A stretch of DNA of 59,681 nucleotides from Bacteroidaceae bacterium (lineage in GTDB: Bacteria; Bacteroidota; Bacteroidia; Bacteroidales; Bacteroidaceae): positions 1 through 59,681 of the forward strand of contig JAFSKR010000040.1 of the NCBI GenBank assembly GCA_017448825.1. Direction: 5' to 3'. The notes below the pieces were generated by a model. The model made no database searches, had not been told where the DNA came from, and worked only from the letters and a program-made list of their open reading frames with translations. This document shows, piece by piece, positions 1 through 59,681 of the stretch (its first letter is position 1; each line of letters begins with the position of its first letter). A program made the translations under genes and the position numbers.

Positions 1-1
1 C

Positions 2-532
2 TTCATGTGGAACAACTTCTTCAACCACATCGACATCAAGCCCGAGAACGTCCACATCCTCAACGGCAACGCCCCCGACCTCATCGCCGAGTGCAACCAC
101 TACGAGGAAATGATAGCCGAGGCTGGAGGAGTTGACCTCTTCATGGGCGGCATCGGTCCCGATGGACACTTGGCCTTCAACGAGCCGGGCTCATCCCTCT
201 CCTCACGCACACGCATCAAGACGCTGACCACCGACACCATCCACGCCAACAGCCGCTTCTTCAATGGCGACCTCTCGCTCGTACCCAAGCAGGCCTTGAC
301 TGTCGGCATCGGAACCGTGATGGACGCCAAGGAAGTGCTCCTTGTGTGCAGTGGACACAACAAGGCACGTGCCCTCAAGCACTGCATCGACGGCGACATC
401 AGCCACAAGTGGACATCCTCCATGCTCCAGATGCACCCCCATGCCATCGTGGTGTGCGACGAAGCCGCCTGTGACGAACTCACGGTCGGCACCTACAAAT
501 ACTACCTCGACAAAGAGCGTGGCAATCTCTAA
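2..532 (+). CDS. nagB: Glucosamine-6-phosphate deaminase, 5'-truncated by the window edge
   Basis: Converts glucosamine 6-phosphate to fructose 6-phosphate plus ammonia in amino-sugar catabolism (cytoplasm). The visible 176 codons are the C-terminal two thirds; E. coli NagB has 266 residues, so about 90 are missing to the left. The active-site block GGIGPDGHLAFNEPGSS carries Asp, His and Glu at the spacing of E. coli D141, H143 and E148. The ending (YKYYLDKE) is complete. The reading frame is open to base 2, so the ATG at base 5 is internal and not the start. A strong terminator follows at 591-680. Identification is secure; a NagB-like isomerase domain protein is the only alternative. Confidence 0.93.
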   Translation, partial: FMWNNFFNHIDIKPENVHILNGNAPDLIAECNHYEEMIAEAGGVDLFMGGIGPDGHLAFNEPGSSLSSRTRIKTLTTDTIHANSRFFNGDLSLVPKQALTVGIGTVMDAKEVLLVCSGHNKARALKHCIDGDISHKWTSSMLQMHPHAIVVCDEAACDELTVGTYKYYLDKERGNL

Positions 533-590
533 TTGGACCATTCACTACCGTTACATCAAAACCAAGAATCGTTCTTAAATACTCCAAAAT

Positions 591-659
591 CGACGTGCCC
601 CACACCGATTGACCGACGTGCCCCACACCGATTGACCGACGTGCCCCACACCGGTTCAT
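591..659 (+). repeat. Three 23-nt direct repeats feeding one terminator arm
   Basis: Three head-to-tail 23-nt copies start at 591, 614 and 637, each opening with CGACGTGCCCCACACCG. Copies 1 and 2 are identical; copy 3 differs at its 3' end, where it turns into the loop of the following hairpin. Each copy can pair with the single inverted arm at 660-676. Confidence 0.9.
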
Positions 660-680
660 CGATGTGGGGCACGTCGTTTT
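637..680 (+). terminator. Rho-independent terminator of nagB
   Basis: CGACGTGCCCCACACCG (637-653) pairs with CGATGTGGGGCACGTCG (660-676), giving a 17-bp stem with one mismatch and a short loop, followed by TTTT (677-680). It lies about 100 bases after the nagB stop. Because the stem is nearly symmetric it may also serve the convergent gene ending at 698. Confidence 0.8.
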
Positions 681-697
681 ATTGATGATTCGTCAAT

Positions 698-1162
698 TTA
701 TTTCCTTGCTCTTTCTACTTTTCCAAACCAAAACTTCAGTGTTGCAATAAACAAGACCAAATAACTGGTTACCCAAAAGTAGTAACCCACATGACATTGA
801 TAGGAACCGTCAAAGAAAGAACACATGAAGAACCACGAGATGGCCAATAGCAACGCCATCATACTAAACACAACAGTTCGGTCTCGAACTCCCTTCAGCA
901 CCAAATCTATGACAGCAAGGAAGTAGAAGATGTTAGAAGACCACGCCAAAAAGGGACTAATATGAACAAAAACCATCAGCCATCCGAGCCACAAAGCCAC
1001 AAAACCTAAGACAACATCGCCGCCATAGTTGATATGACAACCTGTTGGGGTAAGACAAGCTATCACGTATAAAAACGCACTCGTGAAAACCCATTTGTCC
1101 ACCGCCCTCCATTGCTTTTTAGTCTTCATGCCCTTTGGGGTCAAGGATTCTGACATCAGCAT
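698..1162 (-). CDS. Small multi-spanning membrane protein, unknown function
   Basis: About 154 residues with four strongly hydrophobic segments (around LYVIACL, VVLGFVALWLGWLMVFV through FYFLAVIDLVL, VVFSMMALLLAISWFF and YYFWVTSYLVLFIATL), so an inner-membrane protein is expected. The open frame extends upstream into gmk, but the Met at 1162 (MLMSESLTPKG) avoids the overlap and has an AAAAGG stretch just ahead; Met codons at 1156 and 1129 are alternatives. It is the last gene of the leftward yicC-gmk run. I recognise no family and assign no function. Confidence 0.6.
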   Translation of the reverse strand: MLMSESLTPKGMKTKKQWRAVDKWVFTSAFLYVIACLTPTGCHINYGGDVVLGFVALWLGWLMVFVHISPFLAWSSNIFYFLAVIDLVLKGVRDRTVVFSMMALLLAISWFFMCSFFDGSYQCHVGYYFWVTSYLVLFIATLKFWFGKVERARK

Positions 1163-1175
1163 ACAAAATACCTTT

Positions 1176-1754
1176 TCACTCTTCCAAAAAGTCTTCGACA
1201 AGGGCGAGGGTTTCGACTTGTGCCACCTCAAGAATGTCGTTGACAACCACTTCGTCAAACTGATCGGCATAGGTCAGTTCGTAGGAGGCACGCTGGATGC
1301 GTTGCTCGATGACTTCGGGCGCATCGGTGCCACGTTTCTCAAGGCGGCGGCGCAATTCGTCGATGCTGGGCGGCTGGATGAAGATGCTCAGAGCGCGCTT
1401 GCCATAGGCTTTCTTGATGTTCATGGCACCATGCACATCAACATCGAAGACGATGTTCTGACCTGCTGCCAACTGCTTGTCAACTTGCGATTTCAACGTA
1501 CCATAAAATTTGTCAGTATAGACTTCCTCATACTCGAGGAACTCGTCATTGGCTATCTTCTGACGAAATTCCTCGGGAGTAAGGAAAAAGTACTCCACGC
1601 CATTCTGCTCAGTGCCACGTGGAGCACGCGAGGTAGCGGAGATGGAGAAGTGGAGGTTGAGCCGTTCCTCACCCTCGTCAGCCATGATGCTGCTGATAAT
1701 GGTCGATTTTCCCGAACCCGACGGGGCGGCAAAGATGATAAGTTTTCCTTCCAT
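1176..1754 (-). CDS. gmk: Guanylate kinase
   Basis: Phosphorylates GMP to GDP with ATP in purine nucleotide metabolism. The 192-residue protein begins MEGKLIIFAAPSGSGKST, giving the P-loop (APSGSGKST); GMP-binding features follow (SATSRAPRGTE, then YFFLTPEEF and FLEYEEVY), and FDVDVHGAMNIKK matches the family. Length is normal. An in-frame Met four codons upstream (1766) would overlap the yicC stop; the Met at 1754 does not, so it is preferred. It is co-directional with yicC with essentially no gap. Confidence 0.95.
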   Translation of the reverse strand: MEGKLIIFAAPSGSGKSTIISSIMADEGEERLNLHFSISATSRAPRGTEQNGVEYFFLTPEEFRQKIANDEFLEYEEVYTDKFYGTLKSQVDKQLAAGQNIVFDVDVHGAMNIKKAYGKRALSIFIQPPSIDELRRRLEKRGTDAPEVIEQRIQRASYELTYADQFDEVVVNDILEVAQVETLALVEDFLEE

Positions 1755-1755
1755 A

Positions 1756-2631
1756 TTACATGACATTGAGTACTTGTTCCTTGATTTGCTCCAGCTCGTC
1801 CTTCATCTTGACCACGATGTTCTGCATCTCAGCCTGATTGGACTTGGAGCCCGTGGTGTTGATTTCGCGTCCCATCTCCTGAGCGATGAAACCAAGCTTC
1901 TTGCCCTGTCCATGACCGTCCTGCATGGTCTCGACGAAATAGCGGAGATGGTTAGTGAGGCGCTGCTTCTCCTCGCTGATGTCGAGCTTCTCGATATAGT
2001 ATATCATCTCCTGCTCGAGGCGGTTCTTGTCATAGTCAACACCGATGTTCTGCTCGAGGGCATCGACAATGCGCTGGCGGATCTTCTCCGTGCGCTCCTT
2101 TTCGTATGGCTCGATGGATGCCAGCAGGAGGGCAATATTGTCAATCTTCTCCTGAAACTTCTTGGCCAAGGCTATGCCCTCCTGCTTGCGGAAGACCACG
2201 AGTTCATCGACAGCTCCCTCCACTGCCTGGCGAGCCACTGCCCACTCCTCGTCGGAAAGTTCCTCCACCTCGGTGTGAGTAAACACATCGGGCATACGCA
2301 GGAGGGTGGCGCACCAGTCATCGGGTGCGGGCAGCCCCAAGGCTTGCTGCATCTGCTCCACCTGCTGCTTGTAAGCGCTAACGAGTTTCATGTTGAGGGG
2401 TGAAGCGAGCGAAGCCTCATCTTTCTCGATCCAGAGGACGAATTCAACCTTTCCGCGCTCCAGTTTCTGCTGCATGATTTGCCGAATCTCCATCTCCTTC
2501 TCACGATAGATGGGGGCAATGCGTGCCGTGATGTCAAGTGCCTTGCTGTTGAGCGACTTCACCTCGGCATGAATCTTTTTTCCGTTGTATGCCACAACAC
2601 ACTTGCCGTAGCCCGTCATTGATTGTATCAT
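1756..2631 (-). CDS. yicC: YicC family protein (endoribonuclease-like)
   Basis: 291 residues starting with the family signature MIQSMTGYGK. The C-terminal half has the conserved block around NHLRYFVETM, GKKLGFIAQEMGREINTTGSKS and the ending KMKDELEQIKEQVLNV. E. coli YicC is a member of a family reported to act as an endoribonuclease; that role is taken from the family. The yicC-gmk pairing is common in bacteria. Transcription probably starts at the promoter 2655-2662, giving a leader of about 20 bases. Confidence 0.93.
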   Translation of the reverse strand: MIQSMTGYGKCVVAYNGKKIHAEVKSLNSKALDITARIAPIYREKEMEIRQIMQQKLERGKVEFVLWIEKDEASLASPLNMKLVSAYKQQVEQMQQALGLPAPDDWCATLLRMPDVFTHTEVEELSDEEWAVARQAVEGAVDELVVFRKQEGIALAKKFQEKIDNIALLLASIEPYEKERTEKIRQRIVDALEQNIGVDYDKNRLEQEMIYYIEKLDISEEKQRLTNHLRYFVETMQDGHGQGKKLGFIAQEMGREINTTGSKSNQAEMQNIVVKMKDELEQIKEQVLNVM

Positions 2632-2654
2632 GGTGTAATGCTTTAAATTTTGTG

Positions 2655-2662
2655 CAAAGGTA
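2655..2662 (-). promoter_or_regulatory. Bacteroidetes -7 box for yicC-gmk
   Basis: Reads TACCTTTG on the minus strand, an exact match to the Bacteroidetes TAnnTTTG element, 24 bases upstream of the yicC start. It is back to back with the tsaB promoter. Confidence 0.75.
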
Positions 2663-2779
2663 CGAAAACTAAAAAGTAAAAACTAACAAGTAAAAGTAAA
2701 AGTATGCTTTTGACCACAAAAAAGAGGGGGGAGACTGAGACTTTTAGTTTTTACTTTTTAGTTTTTCAGTTAAAATCCG

Positions 2780-2787
2780 TACCTTTG
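2780..2787 (+). promoter_or_regulatory. Bacteroidetes -7 box for the tsaB-ispF run
   Basis: TACCTTTG on the plus strand, 40 bases ahead of the tsaB ATG at 2827. It places the transcript start near 2795, inside the longer open frame starting at 2704, and so supports the internal start for tsaB. Confidence 0.75.
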
Positions 2788-2826
2788 CACACATTTTGTG
2801 TAAATAGAATAGAACATAATAAGACC

Positions 2827-3591
2827 ATGTCTGTTATTTTACATATAGAGACGGCGACTGATGTGTGTAGTGTGGCGGTGAGCCAAGACAGCGCCATCAT
2901 CTTCCAGACGGACACTTTGCCCCATGAGGGCGACTCTCCCCAAAATGAGAAGGGCACAAATCACGGGTCGGTGCTGGGCGTGATGGTGGACGAGGCGATA
3001 TCGTTCACAGACAATCATGCCATCCCGTTTGACGCAGTGGCGGTGAGTGCTGGCCCAGGAAGCTACACGGGGCTGCGCATCGGAGTGTCTATGGCAAAGG
3101 GAATCGCCTATGGCAGGGAACTGAAGCTCATCGCCGTGCCCACGCTGGAGGTGCAGTGTGTGCCTGTGCTGCTGGTACATGACGACCTGCCCGAGGATGC
3201 CCTGCTGTGCCCGATGCTCGACGCACGGAGGATGGAGGTGTATGCTGCTCTCTACACAAGAGCCTTGAAGGCGGTGATGCCCACTGCCCCTGTGGTGGTG
3301 GACGAGCACACGTTTGAGAAACAGCTGAAGGAGCATCCTGTCTATTTCTTCGGCAACGGGGCAGAGAAGTGCAAGGAAGTCATCCGGCATCCCAACGCCC
3401 ACTTTCTGGACGGTGTGCCCCTGCTCGCCAAGTATATGTCACCCCTCGCCGAGAAAAAGTTCCTGCAAGGGGACTTTGCCGATGTGGCGTACTTCGAGCC
3501 GAATTATCTGAAGGAGTTCCAGGCCACGGTGGCAAAGAACCCACTGGAAAGCCTGCCGCAAGGCAACGAAAAGGCGGAAGACGATGAATGA
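2827..3591 (+). CDS. tsaB: tRNA t6A biosynthesis protein TsaB
   Basis: Partner of TsaD in making N6-threonylcarbamoyladenosine at position 37 of ANN-decoding tRNAs. The 254-residue protein starts MSVILHIETATD, the ASKHA-fold opening, and has SAGPGSYTGLRIG, the TsaB hallmark. The open frame extends 41 codons upstream to 2704, but the promoter at 2780-2787 and the family N terminus place the start at 2827. Its TGA overlaps the next gene's ATG (ATGA at 3588-3591), implying translational coupling. Confidence 0.93.
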   Translation: MSVILHIETATDVCSVAVSQDSAIIFQTDTLPHEGDSPQNEKGTNHGSVLGVMVDEAISFTDNHAIPFDAVAVSAGPGSYTGLRIGVSMAKGIAYGRELKLIAVPTLEVQCVPVLLVHDDLPEDALLCPMLDARRMEVYAALYTRALKAVMPTAPVVVDEHTFEKQLKEHPVYFFGNGAEKCKEVIRHPNAHFLDGVPLLAKYMSPLAEKKFLQGDFADVAYFEPNYLKEFQATVAKNPLESLPQGNEKAEDDE

Positions 3592-4211
3592 ATGCAAACG
3601 ATGAAAATTATAATATGGATTACAATACGAAAAGAAAGCAACTGATTATGCCCGAATACGGGCGTGGCGTTCAGCAGATGGTGGAACACTGCAAGAGCAT
3701 TGCCGACCGTTCGGAGCGCACACGATGTGCCAAAAGCATCATCGCCACCATGTCGAACATGGCTGAACATACGGCAGACAAGGAAGACTTCCAGAAGAAA
3801 CTGTGGAACCACCTTGCCGCCATTGCGCAGTATGAACTGGACATCGACTATCCTGTGGAGATTGAGCGCATTGATAGCGAAGCAACACCGCCGGAAGCCA
3901 TCCGATATTCGCAGCGGCGAATCCGCCAACGCAACTACGGTGCTATTGTGGAGATGTTCACCGACCACCTTGCCACGATGGAACAGGGGGAACAGCGCGA
4001 CGACTTGGCTATACAGGTAGCGAACCATATGAAACGAGACCTCTCCAACTGGAGCGTCGATTCGATGAGTGACGAGCGTGTGGTGGACGATATGGCTCTC
4101 TACACGGACGGGAAAATCCAGATTGACCTGAACAGCACCCCACTCGTCAGCGACGGTGAACTCTTAAGCAACCGCATATCCACCAGCGTAAAGAAGAAAA
4201 AGAAAAAGTAA
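3588..4211 (+). CDS. DUF4290 family protein
   Basis: 207 residues; matches the Bacteroidetes-specific DUF4290 pattern, with DYNTKRKQLIMPEYGRGVQ near the N terminus and regular helices after it. No signal peptide or membrane span is visible. The C terminus is a lysine run (VKKKKKK). The function of the family is not known to me. It sits between tsaB (4-nt overlap) and murA (8-nt gap), as usual for Bacteroidales. A start at the later Met (MDYNTK, nine codons in) is possible. Confidence 0.85.
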   Translation: MNANDENYNMDYNTKRKQLIMPEYGRGVQQMVEHCKSIADRSERTRCAKSIIATMSNMAEHTADKEDFQKKLWNHLAAIAQYELDIDYPVEIERIDSEATPPEAIRYSQRRIRQRNYGAIVEMFTDHLATMEQGEQRDDLAIQVANHMKRDLSNWSVDSMSDERVVDDMALYTDGKIQIDLNSTPLVSDGELLSNRISTSVKKKKKK

Positions 4212-4219
4212 AGTAAAAG

Positions 4220-5527
4220 ATGGCTTCATTCATCATAGAGGGCGGCCACAAACTGCATGGCGAAATCACTCCCCAAGGTGCCAAGAACGAGGCACTGGAG
4301 GTAATCAGTGCCATCCTGCTCACGGCTGAGCCTGTCATCATACGGAACGTGCCCGACATACTGGATGTGCAGAACCTCATCAACCTGCTCAGCAAGATGG
4401 GGGTGCACGTGAAGAAACTGGCTGGCCACGACTGGTCGTTTCAGGCTGACGACATCGACTTGGCGTATCTGGGTAGTCAGGAGTTTGTGCAGCGTTGCTC
4501 CGCCCTACGTGGCAGCATCCTGTTGCTGGGACCTCAGTTAGGCAGGTTCCATAAGGCCTGTGTGGCAAAGCCTGGAGGCGACCAGATAGGTCGTCGCCGC
4601 CTGGACACGCACTTCATCGGTGTGCAGGAGCTGGGTGCCAAGTTCAACTACAGCATCGGGAGTGGGGTGTATGAGATTGATGCCAACGAGCTGAGGGGCA
4701 AGTATATGTTGCTGGATGAAGCCAGTGTGACAGGCACCGCCAACATCATCATGACGGCTGTGCTGGCCGAAGGCACCACAACCATCTACAATGCCGCCTG
4801 TGAGCCTTATATCCAGCAGCTCTGCAAGATGCTGAACGCGATGGGGGCTCGCATCACGGGCATTGGCTCCAACCTGCTGACCATCGAGGGGGTGAAGGTA
4901 CTGCATGGCACCGAACACACCATCCTGCCCGACATGATTGAGGTGGGGTCGTTCATCGGCATGGCCGCCATGACGGGCAGCGACATCACCATCAAGAATG
5001 TGAGCTATGACAACCTCGGTATTATCCCCCAGTCATTCAGTCGGCTGGGCATACAGATGGAACGCATCGGCGATGACATCCACATCCCTGAACACCAGCA
5101 CTACGAAGTCAGCTCGTTCATGGACGGTAGTACCATGTCACTGGCAGACGCACCGTGGCCAGGACTCACCCCCGACCTGCTGAGCATCATGCTGGTAGTG
5201 GCGACACAGGCGAAAGGCTCCGTGCTGATTCATCAGAAGATGTTCGAGAGTCGCTTGTTCTTTGTGGACAAGCTCATCGACATGGGGGCACAAATCATCC
5301 TTTGCGACCCTCACCGTGCCGTGGTGGTGGGTCACGACAACCAGATGAAGCTACGCGGCGCCAAGCTATCAAGCCCCGACATCCGTGCTGGTATTGCCCT
5401 GCTCATCGCCGCCCTCTCGGCAGAAGGTGTGAGCATGATCAGCAACATCGAGCAGATTGACCGTGGCTACGAAGACATCGAAGGACGACTGACTGCCTTG
5501 GGTGCCGCCATCAAGAGGATACAATAA
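4220..5527 (+). CDS. murA: UDP-N-acetylglucosamine 1-carboxyvinyltransferase, Asp-type active site
   Basis: First committed step of peptidoglycan synthesis: adds enolpyruvate from PEP to UDP-GlcNAc. 435 residues, full length. The N terminus (GGHKLHGEITPQGAKNEAL) carries the conserved Lys-Asn pair, and RGSILLLGPQLGRF and GGDQIGRRRLDTHFIG are MurA blocks. In E. coli the loop reads GGCTIG with the Cys115 that fosfomycin alkylates; here that position is Asp121. MurA enzymes with Asp at this site are active and fosfomycin-insensitive in other bacteria, so intrinsic insensitivity is inferred. Confidence 0.95.
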   Translation: MASFIIEGGHKLHGEITPQGAKNEALEVISAILLTAEPVIIRNVPDILDVQNLINLLSKMGVHVKKLAGHDWSFQADDIDLAYLGSQEFVQRCSALRGSILLLGPQLGRFHKACVAKPGGDQIGRRRLDTHFIGVQELGAKFNYSIGSGVYEIDANELRGKYMLLDEASVTGTANIIMTAVLAEGTTTIYNAACEPYIQQLCKMLNAMGARITGIGSNLLTIEGVKVLHGTEHTILPDMIEVGSFIGMAAMTGSDITIKNVSYDNLGIIPQSFSRLGIQMERIGDDIHIPEHQHYEVSSFMDGSTMSLADAPWPGLTPDLLSIMLVVATQAKGSVLIHQKMFESRLFFVDKLIDMGAQIILCDPHRAVVVGHDNQMKLRGAKLSSPDIRAGIALLIAALSAEGVSMISNIEQIDRGYEDIEGRLTALGAAIKRIQ

Positions 5528-5603
5528 AAAGCCCCTCTTTGCACTGTGGACATCTCCCCTCTCTATGAGAAGAAGGCCATGTGGGATGTTAGATTATAGA
5601 AAA

Positions 5604-6128
5604 ATGATAAGACCTGAAGACGTATATCAGATTGGGCGCATGGGCAAGGCGCACGGACTGAAGGGAGAGATCAACTTTCAGTTCACGGATGACGTGTGGG
5701 ACCGTGCCGACTGCGATTATATAATATGTGAAGTGGACAGTATCCTCGTACCCTTCTTCATCGAGGAATACCGATTCCGCAGTGACTCGACCGCCATCAT
5801 GAAGCTGGAAGACATTGATAGTGCGGATGCTGTACAGTTTCTGGTGAACAGCAAAGTTTATCTCGAAAAGAAGCATCAAGAAGAACTGGACGATGAAGAG
5901 GTATCACTCCCCTATTTCATTGGTTTCAAGATGGTGGATGGTGGCAACGGCAAGGACATCGGCACCATTGTCGATATTGACGACAAGACGGACAACTGGC
6001 TCTTCATCGTGGAGAAGGAGGATGGCAGCGATGTGATGATACCAGCCCACGAAGCGTTTATCGCAACCATTCAAAAAGAAGAGAGAATCATGGTGATGGA
6101 CTTACCATCAGGACTTTTAGACTTATGA
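5604..6128 (+). CDS. rimM: 16S rRNA processing protein RimM
   Basis: Ribosome maturation factor that assists 30S head assembly near S19. The 174-residue protein begins MIRPEDVYQIGRMGKAHGLKGE, the RimM N-terminal beta-barrel motif, and the PRC-barrel half follows (DIGTIVDIDDKTDNWLF, VMIPAHEAFI). The open frame extends upstream to 5502 inside murA, but family length and the GRMGKAHG position favour the ATG at 5604. The stop overlaps the dxr start (ATGA). Confidence 0.92.
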   Translation: MIRPEDVYQIGRMGKAHGLKGEINFQFTDDVWDRADCDYIICEVDSILVPFFIEEYRFRSDSTAIMKLEDIDSADAVQFLVNSKVYLEKKHQEELDDEEVSLPYFIGFKMVDGGNGKDIGTIVDIDDKTDNWLFIVEKEDGSDVMIPAHEAFIATIQKEERIMVMDLPSGLLDL

Positions 6129-7267
6129 AGAAAAGAATTTGTATTTTAGGCTCAACAGGAAGCATCGGCACTCAAGCACTGGACGTGATAGGGCAGCACA
6201 GTGACCTCTATGAGGCATACGTGCTGACGGCATACAACAATGCAGACCTGCTCATCGAACAGGCAAGGACGTACAACCCCGAGGCGGTGGTCATCGCGAA
6301 GGAATCGAATTACGAGAAGGTGAAGGAAGGCCTTGCCGATTTGCCCATTAAGGTATATACAGGAGCCGATGCGCTCTGCCAAGTGGTACAAGATGACAAC
6401 GTGGACATCGTGCTTGCCTCAATGGTGGGGTTTGCAGGACTGGAACCCACCATCGCCGCCATCAAGGCGAAGAAGATAATAGCCTTGGCAAACAAGGAAA
6501 CACTGGTAGTGGCTGGCGACCTCATCACACGGCTGGCTAACGAGAACCAAGTGCCCATCCTACCTGTGGACTCTGAACACTCAGCCATATTCCAGTGTCT
6601 GGAACCAGGCAATCGCATCGACAAGATTCTGCTCACTTGCAGCGGCGGCCCTTTCCGCAAGCTGACGAAGGAACAGCTAAAGACGGTGACGAAGGCCGAT
6701 GCCCTCGCCCACCCCACCTGGAACATGGGGGCGAAAATCACCATCGATTCTGCCACCCTGATGAACAAGGGCTTTGAGGTCATCGAGGCAAAGTGGCTCT
6801 TTGGTGTGAGACCCCAACAGATAGAAGTGGTGGTGCATCCGCAGTCAGTCATCCATAGTGCCGTGCAGTTTGAGGACGGTGCGGTGAAGGCGCAGTTGGG
6901 TGTGCCCGATATGAGGCTGCCCATCCAGTATGCGTTCAGCTATCCACGGCGCCTCACACTGAAAGGTGAGCGTCTCAACCTGTTCACGCTGAAAGACTTG
7001 ACCTTCGAGCAGCCAGACATGGAGCGGTTCCGCTGCCTTGGCTTGGCATACGAGGCACTGCATCAGGGGGGCAATATGCCCTGCATCCTAAATGCCGCCA
7101 ACGAAGTGGCGAACCGTGCCTTCATTGACGACAAAATCGGCTTTGAACAGATTGGCGACATCATCGAGAAGACAATGGCGAAGATAGACTTCACCACAAC
7201 ATCCACATTAGAAACTTATTTACAAACAGACAAAGAGGCCAGAGCGTTTGCCTCCACACTTGTGTGA
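6125..7267 (+). CDS. dxr: 1-deoxy-D-xylulose 5-phosphate reductoisomerase
   Basis: Second step of the MEP isoprenoid pathway, making MEP from DXP with NADPH. 380 residues. The NADPH-binding motif GSTGSIGTQALDV is at the N terminus, PVDSEHSAIFQ supplies the metal-binding Asp and Glu, and SGGPFR is the substrate loop. ispF from the same pathway is in the same run at 13,993. It overlaps rimM by 4 nt and is followed by rseP after 40 bases. Confidence 0.96.
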   Translation: MKKRICILGSTGSIGTQALDVIGQHSDLYEAYVLTAYNNADLLIEQARTYNPEAVVIAKESNYEKVKEGLADLPIKVYTGADALCQVVQDDNVDIVLASMVGFAGLEPTIAAIKAKKIIALANKETLVVAGDLITRLANENQVPILPVDSEHSAIFQCLEPGNRIDKILLTCSGGPFRKLTKEQLKTVTKADALAHPTWNMGAKITIDSATLMNKGFEVIEAKWLFGVRPQQIEVVVHPQSVIHSAVQFEDGAVKAQLGVPDMRLPIQYAFSYPRRLTLKGERLNLFTLKDLTFEQPDMERFRCLGLAYEALHQGGNMPCILNAANEVANRAFIDDKIGFEQIGDIIEKTMAKIDFTTTSTLETYLQTDKEARAFASTLV

Positions 7268-7307
7268 GAACCTTCGGGGTCGGCACAAGCTCATTTGAAG
7301 TATTGAC

Positions 7308-8783
7308 ATGGAAACAGTATTGATTAAAGGTCTGCAACTCATCGTTGCCTTGGCACTGCTGGTGGCACTGCACGAAGGCGGTCATTTTGTGGCAGCAAAG
7401 ATTTTTAAGGTAAGAGTGGAAAAGTTCTACTTGTTTTTCGACTGGAAATTCAGCCTGTTCAGCACCTACAGCAACTGGTGGCGCAAACTGAGAGGAAAGG
7501 CACCTGCCAAGAAGAAGGAGAACGGGGAATATGAATATGAGGGTACGGAATACGGTATCGGCTGGATACCATTAGGTGGCTATGTAAAAATCTCAGGCAT
7601 GGTGGACGAGTCCTCTTTCAACGAAGATGACAGCCAGAAGAATTTTTGGAAGCAACTACCGCAATTGATGAAGCACATCATCGTGAAGAACAAAAACGTA
7701 AAGGGCGAACGATGGGAGTTCCGCACACGCCCAGCATGGCAACGTCTCATCATCATGTTGGGAGGTATCATCGTGAACTTCCTCACCGCGTTTGTCATCT
7801 ACGCTATGGTGCTGTTTGCTTGGGGGGAGAGTTTCGTGAAGAGCGAGGACATGACTTACGGCATGAAGTTCTCGGAACAGGCAAAGGCTGATGGTTTCCG
7901 AGATGGCGACATCATCGTCAAGACGGATGATGAAGCAGTGGAATCGTGGAGTGTCTCTGTGCTGCAAGATATGTCGAACGCCAAGACGGTGACCGTGTTG
8001 CGTGATGGTAAAGAGGAAGTCATCCACATGCCAGAAGAACTCTCACTGCTCGACATGATAGAGCAACCGATGTATGCCGCCATGCGTGCTCCCCTACAGA
8101 TTGACAGCATCCTGCCCGGCACTCCTGCCGAAGAGATGGGGCTGAAGAAGACTGACAGAATCTGCTCGGTGAACGGCATAGACATCAAGGATTTCAACGA
8201 CTTCCAAAACAGCCTTATCGCCTTGCAGAAAGCACTTCCTGAGGATGCGAATTTTGGGGATAGCCTGAAAGCACGTCAAATCACGATGGTACTGAACGAC
8301 TCGGTGGAGAAGAAGGTGACGCTCACCCCTGAGTTCACCTTGGGATTTGCCAACGCCATGCCTTATCAGGACAAAATCACCACTAAGAAATACGGCTTCT
8401 TCGAGTCATTCCCGGCCGGTGTGAAATACGGCATCGAGACGCTAAAGAGTTATGTAGACCAGATGAAATATGTCTTCACCAAGAAGGGTGCACGTCAGGT
8501 TGGTGGCTTCATCAGCATCGGCAACATCTTCCCAGACACTTGGAACTGGCAACGCTTTTGGCTGCTGACAGCCTTCCTGTCCATCGTGCTGGGCTTCATG
8601 AACGTGTTGCCCATCCCTGCTCTGGATGGTGGTCACGCCCTCTTCGCCACATTTGAACTGCTGACTGGAAAACGTCTGAACGACAACTTCCTGCTGGTGG
8701 TTCAATACTTCGGTATGTACCTCCTGTTGGGCATCATGATACTGGCACAACTCAACGACATTTTAAGACTGATAGGACTCTGA
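7308..8783 (+). CDS. rseP: RIP zinc metalloprotease RseP
   Basis: Intramembrane site-2 protease. HEGGH (residues 22-26) in the first membrane segment is the zinc site, and ALDGGHALF near the C terminus is the second conserved motif. Central PDZ regions are visible (for example ILPGTPAEEMGLKKTD). At 491 residues it is slightly longer than E. coli RseP, typical of Bacteroidetes members with an insert before the second membrane span. The usual role is cutting anti-sigma factors; the substrate here is unknown. Confidence 0.93.
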   Translation: METVLIKGLQLIVALALLVALHEGGHFVAAKIFKVRVEKFYLFFDWKFSLFSTYSNWWRKLRGKAPAKKKENGEYEYEGTEYGIGWIPLGGYVKISGMVDESSFNEDDSQKNFWKQLPQLMKHIIVKNKNVKGERWEFRTRPAWQRLIIMLGGIIVNFLTAFVIYAMVLFAWGESFVKSEDMTYGMKFSEQAKADGFRDGDIIVKTDDEAVESWSVSVLQDMSNAKTVTVLRDGKEEVIHMPEELSLLDMIEQPMYAAMRAPLQIDSILPGTPAEEMGLKKTDRICSVNGIDIKDFNDFQNSLIALQKALPEDANFGDSLKARQITMVLNDSVEKKVTLTPEFTLGFANAMPYQDKITTKKYGFFESFPAGVKYGIETLKSYVDQMKYVFTKKGARQVGGFISIGNIFPDTWNWQRFWLLTAFLSIVLGFMNVLPIPALDGGHALFATFELLTGKRLNDNFLLVVQYFGMYLLLGIMILAQLNDILRLIGL

Positions 8784-8790
8784 CAAGACG

Positions 8791-9423
8791 ATGAAGATAT
8801 TGGCTGTAGGCATGAATTATGCCGAACATATCAACGAACTACATACTAAAGAGGAACAAAATTCGTTATTACATACAGAGCCCGTCTTGTTCTCGAAGTT
8901 CGATTCGAGCATCATCCAGCCGGGGAAACCCTTCTTTGTGCCAGATTTTGCAGAGCGATTCGACTACGAGACAGAAATCGTGGTGAAGATAGCCCATGTG
9001 GGCAAGGACATCAGCGAACGTTTTGCCCATCGCTACTACAACGAACTGACCGTAGGCATTGACTTCACGGCACGAGACCTACAAAAGCAATTGCGTGATA
9101 AGGGAATGCCATGGGAATGTTGCAAGGGATTCGATGGAAGTGCCGCCTTGGGAAAGTTCATCACAAAGGAAGAACTGGGTTGCGACGTGCAGGACATCCA
9201 TTTCCACATGGATCTGAACGGTGAACGCCGACAGACAGGACACACGGCAGACATGATTCACACGATTGATCACATCATCGCCTACGCCTCCAAATTCTTC
9301 ACCATCAAGACGGGCGACCTCATCTTCACGGGGACTCCCGTGGGAGTGGGTGAAGTGAAGGAAGGCGACAAGATAGAAGCCTATATCGGAGAACGAAAGT
9401 TGCTTGACCTAAAGATAAAATAG
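8791..9423 (+). CDS. Fumarylacetoacetate hydrolase family protein
   Basis: 210 residues covering the single FAH catalytic domain. Metal-ligand carboxylates appear in FDYETEIVVKI, GIDFTARDLQ is conserved, and the C-terminal FTGTPVGVGEVKEGD is diagnostic. Members act as oxaloacetate decarboxylases, acylpyruvate hydrolases or related C-C hydrolases; the substrate cannot be told from sequence. It lies 7 bases after rseP and 37 before porU, so probably shares their transcript. Confidence 0.9.
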   Translation: MKILAVGMNYAEHINELHTKEEQNSLLHTEPVLFSKFDSSIIQPGKPFFVPDFAERFDYETEIVVKIAHVGKDISERFAHRYYNELTVGIDFTARDLQKQLRDKGMPWECCKGFDGSAALGKFITKEELGCDVQDIHFHMDLNGERRQTGHTADMIHTIDHIIAYASKFFTIKTGDLIFTGTPVGVGEVKEGDKIEAYIGERKLLDLKIK

Positions 9424-9460
9424 TGGCCACACCAGATTTAATGGCAAAAGAATAATCAAC

Positions 9461-12400
9461 ATGGGAAGAAAACTGTACACATTATTTATAGTTTTGGCAA
9501 TGGCACTCAACGCCAATGCCCAATCCCGTTACGCAGAACATTCCAAACTTGCCTCAGGCAAGTGGGTGAAAATTCGTGTGAAGGACGAGGGGGTGTATCA
9601 GTTTACCAACGCAACCTTAAAAGATATGGGATTCACCAATCCTGACAAAGTAAGCCTCTATGGTTACAACCTTCCCTTCCTGCCAGAAACGAATCTCGAA
9701 GACCTCTCTGATGACCTCACTGAGATACCTCTCTATCGACGCACTGACGGCACTATGCTCTTCTACGCTTGTGGCACTACCCTATGGACCCGCAAGAGCA
9801 ACACCAATGCCTACACTCATAGGAATAACCCTTATTCCAACTACATCTACTATTTCTTGACAGAGAGTACGGACACACCTGCCGCCTTTGAAAAGGTCGA
9901 TGCACAGACAACTGCCACAGACGGTCAAAACACCTATTATGCCCATACTCTTCACGAAGAAGATGCTTATTCGTTTCTGAACTGTGGAAGAACTTTCTTC
10001 GAACAATACGACTATTCAACAGGGAATACCAAAACGTATGATTTGGCATTCGAAAACGCTTGCAATGGTGACATCACCTTAGAAGTGAAATTTGGTGCAG
10101 CCGGTAGCAGTTCGTCCACACTTGATGTGTCCGTAGGCGGTAGCACTCTTGGCTCCTTATCATTCGCAAAGTTGGCTGATTATCAGTATGCTGTTTACGG
10201 AAGCAATTCCTTCATGCTCTATGACCAAAATGTTTCGTCTCTCAATGTGAAACTACAACACACACGTGCTTCGGGTATCACAGGACATCTCGACTACATC
10301 TGTGCCAGTTACCCAGCAGAACTTACTATCGCTAATAAGGATTTCGTAGTGTTTCAAGACCTTGATGGCGAAAAAAACTCAAAGACGTTCTCCCTCCAAG
10401 GAGCCAGCAACAGCACCAGTATCTGGGAAGTGACATCACCCTCCGAAACCTGTGAATTATCAGGAACCCTCTCTGGCAGCACATATAACGTCAAGACCCA
10501 AGTAGATAACACATTCAGAAATAAGTACATCGCTGTCAACACCGCTGCAACGTTCCCAACCCCTGAAGTTATCGGCACCATTGCCAACCAAGACCTGCAC
10601 GCGCTCGACAGCATCAATCTACTCATTATCGTGCCCGCCAATGGTACCTTAACAGAACAAGCACAAAGACTTGCTGATGCCCACACCGTCAAAGATGGCA
10701 TTCGGTGCGCAGTGGTCGAGGCAGACAAGGTATATAATGAATTTTCTTCAGGAACTCCCGATGCTACGGCTTACCGCCGATTGATGAAAATGCTCTATGA
10801 CAAGCAGTTCACAGAGTCGCCACTGACAGGAACACAGAAAGGAAGCCTCAATCTACTCCTATTCGGAAACTGTCTGTGGGATAATCGTTTCGTGACCAAC
10901 GGCCTCAAAGGACGCTCGCAAGATGACTATCTGCTGGCTTACGAGTCCGATAACTCATGGTCACACACTGACTCCTACGTGCTTGAAGAATACTTCACTT
11001 TGTTAGCTGATGGAAAAGGTGTATCGCCTCTGAAAGAAAATCCCGATTGCGGCGTGGGGCGTCTTCCTGTCTCGACAGCAACAGAAGCCAAAAATGTGGT
11101 GAACAAGCTCATTTCCTACATCAACAACGAGCATGTCGGAGCATGGAAGAACACCATCTGTATGATGGGCGATGACGGCAATGCCAACATCCATATGCAG
11201 GATGCCGAAAATGTGCTCAAGAACACACAACATCTCTTTCCCGACTACCACTACAAACGTATTTATTGGGACAGTTACACCCGTCAGCAATCTGCCACTG
11301 GCAACAGTTATCCTGACGCATTCGCCGAGATTGACAAGACCATGCAAGAAGGAGCACTTATCATGAACTATACGGGTCATGGAGCTGCTTATACACTCTC
11401 TCACGAACAGGTGCTCAAAACCTATCATTTCCAGAACTGGAGTTCCCCTAACTTACCACTTTGGATAACAGCAGCATGTGATGTGGCGCCTTTTGACATG
11501 AACACAGAGAATCTCGCCTGTGAAGCCATTCTCAATAAGCAGGGTGGAGCGATGGGCTTCATCGGCACGGCACGAACGGTCTATTCCGACCCCAATCGTA
11601 CAATCAATCGAAACTTCATGTCACGTGTTCTGGCTCTCAAGAACAATGGTGAACGTTACACTATAGGAGAGGCATTGGCTCAAGCAAAAGCTGACATTCT
11701 CGATGCTAAGAAATACTATTCCAAGAACGACACCATTAACAAGGTACACTTCATCCTGTTAGGAGACCCCGCCATCAAGCTTGTCACTCCCACCTATAAG
11801 GTACAGATAGACAAGTTCAATGGTGAGACTGTTAATGCCGAAAATACCCCCACCATCGCTGCGGGTGAGACTGTTACTGTAGAAGGGCACATCGTGGATG
11901 AAAACGGCAACCTTGCCAACCACTTCAAGGGAACCGTTTCTCCCCTCGTTTATGACAGCGAGGAGCACATCGTCTGCAAAAACAACTCAAATGAAGATGT
12001 TACACCCTTCGAGTATGACGACCGTACACGTACCCTCTACTCAGGTACAGACTCCGTGTCAGCAGGACGCTTCTCGTTCACGTTCCCTGTACCGCTTGAC
12101 ATCAACTACTCCAACCAAGCAGGCCTCATCCTCCTCTATGCAGCCAATGATAGTGCCACCATCGATGCACAAGGTACCTTCGAAGACTTCCTGGTAGGTG
12201 GCACCACCGACGAAGAACTGACAGACACTATCGGTCCCGACCTTAAGGCATACCTCAACACACCCACTTTTGCTGATGGAGGGGTGACAGACGAAACACC
12301 TACACTATACGTCACACTGAGCGATAGCAGCGGAATCAACACGACAGGAAACGGGTTGGGTCATGACATCGTGGCAATCATCGACGGCAATGAAGCCACG

Positions 12401-12733
12401 ACCTACACCCTCAACAATTACTATCAGCAAAATGTGGGTGACTACCGTACAGGAACTATCACTTACACCTTCCCCACCCTTCCTGCTGGCAAACACACTC
12501 TCGTCATACGTGCCTTCGACACGCTCAACAACATGGGTGAGGCAACCCTCCACTTCGAAGTAATAGAAGGACTCACCAAAGAATATGACATCTTTGATAT
12601 GGCTGGAAGATTGGTAATCAGTGGCAACCGAGGTGCCTCCCTGCCTAAGGGTGCCTATATCCGTCGCATCCGCCTCACCTCACCTTCAGGCACCGTATCC
12701 ACTTCGACAGAAAAGTTCCTCGTCACACAATAA
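9461..12733 (+). CDS. porU: Type IX secretion sortase PorU (C25 family)
   Basis: Surface cysteine protease that removes the C-terminal sorting domain of type IX cargo and links it to A-LPS. 1,090 residues with a signal peptide (cleavage near NAQS). The catalytic pair is visible: His640 in NYTGHGA and Cys673 in TAACDVAPFD, the 33-residue spacing of the P. gingivalis His-Cys pair. Beta-rich modules follow, and the C terminus has a sorting-tail look (YDIFDMAGRLVISGN). porV follows after 45 bases, the conserved porU-porV order. Confidence 0.93.
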   Translation: MGRKLYTLFIVLAMALNANAQSRYAEHSKLASGKWVKIRVKDEGVYQFTNATLKDMGFTNPDKVSLYGYNLPFLPETNLEDLSDDLTEIPLYRRTDGTMLFYACGTTLWTRKSNTNAYTHRNNPYSNYIYYFLTESTDTPAAFEKVDAQTTATDGQNTYYAHTLHEEDAYSFLNCGRTFFEQYDYSTGNTKTYDLAFENACNGDITLEVKFGAAGSSSSTLDVSVGGSTLGSLSFAKLADYQYAVYGSNSFMLYDQNVSSLNVKLQHTRASGITGHLDYICASYPAELTIANKDFVVFQDLDGEKNSKTFSLQGASNSTSIWEVTSPSETCELSGTLSGSTYNVKTQVDNTFRNKYIAVNTAATFPTPEVIGTIANQDLHALDSINLLIIVPANGTLTEQAQRLADAHTVKDGIRCAVVEADKVYNEFSSGTPDATAYRRLMKMLYDKQFTESPLTGTQKGSLNLLLFGNCLWDNRFVTNGLKGRSQDDYLLAYESDNSWSHTDSYVLEEYFTLLADGKGVSPLKENPDCGVGRLPVSTATEAKNVVNKLISYINNEHVGAWKNTICMMGDDGNANIHMQDAENVLKNTQHLFPDYHYKRIYWDSYTRQQSATGNSYPDAFAEIDKTMQEGALIMNYTGHGAAYTLSHEQVLKTYHFQNWSSPNLPLWITAACDVAPFDMNTENLACEAILNKQGGAMGFIGTARTVYSDPNRTINRNFMSRVLALKNNGERYTIGEALAQAKADILDAKKYYSKNDTINKVHFILLGDPAIKLVTPTYKVQIDKFNGETVNAENTPTIAAGETVTVEGHIVDENGNLANHFKGTVSPLVYDSEEHIVCKNNSNEDVTPFEYDDRTRTLYSGTDSVSAGRFSFTFPVPLDINYSNQAGLILLYAANDSATIDAQGTFEDFLVGGTTDEELTDTIGPDLKAYLNTPTFADGGVTDETPTLYVTLSDSSGINTTGNGLGHDIVAIIDGNEATTYTLNNYYQQNVGDYRTGTITYTFPTLPAGKHTLVIRAFDTLNNMGEATLHFEVIEGLTKEYDIFDMAGRLVISGNRGASLPKGAYIRRIRLTSPSGTVSTSTEKFLVTQ

Positions 12734-12778
12734 AGTATAACATCCTTCGTTTCTAATAGAGGAACTAAAACGACATTT

Positions 12779-13996
12779 ATGAAGAAAATTCTTTTCATAC
12801 TGGCATTTTTATGTCTCTTCGCCTCCTTGAAAGCTCAAGATGTAAAGAACCAACTCAACCCCATCTACTACGGTGTCAATTCGCTTGCCATCGCCCCTGA
12901 TGCACGCGCAGGTGGTCTCGGTGACGTGGGTGCAGCCACCGATCCTGATGTTAACTCACAATACTGGAACCCTGCCAAATACCCCTTCTGCATCAGCCGT
13001 GCCGGTGTCTCACTCAATTACACACCATGGCTTCGCCAAATCGCCAACGACATCGACCTTGCCAATCTGACAGGCTACTACCGTTTGGGAGATTACGATG
13101 CCCTCTCGGCCTCCCTCCGCTACTTCTCACTCGGTGAAGTGGGACTCATGGACGACGAATCCGTCACCTTCAAACCCTACGAAATGGCATTCGACCTCGC
13201 TTACTCGCGCATGCTCTCCGAGACCTTTTCAGCAGCCGTAGCCCTCCGTTACATCTACTCAGACCTCGCCTACCATGCCGACGACGAGACCACCCCTGGT
13301 TCCGCCTTTGCTGCCGACATCGCCCTCTACCACAACGGCTACCTCAACCTTGGCGGCCACGAAAGTCAGATGGGATGGGGTCTCAACATCAGCAATATCG
13401 GTTCCAAAATTTCCTATGATGACGGCAACACCTCCGAGTTCATCCCAACCAATATGCGCTTCGGACTATCCCTGCTCGTACCATTCGACGAGTACAACAC
13501 ACTCACCATTGCCGCCGATGCCAACAAACTCCTTGTACCCACACGCCCCACGATGGAACAGTATGTGAAACACATGGTGGAAACTGAAGGCGGCGAAGCA
13601 GCCGACTACGAACAGAACTACTCCGACTACCGCAGTTGGCTGGAGGGCGAGGGCTATTACAACGTATCCCCCATCAGCGGTATCTTCAAGTCTTTCCACG
13701 ATGCCCCCAATGGTTTCAAGGAGGAGATGCAGGAAATCCAGTGGAGCGTAGGTCTTGAATATGCCTACAACAATCAGTTCTTCCTCCGTGCAGGCTACCA
13801 CTATGAGCACCCCAACAAAGGCAACCGCAAATACTTCACCGTGGGTGCCGGTTTCAAGATGAGTGTCTTCTCGCTTGATGCAGGTTACGTCATCTCGACA
13901 GCCCAAAGCAACCCTCTTGACCAAACCCTTCGTTTCTCCCTGGCTTTCGACATGGATGGAATTAACGACCTCTTAGGCAAACGTCGCAGAAGATGA
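12779..13996 (+). CDS. porV: Type IX secretion outer-membrane protein PorV
   Basis: Outer-membrane beta-barrel that carries cargo from the type IX translocon to PorU. 405 residues with signal peptide MKKILFILAFLCLFASLKAQ. The family block APDARAGGLGDVGAATDPDV followed by NSQYWNPAK is present, then amphipathic strands typical of a FadL-like barrel. Length is close to P. gingivalis PorV (about 390). PorQ was considered, but this N-terminal motif and the porU neighbour indicate PorV. It overlaps ispF by ATGA. Confidence 0.92.
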   Translation: MKKILFILAFLCLFASLKAQDVKNQLNPIYYGVNSLAIAPDARAGGLGDVGAATDPDVNSQYWNPAKYPFCISRAGVSLNYTPWLRQIANDIDLANLTGYYRLGDYDALSASLRYFSLGEVGLMDDESVTFKPYEMAFDLAYSRMLSETFSAAVALRYIYSDLAYHADDETTPGSAFAADIALYHNGYLNLGGHESQMGWGLNISNIGSKISYDDGNTSEFIPTNMRFGLSLLVPFDEYNTLTIAADANKLLVPTRPTMEQYVKHMVETEGGEAADYEQNYSDYRSWLEGEGYYNVSPISGIFKSFHDAPNGFKEEMQEIQWSVGLEYAYNNQFFLRAGYHYEHPNKGNRKYFTVGAGFKMSVFSLDAGYVISTAQSNPLDQTLRFSLAFDMDGINDLLGKRRRR

Positions 13997-14481
13997 AAAA
14001 CTTGAGAATCGGCTTCGGATATGATGTCCACCAATTAGTGGAAGGGCGCCCTCTATGGTTAGGCGGCATCCGTCTTGACCACTCCCTCGGCTTGCTTGGT
14101 CACTCCGATGCCGATGTGTTGATTCATGCCATCTGTGATGCCATTCTGGGAGCAGCCAATATGCGTGATATCGGCTACCACTTTCCACCGAAGAAAGGCA
14201 ACGAGTTCGAGAACATCGACTCCAAGATACTGCTCAAGAAAACCATCGACCTCATAGCCGAGAAAGGCTACAATATAGGCAATATCGACGCTACGGTTTG
14301 TGCAGAGCATCCAAAACTCAATCCTCACATCCCCCAAATGCAACAAACCCTTGCCAAGGTGATGGGCATCGACACCGATGACATCTCCATCAAGGCTACC
14401 ACAACCGAACACCTCGGCTTCACGGGACGTGAAGAAGGCATCAGCGCATACGCTGTGGTGTTGCTATTCGCAAAAGGATAA
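13993..14481 (+). CDS. ispF: 2-C-methyl-D-erythritol 2,4-cyclodiphosphate synthase
   Basis: MEP pathway enzyme closing the cyclic diphosphate ring. 162 residues, normal length. GFGYDVHQL carries the Asp and His metal ligands and LLGHSDADVLIHA the third; TTTEHLGFTGREEGI is the C-terminal substrate block. The start overlaps the porV stop (ATGA). It is the last gene of the rightward run; two structured non-coding elements follow. Confidence 0.95.
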   Translation: MKNLRIGFGYDVHQLVEGRPLWLGGIRLDHSLGLLGHSDADVLIHAICDAILGAANMRDIGYHFPPKKGNEFENIDSKILLKKTIDLIAEKGYNIGNIDATVCAEHPKLNPHIPQMQQTLAKVMGIDTDDISIKATTTEHLGFTGREEGISAYAVVLLFAKG

Positions 14482-14500
14482 AAAACAACGACTCGACACT

Positions 14501-14580
14501 TACGTACGATTATGTACGACGTTTGATATACAATATAAAGCTAACGCGATGTGGAGTAAACCACATAGTACATCATACAC
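14501..14580. repeat. Degenerate copy of a GTAC-rich palindromic repeat
   Basis: Contains GCTAACGCGATG (14540-14551), then ATGTGG/CCACAT (14549-14554 with 14561-14566) and ATAGTACATCATACAC. The same elements, in the opposite orientation, form the perfect hairpin at 41379-41437. It lies directly after ispF and could act in transcript ending. There is no poly-T run. Confidence 0.6.
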
Positions 14581-14587
14581 CGCACAT

Positions 14588-14758
14588 TTAACCCCAATCG
14601 GTCATTAGTGTTATGATGATAACAACTTTTATTTTGGGACAGATGTTTTTTCGTTTAGAGGGCGCAATGGGGTTCCATTGTAATCGAAAAACGGAAAGAC
14701 AGATGACAAAAAGAAAGTTTGTTAGGGCTTAACAGCCCAATGACCGATTTGGGTTTAA
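14588..14758. repeat. 171-bp concentric inverted repeat (MITE-like or structured RNA)
   Basis: Outer arms TTAACCCCAATCGGTCATT (14588-14606) and AATGACCGATTTGGGTTTAA (14739-14758) pair with one gap. Inside lie TTTTTCG/CGAAAAA (14647-14653, 14685-14691) and CAATGG/CCATTG (14665-14670, 14675-14680). All three pairs are centred near 14,670. No ORF is visible inside. The rest of the 14,482-14,907 gap is AT-rich with no gene. Confidence 0.6.
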
Positions 14759-14873
14759 TACATGAAGAAGGAAATTGAAGTCAAATTTCCCAAACTTTTT
14801 GCAGAAAAAGATACCTGAAAGGCTTTTTTCATGAAAAGTGAGACGTTTTATTTTCTCTCTTCATATTTTTCAT

Positions 14874-14881
14874 TACCTTTG
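14874..14881 (+). promoter_or_regulatory. Bacteroidetes -7 box for the 14,908-18,614 run
   Basis: TACCTTTG, 26 bases before the ATG at 14908. It gives a transcript start near 14,888 for the small ORF and the genes after it. Confidence 0.7.
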
Positions 14882-14907
14882 CACATCATCAAGAAAATCA
14901 TGACGCT

Positions 14908-15093
14908 ATGCAAAGGAAAGGTAGAACAGGAAGACTGGCGCGACTTTCGCGTCTGGTGTCTGACGGCAATGAACTGATTAGTCATGTAAACCGACAGATG
15001 GCCCGGTTGGCAGAGAGTTTTTTGCCAAATAAAAAAACAAGTAATCAACAGCAAGCATCACAGGATACCCAAGAGGAAGAAAACAAGGACTGA
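14908..15093 (+). CDS. Small basic protein, unknown function
   Basis: 61 residues, beginning MQRKGRTGRLARLSRLVSDG and ending in a glutamine/glutamate-rich tail. The first half is basic and probably helical, the last 20 residues polar and probably disordered. Support for coding is positional: a promoter just upstream and only 2 bases between its stop and the next ATG. No family is recognised. A competing ATG at 14900 in another frame gives only 26 codons. It could be a leader rather than a functional protein. Confidence 0.5.
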   Translation: MQRKGRTGRLARLSRLVSDGNELISHVNRQMARLAESFLPNKKTSNQQQASQDTQEEENKD

Positions 15094-15095
15094 AC

Positions 15096-15965
15096 ATGAA
15101 GAGACTGGTGACGCTTTTATTGACGATGTGCCTATGCTTGGGTATGTCAGCTCAGTGTGTGGAATACACACGGGAGGACAGCACGCTGGTGACACGCTTA
15201 TTGGAGGATGCCAAGACAGAGCGAGGGACAGAAAATCACGTATTCTATTTCGGCAAGAAGTTTCTGGGACTGCCCTACGTGGCGCACACGCTGGAGGAAG
15301 GAGAAACGGAACACCTCATCGTGAATCTGCACGGACTGGACTGCACGACTTTTATGGAGACCGTGGTGGCTTTGTCTATGTGTGACCAGCAAGATAAACG
15401 AACGTTTGAAAACTTCTGTCAGAACCTGACGAGGGTGCGTTTCCGAGCGGGAGAAATGACCGACTATACATCAAGGTTGCACTATTTCACATGGTGGGCT
15501 GAGGACAACGAACGGCTGGGTATTGTGGAGGATGTGTGCCCGAAGGATGAACCGTGGGGAGCATGGACGGCAATGCAGACCATCCATATCGATTATATGT
15601 CGGCTCACCCTACGCTGTACAAACAACTGAAACTGCATCCCGACTTTGTACCCACCATCAAAGCGTATGAGCAGGAGACAAACGGAAGAAAATTTCGATA
15701 CATTCCAAAGAGGAACCTTGCATGGGAACAGAGCACCAAGTTAGGTATGGTGAGGGACGGCGACATCGTGGCAATGCTGACAGATAGCGACGGACTGGAC
15801 ACACGGCACATCGGCATCGCTTTTTGGCAGGATGGAAAACTGCATTTGCTTCATGCATCGAGCCTCTACAAGAAGGTGCTGATGAGCAAGGAAACATTTT
15901 ACGAATATGAAATGAAACAGCCCAAACACACGGGCATCCGTGTGTTTAGATTCAAAGACGAATGA
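15096..15965 (+). CDS. DUF1460 family secreted protein (NlpC/P60-like amidase fold)
   Basis: 289 residues with a signal peptide (MKRLVTLLLTMCLCLGMSAQ). The core HGLDCTTFMETVVAL contains the nucleophile-like Cys, and a His follows in TRHIGIAF, consistent with the papain-like fold known for DUF1460 proteins that resemble cell-wall amidases. A peptidoglycan or muropeptide substrate in the periplasm is inferred from the family. The stop overlaps the next start (ATGA at 15962). Confidence 0.82.
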   Translation: MKRLVTLLLTMCLCLGMSAQCVEYTREDSTLVTRLLEDAKTERGTENHVFYFGKKFLGLPYVAHTLEEGETEHLIVNLHGLDCTTFMETVVALSMCDQQDKRTFENFCQNLTRVRFRAGEMTDYTSRLHYFTWWAEDNERLGIVEDVCPKDEPWGAWTAMQTIHIDYMSAHPTLYKQLKLHPDFVPTIKAYEQETNGRKFRYIPKRNLAWEQSTKLGMVRDGDIVAMLTDSDGLDTRHIGIAFWQDGKLHLLHASSLYKKVLMSKETFYEYEMKQPKHTGIRVFRFKDE

Positions 15966-16669
15966 CTTACGTTTTTTCAGGCACAGGTAATAGCCAATGG
16001 GTGGCAAACAGGTTGCAAGGGTTGGTGGACGACGATGCAAAGGTCTATGGCATGGTCTTCCCTGTGTATGCCTGGGGTATCCCCAAGATTGTGGAGGAAT
16101 ACATTCAAAACCATTTGCAGGACATCCTGAAAGCAGACTATGTGTATGCGATAATGACTTGCGGCGACGACATCGGTCATGCGGACGAGGTGCTCAGCAA
16201 ACAGTTGGAGGGAAGGCTGGATGCGGTCTTCTCTGTCCACATGCCCAATACCTACGTCTGTTTGCCAGGCTTTGATGTGGATAAAGCAGAGGTAGCTGAG
16301 GCAAAGGTGAAGGAAACCATACAGCGACTACCCACCATAGCTGAAAGCATCAACAGGAGGGAACGGAGAACAGAAGTAACGAGAGGCAAGTGGGCATGGC
16401 TGAAGACCCAGGTACTGCGTCCACTCTTCAACAAGTTTCTCATTAACGACAAATACTTCTACACAAACAGATATTGTTCACACTGCAAGCGTTGTGTAAG
16501 GGGATGTCCGCTTAACAATATCACAATGGACGAAGACGGAAAAGTTGGGTGGAAACACGAGCACTGCACCATGTGCCTGCGGTGCTATCACCGATGCCCG
16601 AACAACGCTGTACAATTTGGAAAATTCACGAAGAAAAAAGGACAAAAGATTCATGATTTCGATAGATAA
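15962..16669 (+). CDS. EFR1-type flavodoxin/ferredoxin protein
   Basis: 235 residues. The N-terminal flavodoxin-like domain has an FMN loop (FSGTGNSQWVA), and the C-terminal ferredoxin domain has two [4Fe-4S] motifs, CSHCKRCVRGCP and CTMCLRCYHRCP. This arrangement is the EFR1 family of cytoplasmic electron carriers; the donor and acceptor are unknown. It overlaps the DUF1460 gene by 4 nt and the ABC-F gene by 17 nt. Confidence 0.87.
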   Translation: MTYVFSGTGNSQWVANRLQGLVDDDAKVYGMVFPVYAWGIPKIVEEYIQNHLQDILKADYVYAIMTCGDDIGHADEVLSKQLEGRLDAVFSVHMPNTYVCLPGFDVDKAEVAEAKVKETIQRLPTIAESINRRERRTEVTRGKWAWLKTQVLRPLFNKFLINDKYFYTNRYCSHCKRCVRGCPLNNITMDEDGKVGWKHEHCTMCLRCYHRCPNNAVQFGKFTKKKGQKIHDFDR

Positions 16670-18614
16670 ACTGGGAGTGGAGTTCTCGGCAACTCCACTC
16701 TTTCTGAATGCAAGTTTTGTGGTGAATCCGAAAGACCGTATCGCCTTGGTAGGGAAGAACGGTGCGGGCAAGAGTACCATGCTGAAAATCATGGCGGGGA
16801 TGCAGGAACCAACATATGGGCAGGTATCCCGACAGAAGGACATCACGATTGGCTACCTGCCACAAGTAATGGTACTGACAGACAGTCGCACCGTGATGGA
16901 GGAAGCGGAAACGACCTTTGCCCACATCAGTGAGATGCAGAAACGGCTGGACAACATGAACGATGAGATTGCACGAAGGAATGACTACGAAAGTGAATCA
17001 TATATGGCTCTGATTGAACGGTTCACCCACGAGAACGACCGTTTCGCGATGATGGGAGGTACCAACTATCATGCTGAACTGGAGCGCACCCTGCAAGGAC
17101 TGGGATTTCGGCGAGCAGACTTCGACCGTCCCACGGCAGAGTTTTCGGGCGGTTGGCGCATGAGGATAGAATTAGCCAAGCTGCTGCTACAGAAGCCTGA
17201 TCTGCTACTGCTTGACGAGCCGACCAACCATCTGGACATCGGGTCAATTCAATGGTTGGAGCGATTCATCAAAGAGAGAGCCAATGCCGTGATGCTGGTG
17301 AGCCACGACCGCACCTTCATCAACAACGTGACCAACCGAACCATAGAAATCACCTGCCACCGCATCAACGACTACAAGGTGAAGTATGACGAATATATTA
17401 AGCTGAGGGACGAACGCCGTGAACAACAGAAGCGTGCATACGATAACCAACAGAAGGAAATAGCCGACATCAAGCAGTTCATTGAGACGTTCCGATACAA
17501 GCCCACCAAGTCGAACCAAGTACAATCGCGCATCAAGATGCTGGAAAAAATGGTACCCATCGAGGTGGACGAAGTGGACACCAGCAGCCTTCACCTTAAG
17601 TTTCCACCCTGCTTAAGAAGCGGTGATTACCCCATCATTTGCGACAAGGTGGCGAAAAACTACGACCATCATTTGGTGTTTTCTAATGTGAGTCTGACCA
17701 TCAAACGAGGTGAAAAGGTCGCATTTGTCGGCAACAACGGTGAAGGCAAATCGACGTTAGTAAAGTGTATCATGAGAGAAATCCCCTTTGACGGGACTTT
17801 GACAATTGGCCATAACGTACAAATAGGCTATTTCGCACAAAATCAGGCACAACTGCTGGATGGTGACATAACGGTGTTCGACACTATCGACCAAGTAGCA
17901 AAAGGCGACATCCGACTGAAAATCTGTGACATATTGGGAGCGTTCATGTTTGGAGGCGAAGCATCGGACAAATACGTGAAGGTGCTTTCGGGTGGCGAAA
18001 GAAGTCGCCTTGCCATGATCCGACTACTGCTCGAACCTGTGAACCTGCTTATCCTCGATGAGCCGACCAACCATCTTGACATACAATCGAAAGATGTGCT
18101 GAAACAAGCCATCAAGGATTTCGACGGCACAGCCATTATCGTCAGCCACGACCGTGACTTTCTGGACGGGTTGGTAGACAAGGTGTATGAGTTCGAAGGT
18201 GGCAAAGTACGGGAACACATTGGTGGCATCTACGATTTCTTAAAAAAGAAGCAAATTGAGAGCCTCAACGAGTTGGGACGCAACATGAGTGGCGAAGGCA
18301 GCCCATCGGCAAGTGCTACTCCCTCTGTACAAACTTCTGTAGAGAAACAAGATACTGCCGCTGCCCTCTCCTACGCTGAACAAAAAGAACACAACAAACT
18401 CATCAAAAGAGCAGAAAAAGCCGTGGAAGCAGCAGAAAGGAAAGTAACGGAACTGGAGAGACAGATAGCGGCGATAGAGACAAAACTTGCCACACCTGAA
18501 GGAGCAAATGACACAACCCTCTGCACAAAATATGGGGAACTAAAAAGCCAACTGGCCACAGCCGAAGATGAATGGACTGAAGCAAGTTTGGAATTGGAAG
18601 GGTTGAAAGACTAA
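16653..18614 (+). CDS. ABC-F family ATPase
   Basis: 653 residues with two ABC domains and no membrane segments. Domain 1: Walker A GKNGAGKS, signature FSGGWRMR, Walker B LLLLDEPTNHLD. Domain 2: Walker A GNNGEGKS, signature LSGGERSR, Walker B LLILDEPTNHLD. A charged interdomain linker (about residues 245-310) and a C-terminal coiled coil (about 575-653) resemble Uup. ABC-F proteins act on ribosomes; whether this is housekeeping or antibiotic protection is not decided. The open frame reaches 16545, but MISIDKLGVEF at 16653 is the family start. Confidence 0.92.
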   Translation: MISIDKLGVEFSATPLFLNASFVVNPKDRIALVGKNGAGKSTMLKIMAGMQEPTYGQVSRQKDITIGYLPQVMVLTDSRTVMEEAETTFAHISEMQKRLDNMNDEIARRNDYESESYMALIERFTHENDRFAMMGGTNYHAELERTLQGLGFRRADFDRPTAEFSGGWRMRIELAKLLLQKPDLLLLDEPTNHLDIGSIQWLERFIKERANAVMLVSHDRTFINNVTNRTIEITCHRINDYKVKYDEYIKLRDERREQQKRAYDNQQKEIADIKQFIETFRYKPTKSNQVQSRIKMLEKMVPIEVDEVDTSSLHLKFPPCLRSGDYPIICDKVAKNYDHHLVFSNVSLTIKRGEKVAFVGNNGEGKSTLVKCIMREIPFDGTLTIGHNVQIGYFAQNQAQLLDGDITVFDTIDQVAKGDIRLKICDILGAFMFGGEASDKYVKVLSGGERSRLAMIRLLLEPVNLLILDEPTNHLDIQSKDVLKQAIKDFDGTAIIVSHDRDFLDGLVDKVYEFEGGKVREHIGGIYDFLKKKQIESLNELGRNMSGEGSPSASATPSVQTSVEKQDTAAALSYAEQKEHNKLIKRAEKAVEAAERKVTELERQIAAIETKLATPEGANDTTLCTKYGELKSQLATAEDEWTEASLELEGLKD

Positions 18615-19180
18615 GGAAGCACCCACAATTCTACAGGCACAACACCATCATGCAACATACCCAATTCTGCTGCTGCCCTGTTGCTAAGGTCTATTACCCG
18701 CCCCTTGGCAAAGGGACCCCGATCTCTCACATCGACAATCACCTCCCTCCCATTCTTCTTGTTCACCACGCGGATGCGAGTACCAAAAGGCAATTTCTTA
18801 TGTGCACAAAAGAACTCATCTTTATGGTAACGCGTGCCATTCGCCATCAGGCGTCCATGAGTCTTTGCAGAGTAATAAGTCGCCATTCCCTTTTCATAGA
18901 GTGTTCCCCTCTCTGTTTCGACCTCGCCACCCTTTGTGTTATCATGAGAGATAACAGGCTTCTTGAGAGCACACAAAGAGTCCTGCCCTATACTATCCTC
19001 CGCACAAGATTTCATCCACGATGTTGGATTAACAGAAGAATGTAAACCAGCACCATTTCCCCAACGATTAAGAGAATCTGGTAGTTGGGACAACTGGAGT
19101 TGCTGCCCTTGACAAAACACCCACGGGAACAGGGAAACAGACAACATGACAATCAAATGAAGGGAACGCAAAGAGTGCAT
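18611..19180 (-). CDS. rlpA: RlpA-like double-psi beta-barrel protein
   Basis: 189 residues. The N terminus from 19180 (MHSLRSLHLIVMLSVSLFPW) is a signal peptide. The C-terminal 90 residues form the RlpA domain: GMATYYSAKTHGRLMANGTR, then LPFGTRIRVVN, VIVDVRDRGPF and RVIDLSNRAA. RlpA binds or cleaves stripped glycan strands at the septum. No SPOR domain is present. The open frame extends to 19231, but the promoter at 19212-19219 makes earlier starts unlikely. Its TAG and the ABC-F TAA share bases in CTAA (18611-18614). Confidence 0.88.
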   Translation of the reverse strand: MHSLRSLHLIVMLSVSLFPWVFCQGQQLQLSQLPDSLNRWGNGAGLHSSVNPTSWMKSCAEDSIGQDSLCALKKPVISHDNTKGGEVETERGTLYEKGMATYYSAKTHGRLMANGTRYHKDEFFCAHKKLPFGTRIRVVNKKNGREVIVDVRDRGPFAKGRVIDLSNRAAAELGMLHDGVVPVELWVLP

Positions 19181-19211
19181 AGAGACCAATGATTTAGGTT
19201 GGTGAAGCATA

Positions 19212-19219
19212 CAAAGTAA
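19212..19219 (-). promoter_or_regulatory. Probable -7 box for rlpA
   Basis: TTACTTTG on the minus strand, one mismatch from TAnnTTTG, about 32 bases before the chosen rlpA start. Confidence 0.5.
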
Positions 19220-19259
19220 CGAAAAAATCATGAAACACGCAACTTTTTAGCAATTTTAT

Positions 19260-19290
19260 TTTGTATTGTCCTCAAATTGTACTACCTTTG
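19260..19290 (+). promoter_or_regulatory. tRNA promoter (-33 and -7 boxes)
   Basis: TTTG at 19260-19263 and TACCTTTG at 19283-19290 with a 19-base spacer, matching the Bacteroidetes consensus. It lies 73 bases before the tRNA-fMet gene and probably drives both tRNAs. Confidence 0.75.
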
Positions 19291-19363
19291 CACTCGCAAT
19301 TGAAAAAGAGCACCATAAAAAGATATATTAGCTCTTACTAATTGAATGCAACAAACATAACAT

Positions 19364-19436
19364 CGCGGGGTGGAGCAGTTGGTAGCTCGCCAGGCTCATA
19401 ACCTGGAGGTCGCATGTTCGAGTCCTGCCCCCGCAA
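19364..19436 (+). tRNA. tRNA-fMet (CAT)
   Basis: 73 nt, cloverleaf with anticodon CAT in CTCATAA. It begins CGCGGGG and ends CCCCGCAA, so position 1 (C) faces A72, the unpaired 1-72 mark of bacterial initiators. CCA is not encoded. Two oddities: the anticodon stem is CCAGG/CCTGG, so the 29-41 pair is A-U rather than G-C, and the T stem GCATG/CCTGC has a T-C mismatch. Confidence 0.93.
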
Positions 19437-19530
19437 CTAAGTCAAAAAGAAGCACGAATCAAAACGAAGAAGTTCCCTACAGAACTTCTTTTTTTGAACA
19501 CAGCCTCCTTTCTCTGACAACACCACGGCT

Positions 19531-19614
19531 GCCGGAATGGTGGAATGGTAGACACGAGGGACTTAAAATCCCTTGGGCATTGCGCCCGTGCGGGTTCGAG
19601 CCCCGCTTCCGGTA
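19531..19614 (+). tRNA. tRNA-Leu (TAA)
   Basis: 84 nt. Acceptor GCCGGAA pairs with TTCCGGT (last pair G-U), anticodon loop CTTAAAA gives TAA (UAA), and a long variable arm (TGGGCATTGCGCCCG) marks a class II tRNA. CCA is not encoded. It follows tRNA-fMet by about 95 bases. Confidence 0.95.
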
Positions 19615-19629
19615 CCCTGAGGCAATTTG

Positions 19630-19700
19630 AGCACTCCTTTCAAATTCAACAATCAGCTATTTTTCAGTCGGTTATAAAAAATTGAAAGGAGTGCTTTTTC
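19630..19700 (+). terminator. Terminator after the tRNA pair
   Basis: AGCACTCCTTTCAA (19630-19643) and TTGAAAGGAGTGCT (19682-19695) form a perfect 14-bp stem with a 38-nt loop, followed by T residues. Confidence 0.75.
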
Positions 19701-19907
19701 TGTTTTTTCCACATAAATCTGTTGCTTTTTAGCACATTTTAAGCACATAGATTTTTTGATTGGTGCCTGCTAAAACTCATAATAGCATCAAATACACCTA
19801 TCCGCAATGCCAATAGACAGGCGTTGCAGGTATTTTTCTAATTTTCAGGTCTTCTTTTCGCACATTCCTCTCTTTTTGGGGGGATATCCAGGCTGAAAAT
19901 ATCCTTG

Positions 19908-19995
19908 ATGATACATTTCTTTTCTCCCATGATACATTTCAAAACTTTTTACACCCATGCGCCATAAGTGAAAGAAAATGGAACACAAGTGAAAG
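19908..19995. promoter_or_regulatory. Two pairs of direct repeats at 21-bp spacing (possible operator)
   Basis: ATGATACATTTC occurs at 19908-19919 and 19929-19940; AAGTGAAAG at 19966-19974 and 19987-19995. Both pairs are 21 bp start to start, putting the members on the same DNA face. They lie just upstream of the promoter at 20016. No repressor or activator has been identified. Confidence 0.5.
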
Positions 19996-20015
19996 CCGCA
20001 TTCACAAATAGTCCG

Positions 20016-20023
20016 TACCTTTG
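20016..20023 (+). promoter_or_regulatory. Bacteroidetes -7 box for a short transcript
   Basis: TACCTTTG. No start codon with a sustained frame follows; an intrinsic terminator comes about 70-110 bases later. Confidence 0.65.
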
Positions 20024-20029
20024 CATCAG

Positions 20030-20135
20030 AAAACAAAAAGGAAAGTTAGTTAGTAAAGTTAATAGATAGGTTAATATTAGTTAGTTAATTAGTCATGAGA
20101 AGTTCCTCTTCGTGAGAAGGGGAACTTCTTTTTTA
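20030..20135 (+). ncRNA. Candidate small RNA of about 105 nt
   Basis: Bounded by the promoter at 20016-20023 and a hairpin, AGAAGTTCC ... GGAACTTCT with T6 (20099-20132). The body is rich in TTAGTTAG-like A/T repeats. No known RNA family (SRP, 6S, tmRNA) is recognised. It could be an attenuated leader, but no gene follows on this strand. The rest of 19,700-20,414 is non-coding, including a 16-nt tandem duplication at 20220-20251. Confidence 0.5.
20099..20134 (+). terminator. Intrinsic terminator of the candidate small RNA
   Basis: AGAAGTTCC pairs with GGAACTTCT around a loop that can itself pair (CTTC/GAAG), followed by TTTTTT. Confidence 0.75.
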
Positions 20136-20414
20136 TGACCTCTCTGTTAAACGAGGTGTCAGGCGAGACGGGGATTACACTTCCCTTTCCCTTTGGGGAA
20201 CTTCTTCTTTATGTCCCTCTGTCCTTATGTTCCTTTGTCCTTATGTTCCTTTGTCCTTCGGACTTTCCATCCTCAGCAAGAGCACTTGTTTCGGTCGCTT
20301 TTCAACAATGGACATTTAGTCACATTGATATTAAGGCTCACCACCCCGTAGAGATACAGAGAGGAGAGCCATGCATAATAATCGACAAAAGATGGGTGAG
20401 GAGAGGGGCTTTGT

Positions 20415-23400
20415 CTATTCTCCTTGTTTCTTCACCCATTCAGTCGGAGAAAGCCCATAGAGTGCCTTGAAACTGGTGGAGAAAGCCGAGAGGGACTTGA
20501 AGCCTGTGGCGATGCTGACTCCCGTGATGTCGAGTTTCTTCTCGGAGAGCAGACGGGCTGCTTCTTTCAGACGTACATATTTGAGGAAGTCACGTGGTGC
20601 CTGTCCCGTCAAGTCCTTCATCTTGCGGTAAAAATGCACACGGCTGATGCCCACCTTGTCGGCAATGATTTCCACTGAGAGTTCCGAGTTATCCATATTT
20701 TCATTGATAACTTTCATGACACGACGCATCAGGTGCTCGTCGGGCGACTCCAGTTGCACCTTATCGATGCGTTCCTCTTGTTGACGGTCACCGTGATATT
20801 TGCCTTGCAAGAGTTGGCGTGTCTTCAGAAGCGAAAGCACCGTCGTACGCAGCACGTCGATATTGAACGGTTTCGACACATAAGCATCAGCACCATTGGT
20901 GATACCTGCTATACGGTCGGCATCACTGCCAAGGGCGGTCATCAAGATGATAGGAATATGGTTGGTATTGAAGTTCGACTTGAGTTTCTGACAGAGAGTC
21001 ATGCCATCCATAACAGGCATCATGATGTCGCTCACGACCACATCCACCTTACCTGGATGGGCTATGATGTAGTCCCATGCCTCTTGCCCGTTGCCACATA
21101 ACTGGATGACCAAATCTTTAGAGAGTTCGCTATGTACATACTGACGGATGGCCTCATCATCCTCTACCAACACGGCATGGCGACGATGAGGGTCTGCTGG
21201 ACGGTCGATAACCAGCAAATCAGCAGTGTCGAGTTCCGTAGTGTCCATATCTTCCACCACATTCTCCAAAGGTTCCGGTTTGATGGCACACAGCGTGTTT
21301 TCGCCTTTCGGCATGGTGATTGCAAACCGAGTGCCCTTTCCATCGGGATTGTCAGCCACATCAATTACACCTTTATGCAATTTCACCAGCATCGAGGTGA
21401 GATGCAGCCCAATACCTGTGCCAATATAGCCATTCTGATGCGCTGCCGAGTAGAAACGCTCAAACACACGAGGTTTGTCTTCATCCTTAATACCCATTCC
21501 CGAGTCTGTGACGCTGAACTGGAAATTCTCGCCCTCATTTCCTGAAAGCTGAAGCGTGATTTTGCCCCCGTCGGGTGTGAACTTAAAAGCATTCGAAAGG
21601 AGGTTCATCACAATTTTGTCAGTGTTTTCGGGGTCGATGCACACATGAAGTGTGTCCACATCATGGATGAACTCATATTGGATATTTCTACTCTGGGCAC
21701 TGGTGACAAAGACATCGAAGATATTCTGTAAAAAGGAGACAAATTCAATAGAGTGATAATCCAAAAGGAACTTGCCCTGCTCAATCTTGCGCACATCCAT
21801 CATCTGGTTGATGAGCCGCAGGATGCGCTTCGAGTTCTGTCGGATGAGTTGATAGTTACGCTGCCGCTCACGGTCTTTATCAGAACTGATGAGCCTTTCA
21901 AGCGGAGCGAGGATAAGCGTCATGGGGGTACGAATCTCATGACTGATGTTCATGAAAAACTGCACACGCGCCTCGTTCAGTTCCTGCTGTTGGCGGTGAC
22001 GCTGCATGACACGGCGAATGCGGTACTGACGACGCACATACATATAAATGAGCCAACAGAAGGCAAGAGCAAGGAGGAAATAAATCATTCTTGCCCATAT
22101 AGAGGCATACCAAGCAGGATGCACCACAGCAGTGAGCGTGCGCTCTTCGCTGACAGTTCCAAAAACAAGTGCACGCAGTTTGATGTGGTAGGTGCCTGGG
22201 GTCAGGTTATCAAACACAAGGCGGTTCGTGTTGCCACCTTGATCCACCCAGACTCCGCCATTGATGCTGTACTCGTAGGTAACGTGCTGCCCCATCAGCC
22301 CCTCAACATTCACTTCGAGGGTGAAGTGGTTGTCGGAATGGCACACATCAAAACGTTCACAATTGTCCAACACATCAGCCAGCACCTCATAACTGCCCGA
22401 CAAGTCACCCTTGTGAACGGCCTTTCCACCCACAAAGAGATCCACCAGCCTCAAGTGCAGGTCGCGTCCCTGACTGCGCCACTGCTGCATGGTGCGTGTG
22501 TCAAAGTAAGTCAGTCCGCTCACTCCACCAAAATAGAGCTTTCCACCCTGTGAAAGCACAGCACCACGACTGAACTCATTGTCCTGCAAACCATCATCTG
22601 CATAAAAATTAGTGAAAGTTCCCTCCTGAATGTCCATACAAGAAAGTCCGAAATCTGTACCTATCCAGAGCTTTCCGTCATCGAAGCAGAGGGAAGCAAT
22701 GCTATTGATGGGCAGTCCGTCGCCCGTGGTGTATGTACGAGCTTCGTAGGTTTGGGTGTTCAGTCGAATCAATCCAGAACCAGTGGCAACCCATACCATA
22801 GAACCGTCGGGAGAGGCTGCGAAGTAACGCACCGTCATGCCTGTAAACAGTTTCTTGCTTGTCTTCGTGATGATACCATCACGCTGAGGGAAACAGATGG
22901 TCAGGCCGTCTGCCGTACCCACGAAGAGTTTGTCGCCCACAGGCAAGATGGAATACACATATTGGTTTCCGAGGATGCGTGACCCATCGGCGGCCAAACT
23001 GGAGGGATCATAGCAGCGGCTATGCCCTGTTCTCATATCATAGTAGAAAATTCCCTTCCCCATCGTTGCTACCCAGTAGCAGCCATCCTCTTGAGCAGGA
23101 CAAATCTCAAAGACCTGATCTATCTCCTTGCTCAGCAGCGAGAAACGTCCGTTTTTCATCTGCCAGAAACCGTCAAAGAATGTGCCCAGCAGCAGGGTGG
23201 AAGCATCGTGATGCAGCAGTGTGGTGAAGGCATGAGGCATCTCGGGGTTCGTCTTCTGTGTCCAATGGGTGGACTTGCGTCCATCGGCCGACACAAGATA
23301 GAGTCCATCGTTATCGACTGCCGCCCAGAATCCCCCCTCATAATCCGTCTGTCCCATCGCCTTGGCAAGAGCAAACACAGAATTGGTGCCGATGGTGTTG

Positions 23401-24428
23401 CGTGTGATGGACTGCTGTCCCACATACTCAAAAGCCGACTGATTGACGGGCTTCATCATCACGCCCTTCATGTAGATGCCCACCCACACATTGCCGTATG
23501 AGTCATAGATGGCATCATTCACATTGCTGTTGGCAAGGTCGAAGTCCTTCACCGTGATGCCACTTTGTGACACCTCGCCCGTCTGTTCGTCATAGACACG
23601 CAAGCCGCCACCATCCACACAGATGAAGAGCCGCCCCTCCGTCCAAGGGTTGAAACCCGACACAATGCCACCCAACGACTCAGGAGCCGCCACACAAACA
23701 AAACGGTCGGAACGGCTATCATAAACATAGATGCCATTGGTGATGCTGGCGGCATAGACCTTGCCTGATGAACTCATGCACAACTTCTTCACATTCGACA
23801 CTTCGGGGTATCGGCGGAAACCCTTCCCCGTCTTCTTGAAGACATCATTTCTTGCGTTCACCACCCACAGTCCGTTCTCCCTGTCTTCAAAGAACTGCAC
23901 CGGATTCACATTCTCGTCCGTGTTGAACTCATCTGTGCGGCGGATGATAAGCCTTCCATGCTCATCCTGTTTCAATTCGCCATGCCCATAACCAGCAAAG
24001 CACACGATGACACGCTTTTGCTGAATGCGAGCAATACTCACCGTATGGGGATTGATGGTATCACCTTCCATCCTGATGAAAGGAATCGGGACAAACTTGT
24101 CGGTGGCATAGTCGTAGAGTTGTACACCACCTCCCGTACCCACCAGCAGATGGTCTTTCTCGTATTCAAACACACAAGTCGTCTGGTCATGCTGCAAGGA
24201 AGCCTCATTGCCTATCTCATGGCGATAGACATTCATCTTCACCCCATCGTAACGGTTCAGTCCGTTCTGAGTGGTCAGCCAGATGTTGTGACGGCTGTCC
24301 TCATAGATGTTGCGGACACGGGAATTCGACAGTCCCTGCTTGGAACTGAAGAAAAACACATTTTGGGCATCCAGGCTCAAAAGTCCCAGCACCCACAATG
24401 AAAATATAAATAGAATATGGCGTCGCAT
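20415..24428 (-). CDS. Hybrid two-component system regulator (HTCS)
   Basis: 1,337 residues that sense and regulate in one chain. In order: signal peptide (MRRHILFIFSLWVLGLLSLDAQ), about 700 residues of periplasmic beta-propeller repeats, a Y_Y_Y domain, one membrane span (ARMIYFLLALAFCWLIYMYV), HisKA with the phosphoacceptor His near residue 829 (ISHEIRTP), an ATPase domain (NLLSNAFKF, DSGMGI, GTGIGLHL), a receiver with Asp near 1134 (VVSDIMMP), and a C-terminal AraC-type HTH. Such proteins bind oligosaccharides and switch on adjacent glycan genes; xylan oligosaccharides are the inferred ligand from the neighbourhood. Confidence 0.95.
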   Translation of the reverse strand: MRRHILFIFSLWVLGLLSLDAQNVFFFSSKQGLSNSRVRNIYEDSRHNIWLTTQNGLNRYDGVKMNVYRHEIGNEASLQHDQTTCVFEYEKDHLLVGTGGGVQLYDYATDKFVPIPFIRMEGDTINPHTVSIARIQQKRVIVCFAGYGHGELKQDEHGRLIIRRTDEFNTDENVNPVQFFEDRENGLWVVNARNDVFKKTGKGFRRYPEVSNVKKLCMSSSGKVYAASITNGIYVYDSRSDRFVCVAAPESLGGIVSGFNPWTEGRLFICVDGGGLRVYDEQTGEVSQSGITVKDFDLANSNVNDAIYDSYGNVWVGIYMKGVMMKPVNQSAFEYVGQQSITRNTIGTNSVFALAKAMGQTDYEGGFWAAVDNDGLYLVSADGRKSTHWTQKTNPEMPHAFTTLLHHDASTLLLGTFFDGFWQMKNGRFSLLSKEIDQVFEICPAQEDGCYWVATMGKGIFYYDMRTGHSRCYDPSSLAADGSRILGNQYVYSILPVGDKLFVGTADGLTICFPQRDGIITKTSKKLFTGMTVRYFAASPDGSMVWVATGSGLIRLNTQTYEARTYTTGDGLPINSIASLCFDDGKLWIGTDFGLSCMDIQEGTFTNFYADDGLQDNEFSRGAVLSQGGKLYFGGVSGLTYFDTRTMQQWRSQGRDLHLRLVDLFVGGKAVHKGDLSGSYEVLADVLDNCERFDVCHSDNHFTLEVNVEGLMGQHVTYEYSINGGVWVDQGGNTNRLVFDNLTPGTYHIKLRALVFGTVSEERTLTAVVHPAWYASIWARMIYFLLALAFCWLIYMYVRRQYRIRRVMQRHRQQQELNEARVQFFMNISHEIRTPMTLILAPLERLISSDKDRERQRNYQLIRQNSKRILRLINQMMDVRKIEQGKFLLDYHSIEFVSFLQNIFDVFVTSAQSRNIQYEFIHDVDTLHVCIDPENTDKIVMNLLSNAFKFTPDGGKITLQLSGNEGENFQFSVTDSGMGIKDEDKPRVFERFYSAAHQNGYIGTGIGLHLTSMLVKLHKGVIDVADNPDGKGTRFAITMPKGENTLCAIKPEPLENVVEDMDTTELDTADLLVIDRPADPHRRHAVLVEDDEAIRQYVHSELSKDLVIQLCGNGQEAWDYIIAHPGKVDVVVSDIMMPVMDGMTLCQKLKSNFNTNHIPIILMTALGSDADRIAGITNGADAYVSKPFNIDVLRTTVLSLLKTRQLLQGKYHGDRQQEERIDKVQLESPDEHLMRRVMKVINENMDNSELSVEIIADKVGISRVHFYRKMKDLTGQAPRDFLKYVRLKEAARLLSEKKLDITGVSIATGFKSLSAFSTSFKALYGLSPTEWVKKQGE

Positions 24429-24459
24429 AGTCTGTCAGTATAGATAGGTTTTCGGGATG

Positions 24460-24467
24460 CAAAGGTA
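24460..24467 (-). promoter_or_regulatory. -7 box for the HTCS gene
   Basis: TACCTTTG on the minus strand, 32 bases upstream of the start codon. Confidence 0.7.
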
Positions 24468-24527
24468 AGTAAAAAAAGTGAAAAGCGGCCAAAAATACAG
24501 AAATTTGTTTTTGCAGGCCATAGAAAA

Positions 24528-24568
24528 GTAAACAAAAAGGTGGGGCGGTCACTATTGACCGCCCCACC
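24528..24568 (-). terminator. Terminator of the 24,609 gene
   Basis: A perfect 13-bp stem, GGTGGGGCGGTCA with TGACCGCCCCACC (24539-24551, 24556-24568), 4-nt loop, followed on the minus strand by CCTTTTTGTTT. Confidence 0.85.
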
Positions 24569-24608
24569 GCTGCGTTTAGAATATGTATTGATTACTTAAC
24601 GAGAACAC

Positions 24609-27600
24609 TTATTTAACGAGAACTTTTTTACCGTTCTTGATGACGATGCCCTTGTAGTCGCCATTCACGCGCTGACCAGCGAGGTTGTAGATGGCGTTGG
24701 TCTTGACAGCATCCTTCTTAACGATAGCCTCAACACCGTCTGCCAAATTCTCAGCAGCCTTTGCGTAGTCGTAACCTGCAAGAGGAGCAACGAAGAAGAG
24801 GCGAGCGTCGTCAGCGAAGGTATTAGTATCCCAGAATGAGAGTGGCTCACCATTCTTGGTAGCCTTTCCAGACACATAGTGCTCAACATAACCGATAGTC
24901 AGAGACTGACCTTCTTCCACAGTGACGTTCGGAATCACAGTAGCGTGAGTGCCCCATGCACCGATAGCGAATGGCGCCATGATTGGGGTGGCATCACCCA
25001 CCTGAGCGAAGATGTACTTGTCCCAGATGCCGTTTTCATCCTGAGCGTTGTAAGGCTCGTAGATGGTCTCATCAGCATCGTTGGTGTAAGTGTTGGAAGC
25101 GGTACGCGAACCAAGGAACACATCGTAAGTACCAACTGGCACGTTTTCAATCGTCTGATAGAACTTATACTCTGCACCTGAACCGTAAGCGTTAATCATC
25201 ACATCAGCCACAGGCATGGCTTCTGTTGCTGCATCACCGCTGAAGTGGACAGAACCCTGAGAAACAACCTCACCTTCCTCGTCATAGTTTATGAACTGCT
25301 CACACATCCAACCTACGATGGTGTTGTCCTCCAGATTAGCACTTGCATTGGTGCTGTAAGTGTAGAAGTGTGGGTTCTGGATGAGACCTGTGAAGTTGAT
25401 ACCTGTGATGATGAGTGGGAAGCCATTCTCGTCATAGTTCGGGTCACCATCCTCGCTGTCAGGATTTGCGTTCTGGTCGTCATATACCTTCTCCATCAGA
25501 GCTGTCAAGTCTTCACCTGCAGCAATCTTCTTGTAGAGTTCGATAGTAGAAGCAGCATTGGTAGCATTCACCACGTCACGGTCGTCAGTCACGGCATTCT
25601 GTGCATCGGTAGCGTCAGCACCCAAAATAGTGGCAGTCTGAGCAGCCTTGTAAGCACCCCAAGTGATGATGTCCACCACCTTCTGTACGTTTGCCATCTG
25701 AGCAGCACCTGTCACCAGTTTTGGAGTCACAGCAGCAAGTTCCTCGTCAGAGAGGTCAGATGGGTTGGTGTTCTGATACTGGTCAATCAATGCCTTAGCC
25801 TCTACAGCGATTTCAGCGTTCACATACTTTCCTTCCAGTGTCTCGTAAGCACCACTGGCCTCGAGGATAGCAATCGTGAAGTTGTCGATATTCTCCACGC
25901 GAGCAGCCATCTTGGCACCCAGCGTCTCCAGTTCCTCAATCAAAGCATTCACCTGAGAGCCAGAAGTGAAGTGCTCGGTCTCGGCGCGATTGATAGCAGC
26001 GGCGAAAGCTGTCTTCGTATCGCCATCATAGTCGGTGCTGGCGGCATTCTCCATCACCTCCTTAGCCTGTTCAACAGCAGCAGCCAAGAGTTGACGATAG
26101 TAAGAAGCCTTTGAAGGCATGGTGATGAGCTTCACGTTAGCCAGCAGATACTCCATCCATACAGCCTCAGCAGCCGTGAAACGAAGCACGTAGTAACCTT
26201 CCTTATCCACGGTGAAGTCCGTCACACACTTCACAGAACCCGTCACATTAGCAGCACCGTCACCGTTCACATTAGGAGCAGCCAAGATGTCAGTAAACTT
26301 AGCATATACGTTGCCAGAAAGATCTTCCAAAGTGAAGGTGAATGTAGGCTCACCCTTCCAAGCAGCCATGAGGAAGCTGATTTGATACTTGCGAGGTTCG
26401 AGTTTCAGTGCCACACCTTCAGGCATCTCTGGGTCGATAGAGCCATCCTCCATGATGTAGTCCTTCACCAGCGAACCATACTCGGCATAACCCTCGTTCG
26501 TTCCACGAGTACCCCAGTACATAGCCTTCTTGAAGTCACCACTGAAACCTTCGTAGAGACGTGCACCGCCACCACCAGGAGTACCACCCCAGTTGTAGTT
26601 GTACTGAGAAGTACGAGCCTCATCGTTGAAACCATAGATGTGGAAACCAGCCTCGTTGTAAGTCACCCAACCTTCTGGAATACCACCAGTCATTTCGTTG
26701 TCGAAGTCAGAAACATAAATGTCCTCAGAAACGGTGTCATCGTCATCTACACCGATAGCGAAGGTAATAGTCTGAGCATCGAGGCACTCCACACCGAAGC
26801 TGTTGGCGACTCCTGAGAGGGTCAGCGTGTATTCACCATCGTCCAATGCGCCCACAGCGATGTTCACGGTCTTCTTATCCTCAGACAGAGAGAGAGCATC
26901 CCAAGGAATGAACGTCTGCACTCCGTTCTTCTCGTAGATGGCGGATGCATTGTCTATATCCAGTTCTTTGTCGTATGTGATGGACACTGTGCTGAAGGTG
27001 GAACCGTCAATCTCAAAGCTTTCGTTTTCTGGCACTGAGCTGACCATCTGGGCTGCTGACCATATTGAAGGCAGTGCATCGATGGACTCGTCATAATAGG
27101 CTACTTCGTTGCTGAAGCCAAGGATGGCCATATCGGCACTCACGTCTTCGCTGGGACGCTTGTCATTGTTATACACAATGGGGCAATCGGCAGCTGGGGT
27201 AAAGCTCACCACCACGTTCTGATTTTCGGCCAGCGAAATTTCGTCCAAGAAGATGTACAGGAAGCCGTCGGTCTTGCCCTCCACGTATGCCACGGGAACA
27301 ACGGTGCCATCGACTGTAACTGATACACAGGATGGGTCGAGCGAAAGTGTGCCGTTGGCAGCTTTAGCCAAGTCGGCGATGTTGGTTGGATAGCCAAAGT
27401 CGAGCTTGATGACATCGTCCACGAAAGTGGCAGCGTTGAAAGTCACGCCTTCCTCCACCTTGATGTCGTCCAGCAGATACTCGCCGGGGTTATACATATT
27501 GATAATCATGAAGTACTCCTCTGGGAACGGGTCGCCCTGTGGCACCAAGATTTTGCCGTTAGCATCCTCCTTACCTGTGTAGTTCATGGAGTACTTGTCC

Positions 27601-28133
27601 TGATCACCCTTGTTTGTGAAGAAAGTCATGTAGGAGAAATGTTTCCACTCGCCTGTCATGCCTCTGAAGTTGTTGTAATACTGCAAACCGCTTGCCGTAG
27701 AGATGGGCATATCGCAATACTCACGACCAATAGAAATCGTAGATTTCACTTGCGTGCTCTGCTCTGTACCCTCTGCGGTGAAGAAGGTTGGTTCAGCCTT
27801 CACCCAGAAACTTACACGATAACTCGTGTTGTTCTTCAGTTTCAAGTTACCAATCATGAAACCACGATCCCACGTGTTGCCCGTGTAGGCTTCCGTGTTC
27901 TCCATTCTCATACAGAACTCGCCCGAGTGCGTGTCAGCATCCCAAGCCTCCGTCCATACGTCATCATCCTGACGGTTCACCCAGTTACCATAGGTACCGC
28001 CTGGCGTGTAAGCCGACGTTGTTGTGTACTTCTGGTCGCCCGATTCGAAACCGACCGAAGCGATAGTGGTCTGAGCCTGCATCGAAGCCGTGCTCAAGAG
28101 ACCCACTGCAATCAATAAGTTAATCTTCTTCAT
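24609..28133 (-). CDS. Large secreted modular protein with type-IX-like tail, unknown function
   Basis: 1,174 residues; signal peptide MKKINLLIAVGLLSTASMQA. The first 230 residues look like a carbohydrate-binding beta-sandwich (FESGD, DDIKVEEG). Ig-like beta domains follow, then a second sandwich near 475-700, an alanine-rich helical stretch near 705-900 resembling FIVAR repeats, and a third beta domain. The last 30 residues (IYNLAGQRV ... GIVIKNGKKVLVK) resemble Prevotella sorting tails. No catalytic domain is recognised. It is monocistronic, between the regulator and GH10-CE1. A surface glycan-binding role is a guess from context. Confidence 0.8.
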   Translation of the reverse strand: MKKINLLIAVGLLSTASMQAQTTIASVGFESGDQKYTTTSAYTPGGTYGNWVNRQDDDVWTEAWDADTHSGEFCMRMENTEAYTGNTWDRGFMIGNLKLKNNTSYRVSFWVKAEPTFFTAEGTEQSTQVKSTISIGREYCDMPISTASGLQYYNNFRGMTGEWKHFSYMTFFTNKGDQDKYSMNYTGKEDANGKILVPQGDPFPEEYFMIINMYNPGEYLLDDIKVEEGVTFNAATFVDDVIKLDFGYPTNIADLAKAANGTLSLDPSCVSVTVDGTVVPVAYVEGKTDGFLYIFLDEISLAENQNVVVSFTPAADCPIVYNNDKRPSEDVSADMAILGFSNEVAYYDESIDALPSIWSAAQMVSSVPENESFEIDGSTFSTVSITYDKELDIDNASAIYEKNGVQTFIPWDALSLSEDKKTVNIAVGALDDGEYTLTLSGVANSFGVECLDAQTITFAIGVDDDDTVSEDIYVSDFDNEMTGGIPEGWVTYNEAGFHIYGFNDEARTSQYNYNWGGTPGGGGARLYEGFSGDFKKAMYWGTRGTNEGYAEYGSLVKDYIMEDGSIDPEMPEGVALKLEPRKYQISFLMAAWKGEPTFTFTLEDLSGNVYAKFTDILAAPNVNGDGAANVTGSVKCVTDFTVDKEGYYVLRFTAAEAVWMEYLLANVKLITMPSKASYYRQLLAAAVEQAKEVMENAASTDYDGDTKTAFAAAINRAETEHFTSGSQVNALIEELETLGAKMAARVENIDNFTIAILEASGAYETLEGKYVNAEIAVEAKALIDQYQNTNPSDLSDEELAAVTPKLVTGAAQMANVQKVVDIITWGAYKAAQTATILGADATDAQNAVTDDRDVVNATNAASTIELYKKIAAGEDLTALMEKVYDDQNANPDSEDGDPNYDENGFPLIITGINFTGLIQNPHFYTYSTNASANLEDNTIVGWMCEQFINYDEEGEVVSQGSVHFSGDAATEAMPVADVMINAYGSGAEYKFYQTIENVPVGTYDVFLGSRTASNTYTNDADETIYEPYNAQDENGIWDKYIFAQVGDATPIMAPFAIGAWGTHATVIPNVTVEEGQSLTIGYVEHYVSGKATKNGEPLSFWDTNTFADDARLFFVAPLAGYDYAKAAENLADGVEAIVKKDAVKTNAIYNLAGQRVNGDYKGIVIKNGKKVLVK

Positions 28134-28220
28134 AAGCGAAAAAAGTTTTGGAAAGTTTGAAATTTATTAATTTGTTAAGTTTTTGAGTTGTTACGTTCAC
28201 ACTTTTTCAAGTTTTCGCTG

Positions 28221-28228
28221 CAAAGTTA
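28221..28228 (-). promoter_or_regulatory. -7 box for the 24,609-28,133 gene
   Basis: TAACTTTG on the minus strand, about 88 bases before the ATG. The rest of 28,134-28,499 is AT-rich, with only the terminator below. Confidence 0.65.
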
Positions 28229-28439
28229 CATATTTCTTACCCATCTCTCATTTTTTCGGGGTTACATCAACTTTCAAATAGGTTACAAACTTGAAAAAGA
28301 TACACAAAAAAAAACTTTTAACACTATCGGCAAGTGTATTAAACAACATCCCGTATGTGATTAAATAAACAACGAGCAAGTCAAAAGAATAACATCCTAT
28401 ACTCTCCAGTTGTGCGTTCCCAAAGGTGAAGAGACCTAT

Positions 28440-28479
28440 ATAAAAACACCAAGGGTTGGCATGATGTGCCAACCCTTGG
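28440..28479 (-). terminator. Terminator of the xylanase operon
   Basis: CCAAGGGTTGGCA (28449-28461) pairs perfectly with TGCCAACCCTTGG (28467-28479), 5-nt loop, followed on the minus strand by GGTGTTTTTATA. It lies just after the GH10-CE1 stop. Confidence 0.85.
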
Positions 28480-28499
28480 GTAAAAGATGTATGTTTGTC

Positions 28500-30674
<2,175 letters not shown>

Positions 30675-32333
30675 TTATAGGTTAATGATGATTTGTCCTC
30701 CAGTTTGTTTCGTCGGATAGTAGAAGGCTGCGTAACGTGTGCCCATGAAGAAGCGCATGAAGTCGAAACGCATCTTGTAGTCTTTTGTGCCTATTGGGGT
30801 GAAGGTCTTACCGTCAAGACTGTAGTAGAAGTTGGCAGCATCGCGTCCAGGGTTGAAGTCGCCATCGATACGAAGATACACCTTGCCCACCTTTCCTTTA
30901 GGAAGCTTCACGCTCTCCACTTCTTTTGCCTCCACACTGGTGATGGCCTTTGTGTCGTTGCTGAGTCGCACACTCTCCTCACTCATGACAAGGGTATATT
31001 GACCTTTCTCCTTCTTGATGGTCAAGATGCCAGAGTCGCCATTGAAGGCAGCAAACCCGGCAAGGTCACCATCCTTCATCTTGCGAGCATCAATGCAGAT
31101 GGTGTCAGAGCAGGTGCCACCCCACGTGCGCCACGTAAGCGTATTGCGGGCATCGAAAATGGACTTGGCGAGCTCGGAAGTCTTCAAGACAAATCCATCC
31201 ACAGGAGCTGTCATACGGAAGGTTGCATCATCACGCAAGTTCTCACCAAAGCTGACTTTCTCGCCTTTCTGAGGAAGACGGGCTATATCTTCCTTGATGT
31301 AGTTGTGGTTCCACTGATAGTCCTTCTCTATGTCGGCATAGTCGGGGGTCTGATGGCAGGAGCACTGACCGTCGAGAGTGACAGTCTCTGGGATCTTGCC
31401 ATCACCATTGGTGCCAAGGATGGGCCAGCCATCAATCCACGAACAGGGTTCCACAGTGAGCACACGCCCTACTCCACCACGGTCTTGGAACATGACACCG
31501 TACCACTCGCCATGCTTGCCATCAACAATCGTGCCCTGACCTGCCAAGGGGAAGCCGCCGAAGTCGCTCTTGAGAATGACTTTCGAGTCGTAAGGTCCTT
31601 CGATATTCTTGCTACGGTAAGCGATTTCCTCCCGTCCCGTTCGAGGCCATGCGATGCAGAGGAGGTAATACATACCATCGTGCTTGATGACACGGCTACC
31701 CTCATGCAGTCCTTGAGGACGGCCGTTCAGTTCCAAAGTCTTGCGAATGCCACCTTCCTTCTCTGCGGTAAGGTCGGAATTGAGTTCCACGAGCTTGATG
31801 TCGCCACTGCCCGAAAAAACATACACACGGTCATCGTCATCAAAAAAGAGCGACGAGTCGTGATAGGCAGGAAGACGGCTGTGGAGTTTCCATCCTTTGG
31901 CAGGGTCATCGGTCTTGAAGACCATCGACTTATGAGGGTCATCGTTGGCAACGAAGAGTGCCCAGAAAGTGCCCTTATGGTAACGGAGCGAAGTAGCCCA
32001 TTGCCCACGACCATAGACGGTGCCTTCCTTCAGGTCATAACGAGGTGTGTCCTTGATTTCGTCAAACAGATAGGAAACGGTCTCCCAATGCACAAGGTCG
32101 GAACTACGCATGATGGGGCCTCCTGGGAAGAGGTGCATCGTGGTGGTGACGAGATAATAGTAGTCGCCCACACGGATGATGTCGGGGTCGGGCGCATCAG
32201 TCCACATGAAGGGGTTCTTCACTTGGATAGTAGAACGTGTTGAGGTCTCAGGCAATTCTGAGACAGCGGCGTTCTGTGCCACTGCCATGCAAGCAGTACA
32301 CAGAACTCCCAAAGTAACTAATAGTTTCTTCAT
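30675..32333 (-). CDS. GH43 beta-xylosidase / arabinofuranosidase
   Basis: 552 residues with a signal peptide. The N-terminal five-bladed propeller opens with PFMWTDAPDPDIIRVGDYYY, containing the GH43 base Asp; MHLFPGGPIMRSSDLVHWE is typical of subfamily 12-like enzymes. A C-terminal beta-sandwich (about 350-552) resembles the beta-xylosidase C-terminal domain. Activity is probably release of xylose or arabinose from xylo-oligosaccharides; the exact specificity is not readable. Its ATG overlaps the upstream GH43 stop by one base (TGATG), so translation is coupled. Confidence 0.9.
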   Translation of the reverse strand: MKKLLVTLGVLCTACMAVAQNAAVSELPETSTRSTIQVKNPFMWTDAPDPDIIRVGDYYYLVTTTMHLFPGGPIMRSSDLVHWETVSYLFDEIKDTPRYDLKEGTVYGRGQWATSLRYHKGTFWALFVANDDPHKSMVFKTDDPAKGWKLHSRLPAYHDSSLFFDDDDRVYVFSGSGDIKLVELNSDLTAEKEGGIRKTLELNGRPQGLHEGSRVIKHDGMYYLLCIAWPRTGREEIAYRSKNIEGPYDSKVILKSDFGGFPLAGQGTIVDGKHGEWYGVMFQDRGGVGRVLTVEPCSWIDGWPILGTNGDGKIPETVTLDGQCSCHQTPDYADIEKDYQWNHNYIKEDIARLPQKGEKVSFGENLRDDATFRMTAPVDGFVLKTSELAKSIFDARNTLTWRTWGGTCSDTICIDARKMKDGDLAGFAAFNGDSGILTIKKEKGQYTLVMSEESVRLSNDTKAITSVEAKEVESVKLPKGKVGKVYLRIDGDFNPGRDAANFYYSLDGKTFTPIGTKDYKMRFDFMRFFMGTRYAAFYYPTKQTGGQIIINL

Positions 32334-34369
32334 CAGTTGAGGAGATAAGTTTTGGTTTTACCTTGATAAGTACACTTCACCGTAGCACGACCATCCACAA
32401 TCTTGCCAACTTGGAAAGTGACAGCAGGGTTGTCGGCTGTTGCCTTGATGACCGAGTTGGCCTTGAGAGGTGCGTAGGCTTGGTAGTTGCAGGCTTCCAT
32501 GTAACCATTGCTGTTGGTGGCATACAAGGGAGTTGCGGGAAGATTGATGGGGTTGCCATCCACCGTAATTGTGACCGTTGGCACAACAGGCACATTAACT
32601 GTCTCTGAGTCTTTTCTGAAACCAATTCCATGGAGGTCGAAGAGTCCCTGTGGACGCTGAGGTTGCTGCTGCCTGCCCCACTGTGGACGGTCATTACGAG
32701 GCTGTTCCACTTCGGGTCCTTCCGCCACGAGATAGATAGCATGTTTGCCTGTAAGTCCCTCAACAGCAGGGACACTTGCTCCGAATATGGCAGAATTCCT
32801 ATGGTCATTTTCAGGAACAGAGATGGTGGCTATTTCTTCACCCTTCCAAGGATCGTCCAAACGCACATGAATCTTGAAAGCACCATGTTTGCCATGTGTC
32901 AGGTTGACATAGATGTTGGTGTTGTCACCCTTCTTGGTTCCCGCAAATGGCATAACACCTTTTGAGCTTGTAGCCAGACCGCCGAAGCCGAAGTATTTGA
33001 AGCCGACGATGCCACCGTTCTGAATGCCAGCCAAATCCATCGAGTTGTTCCACACATCGTGGTTGTCCTGCATCCAGTTGTTGCTGTTAGGGCCATACAT
33101 GAAGCAGGCAATACCTGCAGAGTAGTAGGCGTAAGGAGGAAGACCGAAAATCTGAAAACCTTCAGAAGTCACTTCTGCACCTGTATAGGAATCGCCATTG
33201 GTGGCCTTAGCCGTCCATTCGTTGCCCTTCACGTATGGGTCGTAACCAGTAATCTTCACGACACCACCCTGAGCTACAGGCTTCTTGTCCCACTCAATCT
33301 TCACGGGAGCCACCATTGCCTGACGGGCATTGCCGAAGCCACGGGGGGGACGATGATAGAACACATACCACTGACCGTTAATCTCCTGCAAAGAGCCGTG
33401 GGTATTGTGACCAGCGTTCGTCGTAATCAGTTTAGAGCCATCCTCATTCAGCACCACACCACGTGAGTCAACGAGCACACCACCTGAACGCCAAGGACCC
33501 AGAGGTGAGTCACCGAAGGCATAGCGCAACGCTGAGTTCGTGGCACCCACGCCGTATTCCTGACCACTATAGCCAGAGAACACCATCACATACTTGTTGC
33601 CCACCTGACGGATGCTGGAAGCCTCGAAAAAGTTGAAGTCCAACGGGTTCTGTCCCTTGTAGAGTGCCTTATACTCGCTGCCCTCCTTGTCGAGCAGTTT
33701 GCCATCGCGGCTGCTGGCAGGAATAAAGGGGTCGATGAGTTCTGTGCCTGGACGCTTCGAGAACATCGTGTTCTGGTCAAGCTCACATGCCGTAGAGTGC
33801 TGGAAGCCGTAGAAAACGTAGGCACGGTAGCCTTTATCGAAATCAGGGTCTTTCTTGTCAGTAATGTTCTCGATAAACACTGAAGGGTCGAAATCGATGA
33901 GTGAGCCATCCACACAGGCACGGCCATCAGGAGTCAGATTGACAGGAGTAAAGGGGCCATCGGGACGGTCGCCCTTGCAGACCATCGCCACACGTCGCCA
34001 TCCACGCGAATGCGGATAGAGCCAATAAGTCTTCTTGCCTGTGACCTTGTCCTTCACTTCCACCAAATCGGGAGCATACATCGTGTCCCACTTGCCATCC
34101 ACATAGTAGCTAAAGATGGGGCCTTCATCGCGCCATTGGCTGAGGTCTTCGACTGGAGCCGACCACATACGGATATCGTTACCACAATAGGCCGTATAGG
34201 TCACATCATGCGAACCAATGATGTAAGCACGGTATTTCCCTGGACTATCGGGATCTTCAAATACACGGGGTTCACCATCAGGCAGATGCTCCCACAAAGG
34301 AAGATAGGGGTTTTGTGCCGACGCAGTGAGGGCACACAGGAAAAAGAAAAATGAAAATAGATGTTTCAT
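32333..34369 (-). CDS. GH43-like glycoside hydrolase with C-terminal CBM6-like domain
   Basis: 678 residues; signal peptide MKHLFSFFFFLCALTASAQ. The catalytic propeller starts near FEDPDSPGKYRAYIIGSHD and runs to about 400; a sugar-binding sandwich with NGGIVGFKYFGFGG resembles CBM6. The tail beyond 560 is a short Ig-like region. Linked to xylan by operon membership; the bond cut is not certain. The open frame extends to 34441, but the promoter at 34431-34438 lies inside that extension, so the Met at 34369 is the start. Confidence 0.87.
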   Translation of the reverse strand: MKHLFSFFFFLCALTASAQNPYLPLWEHLPDGEPRVFEDPDSPGKYRAYIIGSHDVTYTAYCGNDIRMWSAPVEDLSQWRDEGPIFSYYVDGKWDTMYAPDLVEVKDKVTGKKTYWLYPHSRGWRRVAMVCKGDRPDGPFTPVNLTPDGRACVDGSLIDFDPSVFIENITDKKDPDFDKGYRAYVFYGFQHSTACELDQNTMFSKRPGTELIDPFIPASSRDGKLLDKEGSEYKALYKGQNPLDFNFFEASSIRQVGNKYVMVFSGYSGQEYGVGATNSALRYAFGDSPLGPWRSGGVLVDSRGVVLNEDGSKLITTNAGHNTHGSLQEINGQWYVFYHRPPRGFGNARQAMVAPVKIEWDKKPVAQGGVVKITGYDPYVKGNEWTAKATNGDSYTGAEVTSEGFQIFGLPPYAYYSAGIACFMYGPNSNNWMQDNHDVWNNSMDLAGIQNGGIVGFKYFGFGGLATSSKGVMPFAGTKKGDNTNIYVNLTHGKHGAFKIHVRLDDPWKGEEIATISVPENDHRNSAIFGASVPAVEGLTGKHAIYLVAEGPEVEQPRNDRPQWGRQQQPQRPQGLFDLHGIGFRKDSETVNVPVVPTVTITVDGNPINLPATPLYATNSNGYMEACNYQAYAPLKANSVIKATADNPAVTFQVGKIVDGRATVKCTYQGKTKTYLLN

Positions 34370-34430
34370 GAAAATATAGGTTTTAAGTTTTTGAATTCGG
34401 TAGCTTGTAAGTTCGGATGGTTTCGAGCAA

Positions 34431-34438
34431 CAAAGGTA
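34431..34438 (-). promoter_or_regulatory. -7 box for GH43-GH43-GH10/CE1
   Basis: TACCTTTG on the minus strand; predicted leader about 55 bases. It shows that the three downstream genes can be transcribed separately from GH95. Confidence 0.7.
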
Positions 34439-34493
34439 CAAACTATCCGTTTGACCCTTTATGTGATATGTTTCTTATTCTTTCATTTTTGTG

Positions 34494-36911
34494 TCATACT
34501 CCATTTTTATGTACGATTTTCACCTTCTGACCTTTCTCGACAGAAATTTCATACTCGTACACGCCATCGTGTGCACCCACCTGTTTCAAGCCTTTTGCCA
34601 TAAGTGTGTCTTTGCATCGCAGACGAAGCACTCCCTTCTCTTTTGCCTCTACTACGGCTTCGACCAACGCACCTTTTCTCCACATGAGGTCAACTGTATA
34701 GCCACCTCTTGCCTTGAGTCCGCTCACACCTCCTTCGCTCCACGCATCAGGCAAGGCTGGTAGCAAATGCACCGTTCCATCCTGGCTCTGCAACAGCATT
34801 TCGGCGATGCCTGCCGTCACGCCAAAGTTACCATCTATTTGGAATGGTGGGTGCGCATCAAACAAATTGGGGAATGTACGCCCATCAGGGTATTCACGTT
34901 CTCTTCCCTCATTGGGCAAGAGTCGAAGCATATTGCTGATGATCGTGAAGGCATGGTTGCCATCAAGCATACGAGCCCAGAAGTTTGTTTTCCAACCAAG
35001 ACTCCAACCCGTAGCCTGGTCGCCACGTTGCTGAAGGGTCATACCTGCTGCTTTCCAGAGGTCGGGTGTCGTATAGGGAGAGATCTGGTTGGAGGGATAG
35101 AGTCCATACAGATGAGAGATGTGCCGATGTTCATCACGAGGGTCATCCATATCTTCGCGCCACTCCTGCAATTGTCCGTACTGTCCCACTTTCATCGGAG
35201 GTATCATGCTGATAGCCTTTGCCAACTTCTGCTGGTAGTCGGGGTCTTCTCCCAGAATCCTTGCAGCAGCCAAGGCCTGAGAAAGCACATCACGGACAAT
35301 CTGGTTGTCCATCGTACAACCAGCACAAACAGGTGAAGACTTGCCCTTTCCACCATGTTCGGGCGAGACGCTCGGCACGACAAGCAACTGTCCATCCTTC
35401 TCTACCATATAGTCGAGATAGAAGTCAGCTGCCCCTTTCATCACAGGATAATACTCCTTCAGGAAATCCTTGTCAAGTGTATATTGATAGTGCTCCCATA
35501 AATGAGTGGTCAGCCAACCGCCACCATTGGGGAACATCCCCCAAAAAGCACCATCCACCGGGCCAGCTATGCGCCATATATCTGTGTTGTGATGTGCCAC
35601 CCATCCACGACAACCATACATCGTGCGAGCTGTCTCTGCCCCTGTCACACTCAAGTCCTTTATCATCGAGAAGAGCGGTTCAGCCGTTTCACTGAGGTTA
35701 CACACCTCAGCAGGCCAATAGTTCATCTCTGCATTGATATTGATGGTGTACTTGCTGTCCCAGGGTGCATTGCGCTTGTCGTTCCATACCCCTTGCAGAT
35801 TGGCAGCTTGTCCACCTTGCTGCGAAGAAGAAATCAGCAGATAGCGTCCGTAGTTGAAGAGCAGTGCCACCATGCCCATGTCCTTGCTACCATAGAATTT
35901 GTCCAGACGCTTGTCTGTAGGCAATAAGTGGTTGTCCGTCGAGGGCAACGACAACTTCACCCTTCCATATTGTTTCTGATAGACCTCCAAGTGCCGTTTC
36001 TGTAATTGGTCGAAATTCATGGCCTCTGCATGGTCAAGAAATCGTTCATTCTTAGATGCAGCATCACCGCTGACATCGTGGTAGTTGACAAAATTAGTGG
36101 CAGCAGAAATATATAACGTTGCCTCAGTCGCATTCTCTATCGTGATGGTTCCATCTTCAAGTTCCACCTTTCCGTCTGCTCTCACCTCCGTCACACACTG
36201 GGCTGTCAGTGCTGCAGGAATGCCTTCTTGTTCCACCCCTTGAATAGTGGCGACAAGTGAAGCACCAGAAATGTTCTTTCCAGCCGTCAACGGACTTTGC
36301 CATCTGTGCCGTGTCTCCACACGCAAGGGGAACTGGCATTTGTGTGACATACGGAAACTCAATGCCCCCTTCTTGTTAGCCTTCACGTTCACAACAACCA
36401 CGCCATCTGCCAAAGAGGCAATCACACGGCGTGTATATCGTACATTATTATATATATAAGAAGTTGTGTTGGTGGCCGTCTGCAAATCAAGCTCCCTCAC
36501 ATATTCCTCCACCTTTTGATGACCAAAGTTCAAGCAAAGACTTCCCAAGGTGAGGAACCGCATCCCATGAGGACCTTTCACGAACTCACGATTAATGATG
36601 TCCTCCGCCTCCTTCTCTTTCCCCTCGAAGATGAGGCGGCGCACTTCATTCAGATGTTGCAGCGAAGTCGTGCTGTTATTGTTGTGAGGCCCTCCACTCC
36701 AGAACGTCTCCTCGTTCAGCTGAATTTCCTCCACATCTGTACCACCATACACCATCGCACCCATCCGCGAGTTTCCCAACGGTAATGCTTCCAACCACAC
36801 CTTTGCTGGCTGTTCATACCACAAACGCTGGTCGTTATCAACTTTTACACCAGCCGCACTGACAACCACTACATTTGCCATTAGCAGCACCATCCCTACA
36901 ACTTTCTTCAT
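34494..36911 (-). CDS. GH95 alpha-L-fucosidase / alpha-L-galactosidase
   Basis: 805 residues, signal peptide (MKKVVGMVLLMANVVVVSAAG). The N-terminal block WLEALPLGNSRMGAMVYGG and IQLNEETFWSGGP are GH95 hallmarks; the (alpha/alpha)6 barrel carries NYWPAEVCNLSE and GGWLTTHLWEHY. Founding members cut alpha-1,2-fucose, but a Bacteroides ovatus member in a xylan locus removes alpha-L-galactose from corn glucuronoarabinoxylan. With xylanases as neighbours the galactosidase role is the better guess. The start at 36911 is chosen because the longer frame (36989) lacks a signal peptide and enters the DUF3237 gene. Confidence 0.92.
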   Translation of the reverse strand: MKKVVGMVLLMANVVVVSAAGVKVDNDQRLWYEQPAKVWLEALPLGNSRMGAMVYGGTDVEEIQLNEETFWSGGPHNNNSTTSLQHLNEVRRLIFEGKEKEAEDIINREFVKGPHGMRFLTLGSLCLNFGHQKVEEYVRELDLQTATNTTSYIYNNVRYTRRVIASLADGVVVVNVKANKKGALSFRMSHKCQFPLRVETRHRWQSPLTAGKNISGASLVATIQGVEQEGIPAALTAQCVTEVRADGKVELEDGTITIENATEATLYISAATNFVNYHDVSGDAASKNERFLDHAEAMNFDQLQKRHLEVYQKQYGRVKLSLPSTDNHLLPTDKRLDKFYGSKDMGMVALLFNYGRYLLISSSQQGGQAANLQGVWNDKRNAPWDSKYTININAEMNYWPAEVCNLSETAEPLFSMIKDLSVTGAETARTMYGCRGWVAHHNTDIWRIAGPVDGAFWGMFPNGGGWLTTHLWEHYQYTLDKDFLKEYYPVMKGAADFYLDYMVEKDGQLLVVPSVSPEHGGKGKSSPVCAGCTMDNQIVRDVLSQALAAARILGEDPDYQQKLAKAISMIPPMKVGQYGQLQEWREDMDDPRDEHRHISHLYGLYPSNQISPYTTPDLWKAAGMTLQQRGDQATGWSLGWKTNFWARMLDGNHAFTIISNMLRLLPNEGREREYPDGRTFPNLFDAHPPFQIDGNFGVTAGIAEMLLQSQDGTVHLLPALPDAWSEGGVSGLKARGGYTVDLMWRKGALVEAVVEAKEKGVLRLRCKDTLMAKGLKQVGAHDGVYEYEISVEKGQKVKIVHKNGV

Positions 36912-36973
36912 ATCTTGAATTGGTAAGTTTTGATTACGTTCTTGAGTTTTCGAGTTATTAAGCTTCGTCACGT

Positions 36974-37498
36974 CTATTTTATCTTCCACACGTGCAGCGT
37001 GATGCCCTCACCCTGCCCCCATGCAGGAGCACACACAAAAAGCGCATTGTTCAACCACGCATATTTGCTGTCTTCAGGAGCCTCAAATTGAGGAGCAGCC
37101 TTAAAATAGAATGAGGGTTGCCCATTGGCATCCGCTCCATTGTAAATAATGCCACGATTACGGATATGGATATACACACCATCGTCCGTCTTGATGCTGT
37201 AAATGGCCTCCAACTCCGTGCGATTGCCCTTGGCCAACTGCCAATCAGCACCACCATTCAGAATGGTGCCCTTCAGCAACGGTCCCTCGAATGTACCACC
37301 TGTAATGGGGATGACCGTACGGCGACCTTTGGGAGTTTCGCCCACGGTATAGGGAGCATCCAGTGTCACCTTCAGCGTCATGACAAACTCCATTCCAGGA
37401 GCAGCAGGGTAGTCACCAGCCGCTCCATCCTTCGTCTGCGCCTTCAAGCTCATGCTCATCAGCACGGCCATAATACTTACGAGATAGAACTTTTTCAT
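36974..37498 (-). CDS. DUF3237 family secreted protein
   Basis: 174 residues with a signal peptide (MKKFYLVSIMAVLMSMSLKAQ). The core (TLDAPYTVGETPKGRRTVIP, GGTFEGPLLKGTILNGGADW) is the DUF3237 beta-barrel pattern, a family of unknown function often near sugar or aromatic catabolism genes. It leads the GH95 operon, 62 bases upstream of it, and may act on a xylan side-chain product; that is a guess. Confidence 0.8.
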   Translation of the reverse strand: MKKFYLVSIMAVLMSMSLKAQTKDGAAGDYPAAPGMEFVMTLKVTLDAPYTVGETPKGRRTVIPITGGTFEGPLLKGTILNGGADWQLAKGNRTELEAIYSIKTDDGVYIHIRNRGIIYNGADANGQPSFYFKAAPQFEAPEDSKYAWLNNALFVCAPAWGQGEGITLHVWKIK

Positions 37499-37547
37499 CG
37501 TCTTATTAGGTTTTAGTATGATAGTAGAATCAGTAAAAAAGATGCTG

Positions 37548-37555
37548 CAAAGGTA
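37548..37555 (-). promoter_or_regulatory. -7 box for DUF3237-GH95
   Basis: TACCTTTG on the minus strand, about 50 bases before the DUF3237 start. It is divergent from the sensor-kinase pair; the rest of 37,556-37,800 is AT-rich with nothing recognised. Confidence 0.7.
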
Positions 37556-37831
37556 ACACTTTCTTACCCCACCTGCTTTGTGTCACGTATCTTATCATTT
37601 CGTTTTTGTTACAAATGTTACAAAAGTCAGCATTTGATTTCATCGGATAAAAGGTTGGCTTCATCGAGTTTTCCCATTTTCACACCCCAAACACGAAAAA
37701 AGAGACACAAAAGCAAGCCATTTGAGTACATTTTCCCAAAGAAGCCGTACAAAAAAGCGTTTTTTTAGTATTTTTTTCGAACAAAACAAAAAAAAGTCTC
37801 TTGACATACCTCAATATTTGAAATAATGATG

Positions 37832-37839
37832 TATATTTG
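37832..37839 (+). promoter_or_regulatory. -7 box for the sensor-kinase pair
   Basis: TATATTTG on the plus strand. It lies within the longest open frame starting at 37826, so that start is unlikely if this box is used. Confidence 0.5.
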
Positions 37840-37858
37840 CGAGCCAATCTTCGCGAAT

Positions 37859-39451
37859 ATGATGCAACTTCACAAATGGCTACAAAAGAAACTGCCTGCG
37901 AGAATGAGTTTGTGGGTGGTGGTAACAGTGACCCTGCTCATTGTTGCTGTCCTATTCATCATGTTCAGGGTCTCCCATCAGGCCATCAAGGAAGAAGCAC
38001 TGGCGAAGGCTACACAGACGCTGGAGAACACGGTTATGGAAATTGAGAACACGTTGCAGGAAGTGGAAGTGGCCACCAACAATATGCTATGGAACGTGGA
38101 ACACCATCTCTCCCAACCTGAAGTGATGGCCACCTACGCACAAAAAATCGTAGAGATTAATCCCCACATCATCGGATGTGCCATTGCCTTCGAACCCAAC
38201 TTTTATCCAGCAAAAGGCGAACTCTTCATGGTCTATTCCTACAACAGGAATACACCTTCGTCTGAAATCAGAAATGATTACAATACCGACAGCATCGTTT
38301 CCATCACTGACGACATCGTCACCGTCAACAATCCCAAGGTAATTCAGCCCGATGTGTATGGAGATTTGCCCTACACGGAACAGAATTGGTATTCCACTCC
38401 AATAGAAGAGGGGAAAAAATGCTGGATAAGACCCAGAACCCCTGGCGGCACAGACAACTCGACCATCCTCACCTATAGCGTTCCCATCCACGATGTCGAA
38501 GGAAACACTGTAGGCATTTTGGCAGCTGACATATCCATCGACTGGTTCTCTCGCACAGTGCTCGAAGCCAAGCCCTTCCCCCATTCTTACTGCACGATGC
38601 TGGGCAGAAGAGGTACCTTCATCATCCATCCCGACAGCACCAAACTGCACAATGGAAGCGTGTATGATTTGCTGAAGGAAGAACAAGATTCCGAAACGGA
38701 AGAATTGGTTCAGTCGATAATGGCAGGTGAACGGGGATACCGTGCAATAAACTTTGTCCTGCCCACTTCCCTTGCTGACGCTAATGAGCTTCAGAAACCA
38801 GAGAAATGCTATGTGCTCTACCAGCCATTCAAGACTGAAAATTGGGAAGCATGCATCGTATGCCCTGAGCGCGACATCTTCGGAGCCAACCAAAGGCTGC
38901 TCTCCAACATGATACACATCACCATCATAGGTCTTGTGATTATCTTCTTCTTCTGTATCTTCTTCACCAGTTGGCAATTTAAGCCACTCGACGTGCTCGC
39001 CCATTCAGCACAAAACATTGCCAAAGGAAACTTCACCGAAGCCATTCCACGCACTCGACGGAAAGATGAAATTGGTGGTTTACAAAACAATTTCCGCATC
39101 ATGCAGAAGGCCTTAGTGAAGCACATCGATGACATCAAAAAATCGGCAGACGTGCTCAACGAACGCAATGAGGCACTCAACGCAGCCTACCAGCAGGTGC
39201 AAGAGGTGGAACGAGTGAAGGCTTTCTTCATCCACAACGTAACCGACCAGATGCTCCGTCCCGTTGCCGCCATTGACTCGCTCGTGGCGAACCTTCGAGA
39301 AGACTATAAGAATATACAACAAAACGAAGTCATCCAGATGTCTGGACAAATGGTGTCGCACACACAATCGGTCACGGCTTTGCTGGACAGGCTGCTGGAA
39401 CTCTCGCAAGAAAAAGAATCGACAAAAACAACCACCCCTAAAGAAACATGA
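37859..39451 (+). CDS. Degenerate sensor kinase: dCache-HAMP, no ATPase domain
   Basis: About 530 residues. Membrane span 1 (MSLWVVVTVTLLIVAVLFIMF), a periplasmic dCache-like region of about 290 residues, span 2 (IHITIIGLVIIFFFCIFF), HAMP (FKPLDVLAHSAQNIAKGNF), a coiled coil and a HisKA-like helix pair. Where the partner kinase has VSHQIRTP this one has VTDQMLRP: the phosphoacceptor His is Asp. The ATPase domain is absent and the protein ends cleanly in a Thr/Lys tail, so it is not a frameshift. It overlaps the next gene by ATGA. Probable role: a sensing partner for the second protein. Confidence 0.8.
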   Translation: MMQLHKWLQKKLPARMSLWVVVTVTLLIVAVLFIMFRVSHQAIKEEALAKATQTLENTVMEIENTLQEVEVATNNMLWNVEHHLSQPEVMATYAQKIVEINPHIIGCAIAFEPNFYPAKGELFMVYSYNRNTPSSEIRNDYNTDSIVSITDDIVTVNNPKVIQPDVYGDLPYTEQNWYSTPIEEGKKCWIRPRTPGGTDNSTILTYSVPIHDVEGNTVGILAADISIDWFSRTVLEAKPFPHSYCTMLGRRGTFIIHPDSTKLHNGSVYDLLKEEQDSETEELVQSIMAGERGYRAINFVLPTSLADANELQKPEKCYVLYQPFKTENWEACIVCPERDIFGANQRLLSNMIHITIIGLVIIFFFCIFFTSWQFKPLDVLAHSAQNIAKGNFTEAIPRTRRKDEIGGLQNNFRIMQKALVKHIDDIKKSADVLNERNEALNAAYQQVQEVERVKAFFIHNVTDQMLRPVAAIDSLVANLREDYKNIQQNEVIQMSGQMVSHTQSVTALLDRLLELSQEKESTKTTTPKET

Positions 39452-41370
39452 AGAATCCTCTCCGACGTATCGAACGCTCCATCACCCTGCGACTAAGCTT
39501 GGGCATCCTGATGGTGGTCATCGTGGTATTCGCTACCGCGTTGGGCTTCCTCTTCATACGTTCGCGTGCGCTCGTCAAGCAAGAGGCAATCAATCGCGCC
39601 ACACGCGCCCTTGCAGGCACAGCTCTTCGGGTGGAAGGCTATCTGAACGAGGTGGAGGATGCCACCAACAATACGGAATGGCTCATCTTGCAGCACACAG
39701 TGCCAGACTCCTTACCCCACTACACCCACCGCATCGTACAACTCAATCCCAACATTAAGGGGAGTGTCATCACCATGGAACCCAACTATTTTCCCCAGCA
39801 GGGACGCAACTTCTCTGCCTACTCGGTGCGCCTGGCTGACACGGTGGCAACGACCATCAACACCCAACACGAATACTACAGCCTCTCGTGGTACAAGGTT
39901 CCACGGCAACGCAACGAATCTTGTTGGGTAGATCCCTTCATCGACACCCATGAAGGTGAATTCTCATCTGACGAGTTGGTAACATCCTACTGCAAGCCAC
40001 TACATAACGAAAAAGGCCAGTTCATCGGAGTCATCTCCACGGGACTCTCCCTCCAATGGCTCTCAAAAATCATCACAGAAAAGAAGCCCTATCCCCACTC
40101 CTACTGCATCATGCTGGGCACCGATGGCACCTACTACGTGCATCCCGACCCAAGCAAACTCTACCACCAGACCATTTTCACCGCCATCAGTGCCCATCTT
40201 AACCCCGACATCGTCAGCCTTGGTCATGAAATGATGTCGGCAAAAACGGGCCATTTGCGTGTACATATTGAAGGAGAACCCTCCCTCGTCTTCTATCAAC
40301 CCATCGCCCAGACAGGATGGAGCATCGCCCTCGTCTGTCCTGAGAGTGACATCTTCAGCAGCTACACCCGACTCATCTACATCCTCATCCCCCTCATTGT
40401 CATCGGGCTTATCCTACTGCTCATCGTCTGCAAAAAAATCATCTCACACCAACTCAGACCGCTCGACCAACTGGCACAACTGACACACAACATTGCACTA
40501 CGCCATTACGACCAGCGCATCCCCCACACGATTCGACTCGACATGGTTGGACAACTGCAAAACAGTTTCGCCTCCATGCAGGAGTCCATCGACCAGCACA
40601 TCTCTCATCTCCACCAGATGAACGAACAGACAGAGGAGCGCAACCGCGAACTCGTGACTGCCAGCCAACTGGCACAAGAGGCCGACCAACAGAAGAACGC
40701 CTTCCTGCAAGACGTGTCCCACCAGATACGCACACCGCTCAACATCATCGTGGGATTCATGCAAGTGCTACGCGACACCTTCCCACTCCTGTCACCCGAG
40801 GAGCTTGACTCCTTCACCGACACCATGAAACAAAACTCCACCACCGTGCTGCGCATGGTGCAGATGTTTTTCGACATCTCACGCATCGGCGACATCCTTA
40901 AACTCGAACTCACCGATGTCGTGAATATCAATGAAATTGCCAGAAAGGCCCTCCAAGGCTTCCATGACAAACTGCCACACGATGTGCCCATCCGATTCCA
41001 CACATCCCTGCCCGACACGGCGACCGTCCACACCAACGGCACTTACCTCCATCGCACCCTCCGCGAACTGCTCTTCAACGAAAAGAAATTCGCCGCCCAA
41101 AGCGACATATCTTTCATCGTCGAAACCACTCCTTCCACAGAATCTGAGCAACGGCTCCGTTTCATCCTTCAAGATACAGGAAAAGGAATCCCTGCCAACG
41201 AGCGAGAGCATATCTTTGAGCCATTCATCAAACTCGACTACTACAGCGAAGGACTGGGACTTGGACTCGGGCTCTCACGCCAAGCAGCCCAACTCCTCGG
41301 GGGCACCCTCACGCTCGACCCCACCTACACACAAGGAGCACGCTTCATACTGGAAATTCCATTACGATAG
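39448..41370 (+). CDS. Sensor histidine kinase: dCache-HAMP-HisKA-ATPase
   Basis: 640 residues. Span 1 (LSLGILMVVIVVFATALGFLFI), periplasmic dCache-like region, span 2 (IYILIPLIVIGLILLLIV), HAMP (QLRPLDQLAQLTHNIALRH), HisKA with His in VSHQIRTPLN, and an ATPase domain with N box ELLFNEKKF, G1 DTGKGIP, F box FEPFIK and G2 GLGLGLG. All catalytic boxes are present. It resembles the preceding protein in layout and in matched sequences (ALRVEGYLNEVEDATNN beside MEIENTLQEVEVATNN). No response regulator is adjacent. Confidence 0.92.
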   Translation: MKNPLRRIERSITLRLSLGILMVVIVVFATALGFLFIRSRALVKQEAINRATRALAGTALRVEGYLNEVEDATNNTEWLILQHTVPDSLPHYTHRIVQLNPNIKGSVITMEPNYFPQQGRNFSAYSVRLADTVATTINTQHEYYSLSWYKVPRQRNESCWVDPFIDTHEGEFSSDELVTSYCKPLHNEKGQFIGVISTGLSLQWLSKIITEKKPYPHSYCIMLGTDGTYYVHPDPSKLYHQTIFTAISAHLNPDIVSLGHEMMSAKTGHLRVHIEGEPSLVFYQPIAQTGWSIALVCPESDIFSSYTRLIYILIPLIVIGLILLLIVCKKIISHQLRPLDQLAQLTHNIALRHYDQRIPHTIRLDMVGQLQNSFASMQESIDQHISHLHQMNEQTEERNRELVTASQLAQEADQQKNAFLQDVSHQIRTPLNIIVGFMQVLRDTFPLLSPEELDSFTDTMKQNSTTVLRMVQMFFDISRIGDILKLELTDVVNINEIARKALQGFHDKLPHDVPIRFHTSLPDTATVHTNGTYLHRTLRELLFNEKKFAAQSDISFIVETTPSTESEQRLRFILQDTGKGIPANEREHIFEPFIKLDYYSEGLGLGLGLSRQAAQLLGGTLTLDPTYTQGARFILEIPLR

Positions 41371-41378
41371 ACATAAAA

Positions 41379-41437
41379 ATGTACGATGTACCATGTGGCT
41401 TGCTTGCATCGCGTTAGCCACATGGTACATCGTACAT
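41379..41437. terminator. 22-bp perfect hairpin between convergent genes
   Basis: The left arm (41379-41400, beginning ATGTACGATGTACC) pairs without mismatch with 41416-41437; the loop is TGCTTGCATCGCGTT. There is no strong T run on either side, so factor-independent termination is not certain. It lies between the kinase gene and the esterase gene and shares GCTAACGCGATG-type sequence with 14540-14551. Confidence 0.6.
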
Positions 41438-41456
41438 CACATATCGTACATTATAC

Positions 41457-42848
41457 TTATTTCACCACAAATTTTTCGTGATTAGCCATATAGATGCCTT
41501 TGGGCAATCGCGCCACATCAGCATTCATCTTTACCCCCGCCAGGTTGTAGATGCCACTCCGCTTGCTGCCATCCTTCCATGCAGAAGAGAGGGGTGCCGC
41601 CTTCACAGCAGTCATTTCCTCCTCGGTAGCAGTATAGAGGCTCAGCCCTGTGATGGTGACCGCACTGGTGCTGCTCAACAAGAATCGGCACTCCGCCCAG
41701 TCATCTTCCACACGGAACACCATCGTGGCATCCTCTCCAACCTTAGCCGTTCCATCCAGCACCTTCGCCTTATTGCCCGTCCACTTCTTGATACTCACCG
41801 AGATGGTGCCCTCTTCACCTTCCGACCTGAAGCACAACTTGTATACACCCTTGGCCAACTGCAACGAGTGATAGACATTCTGCACGTTTTTCTGCTTGTC
41901 ATTTGGATTATCACCAAACATTAGCGCCCTCGACGTGACTGACCATCCATGCTCCTTCGCATTCCAACCCTCTGCCTCCACATTCGGACGCCATTTCAGT
42001 GTCATGTCACAGGGAGAGTCAAGCGTATATTGCTTCATAAACTTCCACATCGTCACCGCCGAGCTGCCATCCTCCGTGTTTGAAGTGAAGTCCTCGTGTC
42101 CCATACCTTCCACCACATAATAGATATAGGGGAAGCCTCCCTCTGTTGCCTGATACACGCTCTTGGTGTATTTGCCCTTCGCCGTAGTCACCACAGGCAC
42201 AGGATTAGCACCAATCCTTGCTACCATGTTGTCCACGATGGTCGGCATCCTGGCAATATCCACGAAATTATCATTCTTTCCATGAATGTGAAGGAAAGGC
42301 ACTGGGCGCACACCTGTGTGGTGCAGGTGGAACTCGTTAAGCGGGAAGCCGCTGATGGATGCAAACGCAGCAAACACATCGGCACACGTGTTGCTCTGCG
42401 AGTACGTCATCATGCCACCATTGGAAAATCCGCAGCAATAGATGCGTTGGCGGTCAATCGAGTAGGTCTTTGCCACGTCCTCAATAATTGCCTTGAAGAA
42501 CGCCACATCCTCATCACTCTCCTCATCACCAGTTGATTTCCAACCAGGCAGCGTTCCGCCAAACACTGGAAAATAAATGTTAGAGCCCTGCGGATATACC
42601 ACGATAAAGCCCTCATCGTCCGCCACAGCAGTACGCATGGGAGCCTTGTTGTTCATGTTGCCACCCGTTCCATGCAGAGAGAGCACCAATGCAGGATTCT
42701 CCTTCACGTTGTCAGGCACATAAAGCAAATAAGAACGTGACACACCGTTCACCGTGATGTTCACCGTCTTTTCCACCTTGGCAGCCATCACACGTCCCAC
42801 CATCAGCAGGAACAACGCTGCCAGCACATAAAAACCTTTTTCCTTCAT
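41457..42848 (-). CDS. CE1-like esterase (PHB depolymerase/feruloyl type) with sorting tail
   Basis: 463 residues; signal peptide MKEKGFYVLAALFLLMVGRVMA. Alpha/beta hydrolase at about 30-280: VLSLHGTGGNM (oxyanion loop), nucleophile Ser in CGFSNGGMM, Asp in HIHGKNDNFV, His in GMGHEDF. A beta-sandwich of about 120 residues follows, and the C terminus (SGIYNLAGVKM ... GIYMANHEKFVVK) looks like a type IX sorting tail. Feruloyl or acetyl ester cleavage on xylan is inferred from neighbours. The longer frame to 42911 lacks a signal peptide. Confidence 0.87.
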   Translation of the reverse strand: MKEKGFYVLAALFLLMVGRVMAAKVEKTVNITVNGVSRSYLLYVPDNVKENPALVLSLHGTGGNMNNKAPMRTAVADDEGFIVVYPQGSNIYFPVFGGTLPGWKSTGDEESDEDVAFFKAIIEDVAKTYSIDRQRIYCCGFSNGGMMTYSQSNTCADVFAAFASISGFPLNEFHLHHTGVRPVPFLHIHGKNDNFVDIARMPTIVDNMVARIGANPVPVVTTAKGKYTKSVYQATEGGFPYIYYVVEGMGHEDFTSNTEDGSSAVTMWKFMKQYTLDSPCDMTLKWRPNVEAEGWNAKEHGWSVTSRALMFGDNPNDKQKNVQNVYHSLQLAKGVYKLCFRSEGEEGTISVSIKKWTGNKAKVLDGTAKVGEDATMVFRVEDDWAECRFLLSSTSAVTITGLSLYTATEEEMTAVKAAPLSSAWKDGSKRSGIYNLAGVKMNADVARLPKGIYMANHEKFVVK

Positions 42849-42888
42849 ACTTTTATAGCTTTTATAGACTATTAAAACAAACTGGGTG

Positions 42889-42896
42889 CGAAGGTA
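42889..42896 (-). promoter_or_regulatory. Weak -7-like box for the esterase gene
   Basis: TACCTTCG on the minus strand, one mismatch in the TTTG half, about 41 bases before the start. Confidence 0.4.
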
Positions 42897-42997
42897 GCAC
42901 ATTTTCCCCATACACCATGTCAGTTTTGAAACATTATCTGTCGAAAAAGTAAAGATGGGTGTGTAGGAGGGGACGGCGTTCTTTTTCCAGATGTCCG

Positions 42998-44179
42998 CTA
43001 TTTGTTACTGTTGATGAATCCCCATTCTGCCTCTGTGAAGTCCGAGGTGTCCTGATTCCATGCAGGGTCGGGCATATACCACCAGAGGGACTTAAAATAG
43101 GCGGCAAGTTTCTGGTCTTTGAACACATGACCACGGTTGGCATAGGGGAGGTTGCGCAAGATGCGGCGATTATCGATGCCATCAGTGGTGCCATTCGACA
43201 TATTTTCATCTTTCATCTTTTCGAAAGGTAAGAGCAGAGAGGTATTTCTGTCGTAGAATCTGCCGAGCTTGAAATCATCGCGGTAAAAGAGGATTCCATC
43301 GGGCGAGAGGATGTCGATGTTCGAAGTGGGACGGAAGTTAGTGGAATGCCATTCGAAAATGCCGTTGCGCAGTGAGAACTCCAGATACTCGGTGTCGCTG
43401 TCCCATACGTTCTTGAGTGTATGCACCTTGCCCACCCCCTGCGTCACGCGCCACTGTCCTGCTTTCCACATTTGGTCTGCCTTCATGCAGAACTGCTTGG
43501 CGCTCTTATCGACTTGGATGCGGAGGGTGAAGTCATCTATCTGATGGTTTGCCCACCGCAGGGCTGGCAGCAGCCAATAGGGCACTTGGAAGGTCTGATA
43601 GACTCCGCCTGACATTCGGTAGCGGTAGGTGTGGTGCACCATGTTCTTCCCTGCCTTGAAGTGGGCTTTGAAGCAGTAGGCATAGGCGTAGTTGATGGAC
43701 TCTTTGGTGTCTTTGTTAACGAGGTTGTCGAAGCAGTCTTCTTCGGCTGTTGGCTCTCGCCAGATGTTCAGGTCAAGGGGAGCGAAGGTCGCGGGTTCTT
43801 CTTCTGTCCCTTGCTTGATGACGTAGTTGCGGATGGACAAATGCTCCCCATTCATCTCTACGGTGAAGTCGAAGATGTCGGGGTGCTTGCCTGCCTTGCT
43901 GAAGGGGCTTTCTGCTCCTGGGTCGTAAGGGGCTGCTGCCTCGAAGCCTACGTCAATAGTCTTAGCGCTGCCTCGGTTGGTGAACTCATACTGCACGTCC
44001 ACGCGTGCGAAGTTGTCGTCGCCAAGGGTGATGGTCAGCACCTCCTTGGTAACAGCAATGTCCGTCTCCTGCAAAGGTACAATCTGGTTACCGTTCACAT
44101 AATACACACCATCGTTGGCACTTGCCGCAATGGTCAACAGCCACAAAAGGGCTACAGTCAAGAATTTCATATTCATCAT
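42998..44179 (-). CDS. YARHG-domain secreted protein
   Basis: 393 residues with a signal peptide (MKFLTVALLWLLTIAASA). The middle is beta-rich (VDVQYEFTNRGSAKTIDVGF) and resembles DUF4424-type proteins. The C-terminal 80 residues (RRILRNLPYANRGHVFKD, LAAYFKSLWWYMPD) match the YARHG extracellular domain. Function is unknown. Starts at 44179, 44176 or 44170 all fit the promoter at 44199-44206. It stands alone between GH115 and the esterase and may not belong to xylan use. Confidence 0.78.
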   Translation of the reverse strand: MMNMKFLTVALLWLLTIAASANDGVYYVNGNQIVPLQETDIAVTKEVLTITLGDDNFARVDVQYEFTNRGSAKTIDVGFEAAAPYDPGAESPFSKAGKHPDIFDFTVEMNGEHLSIRNYVIKQGTEEEPATFAPLDLNIWREPTAEEDCFDNLVNKDTKESINYAYAYCFKAHFKAGKNMVHHTYRYRMSGGVYQTFQVPYWLLPALRWANHQIDDFTLRIQVDKSAKQFCMKADQMWKAGQWRVTQGVGKVHTLKNVWDSDTEYLEFSLRNGIFEWHSTNFRPTSNIDILSPDGILFYRDDFKLGRFYDRNTSLLLPFEKMKDENMSNGTTDGIDNRRILRNLPYANRGHVFKDQKLAAYFKSLWWYMPDPAWNQDTSDFTEAEWGFINSNK

Positions 44180-44198
44180 TTTCGGTTTTTAGAGGGGC

Positions 44199-44206
44199 AA
44201 AGGTAT
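44199..44206 (-). promoter_or_regulatory. -7 box for the YARHG gene
   Basis: TACCTTTG on the minus strand, about 20 bases before the first Met. Confidence 0.65.
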
Positions 44207-44227
44207 GTCTTTTTTACGAAAAACGAA

Positions 44228-44298
44228 ACGTGAAGAGTGAAAAAAACATATTAGCAGCCATGAAAAAACAGGCAACTTGGATTTTTCACTCTTCACGT
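44228..44298 (-). terminator. Long inverted repeat after GH115
   Basis: ACGTGAAGAGTGAAAAA (44228-44244) pairs with TTTTTCACTCTTCACGT (44282-44298), a 17-bp stem with a 37-nt loop and T-rich sequence on the minus-strand exit side. Confidence 0.65.
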
Positions 44299-44312
44299 TA
44301 CATTCTATCGCC

Positions 44313-46814
44313 TCATTCCAGTGTGATTTTCTGGATGATTTGCCCTGGATCGCCCACGATGAGGGTGAGAGTGTGGGCACGCTTGGTGCGGTCAATGGGA
44401 AAGGTAAGACAGTAGTCCTTACGATTCTCGAGCACTTGGAGTTTCCACGGATAAGACCACTCTTCGAACAGATTCTCACACACCACGGGTGGACATCCGT
44501 CGAGGCTGACTCCGATGCGATTGCTACGGTCGAGGCTGACTGGCCAGAAGGGGACGGTGGAGATGCAGACAGAGATTTCTCCCTGTCCTTCCGAAAGCAA
44601 CGTGGAGGCATCAAGACTAAAAGGGATGTCGATGTGGGAGGAGGCAAGGCTTGCTGGATTCTGCACAGGGGCAAGGGGTTCACCCATCTGGAGGGAGAGC
44701 CAGTCGGTGCCAATGCCTTCAATCAGTCGGAAGGGAGCACGCACCTTCACCTTGGAGAGGTCTATCCGACAGGTGTAGGTGGGGTGTTGCTGGTCATCTG
44801 GCAGACGGTGAGCATTGGTAGGTACAGTGACGAGTTCAGGCATCAGCTGGTATTTGGCACAATACCCGGGAGGTATCTGCGAGAGCATCTGGTTCCACTT
44901 GCCATCCATGTGCATATTATAGGCAGTCAGCAGGGTCTGGATGCTGTCGTGGGCTTGCTGTGCCTCCTGCGCATACAGGGCACTGCCCGTCTCGTGGTTA
45001 CGTTGTGCCATGAGGAACTTGCGGTTCATCTGATAGGCTGACTTGACGGAGTAGGCAATGATTTCGAAGAAAGCGGGACGCATGGCAGGGGACAACTGTC
45101 GAGAGATGATGTCGATGCGGTCGGAGATGCGCTGATAGTCGGCAAGCCGCTGTTGAGCGGTCTGACGTGCCTTGTCAGCGGTGGGTTGCTGACCAAAGGA
45201 GAAGTCAGTGTCATGCAGGAGGTTGTTTTCCTGACTGTCCCACTCCATCTCGTAACCCATAAATTCGGGCTTACGGTCCCATGCCAGACGGTAGTAGGTG
45301 TCGAGTATCTGCTGAAAGTCTTTTTCATACTGCTTGCCAAAGAGCGAGGCGAGCCATGTGGCTTGGTGGCTGTTCGCTTTCTCATAGGTGAACGCAGAGA
45401 GATTCCATGCCATATCGAAGAAGTGCTGCATCTCCATCTCCATCGGCTTAATGTCGCCCACATTGAGCAGCCAATATCGGTCGGCGCCAGCATCGTAGGC
45501 TTTCTTCAATTCTTCATACATCAGGACGGGGGCGGTCGTGGCTATCCACAGGTTGTCGTGAGGCGTACCCAAGTAACTGAGATGATAATAGACGCCGCTG
45601 CCTCCCTTGCGCTGACGCTCATCCGCATTGGAGACGCGCTTCATGTAACCATAATTGTCATCAGGCCAGACAAGGGTGATGTCCTCTGGCACACGAAGCC
45701 CTGCATCGTATATGTCGAGCGTCTCCTTGTAAGGCACAAAGATTTGGGGGATGTCGGCAGCTGCTTTCCGTTTGTGGGTTTCGAGTATCTGACGTTGGTC
45801 AGCAAACACCTGTTCCAACGTGCGGGCACGAACTTGGGGGTCGGTGGAACCCTTCATCGCCTCGTCATGAAGTCCGCGCATACCCGTGGTGTAGATGTTA
45901 TCATATTGAGCCGTCTCGCGGAGGCGGTCATCAAACTTCTTCCAGATGGTCTCCTTGTTCGTCAAGTAGTTCCACTCGCCGTCACGCGCCTTGTCCCACT
46001 CGGAATGGGCAGCGTTGTTGAAGAGCATCGGCTCACAGTGGCTCGTCGTAATCATGATGCCCCATGAGGATGCCACTTGCTGACTCTCAGGATGGCTGTA
46101 GAAAGCCCCCGTACAGGAGTGCATGGCAGGTGCCAACATATTGCCCTTCAGACGCAAAATCAGTTCGCACACCTTGTCGTAAGTCTTGGGGCCGATGTCG
46201 TTCAGTTCTTTCTCGAAGTTTCTCGACGACCACGTCTTCAAGCCCCAATCCTCATCGTTGATGAAGATGCCACGATACTTCACCGAAGGGGACTCCGAAG
46301 TATAGTTCTCCTTATAGTTGAGCGATGCCCTCTTCTGCACAGGCACGTCTGCCCACCAATACCACGGCGAGACACCCATACGTTCGCTCACGTGCAACAC
46401 GCCGTATGCCAACCCACGGGCATCACTGCCCACGATGATGAGCCGCTTGCCGCGCGTAAGGATTTTGTAACGTTCCCACGCACCTTGCAACTCGTCAGTC
46501 GGAACATCTGGGCACAACACCTTAGCCTTATCAACAGTGGCAAGGATGACCACATCGGCATCTTCACCCGTCAAGCCACCACCCTGTGCAGCAGAAGTCA
46601 CTCCCCCACCCTTTGTGACAAGTGCATCCACGGAAAGGGTCTGGGGACGCACGCCAGTCACTCGCTCCACGTCTTCACTTAGCACATGCGCCATCTTCTG
46701 CACCAACGGCACATCGTCTTTCGCCACCACCACTTGGCAACGTTTCAAATCGACAGCCCGCAGTACAGATACCGCAGCCATCACCATTCCAATCAGTAAA
46801 ATTACCTTTTTCAT
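44313..46814 (-). CDS. GH115 xylan alpha-1,2-glucuronidase
   Basis: 833 residues, signal peptide MKKVILLIGMVMAAVSVLRA. GH115 features: LIIVGSDARGLAYGVLHVSE, GVSPWYWWADVPVQKR, YRGIFINDEDWGLKTW, LRLKGNMLAPAMHSC, ITTSHCEPML and LVWPDDNYGYMKR. The family removes 4-O-methyl-glucuronate from internal and terminal xylose units of xylan. The C-terminal beta domain (about 690-833) binds substrate or dimerises in known members. The longer frame to 46865 overlaps the promoter, so the Met at 46814 is used. Confidence 0.94.
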   Translation of the reverse strand: MKKVILLIGMVMAAVSVLRAVDLKRCQVVVAKDDVPLVQKMAHVLSEDVERVTGVRPQTLSVDALVTKGGGVTSAAQGGGLTGEDADVVILATVDKAKVLCPDVPTDELQGAWERYKILTRGKRLIIVGSDARGLAYGVLHVSERMGVSPWYWWADVPVQKRASLNYKENYTSESPSVKYRGIFINDEDWGLKTWSSRNFEKELNDIGPKTYDKVCELILRLKGNMLAPAMHSCTGAFYSHPESQQVASSWGIMITTSHCEPMLFNNAAHSEWDKARDGEWNYLTNKETIWKKFDDRLRETAQYDNIYTTGMRGLHDEAMKGSTDPQVRARTLEQVFADQRQILETHKRKAAADIPQIFVPYKETLDIYDAGLRVPEDITLVWPDDNYGYMKRVSNADERQRKGGSGVYYHLSYLGTPHDNLWIATTAPVLMYEELKKAYDAGADRYWLLNVGDIKPMEMEMQHFFDMAWNLSAFTYEKANSHQATWLASLFGKQYEKDFQQILDTYYRLAWDRKPEFMGYEMEWDSQENNLLHDTDFSFGQQPTADKARQTAQQRLADYQRISDRIDIISRQLSPAMRPAFFEIIAYSVKSAYQMNRKFLMAQRNHETGSALYAQEAQQAHDSIQTLLTAYNMHMDGKWNQMLSQIPPGYCAKYQLMPELVTVPTNAHRLPDDQQHPTYTCRIDLSKVKVRAPFRLIEGIGTDWLSLQMGEPLAPVQNPASLASSHIDIPFSLDASTLLSEGQGEISVCISTVPFWPVSLDRSNRIGVSLDGCPPVVCENLFEEWSYPWKLQVLENRKDYCLTFPIDRTKRAHTLTLIVGDPGQIIQKITLE

Positions 46815-46862
46815 GACAACATATAGGTTATCGGTTATAAGTTCGTAAGGTTTTTTAAGTTG

Positions 46863-46870
46863 CAAAGTTA
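46863..46870 (-). promoter_or_regulatory. -7 box for GH115
   Basis: TAACTTTG on the minus strand, about 49 bases before the GH115 start. Confidence 0.65.
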
Positions 46871-46992
46871 GGGCTTTCTTTTCAGAAACCCTTTTCGCTT
46901 CGTACCATTTCTTTTTGATGATGTTTCAAGAGGGGATTCCACCATTACAAGTGACGGAAAAACGAGGGGCAGAACAAAAAAGAGGACAATAA

Positions 46993-47024
46993 TTTGTTCA
47001 ATTCGCTGGGATGGCGTACTTTTG
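46993..47024 (+). promoter_or_regulatory. -33/-7 promoter for the thioredoxin-like lipoprotein gene
   Basis: TTTG (46993-46996) and TACTTTTG (47017-47024) with a 20-base spacer, matching the Bacteroidetes consensus; 20 bases before the ATG. Confidence 0.75.
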
Positions 47025-47044
47025 CATGAACTTACGACATCATC

Positions 47045-48199
47045 ATGAAAAAAATACTGAATATGATAGCGGCAGGAGCCATTGTGCTGGCATCCTGCGA
47101 CCAGGCTCCCAAGTTCCACGTGGAGGGAACTATTGAGGAGGCGAAAGATTCCATGCTGTATTTTGCACAAAGCACCTTGGAAGGCGTGAAGAATCTGGAC
47201 TCAGTAAAGTTGGGCGAGAGCGGTACGTTCTCCTTCAAGACCTCGGCACCCAAAGATTGCCCAGAATTTTATTTGCTGCGCATCGGAGAGCATATCATCC
47301 ATTTCTCAGTAGATAGCACTGAAAGCCTCACCTTTGCGGCAAAACTCCCCACGATGGAAAGCGACTATACGGTGAGCGGCAACGAAAGCAGTGAGAAAAT
47401 TCGCGAGATTAGCCTCATGCAGCAACAGGTGCAGCGAAGACTGGTGGAGATTGAGCAGAATGAGGATATGTACCCTGGGGACAAGGTGGACAGCATCGAG
47501 CACATCATCAACCAATACAAGGAGCGTGTGAAGATGGGCTATATCTTCACCGACCCCAAGTCGGCAGCTGCCTACTATGCGGTGTGCCAAAGCCTCACAG
47601 ACATGCGAGGAACCTTCATGCTGTTCAATCCGCTGACGGACAGAAGCGACGTGAAATGTTATGCCACGGTGGCGACTTCATGGGATGGAACCTATCCTGA
47701 CGCACCACGCACCAAGCAACTCTGCAACATGGCCATCAAGGGAATGGACAACACAGCCAAGCCGCAACAGAAAGTGGTGGAACTGGACGAGAAAAAGGTG
47801 AAGGAAACGGGCATCATCGACATCAACCTGCCCGACATCAACAGCAACCTGCACAGCATCCTCGACTTGAAAGGCAAGGTCGTACTCATCGACTTCACCG
47901 CCTATGCTGCGAAGGAGTCGGCAGAACGCACACGCCTGATGCGCTCACTCTATGAGAAGTATCACGGACAAGGTTTCGAAATTTACCAAATTTCGCTGGA
48001 CGACGATGTGCACTTCTGGAAGTTCTCGTGCGAAAACTTGCCGTGGGTGTGTGTGCATGAAACCGATGGCAATGTCACCAACATTTATGGCGTTGCCAAT
48101 CTGCCCACATTCTTCTTGGTCAACAGAGACAACGAAATTGTCCTCCGCAGCGACTTTATGGAAGGAACGCTGGAAGACAATATAAGGAAACTCCTATAA
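47045..48199 (+). CDS. DUF4369/thioredoxin-like lipoprotein lacking the CxxC pair
   Basis: 384 residues. A lipobox (GAIVLASC) makes it a lipoprotein. The N-terminal region (FHVEGTIEEAKDSMLYF ... LDSVKLGESGTFSF) is the DUF4369 beta domain; a helical linker follows; the C terminus is a TlpA-like thioredoxin fold (VVLIDFTAYAAKESAERT, GVANLPTFFLVNRD). The expected WCxxC is YAAKE, so it cannot do disulfide exchange, although the cis-Pro (LPTFF) is kept. A binding or scaffolding role is more likely than redox. Confidence 0.87.
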   Translation: MKKILNMIAAGAIVLASCDQAPKFHVEGTIEEAKDSMLYFAQSTLEGVKNLDSVKLGESGTFSFKTSAPKDCPEFYLLRIGEHIIHFSVDSTESLTFAAKLPTMESDYTVSGNESSEKIREISLMQQQVQRRLVEIEQNEDMYPGDKVDSIEHIINQYKERVKMGYIFTDPKSAAAYYAVCQSLTDMRGTFMLFNPLTDRSDVKCYATVATSWDGTYPDAPRTKQLCNMAIKGMDNTAKPQQKVVELDEKKVKETGIIDINLPDINSNLHSILDLKGKVVLIDFTAYAAKESAERTRLMRSLYEKYHGQGFEIYQISLDDDVHFWKFSCENLPWVCVHETDGNVTNIYGVANLPTFFLVNRDNEIVLRSDFMEGTLEDNIRKLL

Positions 48200-48356
48200 G
48201 AAAAAAGGAAAAGGAGGGGGGGGTAATTTATCAGAAGTTATAATAACTTGCAAAGTATCTTTACGTCTACGAGAATGTACCGTTTACTCTTTTCTCCTTG
48301 CTCATTTTACACATGCTTCGCCCACCAGCAGGTGACCGCTATTATGTGTAGATGTT

Positions 48357-49343
48357 TCATAGTCTCAATCCGAAGAAGGTACGGATGCACCATTTGATAT
48401 TGTGTATGGCGAGCGTATCCTCATGGCCGATGTTGGTGAAATTGAATACCATTGAGAGGCCGAGGAACTTGTTGCCCCAGTGGCGAACGACAGCACCGCG
48501 CCCAGTGATGATGACCTCGGGGAAGTGGTAGTGAAGTGGTACGCGGGTGTCACCGAAAGTCATTGACGTGTTGCTATAGACGATGAACGTGGGCAGAGCG
48601 GATATGTGCAGAAGCCAGCCCTGACCTGGCACGTAATTATAGCCATAGCCTGCACCAAGAGCGATGTTCGTCATCTTCAGATCCATCTCCTGATCCCAGT
48701 CGAGGGAAGCGTACTGTCCCATGCCCGAAGCCGCCAGCAGGAAGCTACCAGCAGAGTGCCGCTGGATGTAGCTCTGTGAGAAGGCGGCAGGATAGGAGAA
48801 GCGGCGGCTGTTGAAGACATAGAAAGCATTCAGGTTCAGCGTCTTCACTGATAGCAAACCATCAGGCAGTTCGATACGTTCCATACCCTCATGGTCGTGC
48901 CAGCCCGTGAAGTTCTTGGCATCCTGATAGATGACATCGAAGCCAAAGCGCCGGCCGTAGCTGTTGAAGTTCAGTTCGAAGTCACGGTACTTGCCCATCA
49001 ATTTGACGGGATTGAGTGCCGCGCTGAGCGAAAGGCCGAGGTAACTGACACCCACGCTGACCGTAGCCTTCCTGCTCGCCTCCATCTCTGCCTTGAAATG
49101 CTTCCCCTGGTCTATCCCCTCAGCTTCAATCTTCGCTCCCGACACATTCATCCGAGCCGTGACCGTCCACTTCGTCGCAGGCCGCGCGATGTACGCTGTG
49201 TCAATGTTGCCCTTACGGTAGTTCACGGTCAGGATGCTGTCAACACGATGAAAGATTGACTGCGCCCCTACGGGTACAGTCAATCCTTGTAAGCATACAA
49301 AAATACAAACGAGTATTTTAACGGATGAAGACTTTCTTTCCAT
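48357..49343 (-). CDS. DUF4421 family outer-membrane protein
   Basis: 328 residues; signal peptide ending VPVGAQS. Alternating strands, GYGYNYVPGQGWLLHISALP and a terminal aromatic-rich strand fit a beta-barrel; the pattern matches DUF4421. Function unknown. The start at 49343 (MERKSSSVK) overlaps the 3' end of the upstream adhesin-like gene by 26 bases; earlier Met codons belong to a frame inside that gene. Probably co-transcribed with the two large genes upstream. Confidence 0.8.
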   Translation of the reverse strand: MERKSSSVKILVCIFVCLQGLTVPVGAQSIFHRVDSILTVNYRKGNIDTAYIARPATKWTVTARMNVSGAKIEAEGIDQGKHFKAEMEASRKATVSVGVSYLGLSLSAALNPVKLMGKYRDFELNFNSYGRRFGFDVIYQDAKNFTGWHDHEGMERIELPDGLLSVKTLNLNAFYVFNSRRFSYPAAFSQSYIQRHSAGSFLLAASGMGQYASLDWDQEMDLKMTNIALGAGYGYNYVPGQGWLLHISALPTFIVYSNTSMTFGDTRVPLHYHFPEVIITGRGAVVRHWGNKFLGLSMVFNFTNIGHEDTLAIHNIKWCIRTFFGLRL

Positions 49344-52300
49344 TCTCGATAAACAGTCCCTTGTCTGGTTTAACCTTGAGCAGACGACCTTGGAGGTCGA
49401 AGTAGAGGCTCTTGCCGTCGGCATCGATAGCACGGAGGGTGGTCTGGATGTCGGTGGGCGTACTGTCGATGTAAGGGATGTTAGCTTCGTAGCCCAAATT
49501 ATCATAGTTGACGTTCTCACCAGTGCTGGTGCCCTGCTGGTCGCTCAGTTGGAACATCGTCTTGTAGATGCCAGGTTGGGCAGCGGCGCGCATACGTGCT
49601 GCTGCGGGGGAGTCAGCAGAAGCATCGACCTCGAAATAACCTCGGAAGGCCGACAGGCGGTTTTGCTCCACACCATCCTCAGACTGGAAGCGTGCCCAAG
49701 TGCCATCTGCGCGCAAGCCGTAGATATTCATATTGTCGGCTTCCACGTCGGAAATACTACGGAAGTTAGCCTTCCATTTTCCTACGGGCGTGAACTTGTC
49801 CTCAAAGTACCAGTCCTCGAAACTATTGACCACGTTCTGTTCGTCGTCGATAACGGTATTGGTCAGCATGACGCCAGTGGCGCTCAGATTCAGCTGACCC
49901 TTTATGACGACAACGAGGTACGCCCTACCCGCTTGCATGAGACTGGGATTGGCATCCGGCAGGAAGATGAGCTGCTTGTAGTATTCCTCCTTGAAGCGCA
50001 AACGGAAGACTTTGGCCTGATCGGCCTCGTTATAGTCGGTGAAGTCGTAGTCGTAGGGCAGGCTGACGATGTAGGCACGGGGAACCCAGGAGCCGTCGCT
50101 CTGCTGGGTGGCTGAGAGTACGCGGTCGTAGGTGACGTTGACTTTCTTGTCTTTGAAGTGTTCAATGACCTCAGCATTTTGAGCCTCATATTGACTGTCA
50201 TCCTTCAAGTCAGCCCATTCCATAGGCTTTTGGAAGCCGATAAAGTCATCGACCGATACTGAACTACCCGTGAACTTCAACTGGTAAACGCCAGAGTGTG
50301 GTGCGATGAAGTAGAGGGAGTCGGCAGTGATATAGGTGTTCTGGTAGGTCCAGTCAGCATCGACATCACGCTTGTAGAACACGTTGAGCCAACCGCTGCT
50401 AATGTCGGCATAGAAGCGCAGCACGTCGCCCTTCTTGGCCTGCAGACTTGGAGTGATGAGTTCGTAGGCATCGCTGTCGGTATGAGGAGCCCATGACTTC
50501 TCGCCGCCACCCATGCCCATCATGGCCATCATGTCCATGCCGCCACTCTTGGTAATCAGCCAGCCTGTAGTCTCCCATCCTAAAGGCAGTTCCGAGGTCT
50601 CGCCTTCCTCAACCTCGAACTCTGGCTCAAAGTCTTCCGACCAGGCATCATCGTATGTGATGTAGGCAGACAAGTAAATCATCTGTGTGGCTATCTGGCA
50701 ATTCTGTGGTACCAGTATGAGTGCTGCTTGATGTGCACCCAAAGCCTCTGGATTATGATTGAAAGTCACATCGACTGTGGCCGACTGACCTGCTTCGATA
50801 GTAAACATCTGTTGACTCAAGGTATAGAACGTAGGATCGCTCGACATGGCATAGAGTTGCAATGTCGATGTTCCTGTGTTGATGAGCTGGAATGTCTTGG
50901 TCAGGTTGCCACGGGCTATGCCGTAGTTGACAGTCTGCACACTGCTTCCATTGTGGCGCACCAGCAGATCGGGAGCATTCATATTGATGCGGCCACCGGC
51001 AATGCTGTCGATGCAAAGGCTGTCGCCTGAGATAAAGCGGAAACGGTAGTCGCCTGCTGGAAGCCAGGAAATCCATTTCACGTGATTCAGTGTGTCCTTC
51101 AGCTGGTAGGCATCTACCCTTTCCCATTGGTTGCTTCCGTATATAGACTTCTCGATGGTCACGTTGGCCTGTGGGTCGATGATGGGACCCTTGTAACTGC
51201 CATCGCCATTCTTCAGCGAGAAAACCACTGCGTCGTTTACGCCCTGAATGGTCAGCGGGGGCGTCATAAACCAGTCGCTGGCTCCACCACCGCCAAAGAT
51301 GGCTCCCATGGCAGCCATACCACCGCCAGCGGGATTATAGTGCGTAGCTACACCTTCCTTGACCACGAAGCCTTCGCCATAACAGCCAAAGGGCATCTGA
51401 TTGTCATTGAAGTCGGTAAACCACACTTCTGGATCAGTAATGAGGGCTGCAACGTTGATATGTGTGCTAGACAAACGATTATCCTCGGGTGTGAAAGTAA
51501 TCATGGTCTCGTTCTTGCCAATACTGCCTGCGCCATAATGGAACGTGACGTTCACCGTGGCAGAGTCGCCGGCTGCAATGGTAAGCTGGTCTTTATCGAC
51601 GCTGAACAGCTCTGATTCTCCCGACGAGATATTGACCTTCAAGGTACCCGTTCCAGTATTGATAACGATAAACTCCTTGGTGCTGTCCTTGTCGCATACG
51701 CTATAATCTACAAAACGGGTGTGCAGACTGTCAACCGTAATGAGCAGGTCGGGTGCCTCGTTGTCGACGTGGAAGCCCGCCACGCTGTCTATCTCTGCAT
51801 CGACATAAGAGATAAAGCGGAAACGGTATTCACCCTTCGGTGTGCCTGAAACGGTGAGCGTCTGGAATTCGTCATTGAGTGTTGACGTAAAGTCAGCCAC
51901 GCGCACCCATTGGTTCTTGCCATATACCGAGCGCTCCACGACGAACAAAGTGTCAGTAAAACCCATGATGGCCTTCAGGTCGAAACTGAAACCACCAGAA
52001 CCGTCAGAACCACCGAAACTATCGTCCTCGCCATTTGTCTTTCTGGCGCTGAACACCATGTTCTCGCCTTCCTCAAGAGCCACGGGAGGCGTGAGCAGAT
52101 AGGTCCTGATACGGTCGCCACCAAACATACTTCCCATACCGGGCATTCCATTATTGCCCATAGGATTTTCGGTGTTCCCCATACCGGGAAAGCCGTTGTT
52201 TTCGGAATCTACAGTGGCCTTGGCCTTAGCTTTTCCGTCCTTTACTTTCCAACCCTCGCTAAACCAGCCGAAGGGGAACTTATCTCCATCGTTGAACCGC

Positions 52301-52392
52301 TCGTCCATCTGCTCCGTAGCAATAGACTGAGCCTGTATGCTAACCCCCACAAACAGGAGCAGCATGGAAAGAAGCAATTTATTTATCATCAT
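49318..52392 (-). CDS. Adhesin-like secreted protein, paralogue 1, with sorting tail
   Basis: 1,024 residues; signal peptide ending VSIQAQ. The chain alternates lectin-like sandwich domains of the choice-of-anchor-J/cleaved-adhesin kind (MDERFNDGDKFPFGWFSEGW, FRFISYVDAEIDSVAGFHVD) with ASH/DUF1573-like domains (VINTGTGTLKVNI, FTIEAGQSATVDVTFNH), then a C-terminal block ending LYFDLQGRL ... GLFIENGKKVFIR. Gly/Met-rich loops (MMAMMGMGGG) occur inside. Surface location is expected. It lies 26 bases after the second paralogue. No catalytic motif is visible. Confidence 0.83.
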   Translation of the reverse strand: MMINKLLLSMLLLFVGVSIQAQSIATEQMDERFNDGDKFPFGWFSEGWKVKDGKAKAKATVDSENNGFPGMGNTENPMGNNGMPGMGSMFGGDRIRTYLLTPPVALEEGENMVFSARKTNGEDDSFGGSDGSGGFSFDLKAIMGFTDTLFVVERSVYGKNQWVRVADFTSTLNDEFQTLTVSGTPKGEYRFRFISYVDAEIDSVAGFHVDNEAPDLLITVDSLHTRFVDYSVCDKDSTKEFIVINTGTGTLKVNISSGESELFSVDKDQLTIAAGDSATVNVTFHYGAGSIGKNETMITFTPEDNRLSSTHINVAALITDPEVWFTDFNDNQMPFGCYGEGFVVKEGVATHYNPAGGGMAAMGAIFGGGGASDWFMTPPLTIQGVNDAVVFSLKNGDGSYKGPIIDPQANVTIEKSIYGSNQWERVDAYQLKDTLNHVKWISWLPAGDYRFRFISGDSLCIDSIAGGRINMNAPDLLVRHNGSSVQTVNYGIARGNLTKTFQLINTGTSTLQLYAMSSDPTFYTLSQQMFTIEAGQSATVDVTFNHNPEALGAHQAALILVPQNCQIATQMIYLSAYITYDDAWSEDFEPEFEVEEGETSELPLGWETTGWLITKSGGMDMMAMMGMGGGEKSWAPHTDSDAYELITPSLQAKKGDVLRFYADISSGWLNVFYKRDVDADWTYQNTYITADSLYFIAPHSGVYQLKFTGSSVSVDDFIGFQKPMEWADLKDDSQYEAQNAEVIEHFKDKKVNVTYDRVLSATQQSDGSWVPRAYIVSLPYDYDFTDYNEADQAKVFRLRFKEEYYKQLIFLPDANPSLMQAGRAYLVVVIKGQLNLSATGVMLTNTVIDDEQNVVNSFEDWYFEDKFTPVGKWKANFRSISDVEADNMNIYGLRADGTWARFQSEDGVEQNRLSAFRGYFEVDASADSPAAARMRAAAQPGIYKTMFQLSDQQGTSTGENVNYDNLGYEANIPYIDSTPTDIQTTLRAIDADGKSLYFDLQGRLLKVKPDKGLFIENGKKVFIR

Positions 52393-52418
52393 TGTTATGT
52401 TTTTGTAGTTATTTCATT

Positions 52419-55400
52419 TCACTCGTTGGCGAAAATTTTCTTGCCGTTGAGGATATAGATTCCATTCTGCGGTTTACCATTGAGCAGACGCCCTTGCAGG
52501 TCGAAGTAGAGGCTCTTGCCGTCGGCATCGATAGCACGGAGGGTGGTCTGGATGTCGGTGGGCGTATTGTCGGTGTAAGGGATGATGGCCTCGAAGCCCA
52601 GATTATCATAGTTGACGTTCTCACCAGTGCTGGTGCCCTGCTGGTCGCTCACTTGGAACATCGTCTTGTAGATGCCGGGCAAGGCGGTAGCACGGAAGCG
52701 TGCTTTTGCGGTAGCGTCGTTGGCAGCGTTGGCCTCGAAATAGCCCCGGAAGGCTGACAAGTGGTTTTTCTCCACACCATCCTCAGACTGGAATCGTGCC
52801 CATGTGCCATCATCGCGCAAGCCGTAGATATTCATATTGTCGGCCTCCACGTCGGAGATGCTCTTGAAGTTTGCTTGCCATTTTCCTACGGGCGTGAACT
52901 TGTCTTCAAAGTACCAGTCCTCGAAACTATTGACCACGTTCTGTTCGTCGTCGATAACGGTATTGGTCAGCATGACGCCAGTGGCACTCAAGTTGATCTG
53001 CCCTTTGTTGACCACGATGAGATATGCCCTTCCGGCTTGCATGAGGGTCGGAATCTTGTATTCGCCACCAATGATATCGACATCTGGCAGGAAGACGAAC
53101 TGCTTGTAGTATTCCTCCTTGAAAGCTAAGCGGAAAATTCTGGCCCTGTCGGCCTCGTAGTAATCTGTGAAGTCGTAGTCGTAGGGAAGGCTTACGATGT
53201 ATGCACGGGGAATCCAACTGCCATCGCTCTGCTGAGTAGCCGAAAGTGTGCGGTCGTAGTTGACGTTGACGGTCAGACCATTGCATTGCTCTAATACGTT
53301 AGCATTGGCAGCATCGTCTTCTTCAGAAAGGGCAACCTCTTGGATGGGTTGGTGGAAACCGTAGAAATTGTCAAGCGAGGCACTCGGAGAGGTGAAGCGC
53401 AGCTGGTAAACACCTGAATAGGGAGCCACGAAGTAGGCGAAACCGCTTTGTACGAACGTGTCGTAGTAAGTCCAACTGTCACCGTCATCGAGGCTATAGT
53501 ACACGTTGAGTTGGCCGCTGGCACCGCCACCCATGAACATGCCCATCATGGCCATCATGCCGCCACCGCCCAGCTCAGCCTCGAAGCGTAGCACGTCGCC
53601 TTTCTTTGCTTGCAGACGTGGGGTGATGAGCTCGTAGGCATCGGAACTTGTTGTGGCCATCCACGTCTTGGGTGCTTCGTCGCCGCCGCCCATCATACCG
53701 CTAAACATATCCATGATACCACCGCCACCATCAGGCAGTTTGACCTCCCAGCCGGTGGTCTCCCAGCCTTCTGGCAGGTCTATAGGTTTCGTCTCGTCTT
53801 CACGCAGGTATTCCGGCTCGAAGTTCTCTGTCCAAGCATCAGCATAGGTGCTATAGGCCGTGAGCGGGTATGTCAGAGGCGAGAGGACTGTACTCGTCGG
53901 TGCGAAGGTGACTAAGCCCTGATGAATGCCTAACGACTCTTGGTCGAAGAGATAAGTCACATCGATGTTGACTGTGTCGCTGGCCTCGACGGCAAATGCC
54001 TTGGTAGCGAGACCGAAGGTTTTCTCGTCGGAAGAGACAACGGAGCCCTGCAACGATCCAGTACCCGTATTGACCACAGCAAATGTTGCTGTGCTGTTGG
54101 CCTGCGGCATGCCGAAGTTGACGGCAGTGGCTGCGGTATTGTTGCGGAGCACATAGAGGTCGGGGGCATTCTCGTCGAGATGGAATCCAGCTATGCTGTC
54201 AACGACGATGCTGTCGGAGGCACTGATGCGGAAGCGGTACTCTCCAGGCTCAATGTATCCCACCCAGAGTACTCTGTACGTAGAGTCGAGAGGCTCTGTG
54301 AACTCCTTCACCTTCTCCCACTTGCCAGAGCCATATATCGACTTCTCGACGATGACCGACGAGCTGCCGCCACCGAACATGGCACCCATGCCAGCCATAC
54401 CATCATCGCCGCTGCCGCTCTTGACAGAGAAGAGTAGCACTTCGTCGGCACTTTCAACCTTGAGGGGCGGTGTCATCAGGAACGACGACGTGCCGCCGCC
54501 CATAAAGGCTCCCATGCCGTCATCGGCACTGGTAGTTGCCACGTTGTCGCGGAACTCCCAGCCCTCGGTGAAGAAGCCCTTGGGCTGGACGTTGGCGTTG
54601 AAGTTCTCCATCCACACGCCGAGCTGGGTGACAACGGCCGTAACATTCAGGGTTTTGCCATAAACGCGCTCGTCGGCAGGAGTGAAGCTCACCCGTGCCT
54701 CGTTCTTGCCAATCTGTCCAGCTGCGAAATTAAAGGTGATATTAACATCGAGCGTATCGGCTGCAGCCACCTCCAATTGTTCTGAGCTCACCGAGAACAG
54801 GGCAGCGTTGTCAGAGGCGATGTCCACCTTCAGCATACCCGTAGCCGTGTTGATGACCTTGAGCGTCCGTGTGCTGTCCTCGGTGCAGAGGCTGAAGTCC
54901 AAGTGGTAAGCCCTTGCATCGTTCTCAATAATGTAGATGTCGGGAGCCTCGTTGTCGATGTGGAAACCAGCCATGCTGTCAATCAGCACTTCACCGCCAG
55001 CCCTGAAACGGAAACGGTATTCGCCGGCAGGCGTATTGGTGATGGTGAATGTCTTGAAGAGGGTGTCGAGTTCGGTGGTGAAGTCGGCTACGCGCACCCA
55101 CTCGTTACGGCTGTACACCGACCGTTCCACGACGAAGGTGGAGTCGCTGGTACCGAAACTGATGCTCATGCCAGAACCAGAGTCGTCCTTCTTGCCTTTC
55201 ATCGCTGAAAATACCAGCGACTCGCCATCCTTGACGACCAAGGGAGGTGTGAGCAGGTAGTTGGGCTTGCTGTCGCCACCCATGAACGAACTCATGAGAT
55301 CACCCATATTGAAGTTGCCTTTGTTTTCTTCAGGGTCTTCTTCAGGATCACCTTCAGGGTCTTCTTCGGGGTCGTTTTTCTCGGAATTGCCCATCAACTT

Positions 55401-55613
55401 CTCTAAATCAAAACCCGAACTGGAAGACGCCTCAGTCCTGATCACACCTGTACTGTCAACCGCCCAGCCCTCGGTAAACCAGCCGTAGGGCAGCTTGTTG
55501 TCGTTAAACCGCTCGTCCATCTGCTCCGTAGCGATATACTGAGCCTGCATGCTACCCCCCACAAACAGGAGCAACATCGCTAAATGCATCATTCTTTTCA
55601 TTGTTGTTGCCAT
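52419..55613 (-). CDS. Adhesin-like secreted protein, paralogue 2, with sorting tail
   Basis: 1,064 residues, the same order of domains as the downstream gene: signal peptide ending GSMQAQ, repeated sandwich and ASH-like modules, and a C-terminal block ending LYFDLQGRL ... GIYILNGKKIF. It has an acidic repeat near residue 80 (DPEEDPEGDPEEDPEE) and more Gly/Met-rich loops (MMGMFMGGG). The 3' ends of the two genes are nearly identical in DNA (52,487 onward against 49,383 onward). The first Met is 55613; Met at 55601 is equally possible. Confidence 0.83.
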   Translation of the reverse strand: MATTMKRMMHLAMLLLFVGGSMQAQYIATEQMDERFNDNKLPYGWFTEGWAVDSTGVIRTEASSSSGFDLEKLMGNSEKNDPEEDPEGDPEEDPEENKGNFNMGDLMSSFMGGDSKPNYLLTPPLVVKDGESLVFSAMKGKKDDSGSGMSISFGTSDSTFVVERSVYSRNEWVRVADFTTELDTLFKTFTITNTPAGEYRFRFRAGGEVLIDSMAGFHIDNEAPDIYIIENDARAYHLDFSLCTEDSTRTLKVINTATGMLKVDIASDNAALFSVSSEQLEVAAADTLDVNITFNFAAGQIGKNEARVSFTPADERVYGKTLNVTAVVTQLGVWMENFNANVQPKGFFTEGWEFRDNVATTSADDGMGAFMGGGTSSFLMTPPLKVESADEVLLFSVKSGSGDDGMAGMGAMFGGGSSSVIVEKSIYGSGKWEKVKEFTEPLDSTYRVLWVGYIEPGEYRFRISASDSIVVDSIAGFHLDENAPDLYVLRNNTAATAVNFGMPQANSTATFAVVNTGTGSLQGSVVSSDEKTFGLATKAFAVEASDTVNIDVTYLFDQESLGIHQGLVTFAPTSTVLSPLTYPLTAYSTYADAWTENFEPEYLREDETKPIDLPEGWETTGWEVKLPDGGGGIMDMFSGMMGGGDEAPKTWMATTSSDAYELITPRLQAKKGDVLRFEAELGGGGMMAMMGMFMGGGASGQLNVYYSLDDGDSWTYYDTFVQSGFAYFVAPYSGVYQLRFTSPSASLDNFYGFHQPIQEVALSEEDDAANANVLEQCNGLTVNVNYDRTLSATQQSDGSWIPRAYIVSLPYDYDFTDYYEADRARIFRLAFKEEYYKQFVFLPDVDIIGGEYKIPTLMQAGRAYLIVVNKGQINLSATGVMLTNTVIDDEQNVVNSFEDWYFEDKFTPVGKWQANFKSISDVEADNMNIYGLRDDGTWARFQSEDGVEKNHLSAFRGYFEANAANDATAKARFRATALPGIYKTMFQVSDQQGTSTGENVNYDNLGFEAIIPYTDNTPTDIQTTLRAIDADGKSLYFDLQGRLLNGKPQNGIYILNGKKIFANE

Positions 55614-55725
55614 TGTTGCATATCTTTCGTTGAATTATCCCTTTTTATGTTAGGCCGATTTGCACAGAAGTAATGGTGCTTGATTGTTCAGCCTCATGTT
55701 CTGTTCTTTAGCGGCGTTCACGCTG

Positions 55726-55733
55726 TAAAGGTA
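55726..55733 (-). promoter_or_regulatory. Probable -7 box for the adhesin-like operon
   Basis: TACCTTTA on the minus strand, one mismatch from consensus, about 113 bases before the start. The rest of 55,614-55,873 shows nothing else. Confidence 0.45.
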
Positions 55734-55873
55734 CAACATTTTTTTCAATTAGCGGTAATATGTGTGGCGTTTAACATGATTTCCATGCTATGTTAGCACT
55801 TTTCTCAAGGAATGTCAGAGAAAAATTGTCAGAGTTTCCTGATGGGAATTATACAACTCCCTTTTTCCATTTC

Positions 55874-56962
55874 CTACACGAACTCCTCTCCTAAATTCAG
55901 TTGTGCATCGTTCACAAACTTGCGGATGTTCTTCTGGTCGCCCTTGCGGCAGATGACAAGCACGTTGCCCTCTTCCACCACCACATAGTCTTCCAATCCT
56001 TGCACGACAGCCACATGACCATCGGGCAGTTTGATGATGCAGTCTTTGCAGTCATAGAGCAACGACTTCGAGTCGATAACCACATTGCCCCTATCAGACT
56101 TGGGCATGGCGTCGTGCACAGCCGCCCATGTGCCAAGGTCTGCCCATCCGAAATGGCACAGCATCACATCGACGTTGTCGGACTTCTCCAAGACACTCTG
56201 CTCAAGACTCATGTTCGGGCACTTCGTGAACAACTCCATCAGCAGGTCGGCGATGTATTCGCCCTCGTTGTATTTTGTCACGACGGTCTGAACGATGCTG
56301 GCAAATTCCTCGCTGGCACTTTTCACCGCATTCAGGAACGTATCGGCACTCCACATGAAAAGGCCCGTGTTCCATAGGAACTCACCACTCTCGAAAAAGA
56401 TTTTGGCAAACTCGTTAGCAGGTTTCTCCGTGAAACTTCTCACGTTGAAGATGTCGTTGAAGCCCTCCACACGGTCTGCCATCTGGATGTATCCATACGC
56501 TTCTTCGGGACGGGTGGGCTTGGCACCCAATGTGAGCAACACCTGATGGGTGCCCACATAGTCCAAGCCCTTCACGATATCCTCACAAAAGGCATCATAC
56601 CCCGTGATGTTCTGGTCAGAAGGACTCACCACGAAACGTCCCTCTGGACAACGGCGTTTCACCTCCAAGGCAGCCCACGTCACCGCAGGAACGGTGTTGC
56701 GCCGCATGGGTTCCATCAGAATGTTCTGGTAGCTGATTCCCGGAATTTGCTCCACCACCAACTGGCGGTAGTTCTCGTTGGTGACAATGATGATATTATC
56801 CGCATCTATGCAACTGGCAAAACGTTCGTATGTCATTTGCAGCAATGTCTTTCCTGTGCCCAGCACGTCGATAAACTGCTTAGGCTTGGCTTCACGACTC
56901 ATCGGCCACAAGCGTGTGCCGAGACCACCAGCCAGTATCACACAAAAATTCTTCTTATCCAT
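55874..56962 (-). CDS. manC: Mannose-1-phosphate guanylyltransferase
   Basis: Makes GDP-mannose from mannose 1-phosphate and GTP for surface glycans. 362 residues, starting MDKKNFCVILAGGLGTRLWP, the nucleotidyltransferase signature followed by REAKPKQF. FVVSPSDQNI and EKPANEFAKIFFESGEFLWN are typical of the GMP family, and GWADLGTWAA is near the C terminus. There is no C-terminal phosphomannose-isomerase domain, so it is the monofunctional form. The longer frame to 56989 adds nine residues without family match. Confidence 0.92.
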   Translation of the reverse strand: MDKKNFCVILAGGLGTRLWPMSREAKPKQFIDVLGTGKTLLQMTYERFASCIDADNIIIVTNENYRQLVVEQIPGISYQNILMEPMRRNTVPAVTWAALEVKRRCPEGRFVVSPSDQNITGYDAFCEDIVKGLDYVGTHQVLLTLGAKPTRPEEAYGYIQMADRVEGFNDIFNVRSFTEKPANEFAKIFFESGEFLWNTGLFMWSADTFLNAVKSASEEFASIVQTVVTKYNEGEYIADLLMELFTKCPNMSLEQSVLEKSDNVDVMLCHFGWADLGTWAAVHDAMPKSDRGNVVIDSKSLLYDCKDCIIKLPDGHVAVVQGLEDYVVVEEGNVLVICRKGDQKNIRKFVNDAQLNLGEEFV

Positions 56963-57097
56963 ATTCACTTTATCGTTTGTTGGTATCAAAATTAGGTTAG
57001 TTGATGTTTACGGTTGCGAATATAGGGAGTATTTGTGAGACCTCCAAACATTTTTGCAAAAACATTCCTAAAGTAACAATTTTTAGGATTTTTGATG

Positions 57098-57457
57098 CTA
57101 TTTCTTCTGCTGCGATGCACCTGTCGTACCATCCACTGGCACCTTCTTCGAAGCCTTTCCTTCCGCTTTCCCGTCACTCACCACTGTGGCATCGAAGCCT
57201 ATTTTCTTGAAAGCGGCAAGGAGCGTTTTCGTGTCGGTCTTGTCGGCATCATACGTCACCGCCACCTGCTTCGTCGTCAAATCCGTCTCGATTCTTTTCA
57301 CACCAGCCGTGAAACGGACGTTGCCCTTAATCTTCTGTTCACACTTCTCGCAGTGAATCTCGGGCGAAGTCTTCACCACCAGCACCTTCAAGTCTTTCGC
57401 AAAAGCCGTGGTGCAGCACATCAGCGCCGCCACCACCAAAGTCAATGTCTTTTTCAT
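57098..57457 (-). CDS. Secreted heavy-metal-associated (HMA) domain protein
   Basis: 119 residues; signal peptide MKKTLTLVVAALMCCTTAFA, then one HMA fold with the metal site HCEKCEQKI and the ending FKKIGFDATVV. The final 25 residues are Lys/Gly/Gln-rich and probably unstructured. Export suggests binding of copper or a similar ion in the periplasm; no transporter is next to it. A Met two codons earlier (57463) is also possible. Confidence 0.83.
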   Translation of the reverse strand: MKKTLTLVVAALMCCTTAFAKDLKVLVVKTSPEIHCEKCEQKIKGNVRFTAGVKRIETDLTTKQVAVTYDADKTDTKTLLAAFKKIGFDATVVSDGKAEGKASKKVPVDGTTGASQQKK

Positions 57458-57576
57458 ATTCATATTATATTGATAATCGTTTTACTTTTTCTTTGATGAG
57501 AACAATAAAGTACAAAAGGCGTAGAAATTTTGAGGAAGCGAGAAAAACCACGAATCCTCACCTTCGAACTTCATTG

Positions 57577-57584
57577 CAAAGGTA
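57577..57584 (-). promoter_or_regulatory. -7 box for the HMA gene
   Basis: TACCTTTG on the minus strand, about 120 bases before the start codon. Confidence 0.6.
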
Positions 57585-57682
57585 CTAACAAATCACCACA
57601 TCACCAAACATTTTGGGAAAATTCATCACATCCCAACAAGTTCATCAATCTGCTTGTGCCCCTCAATGTTCACTCAAGTCTC

Positions 57683-57960
57683 TTGCCCCAGTCTTGTGGA
57701 GACGATGCCCAATGTATTCCCAACTCTGTTGCCAATGTCTTCCCAACTCTGTTGCCAATGTCTTCCTCGTCCTCATGCCCGTCATCTCGGAAGACTGTGC
57801 CCCGTGTCTTCCGAGTTCTCTTGCCCGTATCTTGCTCCGCCTCATGCCCGTGTCTTCCGAGTCCTCTTGCCCGTCATCACCTGGCTCCGATGCTCGTCAT
57901 CACCTGGCCCTCATGCTCGTCATCACTCCGCTCTCATGCTCGTGTCTTCCAGGGAGGTGT
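57683..57960. repeat. Degenerate 23-nt tandem repeat array (about 11-12 units)
   Basis: Units begin TGCC or TGCT, and several continue as CCCGTGTCTTCCGAGTCCT or a variant. The G of the TGC anchor falls at 57685, 57707, 57731, 57754, 57777, 57799, 57823, 57846, 57869, 57892, 57915 and 57938: steps of 22, 24, 23, 23, 22, 24, then 23 throughout. One unit carries an inverted CTCGGAAGAC (57786-57795) that pairs with GTCTTCCGAG (57806-57815). No gene is seen in 57,464-58,317. Confidence 0.85.
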
Positions 57961-58288
57961 TTCCCAAGGGAAGGGAGAAGGGGTCTCACATCACTTTTCG
58001 AAGATTCCCCGAAGTCATTACATACAATAGCGGGAAGGCAATACAACAAGAAGCCGCCACGGATTCATTTCTTTAGCGGCTAACGTGAAAAGAGGGATAG
58101 GCATTGCGCGGCAAGCAGCTCGCTTTTTCAGACAACAATAGACAATAATTGCCCAACAAATGACAATGACTTAAAGAACGTTCAAACAGCAAGTAAAAAA
58201 CAGCAAGTAAAAATGAACACAGAACATTCTTTCCACTCAGCATTACTAAATTTTTGCTCAAACAGCATTGACTTTGAGAATTTTTATG

Positions 58289-58296
58289 TAAATTTG
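58289..58296 (+). promoter_or_regulatory. -7 box for the XRE gene
   Basis: TAAATTTG on the plus strand, 22 bases before the ATG. Confidence 0.6.
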
Positions 58297-58317
58297 TAGC
58301 CCAATAAACAGCATCGA

Positions 58318-58524
58318 ATGGAGCGTAAAAGAATCAACCGCCTAAAGGTGGTACTTGCCGAGAAAGGAATGACCAACAAGCAATTGTCGGAAATCCTTGA
58401 TAAAGACCCTGCTGTTATTTCCAAATGGGTGACCAATGCCGCCCAACCCAATGTTGAGATGTTCATCCAATTATCGAAGATATTGGGTGTCAGCGTGGAT
58501 GATTTGTTGTGGACAGAAAAATAA
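58318..58524 (+). CDS. XRE-family helix-turn-helix regulator
   Basis: 68 residues, essentially one HTH_3 domain: INRLKVVLAEKGMTNKQLSE (helices 1-2), DKDPAVISKWVTNAAQPN (recognition helix) and LSKILGVSVDDLLW (ending). Such single-domain regulators are common beside mobile or defence genes. It is followed after 36 bases by the DUF1016 fragment, a frequent pairing in Bacteroidetes. The target is unknown. Confidence 0.88.
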   Translation: MERKRINRLKVVLAEKGMTNKQLSEILDKDPAVISKWVTNAAQPNVEMFIQLSKILGVSVDDLLWTEK

Positions 58525-58560
58525 AACAAGAGAACAATATGAGCAACAAAGAACCTCAAT

Positions 58561-58950
58561 ATGATGAATAATAAAGATAAAGAAACGCCTCATTTTGTTA
58601 CATCGCACGATTTCCGCGGTGATGCGGAATATATCGCATGGCTGCAAGAAATCAAAAGACGCTATCAGCGCATCCGTTCTCGCATTGCACTTCAGGCAAA
58701 CTACAGCACATTGGAGTTCAATTGGTTGCTTGGTCGTGACCTCGTTGAAAAGAAAGCGGAACAGCGGTGGGGAGTGGGCGTTGTTGAACAGTTAAGCCTC
58801 GATATGAGGGCGGCTTATCCTGATGTCAAAGGTTTCTCATTGCGTAACCTGTGGTATATGAAACAGTGGTACCTCTTCTATCGTGGTGACACCCAACGCT
58901 TGGAAAAACTGCACCAACTTGGTGCAGAATTCATGTGGAAGTGTTTTTAG
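58561..58950 (+). pseudogene. DUF1016 (YhcG-type) gene, 3'-truncated
   Basis: 129 codons. Residues 20-122 match the DUF1016 N-terminal winged-helix region (FNWLLGRDLVEKKAEQRWG, MRAAYPDVKGFSLRNLWYMK, LHQLGAEF). Full-length members continue with a PDDEXK nuclease-like domain to about 340 residues; here the match stops at LGAEF and is replaced by MWKCF and a stop. The break coincides with GAATTC at 58927-58932. Probably non-functional, although a stand-alone DNA-binding domain cannot be excluded. Confidence 0.8.
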
Positions 58951-59270
58951 GTTTTGTAAATAACTGAAACACAGACAGAAATACGACACTCCCAAAATTG
59001 AACGGTACAAAAAAGTGCAATAGCAAAAAATGGGAAATCTAAGAGTTTTGCAGAGCAAAACCAGCCTTCAAAGGTGTGCAATATTTAACATTTCGTTAAG
59101 ATTATTTAACTTTTAATTTTGAGGCAATTTTGCCGTTTGCTAAGTCTGGCTGACAATAGTTGCTCATTTTAAGGCTTTGCCGATAGCTCGAAAATCGACT
59201 TAAACCAGGGTTCTTGTACCGCTGTTGTATCTTGGACGTTCTAAGCATCTGGAATTCAATGGCAGTTAAT
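58934..59270. other. 337-bp insert-like segment between two truncated genes
   Basis: Flanked by AATTCA at 58928-58933 and 59271-59276. The interior is AT-rich. On the minus strand an open frame ends at 59102 with YCQPDLANGKIASKLKVK; it may be the 3' end of a transposase or similar gene, but I do not recognise it. No terminal inverted repeats are evident. Confidence 0.4.
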
Positions 59271-59272
59271 AA

Positions 59273-59644
59273 TTCAAAGTCGAGACTATGCCAGTCCCTT
59301 TGAGGGTGGCACAGGGCGAGACGGTGGAAATCCGCTGCTCGCTGCTGGCTGAGGGCAGGACGAGTGATACGCAGTTCACCATCCGCTGGTTTCTCTACGA
59401 CGGCAAGGGTACGCTCAAATACAACAAGAAAGCCTTGAAAGCCAACGACCGCTATCCGCTTCTGACGGAAGATTTCCGTCTGTACTACACCTCTGCATCG
59501 TCTGACTCTCACAGCTTCATCGTGGTAATAGAGGACAATCACGGACAGAGCCAGCAACTTGATTTCAAGTTTAACAATGACAATGACGAAGAGGAAACGG
59601 CAACCACAGAGAAAGGAGGGCAAGGGATTGAGAGCAGGCAATAA
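59273..59644 (+). pseudogene. traQ: Conjugative transposon protein TraQ (DUF3872), 5'-truncated
   Basis: Residues FKVETMPVPLRVAQGETVEI, TIRWFLYDGKGTLKYN, NDRYPLLTEDFRLYYTSAS and QQLDFKFNN match TraQ/DUF3872 of CTnDOT-type elements. Homology runs upstream of the first ATG (59288) to F at 59273, directly after an in-frame TAA, and the signal peptide of full-length TraQ (about 150 residues) is missing. The gene has therefore lost its 5' end. The next gene starts inside it at 59577. Confidence 0.83.
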
Positions 59645-59681
59645 TCATCAACGTGTATTGGCAGGACTGGCGGTTGCCGTC
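59577..59681 (+). CDS. N terminus of the next conjugation gene, cut by the window end
   Basis: Thirty-five codons, MTMTKRKRQPQRKEGKGLRA, then a turn toward hydrophobic sequence (VLAGLAVAV) at the edge, suggesting a cytoplasmic basic start followed by a membrane segment or signal. It overlaps traQ by 68 bases in another frame. In CTnDOT-like elements a lysozyme-like gene often follows traQ; that identity is only positional. Confidence 0.45.
   Translation, partial: MTMTKRKRQPQRKEGKGLRAGNNHQRVLAGLAVAV

What the first reader, a model, noticed from the sequence alone, without database searches (positions are those of the whole stretch)
57683..57960. Twelve-anchor degenerate array with a strict 23-nt period
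The units vary strongly in sequence, yet the anchor spacing stays 22-24 and compensates (22 then 24, twice) to keep the 23-nt phase. That suggests selection on spacing (about 2.2 helical turns) or repeated slippage. All three forward frames are open across it because the units lack stop codons, and 23 is not a multiple of 3, so it is unlikely to be coding. One unit is inverted and forms a perfect 10-bp stem with its neighbour. It lies at the edge of an accessory region.
Basis: seen in the sequence. Interest (0 to 1): 0.72.

Follow-up and report, generated by a model that had tools for sequence, protein, structure and literature searches.

The report
Scattered DNA arrays with 23-bp ruler
The window holds one copy of a non-coding repeat element built from 23-letter units that is scattered through genomes of a group of rumen bacteria, and unrelated repeats in those genomes mostly share that unit length while related genera use 22, which hints at an unknown physical ruler.

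Summary
The array is real: lag-23 identity 0.61 against 0.28 (sd 0.03) in 2000 shuffles, with 12 steps of 23 nt. It is not unique. It is one of 14 array places found in its own genome, and 10 of 45 genomes of the genus (own included) carry such arrays. Over 66 loci, 578 of 584 steps are 23 nt, and small indels per substitution are about 6-140 times rarer than in the element's own tail. It shows no sign of coding or RNA structure, and no terminal inverted repeats. The closest known kind is BrickBuilt of Porphyromonas gingivalis; kinship could not be tested.

The surprise lies outside the coordinates. Slices of seven genomes of the genus hold 21 mutually unrelated repeat families of period 23 and 7 of period 22. 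Slices of six genomes from other Bacteroidaceae genera hold 13 of period 22 and none of 23 (p=4e-6). E. coli slices and shuffles show none at either length. Unit length looks lineage-specific and sequence-independent. I propose a physical ruler of about two DNA turns; the pattern is shown, the ruler inferred. Nine paper searches listed no report of it.

The parts
57660..57682 (+). leader unit, start of the element (...CCCTCAATGTTCACTCAAGTC)
   Evidence: In phase with the array. Leaders of other copies begin at this motif with unrelated DNA before it in several loci.
57683..57958 (+). array of 12 diverged 23-nt units in an order shared by other copies
   Evidence: same order in own-genome copies and G019, and in the more distant G034 array by eye on units.
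57786..57815 (.). 10-bp stem with 10-nt loop between two units (57786-57795 / 57806-57815)
   Evidence: Read; perfect in 8 of 14 own-genome loci and 0 of 20 G019 loci. Judged not functional.
57959..58091 (+). tail module of the element, shared with two other own-genome copies
   Evidence: Array plus tail align at 89.7% to the copy on contig C60 and 93.5% to the copy on C45, ending about 131 nt past the array.
591..653 (.). second, unrelated 23-nt tandem repeat in the same window (CGACGTGCCCCACACCGATTGAC x2.7)
   Evidence: TRF; member of repeat family 1 (6 places in the G000 slices, 2 in G025).

Best explanation
The feature is one copy of a dispersed, apparently non-coding minisatellite element: a short leader, an ordered array of 23-bp units (2-17 units chained per locus), and a tail. 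SHOWN: copies lie at many places; the same unit order is kept between G000 and G019; arrays differ by whole units at matching loci; the 23-nt step survives heavy sequence change; and 23 is also the unit length of most of the unrelated repeat families of that size in the genus, while five other genera of the family show 22 and not 23. INFERRED: the unit length is set by a physical ruler of the lineage, not by sequence. My proposal is that a replication, repair or DNA-packaging protein holds or realigns DNA about two helical turns apart, so tandem duplications are born with that step (22 or 23 bp by lineage) and later grow by in-register slippage or recombination; out-of-step indels are lost because they break in-register realignment. 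The spread of this family to new places is a separate process by an unknown route (copying of the whole element).
For: Own-genome copies: (15 matches, 11 of them 87-100% identical, itself included). Genus spread: 10 of 45 genomes, own included. Step census over 66 loci: 578 x 23, 4 x 22, 2 x 24. Indels not a multiple of 23 per 100 substitutions: array 3.2, 0.16, 0.85 and 2.0 against tail 17.8, 22.7, 28.0 and 16.0 in four comparisons. Matching arrays of G025 and G016 differ by exactly 46 nt in both pairs compared. Period survey: 35 places at 23 and 5 at 22 in seven genomes of the genus; 0 at 23 and 16 at 22 in six genomes of other genera. After merging the one pair of families that proved related, 21 families of period 23 and 7 of 22 against 0 and 13, p=4e-6; the remaining units are no more alike than shuffled units. 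0 at 23 in the other genera at each of four window sizes, and 0 shuffled hits at 22 or 23. E. coli 200 kb: 0 at 22 and 23. About 45 nt behind the gene that precedes the C13 copy, relatives L058, L060 and L070 carry a different tandem repeat whose unit I counted as 23 nt.
Against: No molecule that could be the ruler was identified. The genus is not pure: G015 shows three families of 22 and one of 23, G025 three of 22 and nine of 23, G023 one of 22 and two of 23. Other preferred lengths exist: lag 14 at 18 places and lag 21 at 19 places in the genus slices. Two-copy repeats in the genus are spread over 20-24 with most at 21, many of them heptamer or low-complexity runs by eye, so the sharp 23 shows mainly in longer arrays; selection on grown arrays is not excluded. 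Conservation of unit order and of the unit core could mean that this family has a sequence function of its own. Slices were 58-459 kb per genome, from draft assemblies for the genus; in four of the seven genomes they came from contigs already known from array hits, not picked at random.
Confidence: 0.55

Rival explanations
1. A BrickBuilt-like MITE: a non-autonomous element moved by a host transposase that binds the array or its ends; the 23-nt phase is kept because the transposase needs regularly spaced sites.
For: Same architecture (leader, 23-nt units, tail), similar copy number and apparent intergenic position as BrickBuilt (PMC4596501; own data). Clean 5' start with unrelated DNA before it in several loci. 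BrickBuilt itself has both intact inverted ends in only 4 of 19 copies, so missing ends do not exclude a decayed relative.
Against: No inverted copy of the 5' end above shuffles within 500 nt downstream in 21 loci tested (the 5' anchor was placed wrongly in four: L043, L045, L052, L053, leaving 17). The IS5-type terminal motif of BrickBuilt is absent from the own genome (0 places, exact match only). Does not explain why unrelated families share 23. Target duplications were not tested.
Confidence: 0.2
2. A protein-binding platform: units are binding sites, and selection keeps 23-bp spacing for cooperative binding by a nucleoid or regulatory protein.
For: Unit core (phases 3-15 and 20-23) is more conserved than phases 16-19 (entropy by phase). 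Small indels are rare in the array. Unit order is kept between G000 and G019 and by eye in G034.
Against: Families with no common unit share the length, which a sequence-specific binder does not explain. Neighbouring ORFs show no fixed orientation. A recalled Bacteroides-type promoter motif is not clearly denser near arrays (6 in 33.9 kb against 37 in 290.4 kb).
Confidence: 0.13
3. Ordinary slippage: an old minisatellite that happens to be 23 nt, with phase kept only because changes are whole-unit duplications or losses.
For: Whole-unit length differences are seen; tandem repeats are common in these genomes.
Against: Does not explain 21 unrelated families at 23 in the genus and 13 families at 22 in other genera, with lags 19, 20, 25 and 26 empty or at single places.
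Confidence: 0.1
4. REPIN-type element moved by a RAYT (Y1 transposase).
For: Dispersed short repeats, some with palindromic units, are how such elements look (recalled).
Against: Y1_Tnp (PF01797) has 0 matches in the own genome (85.9% complete) though 24 of 41 genomes searched have one. Units of period 23 are not palindromic beyond shuffles (combined p 0.31).
Confidence: 0.02
5. A protein-coding or structured-RNA gene.
For: Three open forward frames in the window copy; forward ORFs of 92-264 aa run through 26 of 30 loci.
Against: Variation is flat over codon positions (mean entropy 0.349, 0.369, 0.326 over 28 aligned copies) and 10 of 14 copies examined carry a stop in at least one forward frame. 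RNA folds of the window copy are no better than shuffles (z +1.23 and +0.99). No Rfam match there.
Confidence: 0.02

Closest known systems
BrickBuilt, the MITE-borne minisatellite of Porphyromonas gingivalis (Klein et al. 2015, PMC4596501; abstract, sections 5 and 8 and passages read)
   Same: 23-nt tandem units without spacers, leader and tail, imperfect units, 19 intergenic places in one genome, variable unit number, same bacterial order.
   Different: No terminal inverted repeats found here (only 4 of 19 BrickBuilt copies have both); the IS5-type end motif is absent from the own genome; BrickBuilt was reported to have no BLASTn match outside P. gingivalis, with homologues in P. gulae; sequence kinship could not be tested. 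The parts read describe one 23-nt family and a 41-nt repeat of another element, not a unit length shared by unrelated families.
Long simple sequence repeats with a preferred 7-nt unit (Mrazek et al. 2007, seen only as cited in a passage of PMC4679880)
   Same: A preferred unit length in many genomes, with polymerase contact length suggested as the ruler.
   Different: Units of 1-11 nt were considered there, 7 the commonest; here 22 or 23 nt, degenerate and lineage-specific.
Eukaryotic satellite DNA of nucleosomal length (PMC8122249, start of abstract seen in the listing)
   Same: Many satellites there have units of nucleosomal length.
   Different: Bacterial, 22-23 bp, no nucleosomes; the analogy of a packaging ruler is mine.
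REP/REPIN elements with RAYT; LTRR repeats of cyanobacteria (both recalled)
   Same: Dispersed short intergenic repeats, tandem in LTRR.
   Different: Unit lengths, no RAYT found in the own genome, units not palindromic beyond chance for period 23.

Membership tests
BrickBuilt-type MITE/minisatellite | 23-nt tandem units without spacers, imperfect | tested here: met
   578 of 584 steps are 23 nt in 66 loci.
BrickBuilt-type MITE/minisatellite | flanking leader and tail shared among copies | tested here: met
   Shared leader start and several shared tail modules; some copies lack the leader.
BrickBuilt-type MITE/minisatellite | many intergenic copies per genome | tested here: met
   14 places in G000 and 20 loci fetched from G019. 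In 30 loci the ORFs that overlap the array (26 of 30, 92-264 aa) are forward ORFs running through it; flanking ORFs stop outside or at its edge. ORF-based only, no gene caller.
BrickBuilt-type MITE/minisatellite | terminal inverted repeats like IS5-family ends | tested here: not met
   No inverted 5' end above shuffles in 21 loci (17 with a correct anchor); exact motif GAGACCTTTGCAAAA 0 times in the own genome. Note that 15 of 19 BrickBuilt copies lack one or both intact ends.
BrickBuilt-type MITE/minisatellite | target site duplications | not tested
   Relatives without the C13 array behind the same gene were seen, but the DNA beyond the gene is too diverged to read a duplication.
BrickBuilt-type MITE/minisatellite | sequence homology to the P. 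gingivalis element | not testable with these tools
REPIN/RAYT | palindromic units plus a Y1 transposase in the genome | tested here: not met
   PF01797 0 matches in G000; units of period 23 not palindromic beyond shuffles.
Protein-coding repeat | codon-position bias and an open frame in all copies | tested here: not met
   Flat entropy by codon position; stops in at least one forward frame in 10 of 14 copies examined.
Structured RNA | fold more stable than shuffles, conserved pairs | tested here: not met
   z +1.23 and +0.99 for the window copy; stem perfect in 8 of 14 and 0 of 20; no Rfam match there.

The most novel reading that the evidence does not exclude
Bacteroidaceae have a sequence-independent ruler that makes non-coding tandem repeats grow in one fixed step, 22 bp in most genera and 23 bp in this rumen genus; the finding is one member of dozens of unrelated repeat families written to that step, and the step follows the lineage of a replication or DNA-packaging protein.
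Probability: 0.4. Interest if true: 0.85.

Novelty: new variant of a known kind. Interest (0 to 1): 0.62.

Why it matters
What fixes the unit length of a bacterial minisatellite at its birth is, as far as I know, open. A unit length shared by unrelated sequences, sharp to one base, and different between sister genera points to a molecular ruler that can be looked for by comparing genera of 22 and 23. It might also bear on why BrickBuilt, in another family of the same order, has 23-nt units. In practice such arrays break assemblies (five of the own-genome places sit at contig ends) and differ in unit number between close species, so they could serve as typing markers.

Tried and rejected
Coding: flat variation by codon position and stops in other copies. 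RNA structure: the window copy folds no better than shuffles on either strand, and Rfam matches in the window are two tRNAs only. The 10-bp stem as a functional part: not kept in G019. MITE ends: no inverted 5' end in the tail. Inverted units in the tail: suggested by eye in several species; the score test has at most 34 of 200 shuffles as good in 17 of 20 loci of G025/G016/G003, G062/G013 and G034, at most 18 in 4 of 9 of G067, at most 16 in 3 of 20 of G019, and never fewer than 66 in the 11 of G000, so I do not claim it for the window. Palindromic units as the common theme: combined p 0.31 for period 23; 0.005 for period 22, driven by a few families. RAYT link: none found in the own genome. 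Mobile carriers: no match of 57600-58150 in plasmid or phage records and none in viral contigs for an exact sister-species pattern. Own 31-mer in named genomes: 0. Order-wide model search: 1 of 393 genomes, the own one, with only 12 candidates scored per genome, so its negative is weak; family search 2 of 41, both this genus. A search of E. coli with the neighbouring HMA gene gave nothing and served no purpose.

Limits of the counts: in the indel test, pairs over 30% diverged were dropped (array 0; tail 25, 99, 149 and 7 pairs in the four comparisons), pairs are not independent, and tails join different 3' modules, which inflates their indels. The step census dropped four loci that repeat others (L016, L019, L021, L117), and unit chaining penalises steps other than 23, which favours 23 somewhat. 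Contig-end places in the own genome may be halves of the same element. In the period survey, slices of G000, G025, G062 and G034 came from contigs already known from array hits; the main-family places known there were left out except the window's own. Leaving that family out gives p=4e-6 before the merge (21 and 7 against 0 and 13). Multiples of 3 were set aside as possibly coding when judging peaks; lags 44 and 46 were counted with 22 and 23 in the family table. One search printed 22 families of period 23; one search found families 22 and 23 of that list related (17 of 23 letters), so I give 21. Lag 10 in G030 (9 places) probably is an artefact, as its shuffles give 9 hits at lags that are not multiples of 3.

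Full report
What was checked. The stretch 57683-57960 is a true array: identity at lag 23 is 0.61 against 0.28 (sd 0.03) in 2000 dinucleotide shuffles, with peaks at 46, 69, 92 and 115 too. TRF sees it as overlapping rows of period 23 and 46. Scoring whole units gives 13 units in a row from 57660 with every step 23 nt. All forward frames are open.

It is a dispersed element. A search of the own genome (75 contigs, 2.95 Mb, 85.9% complete) gave 15 matches, 11 of them (itself included) 87-100% identical. I handle them as 14 array places; a further weak model hit at C58:76260 was not followed. Five places lie at contig ends (C14, C16, C21, C45, C56) and may be halves of fewer elements. The copies share the order of units, begin at one leader motif with unrelated DNA before it where the leader is present, are cut short at the 5' side in others, and run into several different tail modules. 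In the window the tail shared with two other copies ends near 58091. In 30 loci, flanking ORFs end outside the array or at its edge, while forward ORFs of 92-264 aa run through 26 of them, as a stop-poor array allows; neighbours show no fixed orientation. No match was found in plasmid or phage records, nor in viral contigs for an exact sister-species pattern.

Who carries it. By DNA, 4 of 61 genomes searched, own included. By a sequence-only model of three consecutive units, 10 of 45 genomes of the genus, own included; 2 of 41 in the family sample, both this genus; 1 of 393 in the order sample, the own genome, at low sensitivity. I take the genus to be a rumen Prevotellaceae lineage; its name was not looked up, and the rumen origin of the RUG and RUI records is recalled.

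How it changes. In 66 loci, 578 of 584 unit steps are 23 nt, although units of different species can differ much (for example G025 and G034). The array of G034 keeps the unit order of the window element at roughly 60% identity by eye. Small indels per 100 substitutions are 3.2, 0.16, 0.85 and 2.0 in arrays against 17.8, 22.7, 28.0 and 16.0 in tails, for G000, G019, G000 against G019, and G025/G016/G003 (caveats in Tried and rejected). At two locus pairs of G025 and G016 the array differs by exactly 46 nt and by no other indel inside it, apart in one pair from a leader difference at its 5' edge. That pair (L130, L133) matches on both flanks at about 96-97%; the other (L128, L132) matches upstream at 98% and in the near tail, not further downstream.

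What it is not. Not coding by these tests: entropy by codon position 0.349, 0.369, 0.326 in 28 aligned copies, and stops in at least one forward frame in 10 of 14 copies examined. Not a structured RNA by folding: z +1.23 on one strand and +0.99 on the other. No inverted ends. No Y1 transposase found in the own genome.

The wider pattern. TRF on slices showed that period 23 is common in the own genome with many different units. A lag scan on 1.21 Mb from seven genomes of the genus and 0.72 Mb from six genomes of other genera of the family gave 35 places at 23 and 5 at 22 in the genus, against 0 at 23 and 16 at 22 elsewhere (sizes; including the half- and double-period lags adds 2 at 46 and 2 at 44 in the genus, 2 at 44 elsewhere). 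Clustering by blastn gave 22 families of period 23 and 7 of period 22 in the genus, 0 and 13 elsewhere. Comparing consensus units in all rotations and both strands merges one pair (17 of 23 letters) and leaves the rest no more alike than shuffled units: 21 and 7 against 0 and 13, Fisher p=4e-6; a looser merge gives 19 and 7 against 0 and 13, p=1e-5. Of the six other genomes, five show period 22 and one (G459) shows neither. Four window sizes agree on no 23 outside the genus, and shuffles give none at 22 or 23. E. coli MG1655 (200 kb) gives none; G305 of another family gives none at these lags in the lag scans and one two-copy repeat at 23. Three genomes of the genus without a match to the window's family model (G023, G030, G015) still show period 23. 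Against a clean rule: G015 has three families of 22 and one of 23, G025 three of 22 and nine of 23, G023 one of 22 and two of 23; and lags 14 (18 places) and 21 (19 places) are also frequent in the genus.

Reading. What is shown is a dispersed minisatellite that keeps a 23-nt phase, in a genus whose unrelated repeats of about that size mostly share that length. That a ruler exists is an inference from the period pattern; that it is about two helical turns, and that it sits in replication or packaging, is my proposal. I prefer it to selection for a binding platform because the families share no unit, and to plain slippage because lags 19, 20, 25 and 26 are empty or nearly so. Two-copy repeats in other genera already sit at 22 (10 of 22 such repeats between 16 and 45 nt), which favours a ruler acting at birth; in the genus itself two-copy repeats are spread over 20-24, most at 21 (5 of 64 at 23), which does not favour it.

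Compared with what is known. BrickBuilt of P. gingivalis (PMC4596501; abstract, sections 5 and 8 and passages read) has the same plan and unit length; it has inverted ends, both intact in only 4 of its 19 copies, that I do not find here, and kinship could not be tested. So I say it looks and may work like BrickBuilt but do not file it as one. A 7-nt preferred unit with polymerase contact as the suggested cause is reported by Mrazek et al. 2007, which I saw only as cited in a passage of PMC4679880. Nine searches of the held open-licence library listed nothing on a shared 22- or 23-nt unit in these bacteria; of the listed papers I opened three (PMC4596501, PMC5771137, PMC4679880), in parts.

The family count fell from 22 to 21 and p changed from 3e-6 to 4e-6; wording on sampling, intergenic position, leader difference, stop counts and BrickBuilt ends was mended.

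Noticed in passing
591-653: Perfect 23-nt tandem repeat of unrelated sequence in the same window; its family recurs at 6 places in the own-genome slices and 2 in G025, and by eye a palindromic relative forms the tail of some array copies.
   Followed up: partly
58561-58950 and 59288-59644: Short DUF1016_N gene and a TraQ gene lacking its start right of the array, next to a small HTH_3 gene: looks like the remains of a conjugative element.
   Followed up: no
L058, L060, L070 (G016, G025, G036): About 45 nt behind the gene that precedes the C13 array copy, these genomes carry a different tandem repeat (TGCCCTGCAGCGTAATTTACTTG, 23 nt): same place, different sequence, same step.
   Followed up: partly
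genus slices L199-L238, L259-L278: Periods 14 (18 places) and 21 (19 places) are also frequent in the genus; some look like heptamer-based repeats, a second preferred length.
   Followed up: no
L116 and L117 (G067 C45 and C54): Two contigs of one draft genome hold the same array with 99.9-100% identical flanks: strain duplication or redundant binning.
   Followed up: no
L036, L037, L046, L053 tails: A terminator-like hairpin (GTAAACAAATTGCTTCGTTTAC) forms the end of one tail module and is copied with the element.
   Followed up: no
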